From Acidobacteriota bacterium (GTDB taxonomy: Bacteria; Acidobacteriota; UBA4820; DSQY01), in assembly GCA_021813555.1 (NCBI GenBank), contig JAKAKG010000054.1:1-59724 (forward strand): a stretch of DNA of 59,724 nucleotides, in the 5' to 3' direction. Within the stretch, counting starts at the first letter, position 1; the number at the start of each line of letters is the position of its first letter. Both the position numbers and the translations under genes were made by a program. The notes below the pieces were generated by a model. It did no database searches. It worked only from the letters and a program-made list of their open reading frames with translations, and was not told the DNA's origin. This document shows, in pieces, positions 1 through 59,724 of this stretch.

Positions 1-184
1 CGGGGACGTCCTTGGGCGGAGGTGCGTGCATGATGACGACCTTGGCGGGGTCCGAGGGTGGGAAACGCTCCACGCCCACGTACTGAAGGGTGCGATAGTT
101 CACGAAGCTGCACGCCGCGGCCAGAGCCATCACCGCCGCGGCGGCTCCGATCAACGGCAATCCTTTGCTCACAAAGCGACTCAT
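1..184 (-). CDS. Putative lipoprotein, C-terminal part beyond window edge
   Basis: This partial gene is too short for the ORF track. Reading leftward from an ATG at 184, the frame stays open to the window edge and encodes MSRFVSKGLPLIGAAAAVMA followed by LAAACSFVNYRTLQYVGVE. The start has basic residues, then a hydrophobic stretch ending at Cys25 (LAAAC), which resembles a lipoprotein signal although the lipobox is not ideal. A strong AAGGAGG ribosome-binding site lies at 194-200, nine bases before the ATG, and decides the start. No family is recognisable from the roughly 60 visible residues, so the function is unknown. A periplasmic or outer-membrane location is inferred. Confidence 0.6.
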   Translation of the reverse strand, partial: MSRFVSKGLPLIGAAAAVMALAAACSFVNYRTLQYVGVERFPPSDPAKVVIMHAPPPKDVP

Positions 185-420
185 GATGGGGTTCCTCCTT
201 CTTGGCCATGTGATGCGGCTTTGCTCAACCAACACCCGGACGGCAGTGGCTCCTCCTCAATAAAATTCCTAGAGCAAAGCGAATGCCAAAGTTGAGAACC
301 TGGAATTCCCTTGTTACCTGTGCTTGCGGGTCACGACAGAGAGCACGATTGTCTCTCATGCGAGTCGGTGTCCACCATGCAGGACAGAGGTATGGGGTCG
401 TGTGATCACATCTCTTGAAG

Positions 421-929
421 TCATGGGGTGGCCCGTCGCACGAGGCGGCTGAGGGTGGCGTAGAGGAGACCGAGGAACTCGCCGATCTCGGCCAGCGTGC
501 AGCCGTAGCGGATGTAGGCCTCTCGGATGGCCCGGTCGCGCGCGGCTTTGCCTCTCCGAGCGCTCCCTTCCATGAGCGTCGGCGGTCCGGGGCGCGCCTG
601 CCCTGCCCGACGAACCGTGCGTACCGGCGCCGCGAGCCCTTCAAGTGACTCGCCCGCACCAGGTTCAGCACCACGTACCAGTATGGCTCCAGCAGGTGCG
701 CCTCCCTCTCCACCGCCCCTGCGCTGAACAGGCCCTGAAACAGATGGCCGGGACGGTGGTGGCGCTGGTTGAAGGCCTGCGTGTATTCCCCGTTGAGCTG
801 GCGCATGCCGCGGGACAGGTTCGCCCCCGGTGTTTCAATGAGGAGGAGGAAGTCGTTGCCCATCAGGCAGCGGGCACGCCACGGCCAGCCGCGAAGGGCT
901 GCCGTTCGCCCAAGGATCTCCGGCAACAC
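421..929 (-). pseudogene. Decayed REP-associated tyrosine transposase (RAYT / IS200-like Y1)
   Basis: In the minus-strand frame the segment EILGRTAALRGW...CLMGNDFLLLIETPGANLSRGMRQLNGEYTQAFNQRH..GHLFQGLF..LEPYWYVVLNLVRA matches the Y1 transposase core of RAYT proteins. The first His of the usual NHxHLL-type HUH motif reads as Asp (GNDFLLL). The usual N-terminus is missing, the stretch after NLVRA that normally carries SSYR...W is deleted, and the frame then shifts. A second frame carries the C-terminal helix-turn-helix (DRAIREAYIRYGCTLAEIGEFLGLLYATLSRLVRRATP) up to a TGA at 421. Truncation, deletion, frameshift and loss of a catalytic His all indicate a dead gene. RAYTs are thought to mobilise REP palindromes, and a REP-like element is present at 30895. 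Confidence 0.8.
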
Positions 930-1094
930 GGATCGGCCCGTATGGCCCCATGTAGGATTACAATAGCTATTCCATTGACTCGATCGGGCGAGACGCCCAA
1001 CGCTTACCGCAGACGGGCAAGAAACAAATGCCTCGCTCAATCGCGTTTTGCGTTTCTCCGAATTGCCTCTGGCCTGATCGCGTCTCGCGATTCC

Positions 1095-1811
1095 TCACGC
1101 CATGAGGAAATCCAAAGGCTCACCGGGCTGAACATCCCGGGGCTCTTTCCCCTTCTTGAACAGGCGGGCGGGGCGGGAACCGGAGAGCTGGAGGTTTCCC
1201 CCTTCAAAGCGCAGGAGGTCTCCTTCGGGAAGGCCCACGACCGCCACTCCGGGGTTCACTTCAATGAACTCCATGAGGCGATCGGTCCTCGTCTCTCCTC
1301 CGTGGCCCGGCGGCTGGGCGTCGGTGAAGTGGGGGTTGATCTGGAAGGGGAGGAAGCCCAGGGTCTTGAAGCTGGGCGGCTGAACGACGGGCATGTCGTT
1401 GGTGGTCATGAGGGTGGGGCAGGCCACGTTGGAACCGGCGCTCCAGCCCAGATAGGGCAGGCCGCCCAGGACCCGGTCGCGTATGCTCGCCATCAGGCCG
1501 CTGGCGTAGAGTTCGTTCACCAAGTGCCAGGTGTTTCCCCCTCCGACCACGACGGCATGGGCCTCGCCCAAAGCGCCGATGGGATCCGTGGTCTCGTGGG
1601 CGGATACGAGCGAGCATCCCAATTGGCCGAGGCGCTCCCGGGCCATCCTGGCATACTCGTCCCAGCTCATGCGGACCCCGGCGAAGGGGACGAAGAAGAG
1701 GCGCCTGAGCCCCGCGCCCAAGAAGGCCCGGATGTGAGATTCGGGCCAGCCCAGCCAAGGTTCCCCGGCCATGGTGGAGTTGCTGAGAAGCAGCAGGCGC
1801 ATGTCGTTCAT
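1095..1811 (-). CDS. pepE: Peptidase E (alpha-aspartyl dipeptidase, family S51)
   Basis: The enzyme hydrolyses dipeptides with N-terminal Asp in the cytoplasm. The 238-residue product is close to the usual length of about 230. The glutamine-amidotransferase-like fold is marked by VVGGGNTWHLV (about residues 88-98) and by the nucleophile elbow LGWSAGSN, with catalytic Ser near 124. A conserved histidine region follows in QINPHFTDAQP. The first ATG (1811) has GGGAGGG upstream; an ATG three codons later is an alternative. The gene stands alone, divergent from the large secreted protein and next to the transposase remnant. Family identity is very sure. Confidence 0.93.
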   Translation of the reverse strand: MNDMRLLLLSNSTMAGEPWLGWPESHIRAFLGAGLRRLFFVPFAGVRMSWDEYARMARERLGQLGCSLVSAHETTDPIGALGEAHAVVVGGGNTWHLVNELYASGLMASIRDRVLGGLPYLGWSAGSNVACPTLMTTNDMPVVQPPSFKTLGFLPFQINPHFTDAQPPGHGGETRTDRLMEFIEVNPGVAVVGLPEGDLLRFEGGNLQLSGSRPARLFKKGKEPRDVQPGEPLDFLMA

Positions 1812-2147
1812 CGGAAGCCCTCCCAGCGCATTCTACCGCAGAGGTGTAGCGGGAAGGACGAGGGCGCGCCCAGGCCCATATTCTGAGTGGACGATGCCAG
1901 GGGCGAACCCTATATTTGCTCCAGCAACGGGGTTCTGTTTTCTGGCACGGCCGCCCTCGATAGGCGCCTTGCAGGTTGCCGGAGGGGTGTGCGCTAGGGG
2001 GAGGATTCTAGGGTTTGTCGCCCGCGGTGCGAGGGTCATCCGCGTGCAGGCATTCTGCGCACCGCTGAAAGTTCAAAATTCCGCGGATGGTTGGGCGGGC
2101 ACAGGAACATGCCGCAGATTCGGCCCAGGTGTTTTGGGAGGGTGGCC
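1812..2147. other. Divergent intergenic region without recognisable gene
   Basis: About 336 bases separate divergently transcribed pepE and the giant secreted protein gene. I see no ORF with coding character, no tRNA and no riboswitch core. AT-rich patches such as CCTATATTTG may belong to promoters, but no convincing -35/-10 pair could be assigned. Confidence 0.5.
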
Positions 2148-5100
2148 ATGACTAACAGGCTGTTGAGAAACTCCCGCGGGTCGCAAGTTCCTCAGCGGCC
2201 TGCTGGGCGAGTGAAGGTCGTCCTATCAGGCGTGGTGTGTCTTTTCTTGTGTGCCGCGCTGGCCGCGATCAGCGCCAACGCAAGCGAACCGGGCAGGAGT
2301 TCGAAGGGGATCCCCGCCCTTGAGAACCTTTCCCCTTTCGTTCAAAACGCGGGGCAGTGCGGGCCGGAGGTCCTGTACTATGCCGACGCACCGTGGGGGC
2401 GGCTCTATGTCAGAACTTCGGATTTGGTTCTCCAGCTCATCGAGCGGGCCAGCTCGGGTTCGGACACGGCCCGGGCCTCCAATGTTTATTTGCGCTTTGA
2501 TGGCATGCCCATCGGTTCGGTCAAGGCCGAGGAGCAAGAAGCGGCCGTCCTGAACGTCATGAAAGGGCGAGATCCTCAAGCTTGGCAACGGGAGATCCCG
2601 ACGTTTGGCAAAATCCGCCTTGAGGGGATCGCCCCAGGTCTCGACGTGGTCTTGGCCTCGGGCAGCCAGAACCGAGGCGGGTGGTGGACCGAGGGGGCCG
2701 CCGCCGGGGAAGCTCCTCTGAAACTCCTGATGGAGACGGGGCTGGCCTACCGCTGGGACGACCAGCGGCTGCTCCTTGAGACGAGCCGGGGAGAGGTGGC
2801 CTTGGCGCCCCCTGGCGCGGCGATTTCGGCCACGGGCGGCACGCGCGAAGATCCGCCGCCCCAGACCTCGCGCCTCGAAACCCAGCAGCTCCTGTGGGGC
2901 ACCTACCTCGGGGGCACCTCCGGGGACGACGGCATGGCGGTGGCCGTAGACGCCGCAGGCACTATCGTGGTGGCAGGGCACACAGAATCCACCGATATCC
3001 CCACCCCGAACGGCTTCGACCAGACGTTCAACCTCCAGACCGATATCTACGTGGCCAAACTCTCGGCCAACGGTGCCCAGCTCCTCTGGGGAACCTATCT
3101 GGGCGGTTCGAGCTGGGACTACGGATGGGCTCTCGCCATCGATGCCGACGGGAACCCCATCGTGGGCGGGGGCACCTATTCGAGCGACATCCCCACCCCC
3201 GGCGGGTACAGGCAAACCCGGGTTGGGAAGGCCATGTACGTGGCCAAGCTCTCCTCCTCGGGCTCCAGCCTCCTCTGGGGAACCTTCGTGGACGGCTCCG
3301 TCCACGAGGAATGCCACTCCCTCGTCCTCGACGGCGCGGGCAACGTGGTGGTCGCCGGCCCCACCTCCTCCTCCGACCTGCCGGTCCCGGGAGGGTACGA
3401 CACCACCTTCAACGGCGGCCCCACGGACCTGTACGTCGGCAAGCTCTCGGCCGACGGCGCCAGCCTTCTCTGGGGAACTTACATCGGTGGTGCGGGGCAG
3501 GAAGGTCTCATGGCCGACCGCGGGGTGTCCCTCGCCCTCGATGCCTCCGGCGACGTGCTCGTGGGGAGTTCCACCAATTCTTCGGCCATGCCCACGCCCG
3601 GCGGGTACAGCCAGACCTTTCACGGCCTGTGGGATATGTGGGTCGGAAAGCTCTCGCCCAACGGCTCTCAGCTTCTGTGGGGAACGTACCTGGGCGGCGC
3701 GAACGACGACCAGGTCTTCGCCCTCGCCGCGGACGCCTCGGGGAACGCGGTGGTTGGTGGGGCTTCCCGGTCCACCGACATCCCCACCCCCGGGGGCTAT
3801 GACACCTCCCAGAACGGGGGCTGGGACCACTACCTGGCCAAGATCTCTTCGACGGGAAGCCAGCTCCTCTGGGGGACTTTCGTGGGGGGATCGGGTGACG
3901 ACTACTGCCGCGCCCTCACCCTGGACGGGGCAGGCAACGTCGTCTTCGGTGGATCGACCCGTTCCGACGACATGCCCGCTCCGGGGGGCTACGACACCTC
4001 GCGGAACGGCTTTGAGGACCTCTACCTGGGCGTGCTCTCTTCCTCGGGAACGCAGCTCCTGAGCGGCACGTTTCTCGGGGGCACGTCCAGCGATTTCTGT
4101 TGGGGCATCGCCCTCGACGGCGCAGGAGGCGTGGTGGCCGCCGGGTACACCAGTTCCACCAACATCCCCGTCCCTGGCGGCTACACCACAACCCACGTGG
4201 GCGGGCACGACTTTTATGTGGCCAAGCTCTCCGATTCGGCCATCGGGGTTTGCCGCCTGAGCTGTTCCGCCACCGTCCCCGCTAAAGCCGCACCCAGCAC
4301 CTCCGTGTCCTTCCAGTCCACGGTCACCATCGATCCGAGCGGGTGCACCACTCCCACCTTCGACTGGGACTTCGGCGACAGCAGCACCCACTCGAGCCAG
4401 CAGAACACCTCCCGCACATACACCGCCGAGGGGACATACACGTGGAAGCTCATGGTCAGTGGAACCGGCTCTTCGGCCTGCTCGAAGAGCGGCTCCATCA
4501 CCATCACCACGAACCCCTGCGACATCACCTGTGACGCCGCCGTTCCAGCTTCGGCGGTGGTGAACACCGCCGTCGCCTTCGCGGGGACGGCCGCGGCCAC
4601 GGGGTGCTCCTCAGCACCAGCCTACGCCTGGACCTTCGGCGATGGGGCAACTTCCACCCTGCTGAGCCCGACCCACGCGTACACCAAGGTGGGGACTTTC
4701 GGCTGGACCTTCGCGGCCACGTCCGGAGCCATCCGGTGCGAGAAGAGCGGCACTATCACCGTGAGCGCCGGGGGGAACGCCTGCCTGGTTGTGGGCTCGC
4801 TCAAAATCTGCGCCGACACCATGACCCAGAGCGGCTCCACCCAGACTTTCTCTGGAAACGTCCGCATCAACGACCTGCTCTGGTTCACGGGCGACGTGAC
4901 CTATGTGCCCAGCGGTTCCACCCTCGGGAACCTGAGCACAAGCGGCGGCCTCTTCGTCAAGGACATCGGTGGCACCAATGCCACCCTCGTGCAAGGAACG
5001 GGCCTCGCCTACCTGGTGGACGGAAGCGACGGGAGCCTCCTGCCCACGGCCGGTCCGGACCTGTACGGCGTCACCATCGCGGGCATCCCGCTCCAGATCG

Positions 5101-7217
5101 CGGCCACTCCCATCAAGATTGATTACGCTGGCGTGACCATAATGCCTTACGCCGATCTGGGCGCCGATCCCATCATCTTGGCCAAGGTGCAGATAGGCAT
5201 CCTATTCGCCCCTGGAACCGGAAAGCAGCTCGTGGATGTGACGGTGATCGCGGGGAATATCACCCCGAGCATCTCCATCGCCAGCGTGAGCGTGACCTAC
5301 GACTCCGTGAACGACCTGCTCACGGGCTCGGTCTCGGCGGCCCTCCCCTTCCTGGGCATGCCCTCGTGCAGTTGCACGATCCGCATCCTGGCGGGTTGTT
5401 TCAACGGCTTCGACATCACCGTCGGCTTGCCCGCGGGTATCCCCCTCGGACAGTCGGGACTCGAGATCACCGGCTTCACCCTCAACGTGGACAACATTTG
5501 CCAATACGCCTCTTTCCACATCTTCGTAGGAGGTGACCTGGGCATCGTGGGGGTGCCGAGCGAGGTCGTGGCCCTCCAGCAGATGGGGTTGGGGTACCAG
5601 GTTCCCTTCACCCTGGAGATCGAGGGCGGGAACACCACGTTCCTCGGGTTCCCCATTTCGAGCGTCTCGGGGCAGATCACGGTGTGGCCCCCGGCGGTCT
5701 CCGTGGAGGGCAACCAAAATCTGGCCGGCGTCTATACGACCCACATCGCCATGAGCCTGGACGTGGGGGCCCTCCTCATCTCCGGCTCGGCCTCCGGGAG
5801 CTTCCAGATCCCCGACTGGAGCTGCTGCTGGAACTGCTGGACGTGCAAGGTCATCCGGGGAACCTTGCGGAGGACCGTCGGGCTCCCTAAAGTCTTCTTA
5901 GGGGTGGACTCGAACATTTCCCTCGGCAAGATCCCTCCCAATTACAACTGGGGCGGGGACGTCCGGGGTATGGTCACCGCCGCCGGCCTTAGTATGGCCG
6001 TGGCCCTGCGATACGAGAGCGGAAGCCTTCACGTCCTCGTGGGGACCAACTTCAACAACCTCATGCAGATCTTTGAGCGCCAGACGAACATCCTCGGCCC
6101 CCTGGCCGTGGAGAAGTCCATCACCCTGCCATCCGAGCAACCCGTCGTCCTCTTCGGCGTGGGGAGCGCTGCGGGAACCTTGCCCTCCATCTATCTGACC
6201 GATCCCCAGGGGCAGAAGATCACCCCGGCCAACGCCTCCTCCTTCCCGGGGGTGCAGTACATCGAGGACGCGGCTGCCGCCGTGGCCCTCTTTCAGGTCC
6301 AGCCTGCTGCCCCCGGAAGGTGGACCCTCGGCACCGACAACCTGTCCGATGGAGACGCCGGGTTCACCGCCATGGCGCCCCAGGCGCCTCCTGGCCTGAC
6401 GTGGGATATCCCATCGCGTAGCGAGCGCACGGTGGCTCTCTCCGCCCATGTCAGCCCGACCACGGACGCGACCACGGTGTCCTTCTTCTACAGCCGTACA
6501 GCATCAGGTCAGACGGGGACTGTCATCGCCAAGGATGTCCCGGCAAAAACCGGGATCGCGCAGGCCACGTGGAATACGGCGGGCATGCTGGACGGCACCT
6601 ACTATATCTTTGCCAAGGCCGACGACGCCATGAACCCGCCCACGGTTCTCTACTACGAACAGCCCGTGGTGGTGAATAACTCGGGCCTCGCCCCTCCCTC
6701 GGGCCTCACGGGAACACGCGCGGGTGATACGGCGTCCCTCTCCTGGACACCCTCCGCCGCCCCTGACGTGGCGGGCTACGACGTCCTCTACACCGACGAA
6801 CCCTTGGTGGCGGGCACCAAATTTACGGTCCATTCGGCGGTGGCCAGCCAAGCCACGGTCACGGGGCTGAATCCTGCCAAGGAATACCGCTTCTGCGTGG
6901 CGGCCTACGACCGCGAAGGCCGCTTCAGTGTGGAGTCCAACAGCGTCACGCTTAAGAACGTTCCGCCCCCCGTGGTCTCCACCATGACCAAAGCTGGAAA
7001 CCCGTTCCGCATTATGGTGAGCGGCAGCAATCTCCAGAGCGGAATCAAGGTGTTCATCAACGGGTCCGAGTGGACCAACAAGAAGTGGATGAGCACAGGA
7101 CAGATGAAGCTCAAGGGAGGCGCTGCACTGAAGGCCGCCGTCCCCAAGGGTACCGCAGCCACATTCCGGTTCCTCAACCCCGATGCAGGAGAGATGACGA
7201 TGGCGTGGCAGTGGTGA
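2148..7217 (+). CDS. Giant secreted protein with SBBP beta-propeller repeats, PKD and FN3 domains
   Basis: The start is placed at the ATG at 2148 rather than the ORF-track start, because GGGAGGGTGG precedes it and it gives a clean signal peptide ([22 protein letters not shown], cleavage after ANA). The mature protein of about 1640 residues has several parts. First comes an N-terminal domain ([13 protein letters not shown]...) of the kind usually preceding SBBP repeats. Seven repeats of about 60 residues follow, beginning LLWGTYLGG or variants and containing the DIPTPGGY motif (about 248-700). Next are two PKD domains ([18 protein letters not shown]; about 710-875), a long unassigned Cys-containing region, an FN3 domain (about 1515-1605), and a final IPT-like sandwich ([21 protein letters not shown]). 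Such proteins are cell-surface or exported adhesion/binding proteins; the ligand is unknown. Its stop overlaps the next gene. Confidence 0.85.
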
Positions 7218-7747
7218 CCGGGGGAGAGGCACCTCGCCGCAGCAATGGAGTGGAGGTTCTCCACGGCGACATTACCACCCTGGCCGTGGACGCTATCGTG
7301 ACCGCCGCCAACGCTTCGCTCCTGGGGGGAGGCGGCGTGGACGGAGCCATCCACCGTGCCGCGGGACCGGACTTGCTCCGCGAGTGCGAGGCCCTGGGCG
7401 GGTGCGAGACTGGACAGGCGAAGATCACGAGGGGATACGCCTTGCCCGCACGGTTCGTCATCCACACGGTGGGACCCGTATGGCGAGGCGGGGGAAACGG
7501 CGAACCGGAACTCCTCGCCTCCTGCTACAGGACCAGCCTCACCCTGGCCGCCCAGCATCGCCTAGAGAGCGTGGCCTTCCCCGCCATCTCCACGGGCGTT
7601 TACGGGTACCCGGCCGCGGCTGCCTGCCGGATTGCTCTGCGCGAAGCGAGGGACTTTCTCGCGGACCACGAACTGCCCCGTCGCGTCCTCCTGGTCTTCT
7701 TCTCGCGCGCCGACTACGACATGGCCATGGCCCTGGCCAGCGCCTGA
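7205..7747 (+). CDS. Macrodomain protein, probable O-acetyl-ADP-ribose deacetylase
   Basis: This is a macrodomain of the MacroD/YmdB type, which binds ADP-ribose and commonly removes acyl or ADP-ribosyl groups in the cytoplasm. The signature is nearly complete: [34 protein letters not shown], then [10 protein letters not shown] and [11 protein letters not shown]. The ORF track starts at 7070, inside the upstream gene. I prefer the GTG at 7205, which has GGAGAG at 7188-7193 and gives the normal length of 180 residues. GTGs at 7211, 7214 and 7250 are alternatives. The start overlaps the end of the secreted-protein gene by 13 bases, so translational coupling is possible although the two products work in different compartments. 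Confidence 0.9.
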
Positions 7748-8036
7748 ACCTCCCGGCTTACCCGGGCCGGGACAGACACACGGGGCAGGTTCGGCGAGGA
7801 ACGCCAAGGAACGTCGACGTGAACGGCGATGCACCACAATGCTGAGAAGGGATGGGCTGCCACCGGCCATCCTTCCTCGCGTCCTCTCTTTTCCGGATTC
7901 CGCGAAGGGATGTCTCGCCTTCGGAGTCGGTGGTCGCCTTCGGACAAACTTGGCTTGCTCTCAGACCATCTCGGTCTTCTCCTCAACTTTTCCGCCGGCG
8001 TTTCATGCGCTATAGTAAAGGGGTACGGAGGGACGC

Positions 8037-8456
8037 ATGCCGGCACACCGTCTGAGACTCTTGATCGGCAAGGTGGGCCTGGACGGCCATGACCGAGGCG
8101 CCAAAATCATCGCCAGGGCCCTTCGGGACGCGGGGTACGAGGTCATCTACACGGGCCTCCACCAGACCCCCGAGCAGGTGGTGGCCACGGCCATCCAGGA
8201 GGACGTGGACGCCATCGGACTCTCCATCCTTTCGGGGGCCCACAACACCCTGTTTCCCAAAGTCATCCGCCTCTTGAAGGATCAGGGCGCGGAGGACATC
8301 GTCGTCTTCGGCGGAGGCATCATCCCCGACGAGGACATCCCCACTCTGCACCAGGCCGGCGTGGCCAAGCTCTTCACCCCCGGCACCTCTACCGCGGACG
8401 TCCTGGCCTTCGTCAAGGATGAGGTGGAACCCAGGCGTGCCTTGGCGCGAGGGTAG
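8037..8456 (+). CDS. Cobalamin-binding small subunit of a methylmalonyl-CoA mutase-type enzyme
   Basis: The 139-residue product is a stand-alone B12-binding Rossmann domain. The DxHxxG signature is visible at residues 16-21 (DGHDRG), where His18 would be the lower cobalt ligand. ILSGAHNTLFPKV and the glycine-rich VFGGGIIPDEDI complete the cobalamin pocket. It matches the mutase C-terminal family that includes McmA2 of split methylmalonyl-CoA mutases. The large catalytic subunit, epimerase and MeaB chaperone are not in this window, so the exact acyl-CoA substrate is open. The start has GGAGGGA upstream and a TATAGT box at 8011. The next gene follows after 18 bases. Confidence 0.9.
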   Translation: MPAHRLRLLIGKVGLDGHDRGAKIIARALRDAGYEVIYTGLHQTPEQVVATAIQEDVDAIGLSILSGAHNTLFPKVIRLLKDQGAEDIVVFGGGIIPDEDIPTLHQAGVAKLFTPGTSTADVLAFVKDEVEPRRALARG

Positions 8457-8474
8457 GCCAGGCCTCTCCTGTCC

Positions 8475-9179
8475 ATGACCGGAAACCCCGTCTCCATCGA
8501 TCGCGATCTCCCCGCCGGCGGCATCCTCGTGCGCCTGGGCGGCGCGCACCGGCCCATGACGCTCCGGCGGACGGCGCTCTCGGCCCTCGCCAAGGCCGTG
8601 GATTCCTGGGAGGCCCAGAGCGATCTTCGCTGGATCGCTTTTGCGGCTGCGTCTCCCACCACGTTTCTGGCGGGGGCGGACTTCAAGGAACTTGGAGCTC
8701 TGGACGCGGCGGGCGCCTACGAATTCTCGCTCATGGGCCAGGCCTTCTTCCGCCGCCTTCAGGAGAGCCGGTTGTGGTTCGTGGCCTGCGTGGAAGGGGC
8801 GTGCATGGGGGGCGGCCTCGATTTCGCCCTGAGCTGCGACTACCGCATCGCCTCGCCCGCCGCCCGATTCGCCCATCCCGGCCCAAGGCTCGGGCTCTTC
8901 ACGGGATGGGGAGGCACGGCGACCCTTCCCGCGAGGAGCAGCGCCGCCATCCCCGCCCTTCTGTCCGGAACCACCCTGAGCGCCAAACAGGCGCTGAAGG
9001 CGGGCTGGATCGAGGAGGTGGCCGCCCAACCCCTCACCCGTGCCATCACCCGCGCGCGGGCCTCGGCGGGCACCGACCTGGCACGCCTCAAGCGCCTGCG
9101 GCGAGCCGAAGGACTCCCCCTCTCCGTGGCCCTGGCCTACGAACGCCTCCTGGCCATGGAACCCCAGGGCGGGGCGTGA
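8475..9179 (+). CDS. Enoyl-CoA hydratase/isomerase (crotonase-fold) protein lacking usual catalytic glutamates
   Basis: This is a crotonase superfamily member of 234 residues, somewhat short compared with about 260. Oxyanion-hole segments are visible as FLAGADFKEL and EGACMGGGLDFALSCDYRIASPAARFAHPG, followed by LGLFTGWGGTATL. In canonical hydratases the segment after ARF reads GQPE and provides the first catalytic Glu; here it reads AHPGPRLG. The second Glu region (AMEMVLTG in rat crotonase) reads AIPALLSG. The protein keeps the CoA-binding fold but is unlikely to be a standard hydratase; an isomerase, hydrolase or other acyl-CoA activity is possible. It follows the B12 subunit by 18 bases and may share its transcript. 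Confidence 0.82.
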   Translation: MTGNPVSIDRDLPAGGILVRLGGAHRPMTLRRTALSALAKAVDSWEAQSDLRWIAFAAASPTTFLAGADFKELGALDAAGAYEFSLMGQAFFRRLQESRLWFVACVEGACMGGGLDFALSCDYRIASPAARFAHPGPRLGLFTGWGGTATLPARSSAAIPALLSGTTLSAKQALKAGWIEEVAAQPLTRAITRARASAGTDLARLKRLRRAEGLPLSVALAYERLLAMEPQGGA

Positions 9180-9194
9180 TAGGGTGGGGCCATC

Positions 9195-9344
9195 GGGAGC
9201 AGGAAGCCGGAAGCAGGGAGCCGACCAATGACGAACAACATTTCGATGTTCCAGAGTGCCAGAGGCTTCTCCCCGCTCAATACCCACGTCCATATTCCGG
9301 CGTTCTATCCTGCCACTCTCCCCGCTCCCCGCTCCCGGCTCCGG
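9195..9344. repeat. Inverted low-complexity element (GGGAGC... / ...GCTCCC arms)
   Basis: A G-rich arm at 9195-9222 (GGGAGCAGGAAGC...AGGGAGCC) is followed by about 93 bases of unremarkable sequence and then a C-rich arm at 9316-9344 (CTCCCCGCTCCCCGCTCC...). The arms are imperfect reverse complements, so the spacer could fold back as RNA or cruciform DNA. It fills the gap between the crotonase gene and cvpA. Related arrays occur at 11235, 18041 and 21724. Confidence 0.6.
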
Positions 9345-9373
9345 ACATCCATGGGCCACCTCCGGAGAACACC

Positions 9374-9895
9374 ATGACCCTCTGGGACATCCTCCTTTTG
9401 GCCCTCACGCTGGCCCTGGTCGTGGAAGGAATCTGGAAGGGCGCGGTGCGCCTGGGCTTCGGCCTGGCGGGCCTCCTGGCGGGCTACCTGTACGCGGGAT
9501 ACGCGGCCGACGCGGCGGCGGGATATTTGACCTTCCTCGTGGAGCGCCTGCGCCGACCCGTTGCCCTCACGGCCGGCTTCCTCCTCATCTTCACGGCCTT
9601 CGTCCTGGCCGGGGCCATCATCAACCGGCTGGTGAAGGCCTCGGGGCTCGGCTGCGTGAACCGGGTTCTGGGCGCGATCCTGGGCGTCGTGGCGGCCATT
9701 TACCTGGCGGGAGGGGTGGTCCGCCTCGCGGACCGTCTGTCGCCGGACTACGCCAAGGCGCTCACCCGTGGCCCCGTGGTGCGCCTCATGTCCGAATGGG
9801 CCGTGGGCATGGAGGCGCTCGTGCCGTCCAGGGCGCTGCCTCTTCCGCGGGAGCCCAAACCGGCTCGGGCTGAGCCTCAAAGCGATCACACATGA
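9374..9895 (+). CDS. CvpA family inner-membrane protein
   Basis: The 173-residue product has four hydrophobic segments (DILLLALTLALVVEG, LGFGLAGLLAGYLYAGYAA, PVALTAGFLLIFTAFVLAGAII and VNRVLGAILGVVAAIYLAGGVV). The Gly-rich pattern between the last two is typical of CvpA/colicin V production proteins. The family is inner-membrane and linked to envelope homeostasis and toxin export in Enterobacteria; the molecular role is not settled. The ORF-track start lies far upstream in another gene. The ATG at 9374 is chosen because GGAGAAC precedes it and the transmembrane pattern starts there. It overlaps rmuC by four bases (ATGA), indicating an operon. Confidence 0.85.
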   Translation: MTLWDILLLALTLALVVEGIWKGAVRLGFGLAGLLAGYLYAGYAADAAAGYLTFLVERLRRPVALTAGFLLIFTAFVLAGAIINRLVKASGLGCVNRVLGAILGVVAAIYLAGGVVRLADRLSPDYAKALTRGPVVRLMSEWAVGMEALVPSRALPLPREPKPARAEPQSDHT

Positions 9896-11037
9896 GTTCA
9901 CCCGTTGTGCTGCTGGGGTTGACGGGCCTCTGCCTCATCCTGGGAGGGGCCTTGGCCTTCGCCCTCGCCCGGCTCGCGTCCCTCGGCCGCTCCGCCGCTG
10001 AAGCCCAGCGCACCCTGGACGGCATCAGGGGCGAGATGACCGGCCGCGTGGAGGGGCTCGACCGCCGGGGCGCGGAACTTCAAGCCCTCCTGACCCAGCA
10101 GCTCGGGTCCGTCCAGCAGCTCCTCCAGGACCGGCTCAGTTCCCAAGAAACTGCCCTCCGCGAGCAGCTCGCCAGCCAGGCCGCCTCCCTCCAGGGCCAG
10201 ACGGGCATCCTCCAGAAGCACATGGAGGGGACGCAAACGACCCTCTCCCAGGTCACGGAAAAGATGGGCGTCCTCCAGCAGGCGGCCACGCGCATGGCGG
10301 ATCTGGGCCGGGACATGGAGGAGCTCCAGCGCCTCCTCAAGTCCCCCAAGGCCCGAGGCCAGCTAGGAGAGATGGGGCTTGAAACGCTGCTCGGCGACAT
10401 GCTCCCCAAGGACAGGGTGACCTACCAGTTCGCCTTTTCGGACGGCAAAAAGGTGGACGCCGCCGTGCGCCTGGACAAGGGCCTCCTGCCCATCGACGCC
10501 AAGTTCCCCATGGAAGACTTTCAGCGGTACGTGGACGCTCCCCAGGAGGAGCGTCCAAAGGCTCGCAAAGCCCTGCGCGACAACCTGAAGAAGAAGGTGG
10601 ATGACATCGCCCGCCTCTACATCCGGCCCGGCGAAGGCACCTTGCCCCTGGCCCTCATGTACCTGCCCGCCGAATCCCTCTATTACGAAGCCTTTATCGC
10701 CCGCGAAAAGGACGAGGACGACCTGTGGGACTACGCCTACCACGCGTCCGTCCTGCCTCTTTCACCCGGCACCCTGGCCGCCTACCTCAAGACCGTGGCC
10801 CTGGGCCTCAAGGCCGCCGCCGTAGAGCAGAACGCGCGGCAGGTCCTCGAAATCCTCGCCACGCTGGAGCGGGACGTCAAGGCCTTCAGGGACTCCCACG
10901 AGACCCTGGGCAAGCACCTCAACAACGCCCACCAAACCTACGAGAAGACCACCCGCGCGCTGGGCCAGTTCGAAACCCACCTCGATCGCGCAAAGGAGAT
11001 GGGCGGTGAGGAGAAACCGGGAAAAGGGGATCGGTGA
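9892..11037 (+). CDS. rmuC: DNA recombination protein RmuC
   Basis: RmuC-family proteins limit recombination at inverted repeats and carry a restriction-endonuclease-like core. The 381-residue product starts with a membrane anchor (VVLLGLTGLCLILGGALAFALARL, residues 4-27). A long coiled coil follows (about 30-145), then the family core: GQLGEMGLETLLGDMLPKDRV, FSDGKKVDAAVRL, LPIDAKFPMEDFQRY and LPLALMYLPAESLYYEAF. PIDAKFP includes the acidic/Lys pair expected of the nuclease-like site. Start and stop overlap with cvpA supports co-transcription. The spacer downstream is full of short tandem repeats, a curious neighbour for a protein linked to inverted-repeat stability. Confidence 0.95.
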   Translation: MSSPVVLLGLTGLCLILGGALAFALARLASLGRSAAEAQRTLDGIRGEMTGRVEGLDRRGAELQALLTQQLGSVQQLLQDRLSSQETALREQLASQAASLQGQTGILQKHMEGTQTTLSQVTEKMGVLQQAATRMADLGRDMEELQRLLKSPKARGQLGEMGLETLLGDMLPKDRVTYQFAFSDGKKVDAAVRLDKGLLPIDAKFPMEDFQRYVDAPQEERPKARKALRDNLKKKVDDIARLYIRPGEGTLPLALMYLPAESLYYEAFIAREKDEDDLWDYAYHASVLPLSPGTLAAYLKTVALGLKAAAVEQNARQVLEILATLERDVKAFRDSHETLGKHLNNAHQTYEKTTRALGQFETHLDRAKEMGGEEKPGKGDR

Positions 11038-11063
11038 CTGCCTTTGGTGAAGGATGATACGTG

Positions 11064-11095
11064 ATGAGGGGATGAGGGGATGAGGGGATGAGGGG
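11064..11095. repeat. Tandem repeat, four copies of an 8-base unit
   Basis: ATGAGGGG is repeated four times without mismatch directly downstream of rmuC. It lies outside any gene and is one of several short-unit arrays in the window. Confidence 0.85.
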
Positions 11096-11234
11096 ATGCC
11101 GGAATGCCGAGACGGCGGCCCTCCCTTACAGCCGCTATCACCTATCGCCCTGCCTGCGAGACGCGATTAAGTGAGACGCGACGATCCGCTTTCCGCCTTC
11201 CGAATTCCGCTTTCCGAACTTCTCCCTTTCACCC

Positions 11235-11350
11235 CTGCTCCCCGCTCCCCGCTCCCTGCTCCCCGCTCCCCGCTCCCCGCTCCCTGCTCCCCGCTCCCTG
11301 CTCCCCGCTCCCTGCTCCCTGCTCCTCACTCCTCACTCCTCACTCCTCAC
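11235..11350. repeat. Heptameric tandem array (CCCGCTC / ACTCCTC units)
   Basis: About 115 bases consist almost entirely of 7-base units. CCCGCTC/CCTGCTC variants fill the first two thirds and ACTCCTC the last part. It lies between rmuC and the NifX-like gene. Upstream (about 11180-11220) the text CGCTTTCCGCCTTCCGAATTCCGC is a further short-unit run. The array ends about 45 bases before the next start codon, leaving room only for a short promoter (GCTATATTGAC). Confidence 0.85.
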
Positions 11351-11393
11351 TGCCCTTTTGCGCTATATTGACTCTACCACCTGGGAGGGACCC

Positions 11394-11765
11394 ATGCTGA
11401 TCGCCGTGACCGCCGAGGGTAAGACTCTGGAATCGCCCGTGAGCCGCCGGTTCGGGAAGTCCGCCTTCGTGTTCGTGGCGGACACGCAGACGCGCGTCGT
11501 CCGCATCATCGATAACGCCGCCTTCGCCGCGCTCCGCCTGGGCTCCGGGGCCAAAACCGCGGAAATGCTGGCGCGCCTGGGCGTCGCCTGGGTCGCCACG
11601 GGGGCCATCGGCCCCGAGGCCTTCGAGATCCTCCAAAACAGCACCGTCAAGGTGGTGGCCTGCGCCTCGGGAAGCTGCCGGGAGATCCTGAACCGCCTGG
11701 AAGCTGGAGGTCTCGCCCCTACCACGGCACCCGCTCCTTGCCGTCCCGTTGCGGACGACGAATGA
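11394..11765 (+). CDS. NifX/NifB-like dinitrogenase Fe-Mo cofactor domain protein
   Basis: The 123-residue single-domain protein matches the NifX/NafY/NifB-C-terminal family. It opens with LIAVTAEGKTLESPVSRRFGKSAFVFVAD, the typical first strand with the SRRFG loop. The family core continues with GSGAKTAEMLARLGVAWVATGAIGPEAFEILQNSTVKVV. Family members bind metal clusters or carry them during cofactor assembly; stand-alone copies are common in anaerobes without nitrogenase. The ATG at 11394 follows GGGAGGGA and is preferred over the ORF-track start at 11358. No nif gene is nearby, so the role is unassigned. Confidence 0.82.
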   Translation: MLIAVTAEGKTLESPVSRRFGKSAFVFVADTQTRVVRIIDNAAFAALRLGSGAKTAEMLARLGVAWVATGAIGPEAFEILQNSTVKVVACASGSCREILNRLEAGGLAPTTAPAPCRPVADDE

Positions 11766-11906
11766 CGCCTCGGAGCCAAGCACTGTAATCGAACCTTGTC
11801 TCTCCCCAGGGAAGAGGCGCATTGCACCGCTCCCACCGGTTCCTCGCCCCGATCCATTCCAGGCCACTCCCACAATTGGATGATTGACTCGCTCCTAAAT
11901 TGGCCC

Positions 11907-11935
11907 TTGACGGCCGATGGGGGGCGATATATTAG
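11907..11935 (+). promoter_or_regulatory. Probable sigma-70 promoter of the MocR-type gene
   Basis: TTGACG at 11907 and a TATATTAG stretch starting at 11928 give a -35/-10 pair with 15- or 17-base spacing, depending on register. The palindrome at 11945 lies just downstream, where a bound repressor would block initiation. Confidence 0.5.
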
Positions 11936-11944
11936 ATACGTATA

Positions 11945-11968
11945 CCATCCAATGACGTGATTGGATGG
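11945..11968. promoter_or_regulatory. Perfect palindromic operator candidate upstream of mocR-type gene
   Basis: CCATCCAAT, six bases, ATTGGATGG: a perfect inverted repeat with 9-base arms. It lies between the -10 region and the GTG start at 11994. A further half-site ATTGGATGATT occurs at 11875. MocR/GntR regulators usually bind such repeats in their own promoter region, so autoregulation is the simplest reading. Confidence 0.7.
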
Positions 11969-11993
11969 TCAAGGCGCGAGTAGGGAGGGTGCC

Positions 11994-13502
11994 GTGGATC
12001 TTCGCATCGACCGTGAAAGCCCCGTCTCCCTCTACCTTCAGATCAGCGGGGGCATCAAGCAGCTCATCCTCGCCGGCCGCCTGCCCGACGGATTCCTCTT
12101 GCCGCCGGAGCGGCGCCTAGCCGATTCGCTCGGCGTCAACCGAACGACGGTAGTCAACGCTTACCAGCAGCTCAAGGCGGACGGGTTCGTGGACGCGCAC
12201 GTGGGCCAGGGCACCATGGTACTCCCCCGCCGCCCCAAGGAACCGGAGGGAAAGCCGGCCCAGCCCCTCGCCTGGCGCCAGCTCGCCCGGGAGGGCGCCG
12301 CCAGAGAACCGGACCCCCTGGTACGCGATCTCTTGGCCCTTACGGAGCGAAGGGACGTGATCTCCATGGCCGTGGGCCTGCCCGCTCCCGAGATGCTGCC
12401 CCTGGACGCCATGGGCCGCATCCACGCGCGGCTCCTGGCGGAGCGCGGGGCCGAAGTCTTTCTGCACAGCCCCACGGAGGGCGTCACCGCCTTCCGGGAC
12501 GCCATCTGCCGCCACATGGTATCGCGCGGCATCCAGTGTACGGTTCCGGAGGTTCTCGTCACGTCCGGATCGCAGCAGGCGCTGGATCTGGTGGCGCGCG
12601 CCTACCTCGCACCCGGGGACGTGGTGGTGGTGGAGGAGCCCTCCTACTTCGGCGCCCTGGAGACCTTCCGCGTCGCCCAGGCCAGGCTCATGGGGGTCCC
12701 CGCCGACGGGGACGGGATGCGCACCGACCTCCTTGAAAACCTTCTGGCGCGCCAGCGCCCCAAGCTCATTTACACGCTGCCCACTTTCCAGAACCCCTCG
12801 GGGAGCGTCCTGTCCCTGGAGCGGCGCCGCCGCCTGCTGGAGCTGGCCTACCGCTATCAGGTGCCCGTGGTGGAGGACGACCCCTACTCGGACCTCCGGT
12901 ACGAAGGCCAAACGGTGCCCTCCCTCAAGGCCCTGGACCCCAGCGGCTACGTGGTCTATCTCAGCTCCTTCTCCAAGATCCTCTTCCCGGGCCTGCGCCT
13001 GGGATGGATCGCCGCGCCGCGCCCGGTGATCCGCCAGCTCGCCCTGACCAAGCAGTCCGTGGACCTGCACTCCAACACCCTCGGCCAGTGGATGGTGGAG
13101 CGCTTCATCACGGAGGGCCTCTTCTCGCGGCACCTGGAGGCCTCCCGGACGGAGTACGCCCGGCGGCGCGACGCCATGATCGAGGCGCTGGAGGGCGAAG
13201 CCGCGGAGGGCTTCACGTGGAACCGGCCCCAGGGCGGCTTCTACGTCTGGTGCACGTACCCCGAGACGGTCTCCCCCTCCGCGCTCATGCAGGAGGCCGC
13301 GCAGGAGCACGTGGCCTTCCTTCCGGGAGGCGCCTCCTTCGTCGGAGACCCGGGCCAAAACCACATTCGTCTGAACTTCACGTACTGCGAGCCCGCGCGA
13401 ATCCGCGAGGGCATCGCCAGGCTCATGCGGGCCTATCGCGCGGTGGCCGCCAAGCCTCGCTCCGCCGAGCGGCTTCAGGGCGGGACCCCGCCCATCGTCT
13501 GA
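11994..13502 (+). CDS. MocR-type (GntR HTH + class I aminotransferase fold) transcriptional regulator
   Basis: The N-terminal winged helix (about 1-80; PVSLYLQISGGIKQLILAGRLPDGFLLPPERRLADSLGVNRTTVVNAYQQLKADGFV, then HVGQGTMV) is GntR-like. It is fused to a full PLP-dependent aminotransferase fold. The PLP-lysine is Lys328 in SSFSKILFPGLRLGW; the substrate-clamp motifs PTFQNPSG and VVEDDPYSDLRY are intact. MocR regulators sense PLP or amino compounds and control neighbouring metabolic genes. I start at the GTG at 11994, with AGGGAGGGT upstream, rather than the TTG at 11961, which lies inside the palindrome. The next gene is a stand-alone paralogue of the C-terminal domain, the likely target. 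Confidence 0.92.
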   Translation: MDLRIDRESPVSLYLQISGGIKQLILAGRLPDGFLLPPERRLADSLGVNRTTVVNAYQQLKADGFVDAHVGQGTMVLPRRPKEPEGKPAQPLAWRQLAREGAAREPDPLVRDLLALTERRDVISMAVGLPAPEMLPLDAMGRIHARLLAERGAEVFLHSPTEGVTAFRDAICRHMVSRGIQCTVPEVLVTSGSQQALDLVARAYLAPGDVVVVEEPSYFGALETFRVAQARLMGVPADGDGMRTDLLENLLARQRPKLIYTLPTFQNPSGSVLSLERRRRLLELAYRYQVPVVEDDPYSDLRYEGQTVPSLKALDPSGYVVYLSSFSKILFPGLRLGWIAAPRPVIRQLALTKQSVDLHSNTLGQWMVERFITEGLFSRHLEASRTEYARRRDAMIEALEGEAAEGFTWNRPQGGFYVWCTYPETVSPSALMQEAAQEHVAFLPGGASFVGDPGQNHIRLNFTYCEPARIREGIARLMRAYRAVAAKPRSAERLQGGTPPIV

Positions 13503-13540
13503 GGGAGCGCGCCGGAGATCTGCCGGCGCAGGGAGATACC

Positions 13541-14737
13541 ATGGGAATTCACTTGGCACATCGGATGGACATCTTGAAGGCCTCGGACGTGAGGGAGCTC
13601 CTCAAGGTCACGCAGCGGCCTGAGGTCATCTCCTTCGCGGGAGGCCTCCCGGCGCCGGAGTTTTTTCCCGGGGAGAGGCTCGCCGACATCGCCCGCGAGA
13701 TCCTCGCCGGGGACGGCGCGCGCGCTTTGCAGTATTCCACCACGGAGGGCCACGCGCCCCTGCGCAGGCAGATCGCCTCGCGCCTCAACGCGCTCTCGGA
13801 CGCACGCTACACCGCGGACAACATCCTCATCACCGCGGGTTCTCAGCAGGGGCTCGACCTCACCGGGAAGCTCTTTCTCGACGAGGGGGACGAGGTCCTG
13901 TGCGAAAGCCCCACCTACTTGAGCGTCATCGGCGCATGGAACGTCTTTCGCCCCACGTGGGTGGAAGTGCCCACGGACGACGACGGCATGGACATGGCGG
14001 CCCTGGAGGAGAGGCTCGACCGGTGCCGCCGGCCCAAGCTCGTCTACGTGGTGCCCAACTTCCAGAATCCCTCGGGGCGCACCTGGTCTCTGGAACGGCG
14101 CCGGCGCCTCATGGAGGTGACCGGCCGGCGCGGAATCCCGGTGGTGGAGGACAACCCCTACGGCGAACTGCGCTTCGAGGGGCAGGCCTTGCCCTCGCTG
14201 AAGGCCTTCGACGCGCGAGGCCTCGTCATCTCCCTCGGAACCTTCTCCAAGATTTTCTGCCCCGGCCTGCGCCTTGCCTGGCTGGCGGCCGAACAGCCCC
14301 TCTACGAGAAATTCGTCATTCTTAAGCAGGGCACCGACCTCCACACCGCGACGCTGAGCCAGATGATGGTCTCGCGCTACATGGAGCGCTACGACCTGGA
14401 CGAGGACGTGCGTCGCATCACGGAGGCCTACCGGATCCGGCGAGACGCGATGCTGGCGGCCCTGGAAAAGGAGTTGCCGGAGGATGTGCGCGTCACCAGG
14501 CCCGCGGGCGGGCTCTTCCTGTGGGCGGAGCTGCCGCCCGGCGTGAACGCTCGGGACCTGCTCGGCCGATGCGTGGCGCGCGACGTGGCCTTCGTCCCGG
14601 GCGAGGCCTTCTTCCCCAACGGGGGCCACGAGAACACCCTGCGGCTCAACTTCTCCAACATGCCGCCGGACCGGATCGCCGAAGGCATTCGGCGCATCGC
14701 GGCGGCCCTGGCGGAGATGCAGGCGGAGGCCGCCTGA
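13541..14737 (+). CDS. PLP-dependent class I aminotransferase (2-aminoadipate/LysN-like)
   Basis: The product has 398 residues; the true start is the ATG at 13541 with GGGAG upstream, while the ORF track extends back into the regulator. The aminotransferase signatures are ISFAGGLPAPEFFP, LQYSTTEGHAPLRRQIA, ITAGSQQGLDL, VVPNFQNPSGRTW, VVEDNPYGELRF and GTFSKIFCPGLRLAW, with PLP-lysine Lys237. This pattern is closest to the LysN/aminoadipate and related broad-specificity aminotransferases; the substrate cannot be fixed from sequence. It lies 38 bases after the MocR-type regulator on the same strand and ends before a shared terminator, so the pair probably forms a self-controlled unit. Confidence 0.9.
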   Translation: MGIHLAHRMDILKASDVRELLKVTQRPEVISFAGGLPAPEFFPGERLADIAREILAGDGARALQYSTTEGHAPLRRQIASRLNALSDARYTADNILITAGSQQGLDLTGKLFLDEGDEVLCESPTYLSVIGAWNVFRPTWVEVPTDDDGMDMAALEERLDRCRRPKLVYVVPNFQNPSGRTWSLERRRRLMEVTGRRGIPVVEDNPYGELRFEGQALPSLKAFDARGLVISLGTFSKIFCPGLRLAWLAAEQPLYEKFVILKQGTDLHTATLSQMMVSRYMERYDLDEDVRRITEAYRIRRDAMLAALEKELPEDVRVTRPAGGLFLWAELPPGVNARDLLGRCVARDVAFVPGEAFFPNGGHENTLRLNFSNMPPDRIAEGIRRIAAALAEMQAEAA

Positions 14738-14834
14738 GCACGCGGCGAAGCTCGCAGCCTGCTCAAGGTATTCAAGTGGGTTCGGAGACGCCACACCCGG
14801 GGGCGTGATCGGCACCCGTCACGGCGGAACGCAG

Positions 14835-14860
14835 AACGGGCGGGCCTGAGCCCGCCCGTT
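14835..14860. terminator. Bidirectional hairpin between convergent genes
   Basis: AACGGGCGGGC, loop CTGA, GCCCGCCCGTT: a perfect 11-bp stem. It lies between the convergent aminotransferase and RND permease genes. T-runs are poor on both sides, but the position and strength fit a terminator used from both directions. Confidence 0.75.
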
Positions 14861-14891
14861 CGCGTTTCGGCGCCCGCCTGGAGATTCGGAT

Positions 14892-17800
14892 CTAGGCGTG
14901 GCCGCCGCCGTTCTCGGAGGGCTTCACGAAGCTGCCCGTGAGCCACGTCTGGAAGCGGTCCATGTAGACATAAAACACGGGAGTCACGAATAGGGTGAGG
15001 AACTGGGAGAAGATGAGGCCGCCCACCACGGCGAGGCCCAGGGGGCGCCTGGATTCGGCGCCGGCGCCCAGGCCGAGGGCGATGGGGAGGGTGCCCATGA
15101 GGGCGGCCATGGTGGTCATCATGATGGGCCGGAAGCGGATGACGCAGGCTTCGTAGATGGCTTCCGCGGGCGCCTTGCCCTCTTTGCGCTGGGCTTCCAG
15201 GGCGAAGTCGATCATCATGATGCCGTTTTTCTTCACGAGGCCCACCAGCATGATGATGCCCACGAAGGCGTAGATGGACAGATCCACGCGGAAAATCAAC
15301 AGCGTGACGAGGGCGCCGAACCCGGCGAAGGGCAGGGCCGAGAGAATGGTCAGGGGGTGGATGAAGCTCTCGTAGAGAACGCCGAGCACGAGGTAGATCA
15401 CCAGGATGGCCAGGAGGAGAAGCCAGCCCAGGCCCTTCATGGAGGACTGGAAGGCTTGAGCCGTGCCCTGGAAGCTCGTGGTGACGGTGGCCGGGAGGGT
15501 CTGCAACGCGAGCTTCTGCACCTGCGCCACGGCATCGCCCAGGGATACGCCCGGCTTCAAGTTGAAGGAAATGGTCACGGAGGGGAGCTGGCCCGTGTGG
15601 TTGATGGAGAGCGGGCCCAAGCCCTGGCTGATTCGGGCGACGGCGCTGAGAGGCACGAGCTGGCCCGAGGAAGAATGGACGTAGAGCATGGAGAGGGCCT
15701 CGGGGTCTCGCTGGTACTGGGGCAGCACGTCCATGATCACGCGGTACGTGTTATTGGGAGCGTAGATGGTGGAAACCTGCCGGTCGCTGTAGGCATAGAA
15801 GAGAGCATCCTCCACCTGAGCCGCCGTGACTCCGAGGGTGGCCGCCTTGTCCCGGTCGATGGCCACCTCCGCCTGGGGATTCTTGAGGAGAAGATCGCTC
15901 ACCACGTCCAGCAGGCCTGGCATGGCGCGCATCTTGCTCTCCATGAGGGGCGCGTATTTGTAGAGCTCGTCCGTGTTGGAGGCCTGAAGGGTGACCTGGT
16001 AGAGGCTCTGGGACACGCGCCCTCCGATCTGAATGGGAGGGGGGTTCTGGATGAAGGTCATGATGCCGGGCACTTGGGCGAGCTGGGGGCGGAGCTTTTC
16101 GATCTCCTGGTCCACCGAAAGCTTCCTTTCGGAGCGCGGCTTGAACTTCATGAAGCAGATGCCCTGGTTGCTGGCCAGGAACCCCCTGGAACCCGCGGAG
16201 GACATGAAGGCCTCCACGTCGGGGTTCTTCTGGATGATGCTCATGACCTCCTTCTGGTGGCGCACCATGGATTCGAAGGAGATGCCCTCGGTGGCCCGGG
16301 TGAAGGCCACGGCCCGGCTCGTGTCCTCGCTGGGGAGAAAGCCCTTGGGAATGGCGATGAAGAGCCAAACGGTGAAGATGAGCACCACGGCGGAGAAAAC
16401 CATCACCAGGCGCCGGTGCGCCAGGGACCACTTCAGGCCTACTTCGTAGCGGTCCAGCATCCACTGGAAGCCCCGCTCCGACATGTCATAGATGCGGCCG
16501 TGATGGACTTCCGACTGGTGCTTGAGGAAACGGCTGGAGAGCATGGGCGTGAGGGTGATGGAGACGAAGCCGGAGATGAGGATGGCCATGCTGATGGTGA
16601 CGGCGAATTCCTGGAATAGGCGGCCAAGGATGCCGCCCATGAAGAGGATGGGGATGAAGACGGCCACGAGGGAGAAGGTCATGGAGAGGATCGTAAAACC
16701 CACCTCCCTCGACCCGTCCAGGGCGGCCTGGGTCCTGCTCTTGCCCATCTCCATGTGCCGGACGATGTTCTCCAGCATGACGATGGCGTCATCCACGACG
16801 AAGCCCACGGCCAGGGTGAGCGCCATGAGCGAGAGGTTGTCCATGCTGTAGCCCATGAGGTACATGACGGCGAAGGTGCCCACGATGGACATGGGCAGCG
16901 CCAGGCTGGGGATGACCGTGGCCGAAACGTTGCGCAGGAAGAGGAAGATGACCAGGATCACCAGGAACAGCGTGAGGAGGAGCGTGAACTTCACGTCCGA
17001 CACGGAGCTCCGGATGGACTCGGAGCGGTCGTAGAGGACGTTGAGGGACGTGGAGGCGGGGAGCTGCCGCTCGAAGTTGGGGATGAGCGACCGCACGGAC
17101 TGCACCACTTCCACGGTGTTGGTCCCCGGCTGGCGCTGGATGGCGAGGACGATGGCGCGCTCCGTGGACTTGGGATCCACGTACCAGGCCGCGGTTTTGT
17201 CGTTCTCCACGCTGTCCAAGACCCTGCCCAGGGCCCCCAGCCGCACGGGCTGGCCGTTGCGGTACGCCACGATGAGGGGCCTGTAGGCGGCCGCGTCCAG
17301 GAGCTGGCCGTTGGTATCCACCGTGTACGCCGTGTGCGCTCCGTAGAGGGTGCCCGTGGGCAGGTTCACGTTGCCGTTGGTCACGGCGTTGCCCACTTCG
17401 TCCATCCCGATGCCCTTGTTGGCGAGGGTGTTGGGATCCACCTGGATGCGCACGGCATACTTCTGCGAGCCGTAGACCATCACCTGGGCGACGCCGCTCA
17501 CCATGGAGATGCGCTGGGCCATCATGGTCTCGCCGTACTCATCGAGTTGGTTCAGGGGCAAGGTGGGCGAGGTGAGGGCCAGATAGAGGATGGGCTGGTC
17601 CGCCGGGTTCACCTTCTGGTAGGAAGGCGGATTCGGCATGTTCTGCGGCAGTTGGCCCTGGGCCACGGAGATGGCCGACTGCACGTCCAGCGCCGCCCCG
17701 TCCAGGTTGCGGCTGAGGTTGAACTGCAAGGTGATGCTCGTGGAGCCCAGGTAGCTGCTCGACGTCATGGAGTCGATGCCGGCGATGGTGGAGAACTGCT

Positions 17801-18005
17801 TTTCAAGCGGGAGGGCGACGGCCGAGGCCATAGTCTCGGGGCTGGCTCCCGGCAGCGTGGCGCTCACCTGAATGGTGGGAAAGTCCACGTTGGGCAAATC
17901 GTTCACGGGCAGGAGGCGGTACCCCGTGATGCCGAAGAGGAGGATGGCCAGCATGACCAGGGTCGTCATGACGGGACGCTTGATGAAGAGCTCGGAGATG
18001 TTCAT
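14892..18005 (-). CDS. RND multidrug efflux permease (HAE1, MdtB/MdtC-like)
   Basis: The 1037-residue inner-membrane proton/drug antiporter forms the pump of a tripartite efflux complex. The N-terminus MNISELFIKRPVMTTLVMLAILLFGITGYRLLPVNDLPNVDFPTIQV is typical of the MdtB/MdtC branch, and the length matches. The TM4 proton-relay aspartates are in LAVGFVVDDAIVMLENIVRHME. Two large periplasmic loops and the second half beginning near YEVGLKWSLAHRRLVM show the usual internal duplication, giving 12 TM segments. It is the last gene of the TetR-TolC-MFP-RND set; 133 bases of repeat-rich spacer separate it from the adaptor gene. Confidence 0.96.
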   Translation of the reverse strand: MNISELFIKRPVMTTLVMLAILLFGITGYRLLPVNDLPNVDFPTIQVSATLPGASPETMASAVALPLEKQFSTIAGIDSMTSSSYLGSTSITLQFNLSRNLDGAALDVQSAISVAQGQLPQNMPNPPSYQKVNPADQPILYLALTSPTLPLNQLDEYGETMMAQRISMVSGVAQVMVYGSQKYAVRIQVDPNTLANKGIGMDEVGNAVTNGNVNLPTGTLYGAHTAYTVDTNGQLLDAAAYRPLIVAYRNGQPVRLGALGRVLDSVENDKTAAWYVDPKSTERAIVLAIQRQPGTNTVEVVQSVRSLIPNFERQLPASTSLNVLYDRSESIRSSVSDVKFTLLLTLFLVILVIFLFLRNVSATVIPSLALPMSIVGTFAVMYLMGYSMDNLSLMALTLAVGFVVDDAIVMLENIVRHMEMGKSRTQAALDGSREVGFTILSMTFSLVAVFIPILFMGGILGRLFQEFAVTISMAILISGFVSITLTPMLSSRFLKHQSEVHHGRIYDMSERGFQWMLDRYEVGLKWSLAHRRLVMVFSAVVLIFTVWLFIAIPKGFLPSEDTSRAVAFTRATEGISFESMVRHQKEVMSIIQKNPDVEAFMSSAGSRGFLASNQGICFMKFKPRSERKLSVDQEIEKLRPQLAQVPGIMTFIQNPPPIQIGGRVSQSLYQVTLQASNTDELYKYAPLMESKMRAMPGLLDVVSDLLLKNPQAEVAIDRDKAATLGVTAAQVEDALFYAYSDRQVSTIYAPNNTYRVIMDVLPQYQRDPEALSMLYVHSSSGQLVPLSAVARISQGLGPLSINHTGQLPSVTISFNLKPGVSLGDAVAQVQKLALQTLPATVTTSFQGTAQAFQSSMKGLGWLLLLAILVIYLVLGVLYESFIHPLTILSALPFAGFGALVTLLIFRVDLSIYAFVGIIMLVGLVKKNGIMMIDFALEAQRKEGKAPAEAIYEACVIRFRPIMMTTMAALMGTLPIALGLGAGAESRRPLGLAVVGGLIFSQFLTLFVTPVFYVYMDRFQTWLTGSFVKPSENGGGHA

Positions 18006-18040
18006 GTCGTGACCTCCGGCAGGAAGCCTTCGGTGGCTCG

Positions 18041-18124
18041 GGAGCGGTGAGCGGGAAGCGGGGAGCGGGGAAGGGACGAGGAGAACAAGATGCCTTTCTC
18101 CCTGCTCCCTGCTCCCAGCTCCCG
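18041..18124. repeat. Inverted low-complexity arrays between adaptor and pump genes
   Basis: A G-rich arm at 18041-18072 (GGGAGCGGTGAGCGGGAAGCGGGGAGCGGGG) faces a C-rich arm at 18099-18124 (CTCCCTGCTCCCTGCTCCC...), with about 26 bases between. In the mRNA of the efflux operon this could form a stable stem between the adaptor and pump cistrons. Confidence 0.65.
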
Positions 18125-18138
18125 TCTTTGATGGATCA

Positions 18139-19368
18139 TCACTTACTGCCCCCTTGCGCCGCGGGCGGCTGGGTCCCGCCTTGGGACGCCTGAGGGGGCA
18201 CGATGGACACCTTGGCCCCGGGGAAGAGGCGAAGCTGGCCGTCGGTCACCACCTTTTCTCCGCCCTGGACCCCCTCCTCGATGACCGTCTCGCCGTTGCG
18301 GGACTGTCCCGTCTTCACGAGCCGCATGTCCACGGTCCCGTCGGGCTTGATGGTGTAGAGGTAGGCACCCTGCTGGCCCTGCTGGACGGCCTGCGTGGGC
18401 ACGAGCACGGCGCCCTTGATCATGGAGAGATCCAGGGTGACGTTGACGAATTGGCCCGGCCAGAGAGCCTTGTCCTCGTTGGGGAAGGTGGCTTTCAGGA
18501 GGATCGTGCCCGTGGCGCTGTCCACGGCGTTGTCGATGAAGCTCAGGCTGCCCGTGAAGGTCCCGCCGGAGGCGCCGGGGAAGGCGGCGGCCACGGCCAG
18601 CGGACCCTTTGCCTCCTCCCGCCGGATCTCGGCGAGCTGCTGCTCGGGCACGCTGAAGGCCACATAAACGGGCGTGATTTGGTTCAGGGTCACCAGGGGG
18701 ACGTCGTTGGCCTTCACGAGGTTGCCCTCCTGGACCAGCAGGTTGCCCAACCGGCCGTCCATGGAGGCCCGGATGGAGCAGTAGCCCAGGCTGATGGCCG
18801 CGTCCTGGACGTTCGCCTCGTCGGCCTTCACGGTCGCCTTGAGGGCCTCGGCGTTGGCGTTGGCATCGTCGAACTGCTGCTGGGTCACGTAGTCCTTCTT
18901 CACGAGGTCCGCGTAGCGGCTGGCCTGGGCGGCGGCGCTCACGAGCTGGGCCCTGTCCCTCGCGAGCTGGGCTTTGGCCTGGTCCAGGGCCGCCTGGTAG
19001 GGACGAGGATCAATGGTGAACAGGAGGTCGCCCTTGCGCACGTCCTGCCCTTCCTTGAAATGGACCTTCATGATCTGCCCGGCGACGAGTGCCTTCAGGG
19101 AGACCGTGTTGTAGGCCTCCACGGTACCGATGGCGGTCACCACCATGCGGACGTCCTTCTGGACGGCGTCCGCGGCCGTGACGGGGACGGCGGAGGGCGG
19201 CGGAGCCTTTTTGCCTCCGCAGGCCGTGGCGAGACCCAAAGCCCCGAGAGCCAGGAGGGCCAGCGCCGCGCGCCGCCCCCCGGAGGGCGGGCGCCGAGTG
19301 AAATCCACGGGCCGCGTCACGCGGAGGCGGCCACACCGCTGGGGTTCGAGAGGGTTCATGGGCGTCAT
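18139..19368 (-). CDS. RND efflux periplasmic adaptor (membrane fusion protein, MdtA/AcrA-like)
   Basis: The 409-residue adaptor links the RND pump to the TolC channel. A basic, Pro-rich cytoplasmic start is followed by a lipoprotein signal (ALALLALGALGLATACGG). The biotinyl-lipoyl half-motifs flank a coiled-coil hairpin (VSLKALVAGQIMKVHFKEGQDVRKGDLLFTIDPRPYQAAL ... ISLGYCSIRASMDGRLGNLLVQEGNLVKA). A beta-barrel domain follows (PVYVAFSVPEQQLAEIR). The C-terminus is Gln/Pro-rich. It overlaps the TolC gene by four bases and shares its operon. Confidence 0.95.
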   Translation of the reverse strand: MTPMNPLEPQRCGRLRVTRPVDFTRRPPSGGRRAALALLALGALGLATACGGKKAPPPSAVPVTAADAVQKDVRMVVTAIGTVEAYNTVSLKALVAGQIMKVHFKEGQDVRKGDLLFTIDPRPYQAALDQAKAQLARDRAQLVSAAAQASRYADLVKKDYVTQQQFDDANANAEALKATVKADEANVQDAAISLGYCSIRASMDGRLGNLLVQEGNLVKANDVPLVTLNQITPVYVAFSVPEQQLAEIRREEAKGPLAVAAAFPGASGGTFTGSLSFIDNAVDSATGTILLKATFPNEDKALWPGQFVNVTLDLSMIKGAVLVPTQAVQQGQQGAYLYTIKPDGTVDMRLVKTGQSRNGETVIEEGVQGGEKVVTDGQLRLFPGAKVSIVPPQASQGGTQPPAAQGGSK

Positions 19369-20906
19369 GGTTGGCCATCCTTTTTCGTTTCGGGAGCGGG
19401 AGCCATGGGAGAGGCCGCCGAGGGGGCGGCGCTCTGAGGCGCGATGTTGAGCTTGAGGGCCTGCACGTCCCGGGCGAGGGTCCCCGTGGAGTAGCTGAGC
19501 TGGGCCAGGGCCGTGAACCAGTTGGCCAGCGCCTGGATGCGCTGCCCGCGAGCATCTTCCAGGGCGGCCTGGGCGGTGAGAAGGTCCAGGATGGTCCCGA
19601 CGCCGGCCTTATAGCGGCCCAGGGCCACGTCGTGGGATTGGGTCGCGCTCTGGAGGAGATCCTCGCTGGTCTTGACCTGCTGCTCGGCGGTCTTGAGGCT
19701 GTAGTAGCTGGACCAGACCTGCAAGTCCACGGCCTGCTCCTGGCTCTTGAGCTGGGCCTCGGCGGTCTGAAGATCCGCCTTCGCCTGCACCACGTCGTAG
19801 CTGTGGGAGAAGCCCGTGAACAGGGGAAACTTGAGCTGGATCCCCATCTGATAGGTATTCCCGTACATCGTGGAGGCGTCGTAGTAGGTGCGGCCCAGAT
19901 TGGCCGTGGCGCTGAGCGAAGGATATCCCTCGGCTTTGATGGTCTTGACGTGCGCCCGGGCCTTCGCCACCTGGGCCCTGGCCGCGGCCAGGTCGGGCCG
20001 TTTGGCCTGGGCTTGCTCCAAGAAGCGGTCCACGGCCTCCGACGTCTCCTGGATGGGCAGGTCCGTGGGCGGCATGGCCACATCGTAGGGAACGGTGGGA
20101 GGGAGCCCCATGGCCGTGGCCAGGGCACCCCTCGTCGTCTGGATGGTACCCGTCAACCCGTCCGCCGCGAGCTTGGCCTGGGAGAGCTGAGTTTTGGCCT
20201 GAAGCACATCGGCGATGGTGGCGACCCCGGCGCGGTGGAGCTCTTGGGCCGAGGCGAGGTTGGTTTCCGCCTCCTTGACGGTGGCCTCCTGGGCCGAGAG
20301 CAGGGCCTTGGCGCTCACGTACTGGAAGAAGGCCTGCTGGACCTGGAGGATCACGGACTGGATGGAAGCGTTGTGGAGCCAGTCCGCCGACAGGAGAGCC
20401 TGACGTTTCTCCGCCAGCGCCGCCTCACGGCCGCCGAAGTCGTAGAGCAGCCAGCTCAGATCCGCCGTGGGGGCGTAGCTGCGCTGGTAGTAGGAGATCG
20501 CCCCGTTGGCCAGGGACCCCTCCGCCCGGGTCACGCCCGCCCCGATGTTGACCTGCGGGTAGTAGGTGCCCTTCTGGCTGCCGTAGGCCGCCGCGGCGGA
20601 ACGGGCCTCCGACCAGGCCATGGCGGTCTGGGGGCTGTTGCGGAGGGCCACGTCCACCACGTCGAGGAGGGTCAGAGAGGAGGCCCGGTCCAGCAGGTCC
20701 TGGGGGATCGCGGGCGCCTCGGACCGGGGCTGCACGGCCGCCACGGCTTTGGCCGGCGGCGTCCAGGGCACCTCGGGCGCCGGGGACGTAGAGGCCTCGC
20801 CGTAGAGTTTGGGGGGCGTGTGGATGCACCCGGCCATGGTCCCAAGCAAAACCGCCAGAGCCGCGGCGGAGGCGCCTCGCCGGGCGCCGGCCCTTCGCGC
20901 GCTCAT
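19365..20906 (-). CDS. TolC-family outer-membrane efflux lipoprotein
   Basis: The 513-residue outer-membrane channel has a lipoprotein signal (SAAALAVLLGTMAGC). It carries the two helical OEP repeats: TLLDVVDVALRNSPQTAMAWSEARSAAAAYGSQKGTYYPQVNIGAGV starts the first and FLEQAQAKRPDLAAARAQVAKARAHVKTIKAEGYPSLSATANLGRTYY the second. GYKAGVGTILDLLTAQAALEDAR-type text (RYKAGVGTILDLLTAQ) marks the alpha-barrel tip region. It would complete the tripartite pump with the two following genes. Four-base overlaps on both sides (TetR and adaptor) show tight translational coupling. Confidence 0.95.
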   Translation of the reverse strand: MSARRAGARRGASAAALAVLLGTMAGCIHTPPKLYGEASTSPAPEVPWTPPAKAVAAVQPRSEAPAIPQDLLDRASSLTLLDVVDVALRNSPQTAMAWSEARSAAAAYGSQKGTYYPQVNIGAGVTRAEGSLANGAISYYQRSYAPTADLSWLLYDFGGREAALAEKRQALLSADWLHNASIQSVILQVQQAFFQYVSAKALLSAQEATVKEAETNLASAQELHRAGVATIADVLQAKTQLSQAKLAADGLTGTIQTTRGALATAMGLPPTVPYDVAMPPTDLPIQETSEAVDRFLEQAQAKRPDLAAARAQVAKARAHVKTIKAEGYPSLSATANLGRTYYDASTMYGNTYQMGIQLKFPLFTGFSHSYDVVQAKADLQTAEAQLKSQEQAVDLQVWSSYYSLKTAEQQVKTSEDLLQSATQSHDVALGRYKAGVGTILDLLTAQAALEDARGQRIQALANWFTALAQLSYSTGTLARDVQALKLNIAPQSAAPSAASPMAPAPETKKDGQP

Positions 20907-21544
20907 GGCCGCGGCGGGCGGGCCGCCCGCTTCGGGGATGGTGAGGATATCCCGTTCATGAAAACGTCCGTGAGCATCCGCGCGTCCTCCTCGACGGAGC
21001 CCGGCGACTCCAGGAGGAGCCGCTGGGCAATCATAGCTATGTCCGCCTCGATGAGCATGGCGGCCACTTTAACCGGGTCCAGGGGCCTGATGGCCCGTGC
21101 CCGGACCCCCTCCCGCAGAACCCTCGCGATCTTATCCACATACGTCCGAAACGGGTCCGACTGCTGGCGCCGCAGGCGCGTCTCCGCCAGCTGGCGCTCC
21201 CACAGCAGAACCCGGAAGAACTCCCGGTGCTCGTCGAAGTAGCTGAGGTGGCGCTCCACGAATCGGCCGATCTTCTGCACCGGAGGAAGCTCGCCGTCCA
21301 GGATCCCGAAAAGCTCCTGGCGCATGGGAGCCATGCTCGCCTCCTTGACCGATTCCAGAAGCTCCTTCTTGTCCTTGTAGTAGACGTAGAGGGTGCCCTT
21401 GGCCACACCCGCCTCTGCGGCCACCCGTTCCATGGTGAGCCCCTCCGCTCCCTTCCGGGAGAGGATGCGCACCACCGCGTCCTGGATGCCCTTCTTGCAG
21501 AAGGATTCCCACTGGCTCTTTCTGTCCGACTTCGCCCGGGCCAT
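20903..21544 (-). CDS. TetR/AcrR family transcriptional repressor of the efflux operon
   Basis: The 213-residue regulator has the N-terminal TetR DNA-binding domain (QDAVVRILSRKGAEGLTMERVAAEAGVAKGTLYVYYKDKKELLESV, about 19-64) and a ligand-binding helical C-terminus. The C-terminal tail is Pro/Arg-rich (SPSPKRAARPPRP). It is the first gene of the efflux operon and overlaps tolC by four bases. A sigma-70 promoter and an inverted repeat lie directly upstream, so it most likely represses its own operon until a pump substrate binds. The inducer is unknown. Confidence 0.94.
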   Translation of the reverse strand: MARAKSDRKSQWESFCKKGIQDAVVRILSRKGAEGLTMERVAAEAGVAKGTLYVYYKDKKELLESVKEASMAPMRQELFGILDGELPPVQKIGRFVERHLSYFDEHREFFRVLLWERQLAETRLRRQQSDPFRTYVDKIARVLREGVRARAIRPLDPVKVAAMLIEADIAMIAQRLLLESPGSVEEDARMLTDVFMNGISSPSPKRAARPPRP

Positions 21545-21572
21545 GGCTCCACGCCCTCTCTGGTCACAAATT

Positions 21573-21606
21573 GAACCAGCCGGTCATTATATGGACGGAC
21601 CGGTTC
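21573..21606 (-). promoter_or_regulatory. Operator-like inverted repeat overlapping the TetR promoter
   Basis: On the minus strand GAACCGGTC...GACCGGCTGGTTC forms an imperfect inverted repeat with GAACC/GGTTC ends and CGGTC/GACCG inner halves. It covers the -10 box and most of the spacer, as many TetR operators do. Confidence 0.55.
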
Positions 21607-21615
21607 CCTCGTCAA
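21586..21615 (-). promoter_or_regulatory. Sigma-70 promoter of the TetR-TolC-MFP-RND operon
   Basis: TTGACG (21615-21610) and TATAAT (21591-21586) are separated by 18 bases on the minus strand. The start codon at 21544 lies about 35 bases beyond the expected transcription start. Confidence 0.75.
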
Positions 21616-21723
21616 GGGCGGGGACGCACCTCAACACCTGGGGCAACGGCGGATGGGCCGTGCGTATTCCGAGAAAAGCGGGGGATAGGGACACGGGCGG
21701 CAGGCCTGGTGAGGGTCGTTCCT

Positions 21724-21760
21724 CCGCTCCCCGCTCCCCGCTCCCCGCTCCCCGCTTCCG
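21724..21760. repeat. Heptameric array (GCTCCCC units)
   Basis: Four to five copies of GCTCCCC/GCTTCCG in the spacer between the divergent TetR operon promoter and the end of selD. It shares the unit with the arrays at 9316, 11235 and 18099. Confidence 0.8.
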
Positions 21761-21764
21761 GCTC

Positions 21765-22814
21765 TTAGGGCACCAGGCGGATGCGGGGCGGTCCCGCCGC
21801 GAAGGTTCCTACGTTCCAGGACCGCTGGCCCCGCCGCTCGAAGGCGCGCAGGAGGGCCGCTTCGATGCCGGGCGGCACGGCGAGGAGGAGGCCGCCCGAC
21901 GTCTGGGCATCGGCGGCCATGAGGAGGCGGTGCTCGGGGATCCCGGAGGTTCCGTCCAGATTTGCCAGGACCGAATCGCGATTCGCGAAGGTTCCCCCGG
22001 GGACGTTCTGGTCCATGGCCTGCGCCTCGGTTCCCGCGAAGAACGGCAGGGCATCAGGGCGCACCTCGGCGCCGAGCCCGCCCTCCACGCACATCTCCAG
22101 GAGGTGGCCGAGGAATCCGAAGCCCGTCACGTCCGTGGCGCCTTTTACGCCCGCCTCCACCGCCGACTCGGCAGCAGCCCGGTTGAGCAAGCTCATAGAC
22201 GCCACCGCCTCGGCGAAGGCCTGGTCACTCAGGTCGCCCCCCTTGTAGGCCGTGGACAGAATACCCGTGCCGAGCGGTTTGGTGAGGTAGATCCTGTCTC
22301 CAGGGAGGGCGCCGCCCTTGCGCATGAGCCGGTCCGGGCGGACCTCGCCCACCACGGCCAGGCCGTACTTGGGTTCGGCGTCATCCACCGTATGGCCCCC
22401 GACGATGAGGCACCCTGCTTCGACGGCCTTCGCCGCGCCGCCTTTGAGGATGAGGGTCATCTCGTCGAGGCGGTAGGTCCGGGTGGGATAGCACATGAGG
22501 TTCAGGGCCAGGACGGGCCTTCCGCCCATGGCGTACACGTCAGAAAACGCGTTGGCGGCGGCGATTTGGCCGAAGGTGAAAGGATCGTCCACGATGGGGG
22601 TGAAGTAGTCCGTGGTGAACAGCATCACCCTGTCCGCGTCCCAAAGGTACGCGGCGGCGTCCTCCACGTGACCGGAGTCCGTGAGGAGCCTCTCGTCCGC
22701 CATGGGTGGCAGCTGGCGGAGCACCTCCGCCAGGTCCAGGGGACTGATCTTGCAGGCTCAGCCGGCGCCGTGACTCAGGGCCGTCAGCCGTCCGATCTTT
22801 GGACGCTCGGGCAT
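21765..22814 (-). CDS. selD: Selenide, water dikinase (selenophosphate synthase) with in-frame UGA selenocysteine
   Basis: SelD makes selenophosphate, the selenium donor for selenocysteine and selenouridine. The ORF track starts this gene late (22724) because a TGA interrupts it. Reading from the ATG at 22814 gives MPERPKIGRLTALSHGAG-U-ACKISPLDLAEVLRQLPP. The TGA (22760-22758) sits exactly where SelD proteins have the catalytic Cys or Sec (E. coli SHGAGCGCK, Cys17), so residue 19 is selenocysteine. The rest is canonical: LFTTDYFTPIVDDPFTFGQIAAANAFSDVYAMGG, GGHTVDDAEPKYGL and GATDVTGFGFLGHL. Total length is about 349 residues. A SECIS-like hairpin follows the UGA. It lies 89 bases after the PEGA-protein gene on the same strand. 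Confidence 0.95.
22713..22733 (-). promoter_or_regulatory. Bacterial SECIS-like hairpin in selD mRNA
   Basis: Starting 25 bases after the UGA, CUGGCGGAG-GUG-CUCCGCCAG forms a perfect 9-bp stem with a GUG loop inside the coding sequence. Bacterial SECIS elements are short stem-loops with a G/U-containing apical loop a few tens of bases after the UGA that recruit SelB. The position, size and loop sequence fit. Confidence 0.7.
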
Positions 22815-22903
22815 AAGGTCTCTCCAAATGAAGCCGAACCGCCAAGACACCCAGAGACGAGGAAAATTTAGCCTTGGTTCCGAATCCCTTTCACTCTCGG
22901 TGC

Positions 22904-25078
22904 CTAATGCCCTGGTGCTGAGTTTCCTCCTGGCATCCCCGGCCCCGGAACGGGCGGTGGAGGCGGCGGAAGCTGTCTGAGCAGGTCGGACGCCAGAGGC
23001 GCCACCAGAAACGCGCCCAGGCCATCCAGGCTCGCGGATTCGTCCTGGGCCGCGGCCCTCAAATCGCTTCTCGCCTCCTCGGGCCGGCCAAGCTGCACAA
23101 GGGTCACGGCCCGCAGGTACCCCACGGAGTTCTTGTTCAAGGGCCCCGTGGCGGGCGGCTGAAGGGGTTCGAGGGCGGCGAGGGCATCCACGGGACGGCC
23201 CAGGTTCAGGTTGGCGCAGGCCAGACTGAGGCGGGCCACGAGCTGTTCGCGGGCCGTCTCCGATCCCAGCACGTCCTGCCGGGCCTTGAGCCATTGGCGC
23301 CTATAGCCGTAGCGCTCGCCCCCGTAGGGGACCAGCTCGGACGTACCGGCTCCTTTGAAATACCAGACCTTCTCTTCACCTCGATGGGAGAACTTGAGGG
23401 CCGGGGTGTCGCTTGCGGCAAAAGCGGCCCTGGCCGAAGCCACCGTGGTGACGGGAACTCCGCCCACGGCCAGGAGGATGTCGCCGGCCGAGGGGCCCGC
23501 CGGGTCTGACACGCCGCGCATGAGGACGGGGCCCTTCACGCCGGGGAAATCGGCGAGGGGCAGGACCCGCTCCAGGGTGTTGTCCGTCAGGGGCCGGTCC
23601 ACCAGATCGAGGACCTTCAACGCCTCAGCCGGATCGTTGATGGCCCCCTGAACCTCGTCGTAGCCCGGCAGCTCGGGTACGAAGAGGCGCAGCGCCAAGG
23701 TCATGGTCCCTGACTCGGCCGTGAGTTTGCCCGCCAGCAGCCCTTGGCAGCGGTACTTTTCGCACAGGGCGCGCACGGTGGCGGCCTGGTCTTGTGCGCC
23801 CACTCCGGGAGTAAAGAACGTGTCGGGGAGGCTGGGGTTTTTCTCATCGGCCACCGTACCGTTGAAGTGGTCCATGTCCGGCATGGCGGCCGCCATGGCG
23901 TCGTCCGCCTCCTGTTGCTGGTACGCCGTGATGTCCTGGTCCCGCGTGACCCCGGCCCAGAGCAGGGTGGGCCGAAGGGTGGCATCGACCTTGAAGAGAG
24001 GCACCTCGTTCACGTTGATGGATGCGCGGTAGAGGCCCACGTTGGCCTTCTGCACGAGGATCTGGTGCGGCCCGATGCAAAAGTCCGATAGACGAAGGGG
24101 GGTCGTCCCGGCCACCTGCCCGTCGATGGTGACCTCCGATCCCGAGGGGTGGGAGATCACTTCCAGGTTCACGGTGCGCCTGTCCAGCACGATGGGCTTC
24201 ACGAACCCGGCGCTGTTGTTGGCCTTGTCCAGCGACACCGTGAGGACGAACTCCCTCTGCCGGAAGCAGGGACACACGAGGGTGACCCGGTGGTCCCCGG
24301 GGGGCAGGTACAAAGCGGGGATCACGTAGACCTGGGCCGGAATGCTCCCGCTCTCTTGCACAAATTTGGCCCAGTCATCGCGGGAGGAGGCGGGCCGCTC
24401 CGCCCGCCCTAGCGGCTTGCCGTCCACCAGGAGCTGGGTTCCCTCGGGCTGGACGAAAAAATAGATGGTGCGCGCGTTGGGAATGAGGCTGACGTCCACC
24501 GCCACCAGGCTGCCCACGTCCACCGTCATCTCCCGCTCCTGGGTCGCGTAGCCGGGACGGGACACCTTCACCACGTGCATCCCCTTGAGGACCGGAATAG
24601 ACGCCACGGCCGTGCCCAAGGGACGGCCGTCCAAGTAAATTTGGCTGTCCGCGGGCTGGACGCTGAGGTTCAAGACGCCCGTGAGGGACGAGCGGATCTC
24701 CTCGAACTGGCGCACGATCTTGGGCGTCTTCGTCATGGAAAAGGGATAGTCAGGCCGGAGCTGGATGAGCCTGGTCCAATCCTGGCGGGCCAAGTCCGTC
24801 TTGCCCAAGTTGAAGGCGCAGATGCCCCTGAGCTCCAGGGCTCGTTCGAGGAGAGCCTCGTCGGAAGGCTGAAGGCGCCCCGCCTGCTCCCATCGGGTCA
24901 GCGTATCGATGAGGGAGTTCAAGCTCTCCACGGCCTTGGGAAACTGCACGGCCTGGTAAGCCTGCTGGGCGGCGTTGAAGGACTCCTGAAGGGCGCCGAT
25001 CTCCTCCATCACCACCTGGGCACGTGGGAGGGCGGCCAAACCGAGCAGGAACATGAGCGCCAGAACCGGGCGTCTCAT
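22904..25078 (-). CDS. Secreted TPR/PEGA/PDZ-like multidomain protein
   Basis: The 724-residue product starts at the ATG at 25078, giving a signal peptide MRRPVLALMFLLGLAALPRAQ; the ORF track's longer start runs through the upstream gene. An N-terminal helical TPR-like region (about 25-120) comes first. Three PEGA domains follow (LNLSVQPADSQIYLDGRPLG, IYFFVQPEGTQLLVDGKPLG, LEVISHPSGSEVTIDGQVAG; about 125-325). The middle is unassigned. A PDZ-like segment (RGVSDPAGPSAGDILLAVGGVPVTTVASARAAF) is followed by a second TPR-like region and a Pro-rich tail. It is predicted periplasmic, with a scaffold or sensor role by inference. It overlaps the NHL-like gene by four bases and ends the kinase operon before selD. 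Confidence 0.8.
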   Translation of the reverse strand: MRRPVLALMFLLGLAALPRAQVVMEEIGALQESFNAAQQAYQAVQFPKAVESLNSLIDTLTRWEQAGRLQPSDEALLERALELRGICAFNLGKTDLARQDWTRLIQLRPDYPFSMTKTPKIVRQFEEIRSSLTGVLNLSVQPADSQIYLDGRPLGTAVASIPVLKGMHVVKVSRPGYATQEREMTVDVGSLVAVDVSLIPNARTIYFFVQPEGTQLLVDGKPLGRAERPASSRDDWAKFVQESGSIPAQVYVIPALYLPPGDHRVTLVCPCFRQREFVLTVSLDKANNSAGFVKPIVLDRRTVNLEVISHPSGSEVTIDGQVAGTTPLRLSDFCIGPHQILVQKANVGLYRASINVNEVPLFKVDATLRPTLLWAGVTRDQDITAYQQQEADDAMAAAMPDMDHFNGTVADEKNPSLPDTFFTPGVGAQDQAATVRALCEKYRCQGLLAGKLTAESGTMTLALRLFVPELPGYDEVQGAINDPAEALKVLDLVDRPLTDNTLERVLPLADFPGVKGPVLMRGVSDPAGPSAGDILLAVGGVPVTTVASARAAFAASDTPALKFSHRGEEKVWYFKGAGTSELVPYGGERYGYRRQWLKARQDVLGSETAREQLVARLSLACANLNLGRPVDALAALEPLQPPATGPLNKNSVGYLRAVTLVQLGRPEEARSDLRAAAQDESASLDGLGAFLVAPLASDLLRQLPPPPPPVPGPGMPGGNSAPGH

Positions 25079-26151
25079 GACCCGTACCTCCACAGGGCTC
25101 CGGCCCGGTGATCCAGGAGAAGGAGGGTGTTCAATCCGTCCCACCCCGCCGCGTCCACGCGCACCCCCGCGCCGGTGGCCGCCAAAAACCGCCCCGAGGA
25201 GGAATAAAGAAGGGCCCGCCTCGTGGAGAGGTCCACCGCCAACAGGTTCCCGGCCATGTCCACCTGGAAGTCGGTGATCTTGCGCAGGGGTTTTCCTTCG
25301 AAGGAGAGGTGCAAGGTCTTGACGATGGCCATGTCGGCACCGTAGACGCGGATCTGCCCCCCGTCCCGGTCCGCCAGGTAGATCTGCCCCGCCCTGTCCA
25401 CGCGCACCCTCACCGGGTCGTTCAGCGCCACGGCCACGTTTCCCATGGGAGCGCCCTTGCCCGTCAGGCGGAAGAGCCGGGGCTCGGCCCGGTCCAGAAC
25501 GAAAAAGCTGCCATCGGGAGCGGGAGCCGCGGAGACAGGCTTGGCGATGTCCGCCGGCAGCTTGATGACGGAAGCGCCCCATATAACGGTGCCCTCGCCC
25601 AGAGCCAGAGGTTTGCCGGAGAAATCGAGGGTGAGGTCGCGCCCCCCCTGAAGGGCCCTGAACCCGGAAGCTTGCCCTTCGGAATCGAGGCGCTCCACGC
25701 CGTCCTCCGTCAGCACCTCCGCCCCGCCGTCGGCCCCGGGAGCCACGGCCACGAAGGGCTTGAGGGCTTTCTTGTCGAGGCCCCGCCATCGGCCCTGGTC
25801 CGTGAGGATGGGCCTGGACGGCCCCTCTCCTGTGCGGTCCAGAATAGCCTTGGCCGCCGCAAGCGCGGGGGGATTTCCCGGAGCCATATGGTAAAAGGCT
25901 TCCGCCACGCGGCCGGGCCGGTCCAGAGCGAGGAAAACCCGGGAGGCAAGGTCGAGCCACCGGTTTTCGCCGCCCAGGTCGGGCTGGGCCAGGAGGAGGA
26001 GCCTGTAGGCTTGATCCGGGCGCCCTGAATAGAGGGCCAGCCGCGACGCTTCCAAGCACTCCCGCGGGGGGAGGCGTCCATCGGGCGCGGGGGGGTACGT
26101 GCTGGCAGCTCTGGAACCGGGGCCCGCCAGCGCCGCGGCGAGTGTGAGCAC
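25075..26151 (-). CDS. NHL-repeat-like beta-propeller protein, exported
   Basis: The product has about 358 residues. The likely start is the GTG at 26151, 11 bases after the kinase stop, giving the hydrophobic leader VLTLAAALAGPGSRAA; no strong ribosome-binding site is visible and the start is uncertain. An N-terminal helical, TPR-like part (RECLEASRLALYSGRPDQAYRLLLLAQPDLGG) is followed by propeller blades. Several contain the NHL-type text DPVRVRVDRAGQIYLADRDGGQIRVYG and ITDFQVDMAGNLLAVDLSTRRALLYSSSGRFL. NHL propellers usually bind proteins or glycans. Its place between a PEGA-kinase and a PEGA/TPR scaffold, with a four-base overlap to the latter, suggests one signalling assembly. Confidence 0.7.
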   Translation of the reverse strand: MLTLAAALAGPGSRAASTYPPAPDGRLPPRECLEASRLALYSGRPDQAYRLLLLAQPDLGGENRWLDLASRVFLALDRPGRVAEAFYHMAPGNPPALAAAKAILDRTGEGPSRPILTDQGRWRGLDKKALKPFVAVAPGADGGAEVLTEDGVERLDSEGQASGFRALQGGRDLTLDFSGKPLALGEGTVIWGASVIKLPADIAKPVSAAPAPDGSFFVLDRAEPRLFRLTGKGAPMGNVAVALNDPVRVRVDRAGQIYLADRDGGQIRVYGADMAIVKTLHLSFEGKPLRKITDFQVDMAGNLLAVDLSTRRALLYSSSGRFLAATGAGVRVDAAGWDGLNTLLLLDHRAGALWRYGS

Positions 26152-26161
26152 CGCGGCGGCG

Positions 26162-28087
26162 CTAAGGCGTCTCCACCCGGTCCGTCGAGAAGTCCGCCAC
26201 GCGAGTCTGCGGCCCGTGCTTGATGGTCCAAGAAAAGGCGACCTTCGTCCCCTTGGGGCTGACCACCACGAACTGATGGGCTCCCACCGCCATGGGCCGC
26301 GTGCCGTTGAGAGGCAGGTCATCAAAGTACGAACCATCCACCATCACCTTGCCTTCGTTGCCCGGCTTCCCGTAGAGGAAGACCTGGCCCGTCTGGAAGG
26401 GGGGCGCCTTGAGGGACTCGGACTCCCTGGGCTGGACCTTCACCCTCTCCTCGCGAACACCCCGGATGGCCGGGTCCACGAGGCGGAGGACGTGCTCACC
26501 TGGCGGGAGGCTGAGGACCGCTCCCGAAGCGCCCAGGAGGCGCTCGCCTTCATACACCTGCAGGATACCAGAGGGGTAGAGGACCTTCAACGTGCCATGG
26601 TCGGCCAGCGCCGTGAGGACGGCCTGCACCTTGAACTCCTTCTGGGGATCGATGAGGACTTCATAAGGGTCGTGGGCCGGGAGGTCGAGGGCCACCTTGA
26701 ACGGTTCGCAGCCGTCTCGGGGCACCTTGGCGGGCGTCACCAGGTCGGTGTCCGAACCGTCCACCAGAACCTTCGCCCCAGGCGGATCGCTCGTGACCGG
26801 GAACAGAAACGGTCCCGGCTTGAGAACGAGGTGGAGCCTGTCCCGGGTGGAAGCGCCCGTGACTTTGGCGCTGGCGCCGAGGCATCCCAGACGCGCCTCC
26901 ACCGTGTGCGTGGCGGTATCGCTTGGAAGGAGGGTCACGGCCGCCACGGCGGTGCCATCGAGAAAGAGGGAGGCGCCCGGCGGCGTGGTGACTACGTCCA
27001 GGGCCTTGGGGAGCACTTCCTGCGAAGGCGGCGGTGTGATGGGAGCGAGCTTGATGCCCTCGTACCGCATGTAGCGGGTCACGGCCAGCCATCCGCCGGC
27101 GGCCACAAGAAGGGCCAGAATGGCGAAGCGCCCGTATTTTCGCGACAGGGAGTGGCGCTTTTTGGGCCGCATGCTTTCGGGAACGGGGGGGAGAAAGGCG
27201 GTGTCCGCCATGGGAGATGTACGAGGGGGCGGTTCGATGTGGCTCCAGGCCTGGAGCGGATCGGCCTCCTCCGGATGAAGCAGGGCCCGGCGGAACGCGG
27301 CGGCCGTGGGATAACGGTCATCGGGCCGCTTAGCAAGAGCCTTTTCGATGGCCAGGCTCAGGTGCAAGGGCACCTTGGGGTTTAATTCGCGAGGGTTGGG
27401 CGGCGACTCGTGGAGAACCCGGTAGATGACCGTGGAAATGGAGTCGCCTTGAAAGGGCCGCTCGCCCGTCGCGAGCTCGTAGAGGACGACGCCCATGGAG
27501 AAGACGTCGGACCGGCCGTCCAAGGGCTTGCCGGCCACCTGCTCGGGGGACATATAGTGGGGGGTCCCGATGACCGCGCCGCTGTGAGTCAGGCTGGCCC
27601 CGGAATCTCGGGCCAGGCCGAAATCCATGACTTTGAGAGATTGCCCGTCCACCACCATGAGGTTGCCGGGCTTGATGTCCCGGTGGATGATTCGGGCCCT
27701 GTGGGCGTAGTCCAGGGCCGACAATCCTTGCCCCGCCAGGTTGACCACCCGGTCCGGAGGAAGGAGGTTCCTCTTGGTGCAATAGGCATCAAGCAGGACC
27801 CCCTCCACGAACTCCATGGCGATGTAGAGGGTGCCTTTGTCCTCAAAGACGTCGAAGATGGTCACGATGTTGGGGTGGAGGAGCTTGCCCGCTGCCTGCG
27901 CTTCGCGGAGGAAGCGGGCCCGGCTTTCAGCGATCTCCTCGGGCCTGGCCCCTTCGGAGGGCCGGATGGTCTTGAGGGCCACCTGCCGCCCTATTTGGGG
28001 ATCGTACGCAAGGTACACCACGCCCATGGCTCCCTTGCCCACGATTCTCTGGACCTGGTACCGCCCAACCTGAACGGGTTCGTCCAT
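26162..28087 (-). CDS. Transmembrane Ser/Thr protein kinase with extracytoplasmic PEGA domains
   Basis: This is a Hanks-type kinase of 641 residues. I start at MDEPVQVGRYQVQRIVG (ATG 28087); the ORF-track start adds 35 residues without kinase character. The glycine loop is GKGAMG, the ATP lysine Lys39 (VALKT), and the catalytic loop HRDIKPGN has Asp137. DFG Asp155 and the activation segment GTPHYMSPEQ are intact, so it should be active. A juxtamembrane basic stretch (RPKKRHSLSRKYGR) precedes one TM helix (about 320-337). The extracytoplasmic part holds about four PEGA-like sandwiches (VVTTPPGASLFLDG, VTSDPPGAKVLVDG, LYPSGILQVYEG, KVMVDGSYFD). It heads an operon with the NHL-like and PEGA/TPR proteins. 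Confidence 0.93.
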   Translation of the reverse strand: MDEPVQVGRYQVQRIVGKGAMGVVYLAYDPQIGRQVALKTIRPSEGARPEEIAESRARFLREAQAAGKLLHPNIVTIFDVFEDKGTLYIAMEFVEGVLLDAYCTKRNLLPPDRVVNLAGQGLSALDYAHRARIIHRDIKPGNLMVVDGQSLKVMDFGLARDSGASLTHSGAVIGTPHYMSPEQVAGKPLDGRSDVFSMGVVLYELATGERPFQGDSISTVIYRVLHESPPNPRELNPKVPLHLSLAIEKALAKRPDDRYPTAAAFRRALLHPEEADPLQAWSHIEPPPRTSPMADTAFLPPVPESMRPKKRHSLSRKYGRFAILALLVAAGGWLAVTRYMRYEGIKLAPITPPPSQEVLPKALDVVTTPPGASLFLDGTAVAAVTLLPSDTATHTVEARLGCLGASAKVTGASTRDRLHLVLKPGPFLFPVTSDPPGAKVLVDGSDTDLVTPAKVPRDGCEPFKVALDLPAHDPYEVLIDPQKEFKVQAVLTALADHGTLKVLYPSGILQVYEGERLLGASGAVLSLPPGEHVLRLVDPAIRGVREERVKVQPRESESLKAPPFQTGQVFLYGKPGNEGKVMVDGSYFDDLPLNGTRPMAVGAHQFVVVSPKGTKVAFSWTIKHGPQTRVADFSTDRVETP

Positions 28088-28207
28088 CACGCCCGCCCCC
28101 CGGTGATTCCGTGGTCTTGACACTTTACCACGCCGGCCATGCTGGATCCTCATTACAAGCTTACCATGTTGCTCAAGGGTTTGCCACCCCAAGATATTTC
28201 ATCATAC

Positions 28208-28236
28208 TTGACAACGACAGACTAAGACTTTATATT
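28208..28236 (+). promoter_or_regulatory. Sigma-70 promoter of clpB
   Basis: TTGACA at 28208-28213 and TATATT at 28231-28236 with an optimal 17-base spacer. AGGAGG at 28263-28268 precedes the ATG. No CIRCE element (TTAGCACTC-N9-GAGTGCTAA) is present, so control by HrcA is not supported here. Confidence 0.85.
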
Positions 28237-28276
28237 ACCTTAATGCTAACATTTTAGACCATAGGAGGCTCGTTGG

Positions 28277-30877
28277 ATGCGTTGGGAACAGTTCACCGAA
28301 AAAGCACGGGAAGCTATGAACGGGGCGGCAGAGCTCGCCTCCTCCCGCCAGAACTCGGAAGTGACCCCCGAGCACATTCTCATGACTCTCGTGCGCCAGG
28401 AGGGCGGCATCGTGCCTGCTATCCTCGAGCGCCTTCACCTCGATCCCCTTGCCCTGGCCAACAAGGTGGAGCGGGCCTTGGACCGCCTTCCTAAGATCAC
28501 CGGTTCGGGCGCTGAGCCGGCCCTCTCCCGGCAAGCCCTCCAGGTCCTGGAGTCGGCCGCCGGACAGGCCCGGTTCTTCAAAGACGACTTCGTGTCCACG
28601 GAGCACATCCTTGCGGCCCTCCTGGAGGCCACCGGCACGGAGGCGGGGAAGGCCCTCATCGCCTCGGGATTGAACCGGGATCAGCTCCTGGCGGCCCTTC
28701 AGGACCTGCGCGGGTCCCAAAGAATCACGGACCCCAACCCCGAGGGCAAGTATCAAGCCCTCAAGCAATACGGGCGGGACCTCACGGAGATGGCGCGCCT
28801 TCGCAAGCTGGACCCGGTCATCGGGAGAGACGAGGAAATCCGCCGCGTGACCCAGATCCTGGCTCGCCGCACCAAGAACAATCCCGTCCTCGTGGGCGAC
28901 CCCGGCGTGGGTAAGACCGCCATCGTGGAAGGGCTCGCCCTCCGCATGGCCGACGGCGACGTGCCCGATCCCCTCAGGAACAAGCGCCTCGTGCAGCTCG
29001 ACCTGGCGAGCCTCATCGCGGGAACGAAATTCAGAGGCGAGTTCGAGGATCGCCTGAAGGCGGTCGTGAAGGAGATCACGGCCAGCGACGGCGACGTCAT
29101 CCTCTTCATCGACGAGCTGCACACCCTGGTGGGCGCGGGAGCCGCCGAAGGCGCCATGGACGCCGCCAATATTCTCAAGCCCGCTCTGGCCCGAGGAGAG
29201 CTCCACGCCATCGGGGCCACGACGGTGAACGAGTATCGCAAGCACATCGAGAAAGACCCGGCCCTGGAGCGCCGATTTCAGCCCATCTTCGTGGGTGAGC
29301 CGACGGTGGAGGACGCCATCGGCATCCTGCGCGGCTTGAAGGAGCGGTTCGAAGTGCACCACGGGATCCGAATTCGCGACGGAGCCATCGTGGCCGCCGT
29401 GACCCTCTCCCACCGCTACATCCACGACCGGTTCCTCCCGGACAAAGCCATCGATTTGGTGGACGAGGCGGCGGCGCGGTTGCGCATCCAGGTGGACTCG
29501 GTGCCCTACGAACTCGATACCCTGGAGCGCCGCATGGCTTCCCTGCAGATCGAAAAGCAGGCTCTCCTCAAGGAGAACGACCCGGCCGCCATGGAGCGCC
29601 TCGAAACCCTCGCCCGTGAGCTCGCCGACGTGGAGGGCGAGGCCAAAGCCATGCGCGCCCGCTGGCAGAACGAACGGGAAGCCATCAAGGCCATCCAGGA
29701 GCGCAAGCGCGACGCGGAGGACCTGCGCGGAGAGGCGGAGCGAGCCGAGCGCGTGGGCAACTACGACGAAGCGGCCAAATTAAAATATGGCCGTCTGCCC
29801 CAGATCGAGCAGGACATCGAATCGGCCCAGACGAGGCTCAAGGCCCTCCAGAAGGAGCGCCCCCTCCTTAAAGAGGAGGTTGACGAGGAGGACATCGCCC
29901 TCGTGGTCTCCCTCTGGACGGGCATCCCCGTGTCGCGCATGCTCGAAGGGGAGCGGGCTAAGCTCCTGGCCATGGAGGACCGGTTGAGAACCCGGGTCGT
30001 GGGGCAGGAAGAAGCCCTCGGCGTGGTCTCCGATGCCGTGCGCCGGTCCCGCTCGGGCATGGGCGACCCTCGCCGCCCCATGGGCTCCTTCCTCTTTATG
30101 GGCCCCACGGGCGTAGGCAAGACGGAACTGTGCAAGGCTCTGGCCGAGTTTCTCTTCGACGACGAGCGGGCCATGGTGCGCCTGGACATGAGTGAATACA
30201 TGGAGAAGCACTCCGTCTCCCGCCTCGTGGGCGCACCCCCTGGATACGTAGGCCACGAGGAGGGGGGCCAGCTCACGGAGGCGGTACACCGGCGCCCCTA
30301 CAGCGTTATCCTCCTGGACGAAATCGAAAAGGCCCATCCCGACGTCTTCAACATTCTTCTCCAAGTCCTGGACGACGGGCGCCTGACGGACGCCAAGGGC
30401 CGGACCGTGGATTTCTCCCAGACCCTGCTGGTGATGACGAGCAACATCGGTTCCCGGTGGATTCAGGACCTTGCGGCCAAGGACCCCGACGCCATGCGAG
30501 ACCGCGTCATGGACGAACTGCGCGCCACCTTTCGCCCCGAGTTCCTCAACCGCCTCGACGAGGTGGTCATGTTCAGGTCTCTGAGCCGGGAAGACATCGA
30601 AGGCATCGTGGACATTCAGGTGGCGGTGCTGGAGAAGCGGCTGCGGGAGCGCGGCTTCGAGCTCAGGCTGGATGAGAGCGCCCGGCGGTTTCTCGCGGAG
30701 GAGGGCTACGACCCGGCGTACGGCGCGCGGCCCCTCAAGCGGGCCATCCAGAAGTACCTCGAAAATCCCCTCGCCAAGGATATCCTCGGCGGGAAGTTCA
30801 CGCCGGGGCTGGCCGTTCAAGCAAGTGCCGGAGACGGCGCGCTGGCCTTCCGGGCCACGGAGGCGGTGGTAAACTAA
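28277..30877 (+). CDS. clpB: ATP-dependent disaggregase ClpB
   Basis: The 866-residue hexameric AAA+ chaperone extracts polypeptides from aggregates together with the DnaK system. The N-domain (1-145) has the two Clp repeats ([33 protein letters not shown]). NBD1 has Walker A GDPGVGKT (207-214) and Walker [15 protein letters not shown]. The coiled-coil middle domain that defines ClpB is present (about 410-530, [19 protein letters not shown]...). NBD2 has [19 protein letters not shown] and [17 protein letters not shown], with sensor 2 in [12 protein letters not shown]. The AGGAGG site and strong promoter fix the start. It opens a proteostasis block with htpX, htrA and grpE. Confidence 0.98.
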
Positions 30878-30894
30878 GGTGGCTGGCGTAGGAC

Positions 30895-30968
30895 GTGGGA
30901 GCGGCCTCCAGGCCGTGAACCGCCGGGGCCGCGGGATCGGCCCATCGCCGCCGGGAGGCGGCTCCCAC
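30895..30968. repeat. REP-like palindromic element
   Basis: GTGGGAGC...GCTCCCAC arms (13 of 15 outer bases pair: GTGGGAGCGGCCTCC with GGAGGCGGCTCCCAC) enclose further GC-rich palindromes (GGCCTCCAGGCC, CCGGGGCCGCGG). The form, about 74 bases beginning GTGGGAGCGGCC, resembles REP elements of proteobacteria that are mobilised by RAYT transposases. It fills the clpB-htpX spacer. Confidence 0.7.
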
Positions 30969-30987
30969 TGAACTTCGGAGGTCGACC

Positions 30988-31845
30988 ATGGCCAACTGGT
31001 TTAAGACAATGCTTCTCTTCGTGGCTCTCGCCGCGGTCCTCATGCTCGTGGGCGGCGCGGTGGCAGGTAGGCAGGGGCTGATCATCGCCCTGGTCATTTC
31101 CATCGGCATCAACTTCTTCTCTTATTGGTTCTCGGACAAGATTGTCCTGGCCTCCTACCGGGCCAAGCCCCTCACCGAGACGGAGGCGCCCAGGGCCCAC
31201 GCGGTCCTCGCGCAGCTCAGCCAGGCGGCGGGAATCCCCAAGCCGCCCCTGTACCACACCCCCGAAAGCTCCCCCAACGCCTTCGCCACGGGGCGCGACC
31301 CCCAGCATGCGGTGGTGTGCGTCACGGACGGCATTCTGGACCTGCTGGACGAGGAAGAGCTCAAGGGCGTTCTGGGACACGAGCTCGCCCACGTCAAGCA
31401 CCGGGACATCCTCATCGGGACCGTGGCGGCCTCCATCGCTTCCACCATCATGTTCATCGCCAGCATGGCCCGGTGGGCGGCCATCTTCGGCGGCTTCGGC
31501 GGCGGCCGCGACCGCGAAGGGGGAGGCAACCCCATCGCCCTTCTCGTGGCGGCCGTGGTGGCACCCCTGGCGGCCCTTCTCATTCAGATGGCCATTTCCC
31601 GGTCCCGAGAATACGGCGCCGACGAGAGCGGAGCCCAATTCGCGGGGAACCCTTACGGCCTGGCCAACGCCCTCAAGAAGCTTCAGACCGTCTCGGCCCG
31701 AATCCCCCTGAAGGCGAGCCCCGCCACGGCCCACATGTTCATCGTTAAACCCTTCACGGGAGGCGGCATGTTCAACCTCTTCGCCACCCATCCGCCCATC
31801 GAAAAGCGCATCGCGAGGCTCATGGACATGAGGGGAGCCACGTGA
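30988..31845 (+). CDS. htpX: HtpX-family membrane zinc metalloprotease
   Basis: The 285-residue M48 protease acts in the inner membrane and cleaves damaged membrane proteins. Two N-terminal TM helices (MLLFVALAAVLMLVGGAVA and GLIIALVISIGINFFSYWF) are followed by ESSPNAFATG. The zinc motif HELAHVKH has His131, Glu132 and His135. Two further TM helices (TVAASIASTIMFIASMA, LLVAAVVAPLAALLIQMAI) come next, then the third ligand region SREYGADESGA. The C-terminus THPPIEKRIARL is the family signature. It follows clpB after the REP-like element, consistent with a stress-response block. Confidence 0.96.
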   Translation: MANWFKTMLLFVALAAVLMLVGGAVAGRQGLIIALVISIGINFFSYWFSDKIVLASYRAKPLTETEAPRAHAVLAQLSQAAGIPKPPLYHTPESSPNAFATGRDPQHAVVCVTDGILDLLDEEELKGVLGHELAHVKHRDILIGTVAASIASTIMFIASMARWAAIFGGFGGGRDREGGGNPIALLVAAVVAPLAALLIQMAISRSREYGADESGAQFAGNPYGLANALKKLQTVSARIPLKASPATAHMFIVKPFTGGGMFNLFATHPPIEKRIARLMDMRGAT

Positions 31846-31901
31846 AGTCATGAAGTTAGGAATGGAACCGTGATGAGAACCGGGACAATCAAGGATGGGG
31901 C

Positions 31902-33227
<1,326 letters not shown>

Positions 33228-33349
33228 TGAGTGAAACGTGAAAAGGCAACAGTGAAGAGAACAACGTGAAGGGCATCGTGAGCTACACGTCCAAAACGGG
33301 TTGAATCTATCACCAGGTGCCTGCCATGAGAAAACCGAGGGAATCATCG

Positions 33350-33874
33350 ATGAATATTGTGGACAAGAGACGTATCCGCGAGGACTCCGAGGAGATCATC
33401 GCCACGGAACCCAACTTGAAGCCCACGTATGTCCAGGAACTTGAAGAGCGCACCCGCCGCGCGGAGGCCGCCTTGCGCCAGCGAGTGGCGGACCTGGAGG
33501 CAGAGACTCAGCGGGCCCGGGAGAGGATCCAGGCGGGGATCGAGCAGCGATACGAGCGAAAAGAGCGGGACCTCCTCGTAGAAGTTCTCGGCCTCCTGGA
33601 CGACGTGGACAGGGCGGCCGCCCTCTCCTGCGACGTACCAGCCGTGGCCGAAGGCCTCTCGCTTCTCACGGCCCGGGTGGAGCAGTTTCTGAAGGCCCAC
33701 GGTTGCACAAAATTCGTCCCTGAGAACCAGCCCTTCGATCCCGAGACCATGGAGGCGGTGGCCGCGGTGGAAGGCCAGGCCGGTTTGGTGGTGAGCGTGT
33801 TCAAGCCGGGATACTTCATGAAGGACACCCTCATCAGGCCTGCCCAGGTGACGGTGGGACGGACAGGCTCATAG
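33350..33874 (+). CDS. grpE: GrpE-type nucleotide exchange factor
   Basis: GrpE releases ADP from DnaK. The 174-residue product has the long N-terminal coiled coil (LEERTRRAEAALRQRVADLEAETQRARERIQ). The head domain pattern is FVPENQPFDPETMEAVAAVEG...GYFMKDTLIRPAQVTVGR, where the usual HEAV is MEAV and LRPA is IRPA. I choose the ATG at 33350, preceded by GAGGGA with seven-base spacing, over the GTG at 33317 and ATG at 33326. The adjacent spacer (33228-33300) contains loosely repeated ACGTGAA text. DnaK and DnaJ are not in the window, and the divergence leaves room for a GrpE paralogue rather than the main copy. Confidence 0.85.
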   Translation: MNIVDKRRIREDSEEIIATEPNLKPTYVQELEERTRRAEAALRQRVADLEAETQRARERIQAGIEQRYERKERDLLVEVLGLLDDVDRAAALSCDVPAVAEGLSLLTARVEQFLKAHGCTKFVPENQPFDPETMEAVAAVEGQAGLVVSVFKPGYFMKDTLIRPAQVTVGRTGS

Positions 33875-34091
33875 GTGGGGGATCCCGGAGCTTGGTGCAT
33901 CGCTTCCGATTTCAAAGACTAAGGGCCTTATAAACCTGTAGAACCCCCCTGTTGCAATTTCACTTTTTGATGTATTCTACGAGGGACGGCAAAGGGGAAA
34001 CCGTTGAAACTGCTCGCATTCCCGCGCCGGAGGAGGCCTTGGCGGAAAGGGAAAGTCTTTGGTTCTCAGGCTTTTCCAAGGGGGCGTTCGG

Positions 34092-34120
34092 TTGCGAAGG
34101 CCCGGGGGGCGTGCTATATT
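34092..34120 (+). promoter_or_regulatory. Probable promoter of the PQQ-propeller gene
   Basis: TTGCGA at 34092 and TATATT at 34115 with a 17-base spacer; GAGGAGGGA precedes the ATG at 34146. The rest of the 33875-34091 spacer shows nothing I can name. Confidence 0.6.
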
Positions 34121-34145
34121 CACCCAAAGGTGAGGAGGAGGGACC

Positions 34146-35861
34146 ATGCGCCGTTTGCTGATACTCGGCCTTTTCGTGTTGGCAGGCATCGCCGCACAGG
34201 CTCAGACCCCGCTGTGGGTCTTCGGTTCGCAGTCGTCGATCCTCTTTGACCCCACGGTCGGTCCGGACGGCACGAGTTATTACACCACGGTGGACAACAA
34301 AATCGCCGCCGTGAGCAGCTCGGGCGTTTACAAATGGGCCGCGGACCTCGGCGCCCAGGCTATGACCCCCATCGCCCTTCAAGGCACGACGCTTTTCGTG
34401 GGCACGTCGAGCCAGCAGATCCGGGCCTACAGCGTAGCCGGAAACGTCGTGTGGAAAACGGTCCTCGAGAAAAACATCAAGACGCCCATCGCCGTGGCCA
34501 GCGACAACACCCTCTTCTTCGGACTGGAAAACGGCCAGCTCTACGCCGTGAACGGAAACACGGGGAAGGTGAACTGGCATTTTTATGTAGATACGATGAT
34601 GGGCCCGCCTACCGTGAGCCATGCGGGCAACGTGTACGTAGCCGGAAGCGCCTTCATGCATTCCATCGACGCCAAGACGGGCCAGGTGATCTGGCGCAAG
34701 GACGTGTTTAACTTCTCCAACGTTCCCCTGGCCATGGACAACTACGACAACATGGTCTACATCCGCCGCGGCATCATGGACATTTACGATTACCGCGGGA
34801 ATTTCTTGTGGGAAGCCTACGATGACACAGGCACCCTGATCCTCATCCAAAACGTGCAGCCGCTCATCTACGGCGACATCCTTGTGGCCGCAGTTCAGGG
34901 CGGAGGCGACATCTACGGATTCGACAGCCGTACGGGCCAGATCGTCTGGCAGTTCAGCAAGGTCAACTCCACCAACCCCGTGAAGTGGACCCCCAAGGCC
35001 GTGAGTTCCATGGCCGTGGACAGCCGCGGCATGGTGACCTACTGCGACACGACAGCGGGCCAGATCGCCTTCTTTGACGCCACCACGGGATGGTTCAAGA
35101 GCTTCATGCCCAGCAACGGCCTGGGCAACAGCTTCGCCCTGGTGGGCATGGGAACGGGCGGCTACGGCGTGATTCGGGCCGGCACGGGGAACAAGACCTT
35201 GGTGGGGTACAAGATGCCCGCCGGCCCCGGAAGCCCCTGGAGCCAGTGGGGCGGAACCGCCTATAAGCAAATGCGCCGGGACGATCCGCCTTACCTGACC
35301 CTCAGCCAGCCCCTGGACGGGCAGGTGATCACCGGAGCGTTTTGCGCCGTAGCCGCCGCCAGTGACGACTTCTCCCTTGCCGACCTGTCCATTTACATGA
35401 ACGGGACACAAGTCGCCAAGTCAGGCGGCGGCTCCGTGTCCTTTTGCACCAACAGCGCCTCGTTCCAAGACGGCGCCTACGACATCGTGGCCGTGGGACG
35501 GGACTCGGGAGGCAACCAGGCCACGGCCTCGGCCTCGGTGGCCTTCGTCAACCCTCCGCCGGTCTACGGCGTAAGCTACGGTGCCCCCGTCTTCAGTTGG
35601 ATTAAGAACGGGGTGGACGGTAAATACGAAGTGGATATTTCCCTTAGCCCATCCTTCGCCCCCGTCCTCGTGAGCAGCGCCACGCCCTCGAAGAACTTCG
35701 TGAAGGGAACCACCTGGCAGCCGAGCCAGAAAAAATGGGCCAAGGTCCAAAATGCGGCCCGGCTCTCGGCCACCACCCAGACCACCTTCTACTGGAGAGT
35801 GGTGGGCAAATCGGGCGGGTTGGTAACGACGCGGTCCTTCATCATGGATAAGACCAAATAG
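34146..35861 (+). CDS. Secreted PQQ-type beta-propeller protein with C-terminal sandwich domains
   Basis: The 571-residue product has a clear signal peptide (MRRLLILGLFVLAGIAAQAQ). The first 380 residues form PQQ/PQQ_2-like propeller blades: VYKWAADLGAQAMTPIAL, LYAVNGNTGKVNWHF, SIDAKTGQVIWRKDV and GFDSRTGQIVWQFSK. No dehydrogenase catalytic motif is seen, so a structural or binding role is likelier than an enzyme. The C-terminal 180 residues include an Ig-like segment (LTLSQPLDGQVITGAFCAVAAASDDFSLADLSIYMNG) and an FN3-like segment (PVFSWIKNGVDGKYEVDISLSPSFA). It is a single-gene unit with its own promoter and terminator. The function is unknown. Confidence 0.82.
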   Translation: MRRLLILGLFVLAGIAAQAQTPLWVFGSQSSILFDPTVGPDGTSYYTTVDNKIAAVSSSGVYKWAADLGAQAMTPIALQGTTLFVGTSSQQIRAYSVAGNVVWKTVLEKNIKTPIAVASDNTLFFGLENGQLYAVNGNTGKVNWHFYVDTMMGPPTVSHAGNVYVAGSAFMHSIDAKTGQVIWRKDVFNFSNVPLAMDNYDNMVYIRRGIMDIYDYRGNFLWEAYDDTGTLILIQNVQPLIYGDILVAAVQGGGDIYGFDSRTGQIVWQFSKVNSTNPVKWTPKAVSSMAVDSRGMVTYCDTTAGQIAFFDATTGWFKSFMPSNGLGNSFALVGMGTGGYGVIRAGTGNKTLVGYKMPAGPGSPWSQWGGTAYKQMRRDDPPYLTLSQPLDGQVITGAFCAVAAASDDFSLADLSIYMNGTQVAKSGGGSVSFCTNSASFQDGAYDIVAVGRDSGGNQATASASVAFVNPPPVYGVSYGAPVFSWIKNGVDGKYEVDISLSPSFAPVLVSSATPSKNFVKGTTWQPSQKKWAKVQNAARLSATTQTTFYWRVVGKSGGLVTTRSFIMDKTK

Positions 35862-35893
35862 ATCGAAATCCTTAGGCACGCTGGCGTCATTCC

Positions 35894-35917
35894 AAAGGCC
35901 CCCGCAGGGGGCCTTTT
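35894..35917. terminator. Intrinsic terminator between convergent genes
   Basis: AAAGGCCCCC, loop GCA, GGGGGCCTTTT: a perfect 10-bp stem ending in a short T run on the plus strand and A/T bases on the minus strand. It serves the PQQ-propeller gene and possibly truB from the other side. Confidence 0.88.
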
Positions 35918-35950
35918 CGTTGGCGATCGACCGATCACGGCGGAGAGGAG

Positions 35951-36835
35951 TTAGGGAAAGACCGCGGTGGGAAGGAGGAGGCGTCCTTCCACCCGGCCCA
36001 GGGCGATGAACCGCTCCGTGGGACCCAGGATCCGCACCAGCCCTTCCAGCCCCTGGAGCCCAAGAGGGGCCAGGATTTTCTGCCCGAAAAGGAGGAGGCG
36101 CTCCTCTCTCTGATCGACCCTGTGGACGGGCAGCCCCACGTCCACGAGATCGAAGGGCACGAATCCGCGCTCCAGAAAGGGATCGTCCAGGGGGTTGGCG
36201 GAGGCAAGGACGAAGGGCCCCACGTGGGTGCGGCCGAGTTCGTGGCAATGGGAGGGACACCCGGCCCGTTCGCCCATTTGCTCCGCCACGGTCCGAACGT
36301 ACGTCCCTGAGGAACACCTCAGGCGGAACTGCACGTCCCGCTCATCGAGAGGCTGCACGTTGAACTCGTAGAGGGTGATGGGGACCGGATCGAGACTCAC
36401 GGGTTCTCCGCGGCGGGCGAGCTTGTAGGCCCGGACGTGCCCCACCCGCTTGGCCGAGTAGGCCGGGGGCGTCTGCATGAGAGGCCCCACGAAACTGTCC
36501 GCCATGGCCTGCCACTGCGCAGCGGTCAACTTGGGAGGAGTTCCTTCCGCTACCACGCGGCCGTCCCGGTCGCACGTGTCCGTCCCCTGTCCGAATCGGA
36601 TGATTCCTTCGTAGGCCTTGTCCATGCCCTGAAAGAGGCTGGCGAGCCGGGTACCCTTGCCGAGGAGGAGGATGAGCAAGCCCGTGCAAAAGGGGTCCAG
36701 CGTGCCGCCGTGTCCCACCTTGAACTTCCGAGGACAGAGCCGCCGGACGGCGGACACGCAGTCGTGCGAGGTCATCCCCGCGGGCTTGTTCAGGAGGATG
36801 AGGCCGTCGGGAGGATTAGGCGTCGCTTGGGTCAT
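35951..36835 (-). CDS. truB: tRNA pseudouridine(55) synthase
   Basis: TruB converts U55 of the tRNA T-loop to pseudouridine. The 294-residue product opens with PDGLILLNKPAGMTSHDCVSAVRR. The catalytic aspartate is Asp47 in GHGGTLDPFCTGLL, and KAYEGIIRFGQGTDTCDRDG and PPAYSAKRVGHVRAYKLAR are conserved. CSSGTYVRTVAEQMGE and a C-terminal PUA-like region follow. It is the last gene of the rimP-nusA-infB-rbfA-truB operon, and its start overlaps rbfA by 20 bases. Confidence 0.97.
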   Translation of the reverse strand: MTQATPNPPDGLILLNKPAGMTSHDCVSAVRRLCPRKFKVGHGGTLDPFCTGLLILLLGKGTRLASLFQGMDKAYEGIIRFGQGTDTCDRDGRVVAEGTPPKLTAAQWQAMADSFVGPLMQTPPAYSAKRVGHVRAYKLARRGEPVSLDPVPITLYEFNVQPLDERDVQFRLRCSSGTYVRTVAEQMGERAGCPSHCHELGRTHVGPFVLASANPLDDPFLERGFVPFDLVDVGLPVHRVDQREERLLLFGQKILAPLGLQGLEGLVRILGPTERFIALGRVEGRLLLPTAVFP

Positions 36836-37181
36836 GGTCCTTGTGGATGGACGCGAGGAGGTCTTCGATGTGCCGGGCCCGCTCCTCCGCTTCGTCGAAG
36901 ACGAACCGGAGTTCGGGTGCCTGCTTCAGGTGCAGGTTCTTGCCCAGGAAGCTTCGCAGCCGCTTGGCGTGATCCGCGAGGAGCGCCGCGGCTTCTTTCT
37001 TGGGAAGCTCGGAGTCGAGGACCGTGTAAAAAACGCGAGCCACGGCCAGGTCCTTGCTCATCTGGACCTCCGTGACGGTGACCCACTGGAATTTCGGCTC
37101 CTCCATCTCGCGCATGAGGGCGTTTGAGATGGCGTGCCTGACCAGGTCACCCACCTTGTCGGTCTTGGCGAATCGTCGCAT
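36816..37181 (-). CDS. rbfA: 30S ribosome-binding factor RbfA
   Basis: RbfA assists late maturation of the 30S subunit and 16S rRNA 5-prime processing. The ATG at 37181 gives 121 residues beginning MRRFAKTDKVGDLVRHAISNALMRE, the usual RbfA start. The ORF-track extension to 37280 runs into a low-complexity spacer. The KH-like core VTVTEVQMSKDLAVARVFYTVL and the C-terminal LRFVFDEAEERARHIEDLL are typical. It lies between infB and truB as in most bacteria, but with a repeat-rich spacer upstream. Confidence 0.95.
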   Translation of the reverse strand: MRRFAKTDKVGDLVRHAISNALMREMEEPKFQWVTVTEVQMSKDLAVARVFYTVLDSELPKKEAAALLADHAKRLRSFLGKNLHLKQAPELRFVFDEAEERARHIEDLLASIHKDHDPSDA

Positions 37182-37193
37182 GGCATACCTCAG

Positions 37194-37310
37194 GTGAGTA
37201 GGTGAGGAGGATATTAGGTGAGTAGGAAGGAATAGGACGGTTCCTGGCGACGGGTGATGGCGAGGCCATCCACCATCCAAACCGACTTCCTTTCCTACTC
37301 ACCTACTCAC
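37194..37310. repeat. Inverted GTGAGTAG arrays around a ~90-base core (rbfA-infB spacer)
   Basis: GTGAGTAGGTGAG (37194-37206) and its exact reverse complement CTCACCTACTCAC (37298-37310) flank 91 bases. Further partial copies (AGGTGAGTAGGAAGG; ACTTACTCCCCTACTCAC up to 37326) extend both arms. In the operon mRNA this would form a large hairpin between infB and rbfA. Confidence 0.75.
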
Positions 37311-37330
37311 TTACTCCCCTACTCACGCAA

Positions 37331-40258
37331 TTACAGCGTTCTCTCTTGGAACCGAACCTCGAAGGCCTCGATGACGTCGCCCGGTTTAACGTCGTTATAG
37401 TTTTCAAGGCTGATGCCGCACTCGGTGCCGTCCTTGACCTCTGAGGCATCGTCCTTGAATCGCTTGAGAGCGTTCAGCTTGCCCGTATGGACCACCACGT
37501 TGTCGCGCAGAACGCGGACCTGCGCCGAGCGAAGGATTTTGCCGTCGACGACGACGCAGCCCGCCACCGTGCCCACTTTGGAGACCTTGAAGGTCTGCCT
37601 CACCTCCGCGTGGCCCAGGACGAACTCCTCCTCGATGGGTTTGAGCATGCCGGTGAGGGCCTGCTTCATACGGTCGATGAGGTCGTAAATGACCGTGAAG
37701 AGCTGGACGTCCACTCCTTCGGCCTTGGCCAGCTCCGTGGCTTTCCGCTCAGGGCGGACATTGAAGCCGATCACCAGGGCGTTGCTGGCGCTGGCCAGCA
37801 GGATGTCGCTCTCCGAGACCGCCCCCACGCCTTGGTGAACGACGCGGATCTTGATTTCATCCGTGGAGAGTTCCTGAAGCTTCTGGGCGATGGCCTCCAG
37901 GGAGCCGTGCACGTCCGCCTTGAGGATCAGGGGCAACTCCTGGATCTCCCCCTGCTGGATGGCGCCGAAAACGTTCTCCAGGCGCACCTTGGTCGTGCGC
38001 TGGCTCCTGGCCTTTTCCTGTTCCTTCCGGAAGCTGGCCACCTGCCTGGCCTTGGCTTCGTCATCCATGCCCTGGAAAAGCGCTCCCACCATGGGCACTT
38101 CGGAGAATCCGAGCACCTCGATCGGGGAGCTGGGGCCCGCTTCTTCGATGCGAACCCCCTTATCGTCGAAGAGGTTTCGGACGTGGCCGTAGGTGGTGCC
38201 GCAGAGGAACAGGTCACCGACTTTGATGTGCCCGTCCTGGATGAGCACCGTGGCCACCGGGCCCCGGGCCCTGTCGAGGCGGGATTCGAGAACCGTACCG
38301 CTGGCGAGCTGCTCGGGGCTCGCCTTCAGGGCGAGCATGTCGGCCACGATGGAGACCATCTCGAGGAGAGACTCGATGCCCATCTTGCTCTTGGCCGACA
38401 CGGGAACGCTGACCACGTCGCCGCCCCAGTCTTCCGTGAGGACGCTTTGAGCGCTCAGCTCCCGCTTGACGCGGTCAGGGTCGGCGCCGGGCTTGTCCAT
38501 CTTGTTGATGGCCACCACCATGGGCACCTTGGCTGCTTTGCAGTGGTTGATCGCCTCCACCGTCTGGGGCATGACGCCGTCGTCGGCGGCCACCACGAGG
38601 ATGACGATGTCCGTCACCTGCGCGCCGCGGGCCCGCATGAGGGTGAAGGCTTCGTGGCCAGGCGTATCGAGAAACACGTAATCCCGGCCCTTGTTGCGGA
38701 CCTTGTAGGCCCCGATGTGCTGGGTGATGCCGCCGAACTCCTTGGAGGTGATGTCCACGTCGTGGATGGCCTCGAGGAGGGAGGATTTACCATGGTCCAC
38801 GTGGCCCATGATGGTCACCACCGGGGCGCGGGCGACCTTCTCGCCCTCCACCGATTCGTCCTGGGTCATGACGAGCTCGTCCTCGAAGGAGATGACCTCC
38901 GCGGCGAAGCCGAACATGGAGGACAATTCGATGGCCACCTGCTTGTCTAGGGGCTGGTTGATCGTGGCCAGGATGCCGCGGGACATGAGTTTGGCGATGA
39001 TGTCCCGCACCTTCACGTTGAGCTTGTCCGCCAGCTCCTTGACGGTGATGCCCTCGCGGATGAAGACGGCCTCACCCGTCTCGGCCTTGGCGCGGGCCTC
39101 TTCCAGCTCGTGCTCGAGCCGCTCACGGCGGTCCACCTTGGCCTGGAGCTTGTCGTGCCGGCGTTCGCGCTTGCTTTTGCGGTGCAGCTCTTGAGGCGGA
39201 GCCAAGCGGCTCGGGGTCTTGGCGGGTTCGGGGCCGCGGGGTGGAACCTGGCCGGGCCGCGGTTCCGCTCCAGGACGCGCGGGCGCTTGCCCGGGACGCC
39301 CATACGGCGCTGACCCTGCGGGGCGAGGATGCGGTGTTCCCGGGCGCTGGCTCGGCCCTCCGGGCCGATGCGCTTGAGAGCCGGGCCGCTGGCCCTGGCC
39401 GTGCGAAGGTTGGCCCGGGCGCTGCCCTTGAGGTTGCGGAGCCTGGCCTTGACGCGCAGCAGGGGGACCCGACCTCGGGGACGGAGGACCCGACCGCGGG
39501 GAAGGACCTCCGGGGCGCTGCTGTCCTTGAGGTGCCGCGGGCCCGTGGAAGCGAGGAGGTTGGCCCGAAGGCTGGGTCGGGCTCGAGGGAAGCGGCCGGT
39601 TAGGCAACATCTCGCCGGGCCTGGGCACCACACCGGGACCGTGGTGGAGCACCGGTCCTGACCCTGGAGGCCTTGCGGGCAAGGGCGAGGGGCGGTGGAT
39701 CTGGGGCCCTGTAGGGCGCGGCGATGGAGCGGGCGAACCGGGGGCCGAAGGGGGCGGTGGCACAGGAACAGCCTTCTCCACGGTCTTTTCCGCGGCCTTC
39801 TCGTGGCCCGCGGGTTTGTCCTGTTCGGATGGTTTGGGTGCCGCCTCGGCCGCCTTCACGGGAACCTTGGCAGGCGGAGCTTTGGCCGGTGCCTTCTCTG
39901 GCCCTGGGGCGGGAGGTCCCGAGGGGAGGCGAATCACCTTGGCTCCGGGCCTAGAGAGAACATGCGGCTTCGCTTCAGGCGCCTTCACTTCGGGTGCCTT
40001 CTCAGGCGCGGCGGCCGCCTTCTTGAGGGCGGGTTTGGGAGGAACCTCGACGGGCTTGGGAGGAGTCTCTGGCTTGGAGGGGACCGCCGCCGCCGGCTTG
40101 GCGGGCGCCCGTTTCCCGCCGAGCTTTTCCAGCACGGTCTCGTCGAGCGTGGAGAAGTTGGAGGCCACTTCGACACCCATGGCCTTCAAATTTTCCACGA
40201 GAAGATTGGACGAGATGCCGAGTTTTTTGGCCAGCTCGTAGACTCTTACTTTAGACAT
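37331..40258 (-). CDS. infB: Translation initiation factor IF-2
   Basis: The 975-residue GTPase places initiator tRNA on the ribosome. The N-terminal IF2N domain ([31 protein letters not shown]) is followed by about 320 residues of Pro/Ala/Gly/Arg/Gln-rich linker (about 50-370). A basic helix ([36 protein letters not shown]) and a second IF2N ([32 protein letters not shown]) come next. The GTPase motifs are [22 protein letters not shown] and [10 protein letters not shown]. Domains II-IV follow to the end. Upstream nusA is separated by only three bases. Confidence 0.98.
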
Positions 40259-40261
40259 GGC

Positions 40262-41617
40262 TCATTCCCCTTCCTCCGCCGGGCCCACCTGCGCCCAGCT
40301 CCGGATGGCCTCCAAGGTCTTGGGACCGAGGCCCGGAATCCCCCTCAGGTCCTCGTCAGAGACCCCGGCGAGGGCCTCCGGCTCGGCCCAGCCTCGGGCC
40401 GCCAGCTCGGCCATCACCTTGGCGGGGACGCCGTGAATGTGGACATCCGGTTCGGATTCCTCGTACCCTTCCTCGGGAGCCGTCCCCTCCTCGTAAGGTT
40501 CTTCTTCGGACCCGCCTTCGGTGGGTTCCTCTCCGCCGCCCATCATGCTGCTCATGGCGGCGAGGATCTCCTGCTTCTTCGCTTCTTCACTCTTCACGTC
40601 CAGCTCCCAACCCACCAGGATACCCGCGAGCCGGATGTTCTGGCCCCGCTTGCCGATGGTGAGGGAGAGCTGGTCCTCGGGCACGATGACTTCCATGCGC
40701 CTCGCCTCGTTGTCCACGATCTGGACCCGCGTCACGGTGGCCGGCGCGAGGGACGCCTTCACGAAGTCCGAGAGGTCTTCCTTGTAGGGGATGATGTCGA
40801 TCTTCTCTCCGCGCAATTCGCGGGTCACCGCCTGGACGCGCATGCCGCGCATGCCGATGCACGCCCCGATAGGATCGATGTCCTTGTCCCGGCTCATGAC
40901 GGCGATTTTGGTACGCTCGCCGGGCTCCCGGGCGATGTACCGGATGATCACGGTACCGTCGTAGATTTCGGGCACCTCGGCCTCGAAAAGCTTGGCCACG
41001 AAATCCTTGCTGGCCCGGCTCAGAATGATCTGGCTTCCCTTGGTGTTCTCGCGGACTTCGATGATCAGGGCGCGGATGCGGTCGGACTGAAGGAACCGCT
41101 CGCCCCGGCACTGCTCCGATACGGGAAGGAGCGCCTCGGTGCGGCCCACGTCCACGATGACGTTGCGCTTCTCGGTGCGCTTGACGACACCGTTGATGAT
41201 GGTCCCCACCCGGTCCTTGTACTCCTTGTAGATGATCTCCCGCTCCGCCTCGCGGATCTTCTGCGTGAGGACCTGTTTCGCCTGCTGGGCCGCGATGCGC
41301 CCCATGTAGGGCGTGGCCTCCAGGGGGAACTCGATGATGTCACCTGGCTCGCAGCCGGAGTGGGTCTGCCGGGCCTCCTCCAGGGGAAGCTGGGTGAGAG
41401 GGTTCTCCACTTCCTCGCCCTCCATCACCTGTTTGATGCGGGCCAGCGACATCTCGCCCGTCTCGCGGTTGAAGTGGCCCACGAAGGCTTCCTGAGAATG
41501 CAGGACCCGCCGCGCCGCGGCGGCCATGGCGTCCTCGAGGGCGGAGATGACCACCTCCTTGTCAATCCCCTTTTCGCGTCCAAGGGCCTCGATGGCCTGA
41601 AGCAGTTCGCTCGACAT
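40262..41617 (-). CDS. nusA: Transcription termination/antitermination factor NusA
   Basis: NusA binds RNA polymerase and nascent RNA to modulate pausing and termination. The 451-residue product has the N-terminal domain (SSELLQAIEALGREKGIDKEVVISALEDAMAAAARR), S1 (RVGTIINGVVKRTEKRNVIVDVGRTEALLP), KH1 (GERTKIAVMSRDKDIDPIGACIGMRGMRVQAVTREL) and KH2 (VIVPEDQLSLTIGKRGQNIRLA). An acidic linker (about 375-405) and a C-terminal helix-hairpin-helix (LAGVSDEDLRGIPGLGPKTLEAIRSW) follow. It is the second gene of its operon, and the operon leader carries a terminator it might act on. Confidence 0.97.
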   Translation of the reverse strand: MSSELLQAIEALGREKGIDKEVVISALEDAMAAAARRVLHSQEAFVGHFNRETGEMSLARIKQVMEGEEVENPLTQLPLEEARQTHSGCEPGDIIEFPLEATPYMGRIAAQQAKQVLTQKIREAEREIIYKEYKDRVGTIINGVVKRTEKRNVIVDVGRTEALLPVSEQCRGERFLQSDRIRALIIEVRENTKGSQIILSRASKDFVAKLFEAEVPEIYDGTVIIRYIAREPGERTKIAVMSRDKDIDPIGACIGMRGMRVQAVTRELRGEKIDIIPYKEDLSDFVKASLAPATVTRVQIVDNEARRMEVIVPEDQLSLTIGKRGQNIRLAGILVGWELDVKSEEAKKQEILAAMSSMMGGGEEPTEGGSEEEPYEEGTAPEEGYEESEPDVHIHGVPAKVMAELAARGWAEPEALAGVSDEDLRGIPGLGPKTLEAIRSWAQVGPAEEGE

Positions 41618-41641
41618 GGCACCGCGCTCCTTATGATTCGC

Positions 41642-42109
41642 CTACGGAAATTGGAAGACGAGATGGGCCGTCTTGATTCGGTCCAGCGGAATCGTTCGCA
41701 CCCCGTCCTCCACCGTGATTTTCACGCCGCCGTCCTCGAACCCGGCCAGATCCCCTTCCAGGGCCTGCCCGGCGTCGGGCCCGCCGGAGCCCAGGACGAT
41801 CTTCGCCCTCTGCCCCTTGAATCGTTCGTAGTCCTCCGCCTTGCGCAGGGGGCGTTCGACCCCCGGAGAGGAAACCTCCAACTCGAAGGCGTGGGGCACG
41901 AGGTCCTCCACGTCAAGCTGGGCGGAGAGCTGGCGCGAGACCTGCTCGCAGTCGTCCAGCGTCACGGGCCCGTCCAGCCGGTCCAGGGTCACCCGAAGTA
42001 GCCACCTGGGACCCGAGAGGCGCTGCTCGAGGTCGAAGAGTTCGCAGCCGAAGGACCTCGCCGTCCCCTCCGCCATGACCCTCAGTTTTCTGGCCCAAGA
42101 TACGTCCAT
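41642..42109 (-). CDS. rimP: Ribosome maturation factor RimP
   Basis: RimP is needed for 30S maturation. The 155-residue product starts at the ATG at 42109 (GGCGAGGTG upstream); the ORF-track start would read through the leader terminator. Family motifs are SFGCELFDLEQRLSGPRWLLRVTLDR, VTLDDCEQVSRQLSAQLDVEDLVPHAFELEVSSPGVERPLRKAEDYERFKGQ and the C-terminal SH3-like part (KITVEDGVRTIPLDRIKTAHLVF). It is first in the rimP-nusA-infB-rbfA-truB operon. Confidence 0.95.
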   Translation of the reverse strand: MDVSWARKLRVMAEGTARSFGCELFDLEQRLSGPRWLLRVTLDRLDGPVTLDDCEQVSRQLSAQLDVEDLVPHAFELEVSSPGVERPLRKAEDYERFKGQRAKIVLGSGGPDAGQALEGDLAGFEDGGVKITVEDGVRTIPLDRIKTAHLVFQFP

Positions 42110-42142
42110 GAACACCTCGCCGCTGAAACTCCGAAGAAACTT

Positions 42143-42171
42143 AAAAAAATAAGTGGGCCTTAAGCCCACTT
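42143..42171 (-). terminator. Leader terminator / putative attenuator of the rimP operon
   Basis: On the minus strand AAGTGGGC, loop TTAAG, GCCCACTT is followed by ATTTTTTT: an intrinsic terminator with an 8-bp stem and seven T residues. It begins within a few bases of the expected transcription start of the promoter at 42179-42207 and ends 34 bases before the rimP ATG. Since all five operon genes lie beyond it, it must be read through and is probably a control point. Confidence 0.85.
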
Positions 42172-42178
42172 GTGTGTA

Positions 42179-42207
42179 AATCTAACACACAAAAGGGAAA
42201 GATGCAA
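42179..42207 (-). promoter_or_regulatory. Sigma-70 promoter of the rimP-nusA-infB-rbfA-truB operon
   Basis: TTGCAT (42207-42202), 17 bases, TAGATT (42184-42179) on the minus strand. The predicted start lies in the ACACAAGTGGG text that opens the terminator hairpin. Confidence 0.7.
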
Positions 42208-42346
42208 GTGTCCCCGAGCGATCGACGCCTGCGTCCAGCCTCGCATCCGCGGGTACGAGCCAGAGGATCGGCTTTCACCGGTTGCCCCCGTCCTCAAGGA
42301 CCGTTACACTTGCCGTGTTGGGTGTCCAAGCGGATCGGGGGGACCG

Positions 42347-43855
42347 ATGACCTTACGAAGGCTGGTCATCACCGGGGCTTCCGGCTTTCTCGGGCGGCAC
42401 GTCCTTGAGGTTGTAAAGGACCATTTCGAGGTGTTCGCCCTCGCCCGGCGATCCCAGCGCGAGTCCTCGGCGCCCGTGCATCCCAACATTCACTGGTACC
42501 AGGTTGACATAGGCGACAAGGAGCCGCTCGACGCCGTATTCCAGGAGATCATCGACACGGGCGGGGCCGAGGTAGTCCTCCACCTAGCGGCCCACTACGA
42601 CTTCACCGGAGACGAGCACCCCGAGTACTGGCGGACCAACATCGAGGGCCTGCGAAACGTACTGGAGTGCGTCAAGGTCCTTCACGTGCGCCGGTTCGTC
42701 TTCGCCAGTTCCGTGGCCGCCTGCAACTTTCCTCCCGCGGGCACGGCCCTCACCGAATCGAGCGCACCCGACGGGGAGCACATCTACGCCAAAACCAAGC
42801 GCATCGGCGAGGCCATGCTGGCCGAGTACGAGGCTTCGGTACCCTCGTGTATCATCCGCTTTGGGGCCATGTTCTCGGACTGGTGCGAATATCCGCCCCA
42901 GTTCGTTTTCATGAACACCTGGCTGTCCAAGGCATGGAACGCCCGCATTCTGGCGGGCAAGGGGATGTCGGCCATCCCCTACCTCCACGTGCGCGACGCC
43001 GTGACCTTCATCGCCAAACTGCTCCAACGCTATCAAATCCTCGGCCCGGGGGAGGTTCTCATCGCGAGCTGCAGCGGCTCGGTTACCCACGCCCAGCTCT
43101 TCGAGGCCGCTACCCATGCCTATTTCGGCCGCAAGCGCCGTCCGTTCTTCATGCCTAAGCCCTTATGCCGGGTGGGTCTCTACGGCATGGACTGGGCGGG
43201 ACGGGCCCTGGGGCAACGGCCCTTCGAGCGCCCCTGGATGGGCAAGTACATCGATCTTCAGCTCACGGTCCAGGCCGAGCATACGTACGAGCGCTTGGGC
43301 TGGCAGCCCAACCCAAGGCTGGAGATCCTTCGGCGCATGCCTTTTCTGGTGGAAAACCTCAAAGCAGATCCCCTGGAGTGGAACCGCAAGAACCGCGCCG
43401 CCATGAAGGAGCCCCGCCTCCGGCGGAACCTCCTCGTCCACAGGCTCCTGGAGCGCCACGAGCACGAGATCCTCACCGCCCTCATGTCGAGCTTGAGAGG
43501 CGAAGCGGCGCCCAGGTGGTTCGTGGGCCACCGCCGGTTCTCGCCCGACGACATCGAGTGGTTCCTGCGGCAGGTTCTGCGCCACCTTCTCAACGCCGTG
43601 AGGGCGCGGGATAAGGCCCTCTTTATGGCCCACTGCCGCGACTTGGCCGAGCGCCGCTTCAAGCAGGGGTTCACCGCCCAGGAAGTCTGCGACGCCCTCG
43701 CCACCATCGATCAGGCCTGCCTCAAGGCCCTCAGCGCCGATCCCGAGGCGGCCGGGCTGGACCAGACCCTTCACGACACCGTCACCATGACCGTTCAACT
43801 TGGTATCGACGAGGTCCAGGAGGTGTACGAGGTTATGGGCGGGAGGACCTTCTAG
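42347..43855 (+). CDS. NAD-dependent epimerase/dehydratase (SDR) fused to a C-terminal helical domain
   Basis: The ATG at 42347 (GGGGGGA upstream) begins MTLRRLVITGASGFLGRHVLEVV, the nucleotide-binding strand with GASGFLG. The ORF-track start overlaps the rimP promoter and is not used. Further extended-SDR signs are HLAAHYDF, FVFASSVAAC, and YAKTKRIGEAMLAEYE with the catalytic Tyr/Lys pair YAKTK. The SDR part covers about 1-350 and probably acts on a nucleotide sugar or sterol-like substrate. A C-terminal all-helical domain of about 140 residues (RLLERHEHEILTALMSSL...RHLLNAVRARDKALFMAHCRDLAERRF) is not part of the family and resembles regulatory helical bundles. It is a single-gene unit; its stop overlaps the convergent neighbour (CTAG). 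Confidence 0.82.
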   Translation: MTLRRLVITGASGFLGRHVLEVVKDHFEVFALARRSQRESSAPVHPNIHWYQVDIGDKEPLDAVFQEIIDTGGAEVVLHLAAHYDFTGDEHPEYWRTNIEGLRNVLECVKVLHVRRFVFASSVAACNFPPAGTALTESSAPDGEHIYAKTKRIGEAMLAEYEASVPSCIIRFGAMFSDWCEYPPQFVFMNTWLSKAWNARILAGKGMSAIPYLHVRDAVTFIAKLLQRYQILGPGEVLIASCSGSVTHAQLFEAATHAYFGRKRRPFFMPKPLCRVGLYGMDWAGRALGQRPFERPWMGKYIDLQLTVQAEHTYERLGWQPNPRLEILRRMPFLVENLKADPLEWNRKNRAAMKEPRLRRNLLVHRLLERHEHEILTALMSSLRGEAAPRWFVGHRRFSPDDIEWFLRQVLRHLLNAVRARDKALFMAHCRDLAERRFKQGFTAQEVCDALATIDQACLKALSADPEAAGLDQTLHDTVTMTVQLGIDEVQEVYEVMGGRTF

Positions 43856-44241
43856 GATTTGGACATCGAGGCCCTGCGGTAGAAGAAATAAGCGCAAAGG
43901 CCCATGGCGGCGTCACCGGCGGCCGAGGCGGGGATGACCCAGGGCCCCCGGTAGTAGAGGGCGCTCGCCGTGAGGAAGAGGGTGGCCGCGGCCTTGGCCA
44001 AGACCATGAACCTGAGGCTCCGGTTCCAGGAATAATCCAGCATGTAGACGGCTGCCAGGACCACGTGAAACGCGCCCCCTTGCCGGATGAAAAACTGCGG
44101 GTACACCGCCTCGGGCCATCCGCCGAAGTGGACGGACCAGTCGGGGAAAAGCAGGAGCATGACCCCGACGGCAAAGCTGTGCAGGGCGATGAGGATCACC
44201 GCCGGCTTCTCCCACCGGGCCCAGGTCACAGGATTGGCCAC
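43852..44241 (-). CDS. Small four-helix membrane protein at the end of the hydrogenase operon
   Basis: The product has 129 residues from a GTG at 44241, seven bases after the hydrogenase protease stop and preceded by AAAGGTGA; the ORF track starts further upstream in that gene. Four hydrophobic segments are visible: PAVILIALHSFAVGVMLLLFP, FHVVLAAVYMLDYSW, RFMVLAKAAATLFLTASALYY and WVIPASAAGDAAMGLCAYFFY. I do not recognise the family. Co-transcription with the hyb genes suggests a membrane role near the hydrogenase, but this is inference. Its TAG stop overlaps the TAG of the convergent epimerase gene. Confidence 0.7.
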   Translation of the reverse strand: MANPVTWARWEKPAVILIALHSFAVGVMLLLFPDWSVHFGGWPEAVYPQFFIRQGGAFHVVLAAVYMLDYSWNRSLRFMVLAKAAATLFLTASALYYRGPWVIPASAAGDAAMGLCAYFFYRRASMSKS

Positions 44242-44248
44242 GGCGTCT

Positions 44249-44782
44249 TCACCTTTCACCCTCCACGGCCTCCCACCAAAGGTCCATGGCGAGGGGCGTC
44301 TTTCGCGGCTCGGCGGGGGCGCCAAGACGATCCAGCTCGCGGAGGATCTCGGCCACGGCGGCGGGAACAGCTTCCTGCACGGGAGTGCTCAGGCCCACGC
44401 GGTAGACCACGTCGTCCGGAATGACACCCACCAGAAGAACCTCCTCGGGGGCTCCGCCAGAGAATTCAAGGGTCAACAGGGCCTCGCGCAGGCCCGGCTC
44501 GTGGGGGCCCATGCGCAGGGTTGGGGCCGCCTTGAGCAGGTCGGCCTTGCGGTAGAGGCGCACCTCTCCAGGAGGGCCCGGGGCCTTCACGGCGTCCGCC
44601 ACGATGAGGGCTCGAAGGCCGCGGATGTGAACCGTGAGGTCGAGGCCCGGCGTGCCCGCGTCCAGAACGAGCACGGGCGCGGGGAAGCGGAAGGCCGATT
44701 CAAGGTGCTTGATGACGTAGGGGCCGAAGGCGTCGTCACCCATGAGGACGTTGCCCAGGCCAAGCACACCGATCTCGCTCAT
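44249..44782 (-). CDS. [NiFe] hydrogenase maturation endopeptidase (HyaD/HybD family)
   Basis: The protease removes the C-terminal peptide of the large subunit after nickel insertion. The ATG at 44782 gives 177 residues starting MSEIGVLGLGNVLMGDDAFGP, the GxGNxLxxDD family signature in which the Asp coordinates nickel. LVLDAGTPGLDL and ALIVADAVKAPGPPGEVR complete the core. The partner substrate, hybC, lies directly upstream and ends with the expected cleavable tail. The C-terminus (PRKTPLAMDLWWEAVEGER) is a little longer than in E. coli HybD. Confidence 0.93.
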   Translation of the reverse strand: MSEIGVLGLGNVLMGDDAFGPYVIKHLESAFRFPAPVLVLDAGTPGLDLTVHIRGLRALIVADAVKAPGPPGEVRLYRKADLLKAAPTLRMGPHEPGLREALLTLEFSGGAPEEVLLVGVIPDDVVYRVGLSTPVQEAVPAAVAEILRELDRLGAPAEPRKTPLAMDLWWEAVEGER

Positions 44783-44793
44783 CAGAAAACCAT

Positions 44794-44835
44794 GCGGGAC
44801 CCGCCCACGCCCCCAGGACGCCGGACGGGTCCCGC
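44794..44835. repeat. Intercistronic stem-loop between hybC and the maturation protease gene
   Basis: GCGGGACCCG and CGGGTCCCGC form a perfect 10-bp stem around a 22-base loop that itself is GC-rich. It has no T tail. In the operon mRNA it could protect the structural-gene transcript or lower expression of the downstream protease. Confidence 0.6.
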
Positions 44836-44870
44836 CGCTCCACAAAGGCGGCCTTGGGCCGCGGACTTCG

Positions 44871-46571
44871 TTACAAAACGTTCACCCTCGACACCTCGTT
44901 GCCCTCGGCGTCCACCGCATGGATGGCGCAGGCCAGGCACGGGTCGAAGGAGTGCACGGTCCGCAACACCTCCAGGGGGCGCTGGGGATCGGCCACGGGA
45001 TTGCCCACGAGGGACGCTTCGTAGGGGCCCTTCTGGCCCTTGTCGTCCCGCGGGCCGGCGTTCCAGGTGGAGGGAACCACGCACTGGTAGTTGTGGATCT
45101 TGCCGTCGCGGATCACGACCCAGTGGGAGAGGGCTCCCCTGGGTGCCTCGTGGAAGCCGAAGCCGCGCTGTTCACCTGAGGGGAAGACGGGCTCGTTGAA
45201 GATGGCCAGGTCGCCCTTGCCGATGTTCTCCGCCAGGAGCCCCCAATGCTTGAGGGACAGGTCGCTCAGTACCGCGCAGCGGACGGCGCGGCACGCGTGC
45301 CGGCCCAAGGTGGAGTGCAGGACTTCGGGACCGAGCTTGGTCTTGGCCAGGGACGAGGCCGTGTCCAGAACCACCGTGGCCCACTTCTTGGTGAGCTCGT
45401 GCCCGGAGGCGTAGCCCACGAGCATCTGCGCCAGCGGACCCACCTGCATGGGCTGGCCGCTGAACCGCGGCGCCTTCACCCAGCTGTACTTCTTGGCGGG
45501 ATCGAAGTCGGTGTAATGGGGAACCGTGTCCTCTTCGTACGGGTGGCGGGACCAGTCGCCGTCGTACCACGCGTGGGCGATGGATTCCTGGACGTTGTCG
45601 CGGAAGTAGGCGTCGTTGAACGAGGTGAAGGGTTTCACGCTGCCCAGGTTGCCGGCCATGATGGTGCCTCCGGGCAGGTCGAACTGGGTGCCCTTGGTGT
45701 CCAGGGGCATGTCGGGTACGGCCAGGTAGTTGGTGACGCCCTTGCCGTAGCCGAGCCAATCGGGGTAGTGGGCCGCCACGGCCGCCACGTCCACCAGGTA
45801 GACCTGCTGGATGAAGGCCGCCACCTCCGTCAAGAGGTCCTTGATCATGAACAGCTTGTCCATGTTGAGGGTGGAGGGGTTGTCGAGATTGATGGCGTTG
45901 GCCACGCCGCCCACGGCGAGGTTTTGGATGTTGGGCGTCTTAGAACCGAGGATGGCCACCACCTTGTTGGCCTGGCGCTGGATGTCCAGGGCCTGGAGGT
46001 AGTGAGTAACCGCCAGGAGGTTGATCTCCGGCGGCAGCTTCATGGCCGGGTGGCCCCAGTAGCCGTTGGCGAAAATGCCGAGCTGGCCGGCGTTCACGTA
46101 GCCCGTGAGTTTGTCCTTCACCGCGGCGAACTCCCGGTAGCCGTTCTTGGGCCACGGGGAGAGGGTTTCGGCCAGCGCGGCCGTGGCCCTGGGATCGGCC
46201 TTCAGCGCCGACACAACGTCCACCCAATCGAGGGCCGAGAGCTGGTAGAAGTGCACGATGTGATCATGAAGGCAGTGGGCCGCCATGATGATGTTGCGAA
46301 TGTACTGGGCGTTGATGGGGATCTCCAGGCCGATGGCGTTTTCCACGGCGCGAACCGACGTGATGGCGTGGACCGTGGTGCAGACGCCGCAGATGCGCTG
46401 GGTGAAGAGCCAGGCCTCACGCGGGTCTCTGCCCTTGAGGATGACTTCGATGCCCCGCCACATCTGGCCCGAGGACCATGCGTCGGTCACGTGCCCTCCG
46501 TTGACCTCTACGTCGATGCGGAGGTGTCCTTCTATCCGCGTAATTGGGTCTATCGTGATCCGTGGGCTCAT
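44871..46571 (-). CDS. hybC: [NiFe] uptake hydrogenase large subunit (HybC-like, group 1)
   Basis: The 566-residue catalytic subunit oxidises H2 in the periplasm. The N-terminal ligand motif is QRICGVCTTVHAITSVRAVENA and the C-terminal one is FDPCLACAIH; both Cys pairs are intact and are Cys, not Sec. The 15-residue tail AVDAEGNEVSRVNVL after the last His matches the cleavable peptide of E. coli HybC in length and pattern. It begins MSPRITIDPITRIEGHLRIDVEVNGG. It overlaps hybB by four bases. Confidence 0.97.
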   Translation of the reverse strand: MSPRITIDPITRIEGHLRIDVEVNGGHVTDAWSSGQMWRGIEVILKGRDPREAWLFTQRICGVCTTVHAITSVRAVENAIGLEIPINAQYIRNIIMAAHCLHDHIVHFYQLSALDWVDVVSALKADPRATAALAETLSPWPKNGYREFAAVKDKLTGYVNAGQLGIFANGYWGHPAMKLPPEINLLAVTHYLQALDIQRQANKVVAILGSKTPNIQNLAVGGVANAINLDNPSTLNMDKLFMIKDLLTEVAAFIQQVYLVDVAAVAAHYPDWLGYGKGVTNYLAVPDMPLDTKGTQFDLPGGTIMAGNLGSVKPFTSFNDAYFRDNVQESIAHAWYDGDWSRHPYEEDTVPHYTDFDPAKKYSWVKAPRFSGQPMQVGPLAQMLVGYASGHELTKKWATVVLDTASSLAKTKLGPEVLHSTLGRHACRAVRCAVLSDLSLKHWGLLAENIGKGDLAIFNEPVFPSGEQRGFGFHEAPRGALSHWVVIRDGKIHNYQCVVPSTWNAGPRDDKGQKGPYEASLVGNPVADPQRPLEVLRTVHSFDPCLACAIHAVDAEGNEVSRVNVL

Positions 46572-47770
46572 TCAGCACCTCTCACATTGGGGGCAGCCGC
46601 GACACCGCCGAGGATGGGGTACCGCTTCACGATGTACAGGTAGGCCATGATTTCCAGCGCCACGACGCCGACGGTGATGAGGAGCTCGGGCACGGCGGGG
46701 AAGTAGGCCCAGTTCTTGCCGGGGTTGTAGGCCACGAGGTACGTGTCCATACGGTACACGGCCCCCGCCAGGACCACGGCCATGGAGGCCTGGAACTGGC
46801 CCTTGGCCGTATCTTTGAACTTGGGAGAGAAGAGCATGGCGGCGCCGCCGATGAAGAGCACCATCTCGACCCAGAACATGAAGGCCTGGATGTTGGCGTG
46901 GAACGCGAGGCCCATCCGCCCGCGAAGCACGATGTCTCCGAGCCTCAGGATGAGGTAAACCACCACGAGCCAGGCCGGAACGACCGCCATCCGCGCGAGG
47001 AGTCTGGTCTCTCTCGGACGCTTGAAGACGGACGTGGCGAGGGTAGATTCCATGGCCACCACGCCGTAACCCATGGCCACGCATGAGATCAGGAACAGGA
47101 GGGGCGCGAAGGGTGTCTGCCAAAGTCCGTGCACCTTCTGGCCCGCCAGAAGCATGAGGGCGCCCAGGGAGGTCTGGTGCATGGTGGGCAGGAGGACGCC
47201 CACGGCCAGGATCGGAATCATGAGTTTCTTGACGATGGGGTGCAAGACACCGGCGAGCTTCTTGAGGGCGGGATGGGACCCCGCTTGCTCCCACGTCTCG
47301 AAGAACGCCGGGCTCAGCTCCAACCAGAGAATGGCCACGTACGCCATGACGCAGAGGGCCACCTCCAGGAGGACCGAGTTGAGGTTCCACCAGGCGGGGA
47401 ACACGGGAATCTTGTAAATATAAGGTGTCCGGCCCACGTCGATGTTGATGGCCAAGGCCGCCATGGTGTAGCCCAGGGCGCTGGTGAGGACCGCGGGGCG
47501 CATGAGCGGATGGTAGTCGCCCTTGTTAAAAATGTAGACCAGGAACGCCATGGCGTAGCCGCCGCAGCCGAGGGCCGTGCCCGTCACCACGTCGAAGGCG
47601 ATCCAAATGCCCCACGGGTAGCCGTCACTCAGGCCCGTCGTGGCGCCGAGCCCGGCGATGAAGCGCCAGATCATGAGGAGGACGCTCACCCCGACGATGG
47701 CGGCGAGTACTTTGAACGCCGGTGTCCATAGCGGCCCGCCGAGGGGCTGAGGTTTAGTGTGGGTGCTCAC
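46568..47770 (-). CDS. hybB: HybB/NrfD-type integral membrane subunit of hydrogenase
   Basis: The 400-residue NrfD-family membrane protein has about ten TM helices and passes electrons from the HybA Fe-S protein to the quinone pool, possibly with proton movement. Typical text includes LSDGYPWGIWIAFDVVTGTALGCGGYAMAFLVYIFNKGDYHPLMRPAVLTSALGY and INIDVGRTPYIYKIPVF. No haem-ligand pattern is expected in this family. Four-base overlaps with hybA and hybC show coupling. Confidence 0.95.
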   Translation of the reverse strand: MSTHTKPQPLGGPLWTPAFKVLAAIVGVSVLLMIWRFIAGLGATTGLSDGYPWGIWIAFDVVTGTALGCGGYAMAFLVYIFNKGDYHPLMRPAVLTSALGYTMAALAINIDVGRTPYIYKIPVFPAWWNLNSVLLEVALCVMAYVAILWLELSPAFFETWEQAGSHPALKKLAGVLHPIVKKLMIPILAVGVLLPTMHQTSLGALMLLAGQKVHGLWQTPFAPLLFLISCVAMGYGVVAMESTLATSVFKRPRETRLLARMAVVPAWLVVVYLILRLGDIVLRGRMGLAFHANIQAFMFWVEMVLFIGGAAMLFSPKFKDTAKGQFQASMAVVLAGAVYRMDTYLVAYNPGKNWAYFPAVPELLITVGVVALEIMAYLYIVKRYPILGGVAAAPNVRGAE

Positions 47771-48663
47771 GGTTTCACCTCCCCGTCCCCGCCCGAGGCT
47801 TTCCTGTTCCGCCAGATGACGGCGCCGAAGACGGCGAAGAGCGCCACGGGTGCTACGAAGCCCTGGTAGAGGCTGTGCTGGATCGTTTGCTGCATGTCAG
47901 GAACGGGGGTCTCGCCCAGATCCGGCAGGCCCAGGTCCTGAAAGGAAATTCCGGCTTTGGATAGGTAGAGCACCTGCGTGCCGCCCCCGTCCGTCGCCCC
48001 GAAGACTTTGGGCTCGTACTTGCCGGGGGCCGCCGCCAGACGCCCCTGGGCCTCGGCAAGCAGATCCGTGTACTTGCCGTAGATGACGGCCTTCCGGGGA
48101 CACACCTCGCAGCAGGCGGGCTGCTGGCCCTTGGCGATCCGGTCGGAGCACATCTCGCACTTGATGACGCGGGGCCAAGCCTTTTCCCACTCGTACTTGG
48201 GAACGCCGTAGGGGCAGGCGATGCCGCAGTACCGGCACCCCGTGCACCGCTCGCCTTCCCACGTGACGATGCCGTGCTCCCGCTTCTTGAGCGACCCCAT
48301 CATGCAGGCGTTGATGCAGGCCGGGTCCACGCAGTGCATGCACTGCGCCTTCATGAAAGAGGTGCGGTCGCCGTCCTTGAAAAGCTTGATGATGTTCTTG
48401 CACTTGGCGTTCAGGTCGTCGGGAGCGTCGTAGAGGCCGTCGGAGGATCGGGTGTCGCGGGGCAAGCCGTTCGCATCCTGGCAGGCCACCATGCAGGTCT
48501 TGCACCCGATGCAGAGGGTGGCGTCGTAGAGCATGCCCATGGCGTCAGGAGGAGGAACACGCCGTTCCCGAGCCTCCGTCGCCGGCTCCATGGCCGACCC
48601 GAGGGCGGCCGCTGCTCCCGCCGCCGCCATCCCCTTGAGAAGCGTGCGTCGGTCCACGGTCAT
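47767..48663 (-). CDS. hybA: HybA-type periplasmic Fe-S subunit with Tat signal
   Basis: The 298-residue ferredoxin-like subunit links the hydrogenase dimer to HybB. A twin-arginine signal (DRRTLLKGMAAAGAAAALG) is followed by four cysteine clusters: CIGCKTCMVAC, CMHCVDPACINAC, CTGCRYCGIAC and CEMC...CCEVC, enough for four [4Fe-4S] centres. A C-terminal TM anchor (LYQGFVAPVALFAVFGAVIW) matches E. coli HybA. One base separates it from the small-subunit gene. Confidence 0.95.
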   Translation of the reverse strand: MTVDRRTLLKGMAAAGAAAALGSAMEPATEARERRVPPPDAMGMLYDATLCIGCKTCMVACQDANGLPRDTRSSDGLYDAPDDLNAKCKNIIKLFKDGDRTSFMKAQCMHCVDPACINACMMGSLKKREHGIVTWEGERCTGCRYCGIACPYGVPKYEWEKAWPRVIKCEMCSDRIAKGQQPACCEVCPRKAVIYGKYTDLLAEAQGRLAAAPGKYEPKVFGATDGGGTQVLYLSKAGISFQDLGLPDLGETPVPDMQQTIQHSLYQGFVAPVALFAVFGAVIWRNRKASGGDGEVKP

Positions 48664-48664
48664 C

Positions 48665-49783
48665 TCACTCCTCCTTTTCCTTGGCTCCTTCGCCGAGTTT
48701 CTTGGAGGCCATGAGACCCGCGCCGATGAGGGCGCCTCCCACCAGCCCTGCCACGCCGGCTGCCACGGGGCCGATGTTGGAATGCTCGGCGTGCATGGGC
48801 GCGTACGTGTCGGGCGGCGTGGCGTGGCTGATTTCTACGGTGGTGCTGATGGGGATCCGGAAGCCCACCGCTTGCTCCGTACAGCCCACGCAGGGGTGGC
48901 CGATGCCGATGGGCCAGGCTCCGGGCACTTCACCGAAGGGCAGGAGGGAGCAGTTGGCGTGGGTGACGGGGCCTTTGCAGCCCGTCTTGTAGAGGCAGTA
49001 TCCGAGCTTGTGGCCCTCGTCGCCGAATTTGCCCACGAAGCGCCCCGCGTCGAAGTGGGGCCTGCGAGGGCAATCCTCGTGGATGACGCGGGTGTAGGCG
49101 AACAGCGGCCGCGCCTTGTCATCCAGCGCCGGGAGGCTGCCGAAGGTGGCGTATTGCAGCACCACGCCCAGAAGGTTGTAGGGATTGGCGGGGCAGCCCG
49201 GGAGGGTCACGACGGTTTTGCCCTTGAGGACCTGCGGGGCTCCTTGAGCGCCCGTGGGATTGGGGTCGGCCGAGGGGATGCCGCCCCAGGATGCACAGGA
49301 GCCGATGGCGATGATCGCCCCCGCCTTGTCGGCCACTTCGTTCACCATGTCCACGGCGGTCTTGCCTGCGATCTTGCAGAAAATGCCGTTGTCCTTGGTG
49401 GGAATGGCCCCCTCCACGATGAGGACGTACTTTCCAGCGTTTTTGGCCATGATGTCCTTGAGGACGTCTTCGGCCTGGTAGCCCGCCGCCGCGAAGAGCG
49501 TCTCGCAGTAGTCGAGGGAGATCAGATCCAAGATGAGGTTAGCCACGTCGGGGTGAGACGTCCGCAGGAGAGACTCAGTGCAGCCCGTGCACTCCTGGAA
49601 GTGGAGCCAGACCACGGAGGGCTTTTTGGGCCCGGCCGCGGTTTCGGCCATTTTCTCGGCGGCCCACGAGGGTAGCCCCATGGCGGCGGCCGCCATGGTG
49701 CACACCTTCATGAAGTCCCGGCGGCCCCAGCTCGAGCCGTCCAGATGATCCTCATGCCTGGTGGTTTCTTCCTTCTGTCCCAT
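48665..49783 (-). CDS. hybO: [NiFe] uptake hydrogenase small subunit (HybO-like)
   Basis: The 372-residue Fe-S subunit is exported with the large subunit by the Tat path. The Tat motif is WGRRDFMKVCTMAAAAMG. Cluster ligands are in WLHFQECTGCTESLLR, IGSCASWGGI, LPGCPANPYN, and the C-terminal CPRRPHF, CLYKTGCKGPVTHANC and HPCVGCTEQ. A C-terminal hydrophobic helix (VAAGVAGLVGGALIGAGLMA) anchors it in the membrane. I use the ATG at 49783, five bases after GGGGAGG, rather than the GTG at 49789 that overlaps that site. It is the first gene of the operon. Confidence 0.96.
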   Translation of the reverse strand: MGQKEETTRHEDHLDGSSWGRRDFMKVCTMAAAAMGLPSWAAEKMAETAAGPKKPSVVWLHFQECTGCTESLLRTSHPDVANLILDLISLDYCETLFAAAGYQAEDVLKDIMAKNAGKYVLIVEGAIPTKDNGIFCKIAGKTAVDMVNEVADKAGAIIAIGSCASWGGIPSADPNPTGAQGAPQVLKGKTVVTLPGCPANPYNLLGVVLQYATFGSLPALDDKARPLFAYTRVIHEDCPRRPHFDAGRFVGKFGDEGHKLGYCLYKTGCKGPVTHANCSLLPFGEVPGAWPIGIGHPCVGCTEQAVGFRIPISTTVEISHATPPDTYAPMHAEHSNIGPVAAGVAGLVGGALIGAGLMASKKLGEGAKEKEE

Positions 49784-49855
49784 GGGCACCTCCCCTGTCT
49801 CCCTCGGACATCAAACCGGCGAGTAGGAACGCGGACGCTTCCAAACGATACGACC

Positions 49856-49885
49856 ATATTAGAGAGCTGATTCCCCCCTTGTCAA
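49856..49885 (-). promoter_or_regulatory. Probable promoter of the hyb operon
   Basis: TTGACA (49885-49880), 18 bases, TAATAT (49861-49856) on the minus strand, about 70 bases before hybO. No FNR-like TTGAT-N4-ATCAA site is visible nearby. Confidence 0.75.
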
Positions 49886-50144
49886 GCCTATTCGATAACC
49901 CGATTCACGCGCCCCCGTTGCAGCCATCAAAGGGCCGTGTCCGCTTAGCCTTAGGTTTTTCAGCACCTTCTTGGCGAAGCGGCAGAGATGGAAATCTTTT
50001 TGTTCTATTGTGAAACTGTATGGGCTCTGTTAATCGCGAACACCGTTCACATCTTTTCAACCGAGTCTGCCGCACCCGCGGCCCACCGCTCCTGAGAGCC
50101 CCGCGGCCCCGCTGTTCCGCCCCATGACAGCTCCGTCTGCCACC
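49886..50144. other. Divergent spacer between the hyb operon and tpiA
   Basis: The hybO-tpiA gap is 428 bases; its ends hold the two promoters listed separately. The middle contains no convincing ORF, tRNA or riboswitch. The minus-strand ORF from the track (49905-50456) runs through tpiA in the wrong frame and is not a gene. Confidence 0.5.
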
Positions 50145-50173
50145 TTCACATCGAGCGGGCACCGTGATATACT
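50145..50173 (+). promoter_or_regulatory. Probable promoter of tpiA
   Basis: TTCACA at 50145 and TATACT at 50168 with a 17-base spacer, 39 bases before the start codon. Confidence 0.65.
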
Positions 50174-50211
50174 TTTTAGAATACGTGCCGAATTCTTTAG
50201 AGGGGATGCTT

Positions 50212-50940
50212 ATGGAGTCCGTCTTGGTCGCAGCCAACTGGAAGATGTACAAGACCACAGCCGACGTCCAGCATTTCTTCGATCGCTGGTCTCGCGATCC
50301 CGCGCCTCCCGGGCGCGAGGTGGCTTTCTTCCCACCCTTTCCCCTCCTCCCGCTGTTGCGCAGCCTCCTCCCGCAGGGCCAGGCCCTCGGCGCACAGAAC
50401 GCCCACGAGGCCGACGAGGGCGCGTTCACCGGAGAGGTGTCCTGCGCCCTTCTCAAGGACCTGGGATGTGACTACGTGCTGATCGGGCACTCGGAGCGGC
50501 GCAACCTCTTTGGCGAAACCGATGCCCGGATCGCCGCCAAGATGAGGGCGGCCTTCCGGCACGGAGTAAGGCCCATCCTGTGCGTCGGTGAGCATCTGGA
50601 CGAGCGCCAGGGGGGCCGAACCCTCGACGTGGTCCTCGGGCAACTCGCGGAGGACCTGGGCGCGGCGCCTCCCCCGTCGGGCTTCGACGTGGCCTACGAA
50701 CCCGTCTGGGCCATCGGGACGGGCAAGGTGGCGCGCCCCCAGGACGCCGCGGAAGTTCACGAGGCCATCCTGGCATGGCTGCACGAGCACCATGCGGGTG
50801 CGGACGCCAGGATCCTCTACGGCGGCTCCGTCAAGCCCGACAGCGCCGCCGCCCTCCTGGCCACTCCGGGCGTTCGCGGCCTGCTCGTAGGCGGGGCGAG
50901 CCTGGACCCCGCGTCCTTCGCGGCCATCCTCCGCGCGTAA
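50212..50940 (+). CDS. tpiA: Triosephosphate isomerase
   Basis: The enzyme interconverts dihydroxyacetone phosphate and glyceraldehyde 3-phosphate in glycolysis. From the ATG at 50212 (AGAGGGG six bases upstream) the 242-residue product reads MESVLVAANWKMYKT, the normal family start; the ATG at 50206 would add two residues. Catalytic residues are Lys11, His93 (LIGHSERR) and Glu163 (AYEPVWAIGTGK). The phosphate loop ILYGGSVKPDSAA and LLVGGASLDPASF are intact. Confidence 0.98.
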   Translation: MESVLVAANWKMYKTTADVQHFFDRWSRDPAPPGREVAFFPPFPLLPLLRSLLPQGQALGAQNAHEADEGAFTGEVSCALLKDLGCDYVLIGHSERRNLFGETDARIAAKMRAAFRHGVRPILCVGEHLDERQGGRTLDVVLGQLAEDLGAAPPPSGFDVAYEPVWAIGTGKVARPQDAAEVHEAILAWLHEHHAGADARILYGGSVKPDSAAALLATPGVRGLLVGGASLDPASFAAILRA

Positions 50941-50975
50941 GTGCACCGAGGGCCAGGGGACTCGGGGCTTTCTTT

Positions 50976-51017
50976 CACTTTTCACTTTTCACTTTTCACT
51001 TTTCACTTTTCACTTTT
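50976..51017. repeat. Heptameric tandem array, six copies of CACTTTT
   Basis: Six perfect copies of CACTTTT, with degenerate copies to about 51050, fill the tpiA-purA spacer. The period is seven bases, the same as the GCTCCCC arrays, although the unit is different. Confidence 0.88.
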
Positions 51018-51089
51018 CTTTTCACTTTCCCTTTTTCACTTCCCTCTCCCTTCAGTGGTATAGTTTTGGGTTCGTGCGAGAGGTGTTGC

Positions 51090-52394
51090 ATGCAGATGCC
51101 GATGGTCATCGTGGGCGGACAGTGGGGCGATGAGGGCAAGGGGAAGATCGTGAACCTTCTGGCGGACGCCGCGGATCTCGTGGCGCGCTACCAAGGCGGC
51201 CACAACGCTGGCCACACGGTCATTATCGGCGGCAGCCGCTATGCGCTGCACCTGGTGCCCTCGGGCATCCTGGCGGCGCGCAAGGTATGCGTCATCGGCA
51301 ACGGCATCGTCATCGATCCCGAAGCCCTGGTGAAGGAGCTTCGGTCGCTCAAAGACTCGGGCATTGACGTGGGTGCCCTGCGCATCTCCGACCGGGCCCA
51401 CCTCCTCCTGCCCCACCACGCCCTCCTGGACCAGCTGCGGGAGGCGAACAAGGGCGAAGGCAAGATCGGGACCACGGGACGGGGCATCGGCCCGTGCTAC
51501 GAGAGCAAATACAACCGCGAGGGCGTCCGCGCCATTTTCCTCACGGACCCGGTCCGGCTGAGCGCCGAGATCACGCGCCTGGCTGAGGACAAAAACCGTT
51601 ACTTGAAAGCCATGTTCGGCCACGACGGCATCCCCGCCGCGGAGGCCGTGGCCCGGTTTCTGGAGCTGGCCCCTGAAATCGCGCCCCTGGTGTGCGACAC
51701 GTCGGCCCTGGTGAACGGCACCATTGACGCGGGCGGCCGGGTGCTCTGCGAAGGGGCTCAGGGAACCCTGCTGGACGTGGATCACGGCACCTACCCCTAC
51801 GTCACCTCCAGCAACAGCACGGCTGGCGGCGCGTGCACGGGGCTGGGAATGGCGCCCACCAGGATCAAGAGCATCATCGGGGTTTTCAAGGCTTACTGCA
51901 CCCGTGTGGGCGCCGGACCCTTCGTATCCGAGCTGGACAACGAGCAGGGGAACCTAATCCGCGAGCGGGGCCACGAGTACGGAACTACCACGGGGCGGCC
52001 CCGCCGATGCGGGTGGTTCGATGCCGTGGCGGCGAGATATTCGGTGCGCATCAACGCCCTCGACGGCATGGCCCTCACGCTCCTGGACGTCCTGGACGCC
52101 TTCGACGAGGTGAAGGTATGCGTCGCCTATGAGTTCGAAGGCAAGCGCATCACCGAGTTCCCCGCGGGACGGTGGATCTTGGAAGGAGCCACCCCCGTTC
52201 TCGAAACCTTCCCCGGCTGGAAGACGAGCATATACGGCACCACCAACTGGGACGCCCTTCCCGAAAACGCCAAGGCCTACGTGGGACATCTTGAGCGTCT
52301 CGCGGGGGTGCCCGTGGCCATCCTCTCCACGGGCCCGGACCGGGCGCACACCATCGTGCGGGACGCCTCCCTTCGGAAACTCCTGGGGCTATGA
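51090..52394 (+). CDS. purA: Adenylosuccinate synthetase
   Basis: PurA makes adenylosuccinate from IMP, aspartate and GTP, the first committed step to AMP. The ORF-track start lies in tpiA; the ATG at 51090 with AGAGG upstream gives 434 residues, the standard length. The P-loop VIVGGQWGDEGKGKIVNLL holds catalytic Asp14, and GGHNAGHTV has His42. Further motifs are GIGPCYESKYNREGVRA, LCEGAQGTLLDVDHGTYPYVTSSN and TTGRPRRCGWFDAV. The next gene overlaps by four bases. Confidence 0.98.
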   Translation: MQMPMVIVGGQWGDEGKGKIVNLLADAADLVARYQGGHNAGHTVIIGGSRYALHLVPSGILAARKVCVIGNGIVIDPEALVKELRSLKDSGIDVGALRISDRAHLLLPHHALLDQLREANKGEGKIGTTGRGIGPCYESKYNREGVRAIFLTDPVRLSAEITRLAEDKNRYLKAMFGHDGIPAAEAVARFLELAPEIAPLVCDTSALVNGTIDAGGRVLCEGAQGTLLDVDHGTYPYVTSSNSTAGGACTGLGMAPTRIKSIIGVFKAYCTRVGAGPFVSELDNEQGNLIRERGHEYGTTTGRPRRCGWFDAVAARYSVRINALDGMALTLLDVLDAFDEVKVCVAYEFEGKRITEFPAGRWILEGATPVLETFPGWKTSIYGTTNWDALPENAKAYVGHLERLAGVPVAILSTGPDRAHTIVRDASLRKLLGL

Positions 52395-54637
52395 TTCGGC
52401 GCCCAACGCCCGCCCTGGCGGGCCTGGCGTCGGCGATTTTCATCACCCTCGCGGCCCTGGCCGCCCCGTCCCCGCCGCCCAAGGTCGTAGTCCTGGGGTT
52501 TGACGGCGCCGATCCCACCCTCGTCCGCAAGTACATGGCCGAGGGCGTCATGCCCAACCTCACCAGGCTGGCGGCGCAGGGAACGTTCAAAAACCTGAAG
52601 GTCACCAACCCGCCTCAGACTCCCGTCTCTTGGGGCGCCTTCATGACGGGGCTGAATCCGGGAAAGAACCACGTCTTCGACTTTCTGGCGAGGGACGTAA
52701 AAACCTACAAGCCCTCCTTCGCCCTCATGGAGGAAGGCTCCAAACCCTTCCTCTTGGGAAGGTGGAACCGCTTGGCCCTTTCCGGGGCGGTCTTCCTTGC
52801 CGTCTTCATCCTGGCCTGGGGGGGCGCCCGGCTCCTGGGCAGACGAGGGCCCATGGTTCTGGCTTCGGCGGCGGCCGCGGGAGCGATCCTCGCTGCGGGC
52901 TCCTGGGGTACCGTGGGGCGTGACATCCCCTCGCGCGTGCCCCTGCCCATCAACCATCTGGTGGGTACGCCCTTTTGGGAGACGGCCGCGGCCGCGGGGA
53001 GGAAGTGCCTCGTTTTCCGCGTGCCCGACACCTTCCCGGCCAAGCCCTACCGCGAGGGGCGGCTTTTGGCGGGCCTGGGCGTCCCCGACATGCGAGGCCG
53101 CGTGGGCACGCCCTACATCTTCACGACGGACCCGTCCCTCACGGCCGGGAGCAACGAATTCTCCGTGGACATCGTGGCCCTTCCTCCTGGTGCTCCCCAG
53201 CCCGTGCATACCAAAATTCAAGGGCCCTTTAACAAGCCGTTTTACGAGTACGTGATCCAGGACGCCCCGGGCTGCGAAACGGACCCGGCCGTGGTGGAGA
53301 CCCTGAAGAAGCGCGCCGAGGAGAAGCTCAAGGCCGGCGGCGTCCCCGCCACCATCGACATCCCTCTCGCCCTGTCCTGGGACGCGGCCGCAGGGACCTG
53401 CACCTACGACGTGCAGGGCCACCGGAGCACCCTGAAAGTGGGCCAGTGGTCCGACTGGGTCGTCTTGGACTTCGCCTTCAACCGGCTTCTCCACCTCCAA
53501 GGCATGGTCCGGTTCTATCTTCTGGCCGTGAAACCTTCGGTGCGCCTGTACATGTCCCCTATCCACTTTCATCCGGAGGATCACGGCATCCCCATCTCCT
53601 ACCCGCCGGACTACGCGGAGAAGCTCCTGAAACGGTTCGGGTTTTACAAGACCATGGGCTGGGCCGAGGACACATGGACCATCTCCTCGGGCCTCGCGGA
53701 CGAGGCGCAATTTCTCTCGGATATGAACCAGACCGTGGACGCCTACGAGAAGATGATGAAGGGCCTCCTGAAGGACGGAGACTGGGACCTGTACGTGCAG
53801 GTCTACGAGTTCACGGACCGCACGGCCCACGTGCTCTGGCGCTACCTCGACCCCAAGCACCCCATGTACGACGCGGCCAAGGCGCCCACGTACCAGGAAG
53901 CCATGCGCAAGACCTACAAGCGCATGGACACCATCGTGGGCGAGGCCATGGATCTCATGCCCAAGGGGGCGGCGCTTATCGTCCTGTCGGACCACGGCTT
54001 CACGTCGTTCCGGCGCGCCGTGAACACGAACCGGTGGCTCATCGATCACGGTTACATGGTCCTTACGGCAGACACGGGCACTCTCACCCTTCAGGATCTT
54101 TTCGACGACAACAGGCTCCTCTTCAAGAACGTGGACTGGAGCAGGACCAAGGCCTATGCCCTGGGACTGGGCAACGTGTATATCAACTTGAAGGGCCGGG
54201 AGGCCCACGGCTGCGTCAACCCCGGCCCCGAGTACGACGCCCTCATGGCGCGGCTCAAAAAGGAACTCCCGGAGATGGTGGACCCGGACACGGGCGGCAA
54301 ACCCGTCTTCGCCGTCTACACCCGTGACGAGCTCTACAAGGGCTACGATCCCAACCTCACTCCCGACCTTCGGGTGGCCAATCCCCCCGGATACAGGGTT
54401 TCGTGGCAGACCTCCCTTGGGGGCGCTCCCGAGCGCCTCGTGGAACCCAACGACACGCCGTGGAGCGGGGATCACTGTTCGCTGGACCCCTCCTTCGTGC
54501 CGGGAGTCTTCTTTTGCAACCGGAAGGTGGACTTGAACCCGGACATGCTCGACATGGCTCCCACGATCCTGTCCCTCTCCGGGGTAAAACCGCCCGCCGA
54601 TCTCGAAGGTCGGCCGCTTCTGGAGGCCGCGCCGTGA
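52391..54637 (+). CDS. Membrane-associated alkaline phosphatase superfamily (type I phosphodiesterase) protein
   Basis: The 748-residue product has a signal peptide (LAGLASAIFITLAALAAP). The metal-binding strand VVVLGFDGADPTLVRKYMAEGVMPNLTRLA has Asp38. The nucleophile region NPPQTPVSWGAFMTGLNPGKNHVFDFLARD has Thr77 or Ser80 as candidate nucleophile. The later metal motif is ALIVLSDHGFTSF. Two hydrophobic segments (about 127-150 and 154-172) are inserted after the first motif, so the enzyme is probably tethered through an internal hairpin. The family hydrolyses phosphodiesters or transfers phospho-groups of lipids or nucleotides; the substrate is unknown. It starts in the purA stop (ATGA) and leads into the envC-like gene. 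Confidence 0.85.
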   Translation: MIRRPTPALAGLASAIFITLAALAAPSPPPKVVVLGFDGADPTLVRKYMAEGVMPNLTRLAAQGTFKNLKVTNPPQTPVSWGAFMTGLNPGKNHVFDFLARDVKTYKPSFALMEEGSKPFLLGRWNRLALSGAVFLAVFILAWGGARLLGRRGPMVLASAAAAGAILAAGSWGTVGRDIPSRVPLPINHLVGTPFWETAAAAGRKCLVFRVPDTFPAKPYREGRLLAGLGVPDMRGRVGTPYIFTTDPSLTAGSNEFSVDIVALPPGAPQPVHTKIQGPFNKPFYEYVIQDAPGCETDPAVVETLKKRAEEKLKAGGVPATIDIPLALSWDAAAGTCTYDVQGHRSTLKVGQWSDWVVLDFAFNRLLHLQGMVRFYLLAVKPSVRLYMSPIHFHPEDHGIPISYPPDYAEKLLKRFGFYKTMGWAEDTWTISSGLADEAQFLSDMNQTVDAYEKMMKGLLKDGDWDLYVQVYEFTDRTAHVLWRYLDPKHPMYDAAKAPTYQEAMRKTYKRMDTIVGEAMDLMPKGAALIVLSDHGFTSFRRAVNTNRWLIDHGYMVLTADTGTLTLQDLFDDNRLLFKNVDWSRTKAYALGLGNVYINLKGREAHGCVNPGPEYDALMARLKKELPEMVDPDTGGKPVFAVYTRDELYKGYDPNLTPDLRVANPPGYRVSWQTSLGGAPERLVEPNDTPWSGDHCSLDPSFVPGVFFCNRKVDLNPDMLDMAPTILSLSGVKPPADLEGRPLLEAAP

Positions 54638-55791
54638 AACTCCACCGGTCGGCGCTGGCGCTCGCCTTCCTGGGATCGCTGGCCACCCTCAGTCCCGCCC
54701 AGCAGCCCCCCAAGGACGACGCGGAGGCGGCCATCCGGAGGCTCGCGGGGCAGATCGCCGAGATCGCCGGCAAGCAGCAGGGCGTCCTGGACCGGATGGA
54801 CCTTTTGAAGCGGCGCCTCAGGCTTGACGAGATGATGCTGGCCCGCATGGAGAGCCAGCAGGCCCAGGCCGCGGCCGCCGTGGAGACAGCCACGGCCCGG
54901 TTGGCCGACCTTTCCCGGCAGGAAGAACGGGCGCGCCGATACCTTCGCCTGCGGATGCGCCAGGTGTACGCCCTCGGGGTCCTCCAGCAGTACCGCCTTC
55001 TCTTCGCGGTGAACTCCACCCAGGACCTTCGGTCGGCGGGCCTGTACCTGAGCGCGTTGGGGACCAGGGATGCAAAGGCATTCGGCCGCCTCTCCAACGT
55101 GCGCGCGGACCAAGCACGGCTTCAGAGCGACCTGGCCGCCTCTGAGGAAGCGTTACGGACGCGCGCCCTGGACACGCAGCGGGAGCGCCAAACTCTCCTG
55201 GCCGAGCAATCCCGCCAGAGCGCCCTCCTGGCTCGCCTCAGCCAAGAGCGGCAGACGGCCCAGCAGGGACTGGAGGAGACCCTTGCCGCCGCCAAGGCCA
55301 TGGACCGTTACGTGACGGATCTGGCTTTTCGAAGCCGCGTGGACCTCATGAGCAAAAACATGGCCCTGGCCCGCGGGCTTCTGCCCCGGCCCTGCGAAGG
55401 TACCGTCCTGCGGGGGTTCGGGGATTTCATCCATCCCAAGTTCAGGACCCGCGTCCCCCACCCGGGCCTCGACGTGGGCGCGCCTCTGGGCTCCCCCGTA
55501 AAAGCCGTCTTCGACGGGCAGGTAGAGTACGCGGGGTGGCTCTCTGGCTACGGCTACACGGTTATCTTGAGCCATCCGGGGGGGTTCTTCAGCATCTACG
55601 GGCACCTGGACCAGATATCCGCCACCAAGGGCGAGACGCTGGCCCAGGGGCAGGTCTTGGGGGCCGTGGGTGAAAACGCGGCCACGGGCACCACGGCCCT
55701 TTACTTCGAACTGCGCCAGGGGGCCAAGGCAGTGGATCCGGCCCTCTGGTTGAAAGGAGAAACGCATGCGGCCGATTCCAGCGCCCGTTAA
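54634..55791 (+). CDS. EnvC-like murein hydrolase activator (degenerate LytM/M23)
   Basis: The GTG at 54634 (TGGAGG seven bases upstream, overlapping the previous stop) gives 385 residues with a signal peptide (ALALAFLGSLATLSPAQQ). A long coiled coil (about 25-250, IRRLAGQIAEIAGKQQGVLDRMDLLKRRL...) precedes a LytM domain (HPGLDVGAPLGSPVKAVFDGQVEYAGWLSGYGYTVILSHPGG). The last zinc motif, HLHFE in active M23 enzymes, is replaced by ALYFELRQGAKAVDPALWL, very like E. coli EnvC (LYFEIRRQGQAV). It therefore probably activates cell-separation amidases rather than cutting murein itself. It is followed by S41-like and YibQ-like genes, as in many Proteobacteria. Confidence 0.9.
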   Translation: MKLHRSALALAFLGSLATLSPAQQPPKDDAEAAIRRLAGQIAEIAGKQQGVLDRMDLLKRRLRLDEMMLARMESQQAQAAAAVETATARLADLSRQEERARRYLRLRMRQVYALGVLQQYRLLFAVNSTQDLRSAGLYLSALGTRDAKAFGRLSNVRADQARLQSDLAASEEALRTRALDTQRERQTLLAEQSRQSALLARLSQERQTAQQGLEETLAAAKAMDRYVTDLAFRSRVDLMSKNMALARGLLPRPCEGTVLRGFGDFIHPKFRTRVPHPGLDVGAPLGSPVKAVFDGQVEYAGWLSGYGYTVILSHPGGFFSIYGHLDQISATKGETLAQGQVLGAVGENAATGTTALYFELRQGAKAVDPALWLKGETHAADSSAR

Positions 55792-56956
55792 ACGATCCGC
55801 CACGCTGGCCCTGATCCTGGCGGTTTTGGCCGCCGTGCCCGTCTTCGGGCAGAGCGCCGAGGCGAAGCCGCCTTTGGATGAGGCCTCCTGGTCCCTCTTC
55901 CAGCGCATTTTCGGCATGGTCCTGAAGGACTACGTGGACCCCAAGACTCCCGATGAGGTCATCCTGGGCGCCCTCAAGGGGGCCGCCTCCAGCGCGGGCC
56001 CCGAATGCGCCTACATCCCTCCCGATGAAGTGGCCGCCTACAGGGCGCTGGATAGGGCTCCCGCGGCCTTGCCCATTTACGTAACCAAGGAGAGCGATTT
56101 CGCCAAGGTGCTGGCCTCCTACCCCGGCCAAGATCTGTCCATCCACCCCGGTGACGCCCTCCGCTTCATCGGCGACCGCTCCACCTACGACCTCACCTAC
56201 CCCCAAGTGCTGGAGGCCATGCGCGGGACCCCGGGCGAAAAGGTCCGCTGCATCTTCATCAAACAGGAGTCGTGGCAATCCTATACGGTGACCCTGACCC
56301 GCCAAACCCCCGCGCCTCCCCGCTGGTTGCCTCTGGGCAACGGCTCCGGGGCTCTGGTTCTGCCCTGCCTCGAAGCTCCCCTGCCGCCGGAGGTGAGCAG
56401 GGCTCTGGCGGGAGCCAAGGGTCCCGTCGTGGTGGACCTCAGAGGGTGCGCCGCCGACGACGCGCGGGCGGCCCTGAGATGGGCAGGGGACCTGCTGGGC
56501 AAGGGACAGGGTCCCGCACGCAAGGGTTCCAAGGGGGTGGTCCACGACCCCCTGGCGGGCCCCGGTCTCCTGGCGGGAAAGGTTACACGGGTCTTGGTGA
56601 ACGACACGACGGCCCGCGGCGGTGAAGTACTGGCCCTCGCATTGGCGGGAGGCGGGGCCCTCCTGGCCGGCGGTCCCACCTTCGGCTGGGCCCCATACAG
56701 CCAGGACTTCCCATTGGAAAACGGCGGCCTCCTCAGGCTCAACACGGCTTACTTCCTCACTCCGCAGGGCGAAGCCCTCGACGGCCATCCCGTACCGCCG
56801 GCCATCCCGCTGGCCTTTGCCGAGGGCGCCAAGCCCGAGGAGATCTACCTCCAGACCCTCAAGGCCCAGCCGCCCGCACCTAGTCCCGTCATCGGGAAGG
56901 GGGACAAGGTCCAGCCAAATCCGGCGAGCGGCGGCCTCAAGGACCATGGGCGCTAA
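55766..56956 (+). CDS. Degenerate S41 (C-terminal processing) peptidase homologue
   Basis: The 396-residue product has a signal peptide (LALILAVLAAVPVFG). It shows the CtpA layout: an N-terminal helical part (LFQRIFGMVLKDYVDPKTPDEVILGALKGAASSAGPECAYI), a PDZ-like domain (GDALRFIGDRSTYDLTYPQVLEAMRGTPGEKVRCIFI) and the S41 core (VVVDLRG...VTRVLVNDTTARGGEVLALALAGGGALLAGGPTFGW). In active enzymes the Ser lies in GSASASE; here the same place reads DTTARGGE, and the catalytic Lys of GKG reads GWA. It is probably a non-catalytic scaffold. It overlaps the EnvC-like gene by 26 bases and the deacetylase gene by 11. Confidence 0.82.
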   Translation: MRPIPAPVKRSATLALILAVLAAVPVFGQSAEAKPPLDEASWSLFQRIFGMVLKDYVDPKTPDEVILGALKGAASSAGPECAYIPPDEVAAYRALDRAPAALPIYVTKESDFAKVLASYPGQDLSIHPGDALRFIGDRSTYDLTYPQVLEAMRGTPGEKVRCIFIKQESWQSYTVTLTRQTPAPPRWLPLGNGSGALVLPCLEAPLPPEVSRALAGAKGPVVVDLRGCAADDARAALRWAGDLLGKGQGPARKGSKGVVHDPLAGPGLLAGKVTRVLVNDTTARGGEVLALALAGGGALLAGGPTFGWAPYSQDFPLENGGLLRLNTAYFLTPQGEALDGHPVPPAIPLAFAEGAKPEEIYLQTLKAQPPAPSPVIGKGDKVQPNPASGGLKDHGR

Positions 56957-57923
56957 CAAGGCTTCCTTCAGGGGCAAAGGCAGGAGAGGCGCACGCCGGG
57001 GGCCGGACGTTCCGCTCTGGCTGGTGCTCGTTCTCCTTCTTGCCCTGATCTTCACCGCGTTTCTGAGGTGCCGGGTAACCCCAAAACCGGAGACCAAGGC
57101 CCCCGAGCGTCACGCGGCGAAAGAGCAGGCCCGGCAAGCGCCGAAACCCGCTCCCAAGAAGCGGGATCACCCCCAGGCGGAGCCCCCTCTGTGGCCTGAG
57201 AGCCCTCCCGGGGAGAAGGCCACCCCCGCGCCGCCCCGTCCCCTTCCCCGTGAGGGCGTACGCCGAATCTGCCTGGTCATCGACGACGTAGGCTACCGGC
57301 TGGATCTCGCCCAAACTGCCGCGGATAAACTCCCGAAGGAAACGACCTTCGCCGTCATTCCTTTCCTTCCCTATTCCGAGCCCTCCGCGACCCTCCTCCA
57401 TGACCGGGGGTTCGCCGTCATCCTTCACTGCCCCATGGAGCCAGAAGCTTCAGGCCAGTGGAAGACCACGCCGGGGACGCTCCTGGTGGGCATGCCCGGG
57501 GCCGAAATTGAGCGGATCCTAGACTCGGATCTGAAAGGGGTTCCTTTCGCGGAGGGAATGAACAACCACATGGGCTCCCTCGCCACCACGGACCGCCCGC
57601 TCATGGAGGCCGTCTGCTCGGCTCTCAAGGCGCGGGGGCTCTATTTCCTGGACAGCCGCACCTCGGCCCGCACGGTGGCCTATGACACGGCCAGGGCCGC
57701 CGGCGTCCCCGCGGCCTATCGGTCCGTCTTTCTTGACGACGTGGACGAAGATGGTGCTATCATCAAGCAGATTGACTCGTGGGCCGCACGGTCGGAGCGG
57801 GAGGGGTCACCGGTGGCCATCGGGCACTTGCGCCCTCGCACCATCGAAGCCTTGGCCTTCCGCCTGCCCTACTGGCGCTCCAAGGGGGTTCGAATCGTGG
57901 CGCTGCGTGAGGTGGTCCATTGA
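56946..57923 (+). CDS. Divergent polysaccharide deacetylase family protein (YibQ-like)
   Basis: The product has 325 residues from the ATG at 56946; the ORF-track start lies in the preceding gene. An N-terminal anchor (VPLWLVLVLLLALIFTAFLRC, about 22-42) and a Pro/Lys-rich linker (to about 100) precede the catalytic-fold domain. This has the family motifs ICLVIDDVGYRL, VILHCPMEP, FAEGMNNHMGSLAT and YFLDSRTSARTVAY. The family is a distant relative of NodB-type deacetylases and regularly follows envC and ctpA, so an envelope role is likely. Activity is unproven. It shares a start/stop overlap with the kinase gene. Confidence 0.9.
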   Translation: MGANKASFRGKGRRGARRGPDVPLWLVLVLLLALIFTAFLRCRVTPKPETKAPERHAAKEQARQAPKPAPKKRDHPQAEPPLWPESPPGEKATPAPPRPLPREGVRRICLVIDDVGYRLDLAQTAADKLPKETTFAVIPFLPYSEPSATLLHDRGFAVILHCPMEPEASGQWKTTPGTLLVGMPGAEIERILDSDLKGVPFAEGMNNHMGSLATTDRPLMEAVCSALKARGLYFLDSRTSARTVAYDTARAAGVPAAYRSVFLDDVDEDGAIIKQIDSWAARSEREGSPVAIGHLRPRTIEALAFRLPYWRSKGVRIVALREVVH

Positions 57924-59689
57924 CTGGCGAGCCGGGCCATGGGGGCATCCCGCCCAAGATCGGGAAGTATCAAGTCGCGAGCGTCCTGGGCCGCGGCGCC
58001 ATGGGAGTCGTGTACCTCGCCCGTGACCCCCTCATCGACCGGGACGTGGCCATCAAGACCATCGTCCTCCCCCAGGGGCTTGAAGAATTCCGGATCCGCG
58101 AGTTCAGGGAGCGGTTTCTGCGGGAGGCGCGCGCCGCTGGGCGCCTGAGCCATCCCGCCATCGTGACCATCTATGAAGCCGACGACGGCGCCGCCGGAGG
58201 TCCGCCCTTCATCGCCATGGAGTTCGTGGAGGGCCTGCCCTGGAATCACAAGATCCGCCAGCGCACCTTTCCGGACGCCGAGCCGGTTCTGGCCCTCGCC
58301 AGGGAAATCGCCTCCGCCCTCGACTACGCCCACCGGAACGGCGTCGTCCACCGGGACATCAAGCCGGCAAACATCGTCCAGACTCCCGACGGACACGTGA
58401 AGCTCATGGATTTCGGCATCGCCAAGGTTCCCACCTCGGAGCTGACCCGTGAGGGGCAGTTCCTGGGGACCCCCGCTTACATGTCCCCCGAGCAGATCAT
58501 GGGCAAACCCGTGGACGGCCGTTCGGATCTTTTTTCTTTAGGTACCGTCCTCTATGAGCTGCTGACGTGCCAGAAGCCCTTCCCCGGCGATGACATCACG
58601 ACCGTCACCTACAGCATCCTCCGCGAGGATCCCCGGCCTTCCCGATCCATCAACGCCGCCATCCCAGAGGACGTGGACCGGATCCTCTTCCACCTCATGG
58701 CCAAGGACCCGGACCAGCGTTACGCTTCCGCGCGCCAACTGGTGGAGGACGTGGACGCCTTCATGGCGGGCGCGGGGCTGCCCCACGCGGGGCAGGCGCC
58801 CGTGCCGTGGGTGGAGGCCAACACCGTCATGTCGGCGCCCCCCGTACCCGCCCCTCAGGCCGTCCCGACTCCCGCGCCGCCCGCACACGCTGCCAAGCCC
58901 CCGGCCGCCCCACCCATGCCCACCCGGGCGCAGGCGGACTCGCCCTCCGCCCCCGCCCCAAAGGGGCAGAAGGCGGCGGTCAAGGCGGACGTTCCGGCCC
59001 CGGCCCAAGGTTCAGCCGCGCCTTCCCCACGGGAGGAACCCGTGGCCAAGGGACCGGGGCTCAAGTCAGGATGGCTCCTGGGCGGACTGGGCCTTCTCGC
59101 TCTCCTGGCCTTGGGCGCCATGACGGCGGCCTTCTTCTGGTTCAGGTCCAGAAGCTCACCCGAGATCCCCTCGGCCGAGGTACCCGCCCAGCAGGCCTCC
59201 AACCCTCCGGCGGCCCTTCCCCAGGCTTCGGCCACGGCCCCCGCGGCCGCCGAGCCTCCGGTTCCCCTCCCGGCGCCCAAACCGAGGCCAAGACCCAAAC
59301 CGCCCGCACAGCCCCCCGCTCAGCCGCCCGCGGCTCCGATCCCACAGCCCGTGGCTCCGCCCATCGTGAAGCCCCCAGCTCTCGCCCCGGTCGCGTACTC
59401 TTTCACGTCCGGCACCAAGCGGGGCGAGTTTTGGATTCGCGTGGACGGAAAAGAGGTGGCGCACCAGTTCATTAATAGAAAGGGCTCCATCTTCGGGCAC
59501 GAGACCTTTTCGGGCACGTTCCAGGCCCCCGCGGGCGCCCACGTCGTAGAGTTCCAGATCAGGACGGACCTGCAGAATCTGAACGAGAAGCACTCCGAGA
59601 CGGCTACGTTTCTGGCGGGCCAAGCGAAAACGCTCAAGATCGTCATGACCAAATTCAACAAGGACCTGCGGTTTGAGTGGGGGGGGTAG
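57920..59689 (+). CDS. Transmembrane Ser/Thr protein kinase with Pro/Ala-rich linkers
   Basis: The 589-residue Hanks-type kinase probably starts at the TTG at 57920, overlapping the deacetylase stop (TTGA) with GAGGTGG upstream. The core is complete: GRGAMG, Lys46 (VAIKT), HRDIKPAN with Asp146, DFG Asp164 and GTPAYMSPEQIMGKPVDGRSDLFSLG. A Pro/Ala-rich linker (about 290-380) leads to one TM helix (about 384-410, LLGGLGLLALLALGAMTAAFFWF). A second Pro/Ala linker and a C-terminal sandwich-like domain follow (about 492-589, YSFTSGTKRGEFWIRVDGKEVAHQF...). The outer domain is not PEGA by its sequence. Placement after the murein cluster suggests control of cell-wall remodelling. Confidence 0.92.
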   Translation: MTGEPGHGGIPPKIGKYQVASVLGRGAMGVVYLARDPLIDRDVAIKTIVLPQGLEEFRIREFRERFLREARAAGRLSHPAIVTIYEADDGAAGGPPFIAMEFVEGLPWNHKIRQRTFPDAEPVLALAREIASALDYAHRNGVVHRDIKPANIVQTPDGHVKLMDFGIAKVPTSELTREGQFLGTPAYMSPEQIMGKPVDGRSDLFSLGTVLYELLTCQKPFPGDDITTVTYSILREDPRPSRSINAAIPEDVDRILFHLMAKDPDQRYASARQLVEDVDAFMAGAGLPHAGQAPVPWVEANTVMSAPPVPAPQAVPTPAPPAHAAKPPAAPPMPTRAQADSPSAPAPKGQKAAVKADVPAPAQGSAAPSPREEPVAKGPGLKSGWLLGGLGLLALLALGAMTAAFFWFRSRSSPEIPSAEVPAQQASNPPAALPQASATAPAAAEPPVPLPAPKPRPRPKPPAQPPAQPPAAPIPQPVAPPIVKPPALAPVAYSFTSGTKRGEFWIRVDGKEVAHQFINRKGSIFGHETFSGTFQAPAGAHVVEFQIRTDLQNLNEKHSETATFLAGQAKTLKIVMTKFNKDLRFEWGG

Positions 59690-59724
59690 CCGCCTCATCC
59701 TTCTGCTGCTTTTTCCGGCCCTCC
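59673..59724 (+). CDS. Possible start of a further exported protein, cut by window edge
   Basis: From a TTG at 59673, overlapping the kinase stop, the frame reads LSGGGSRLILLLLFPAL to the end of the window. That is a plausible signal-peptide start, and short overlaps are the rule in this operon. Only 17 codons are visible, so it is a weak call. Confidence 0.3.
   Translation, partial: MSGGGSRLILLLLFPAL

Follow-up and report, generated by a model that had tools for sequence, protein, structure and literature searches.

The DNA analyzed here (the window, 59,724 nucleotides in full) is contig C191 of an acidobacterial metagenome-assembled genome (MAG), a 3.3-Mb draft of 235 contigs with 98.6% completeness and 66% GC. 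Its minus strand carries a selD gene with an in-frame UGA, where the following features were assigned:

21765-22814, minus strand: selD, selenide, water dikinase (selenophosphate synthetase), 349 codons plus a TAA stop with the in-frame UGA as codon 19; from the sequence, TIGR00476, AIRS/AIRS_C and the alignment with E. coli SelD.
22816-22827, minus strand: probable ribosome-binding site, purine-rich GGAGAG 5' of the ATG; assigned by eye, unscored.
22758-22760, minus strand: UGA codon, almost surely read as selenocysteine (Sec19); aligned with the Cys of E. coli SelD, TGA in nine of nine order-level SelD genes.
22713-22733, minus strand: bSECIS-type hairpin of 9 bp with a GUG apical loop, 33 nt from UGA to loop; from structure, covariation and absence after Cys codons.
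22722-22724, minus strand: GTG in the hairpin loop, taken by the table-11 ORF caller as start of a truncated 319-aa SelD (ORF 21765-22724).

From the ATG at 22814 the minus strand reads MPERPKIGRLTALSHGAG-U-ACKISPLDLAEVLRQLP in one frame to the TAA at 21767-21765. Downstream of LSHGAG-UGA (UGA at 22760-22758) this frame continues as ACKISPLDLAEVL and meets no further stop before the TAA. The first-pass annotation had described an ATG-initiated frame reading LSHGAG-TGA into the annotated SelD ORF, and its coordinates, frame and residue position were right when read from the sequence and translation. The 349-residue read-through product matched TIGR00476 with 345.7 bits (cut-off 125) over residues 9-315, corresponding to profile positions 1-308 of 311, and contains both AIR-synthase-type domains, AIRS and AIRS_C. 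Alignment with E. coli SelD placed SHGAGCGCK over SHGAG-U-ACK, which puts the UGA at the Cys/Sec position, as had been proposed. The N-terminal [C/U]xxK motif, which comprises the redox Cys or Sec and a Lys, is present as GAGUACK, opposite GAGCGCK in the E. coli protein.

The standard-code ORF list contains SelD only as 21765-22724, 319 aa with a GTG start; the ORF track indeed breaks the gene at the UGA, as the same annotation had noted. The called start coincides with the hairpin's apical loop, so that the motif with Sec/Cys and Lys is missing from the called protein. The existence of this table-11 ORF might suggest that selD is a pseudogene or that the 319-aa protein from GTG 22724 is the true product, but such a protein would start inside a hairpin loop and would be devoid of the GAGUACK motif, its redox residue and its Lys. 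Furthermore, the 18 codons 5' of the UGA show synonymous changes only within the genus, which argues that the pre-UGA part is translated as protein. The conserved peptide runs on across the UGA in all relatives, and the genome, which is equipped with SelA, SelB and tRNA-Sec, has no other selD. A pseudogene was rejected, and we give either form of this explanation only a very slight chance. Under the preferred reading, a full-length SelD translated through the UGA, automatic calling would shorten the protein to a start that is really the SECIS loop, and public annotations of this group probably omit selenoproteins or give them in shortened form.

As to the surroundings of the gene, the genes at 14892-21544 on the minus strand, downstream of selD, encode a TetR-type regulator followed by TolC, a periplasmic adaptor and an RND permease. 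This operon is an ordinary multidrug-type efflux system, unrelated to selenium. Tandem arrays of heptamers (GGGAGCG / CCCCGCT) are found in or beside gene ends at 21724-21764, 18040-18071 and 11233-11339 of the window, one of them just past the selD stop codon. Similar read-throughs of the type GAGSGERGAG occur on contig C187 (L009).

Exactly one in-frame TGA, always in the same column, was present in all nine full-length SelD matches of the order. These sequences are 50-98% identical to the SelD studied here and come from separate MAGs, including BP8.bin17, WY3.bin59, BP9.bin43 and DBS2-1.bin89; the nearest named relatives are Acidobacteria MAGs, with SelD identities of 98%, 81%, 71% and 70%. 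Four order members, two of which are less than 90% complete, lacked a full SelD match. Across 106 fetched loci, a set in which some genes occur twice as drawn from two collections, the codon at the Sec/Cys position was TGA in 72 and TGC or TGT in 32, with the position not reached in the other 2. The column was placed by profile alignment; initial motif patterns missed many loci. Within the phylum, many SelD matches without TGA sit in frames of about 750-800 residues and are taken to be fusion forms. The UGA is aligned with Cys or Sec in the homologues and the reading frame is conserved on both sides of it. Since TGA is one base away from TGC and TGT and the source is a metagenome assembly of 235 contigs, a Cys codon could have been turned into TGA by a sequencing or assembly error. 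However, the nine genes from separate MAGs share the TGA down to 50% protein identity, and the covarying hairpin described below follows TGA forms only. The independent assemblies already refute such an error, which was rejected and to which we assign a negligible probability.

The hairpin 3' of the UGA reads CTGGCGGAG-GTG-CTCCGCCAG in the DNA (22733-22713) and CUGGCGGAG-GUG-CUCCGCCAG as RNA. It is a perfect 9-bp stem, as previously described, that begins with base 25 after the UGA; 33 nt lie between UGA and loop, and the folding energy of the hairpin in isolation is -15.7 kcal/mol. Published constraints on bSECIS elements (PMC13188914, Fig. 2) are an apical loop of 3-9 nt, an upper stem of 4-16 bp, a G in the first two loop positions, a UGA-to-loop distance of 16-37 nt and an MFE of -7.5 kcal/mol or lower. 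The element agrees with all of them, with its 3-nt GUG loop, 9 bp, 33 nt and -15.7 kcal/mol. Folding and scoring of the post-UGA stretch against a bacterial SECIS model, the check that had been suggested, thus gave agreement with the published rules, together with a z-score of -0.29 against dinucleotide shuffles for the 64-nt stretch, which overall is not unusually stable for its composition. Raw stability being unexceptional, the support for the hairpin comes from its position, its loop and its covariation. When the same peptide was recoded synonymously with local codon usage, nine contiguous pairs arose by chance in 1.9% of trials. Scanning the window with Rfam at gathering thresholds gave no hit, which would be expected if the diversity of bacterial SECIS elements exceeds what a single family can capture.

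Covariation was evaluated in two sets of sequences. Pairing was seen in 91.7% of the cells in an alignment of 20 UGA-type SelDs, and six of the nine pairs show double changes; there were 21 double-change cells, whereas shuffling gave 5.5 and the slid controls gave 1-6. This alignment leans towards structure because it was hand-picked from sequences with visible hairpins. In the unselected test on 65 distinct UGA sequences, the mean number of contiguous pairs was 5.22, against 3.18 when synonymous codons were swapped between sequences, and none of 2000 such trials reached the pairing of the UGA-type genes. The 32 Cys-type SelDs showed no pairing excess, with at most 3 contiguous pairs and no hairpin. 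The covariation overlaps the conserved peptide DLAEVLRQL, so that part of the hairpin signal is codon-driven. About half of the UGA-containing genes, mostly the more distant ones, pair poorly in this exact register, and their elements are probably placed differently.

The first-pass annotation had expected selA, selB and selC elsewhere in the genome and had named the absence of selB or selC as evidence against its reading; all three were found. A tRNA-Sec gene at C187:56517 scored 72.8 bits (gathering score 47) and was identified by ARAGORN as tRNA-SeC with anticodon tca (UCA). SelB, a 628-aa ORF on C78, scored 328 bits against a cut-off of 242, and SelA on C186 463 bits against 268. Together with the single-copy selD, selA, selB and selC are thus united in one genome. 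YbbB (TIGR03167) gave no match in the 98.6% complete genome, and the combination SelD plus YbbB of the selenouridine trait was not found. In view of the absence of YbbB, selenophosphate seems to be used for Sec synthesis in this genome. A NifS/IscS-type cysteine desulfurase is encoded directly 3' of selB on the same strand (L130:740-1918, minus strand) and could supply selenide to SelD.

A family-by-family survey yielded at least two more genes with a conserved in-frame UGA and a bSECIS-like hairpin, a peroxiredoxin (FVUPTE) and a thioredoxin-TPR protein (ADWUGAC), in line with the earlier expectation that further selenoproteins would be truncated. The Sec-type peroxiredoxin (G000:C44:10057-10776, minus strand; L155, L135) reads YPGDFTFV-U-PTE and, scanned with C for U, scored 384.6 against the NCBIfam PrxU cut-off of 270. 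Close relatives retain an in-frame TGA, which in four cases was seen at the identical codon. The peroxiredoxin gene has a strong hairpin with a GGUC loop that begins 17 nt 3' of the UGA, and its stem shows covariation (GGCGGC/GCCGCC vs GUCAGC/GCUGAC); Cys-type homologues lack the hairpin. The thioredoxin-TPR protein (G000:C208:994-2061, minus strand; L167, relatives L168-L176) contains YADW-U-GACKK and an apparent signal peptide, and matched no NCBIfam family above cut-off. One TGA was found in 10 of the 11 full-length matches at order level. Its local hairpin has 4 bp and a CGUGAU loop 21 nt from the UGA; it is weak alone (-3.3) and nested in a larger fold (-14.3). Among PF00085 matches, a UGA occurred only in this same gene. 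Matches to the CMD/AhpD family contained none, and in the molybdopterin oxidoreductases (FdhA-like) no UGA was seen inside the Molybdopterin match, nor in the remaining coding sequence of those frames that were inspected by eye. A list of all in-frame TGAs in stop-to-stop frames was uninformative because non-coding frames of a 66% GC genome are full of TGAs.

Three genes with an in-frame UGA might also point to a genome-wide reassignment of this codon, for instance to Trp or Gly. Against this, three neighboring genes of the window (18139-19368, 19365-20906 and 20903-21544) end in TGA, all three in-frame UGAs fall on known redox Cys positions, and the genome encodes Sec tRNA, SelA and SelB. A general code change was rejected on this basis, its likelihood being vanishingly small. 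Returning to UGA as a Sec codon, the thioredoxin-TPR proteins may represent an unnamed selenoprotein subfamily conserved in the order, which with PrxU and SelD would make up a small selenoproteome with no Sec formate dehydrogenase among the molybdopterin oxidoreductases seen; we put this forward tentatively, at less than even confidence. If true, the reason to keep Sec decoding would be redox-centered rather than formate-centered. The order-wide thioredoxin-TPR selenoprotein is the least familiar by-product of this analysis.

Computationally, the locus combines an open frame, homology to SelD, a covarying hairpin and a conserved UGA with a complete Sec gene set in the genome. We are very nearly certain that the UGA at codon 19 of selD is decoded as Sec, the insertion itself being inferred from established biology; the claim that the organism decodes UGA in this way is supported by the Sec genes, the conserved UGA, the hairpin and the further UGA-containing redox genes. 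The ribosome would meet the UGA 18 codons into selD, and the hairpin just 3' of it would recruit SelB-GTP with Sec-tRNA(Sec), leading to Sec insertion where termination would otherwise occur. Judging from what is established for such enzymes, Sec19, beside the conserved Lys of UACK, would take part in the formation of selenophosphate from selenide and ATP. With this product SelA would then build Sec on tRNA(Sec), also for SelD itself, which would make SelD dependent on its own product.

Compared to known systems, E. coli SelD (PDB 3u0o), a Cys-type enzyme, is homologous over residues 9-320 (E 4.6e-66) and shares SHGAG-x-x-CK, but has Cys where the present SelD has Sec19. The SelD of PDB 2yye and 2zod, which we take to be that of Aquifex aeolicus, is also homologous (E 4.3e-56). 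Its deposited sequence has a Cys at the Sec position (SSGCAAK), presumably in place of the native Sec. The finding confirms that Sec is decoded in an uncultured order of acidobacteria, and it opens no long-standing question, as Sec-containing SelD is long established and the arrangement is well known. Mariotti et al. 2015 (PMC4561486) found SelD in 26% of reference prokaryotic genomes; 19% of these SelDs contain Sec, the position of which never varies, and bSECIS elements were recovered in the Sec-type genes. SelD also ranks among the two most frequent selenoproteins of bacteria (Zhang et al. 2006, PMC1794560) and is entered as UxxK, experimentally verified, in a 2026 selenoproteome review (PMC13188914). 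In the light of this literature the present case is ordinary in kind. It shares with Sec-type bacterial SelD (TIGR00476, UxxK; PMC13188914) the family, the Sec position followed by xxK, the bSECIS immediately downstream and the full Sec machinery; there is no difference in kind, the lineage here being an uncultured acidobacterial order.
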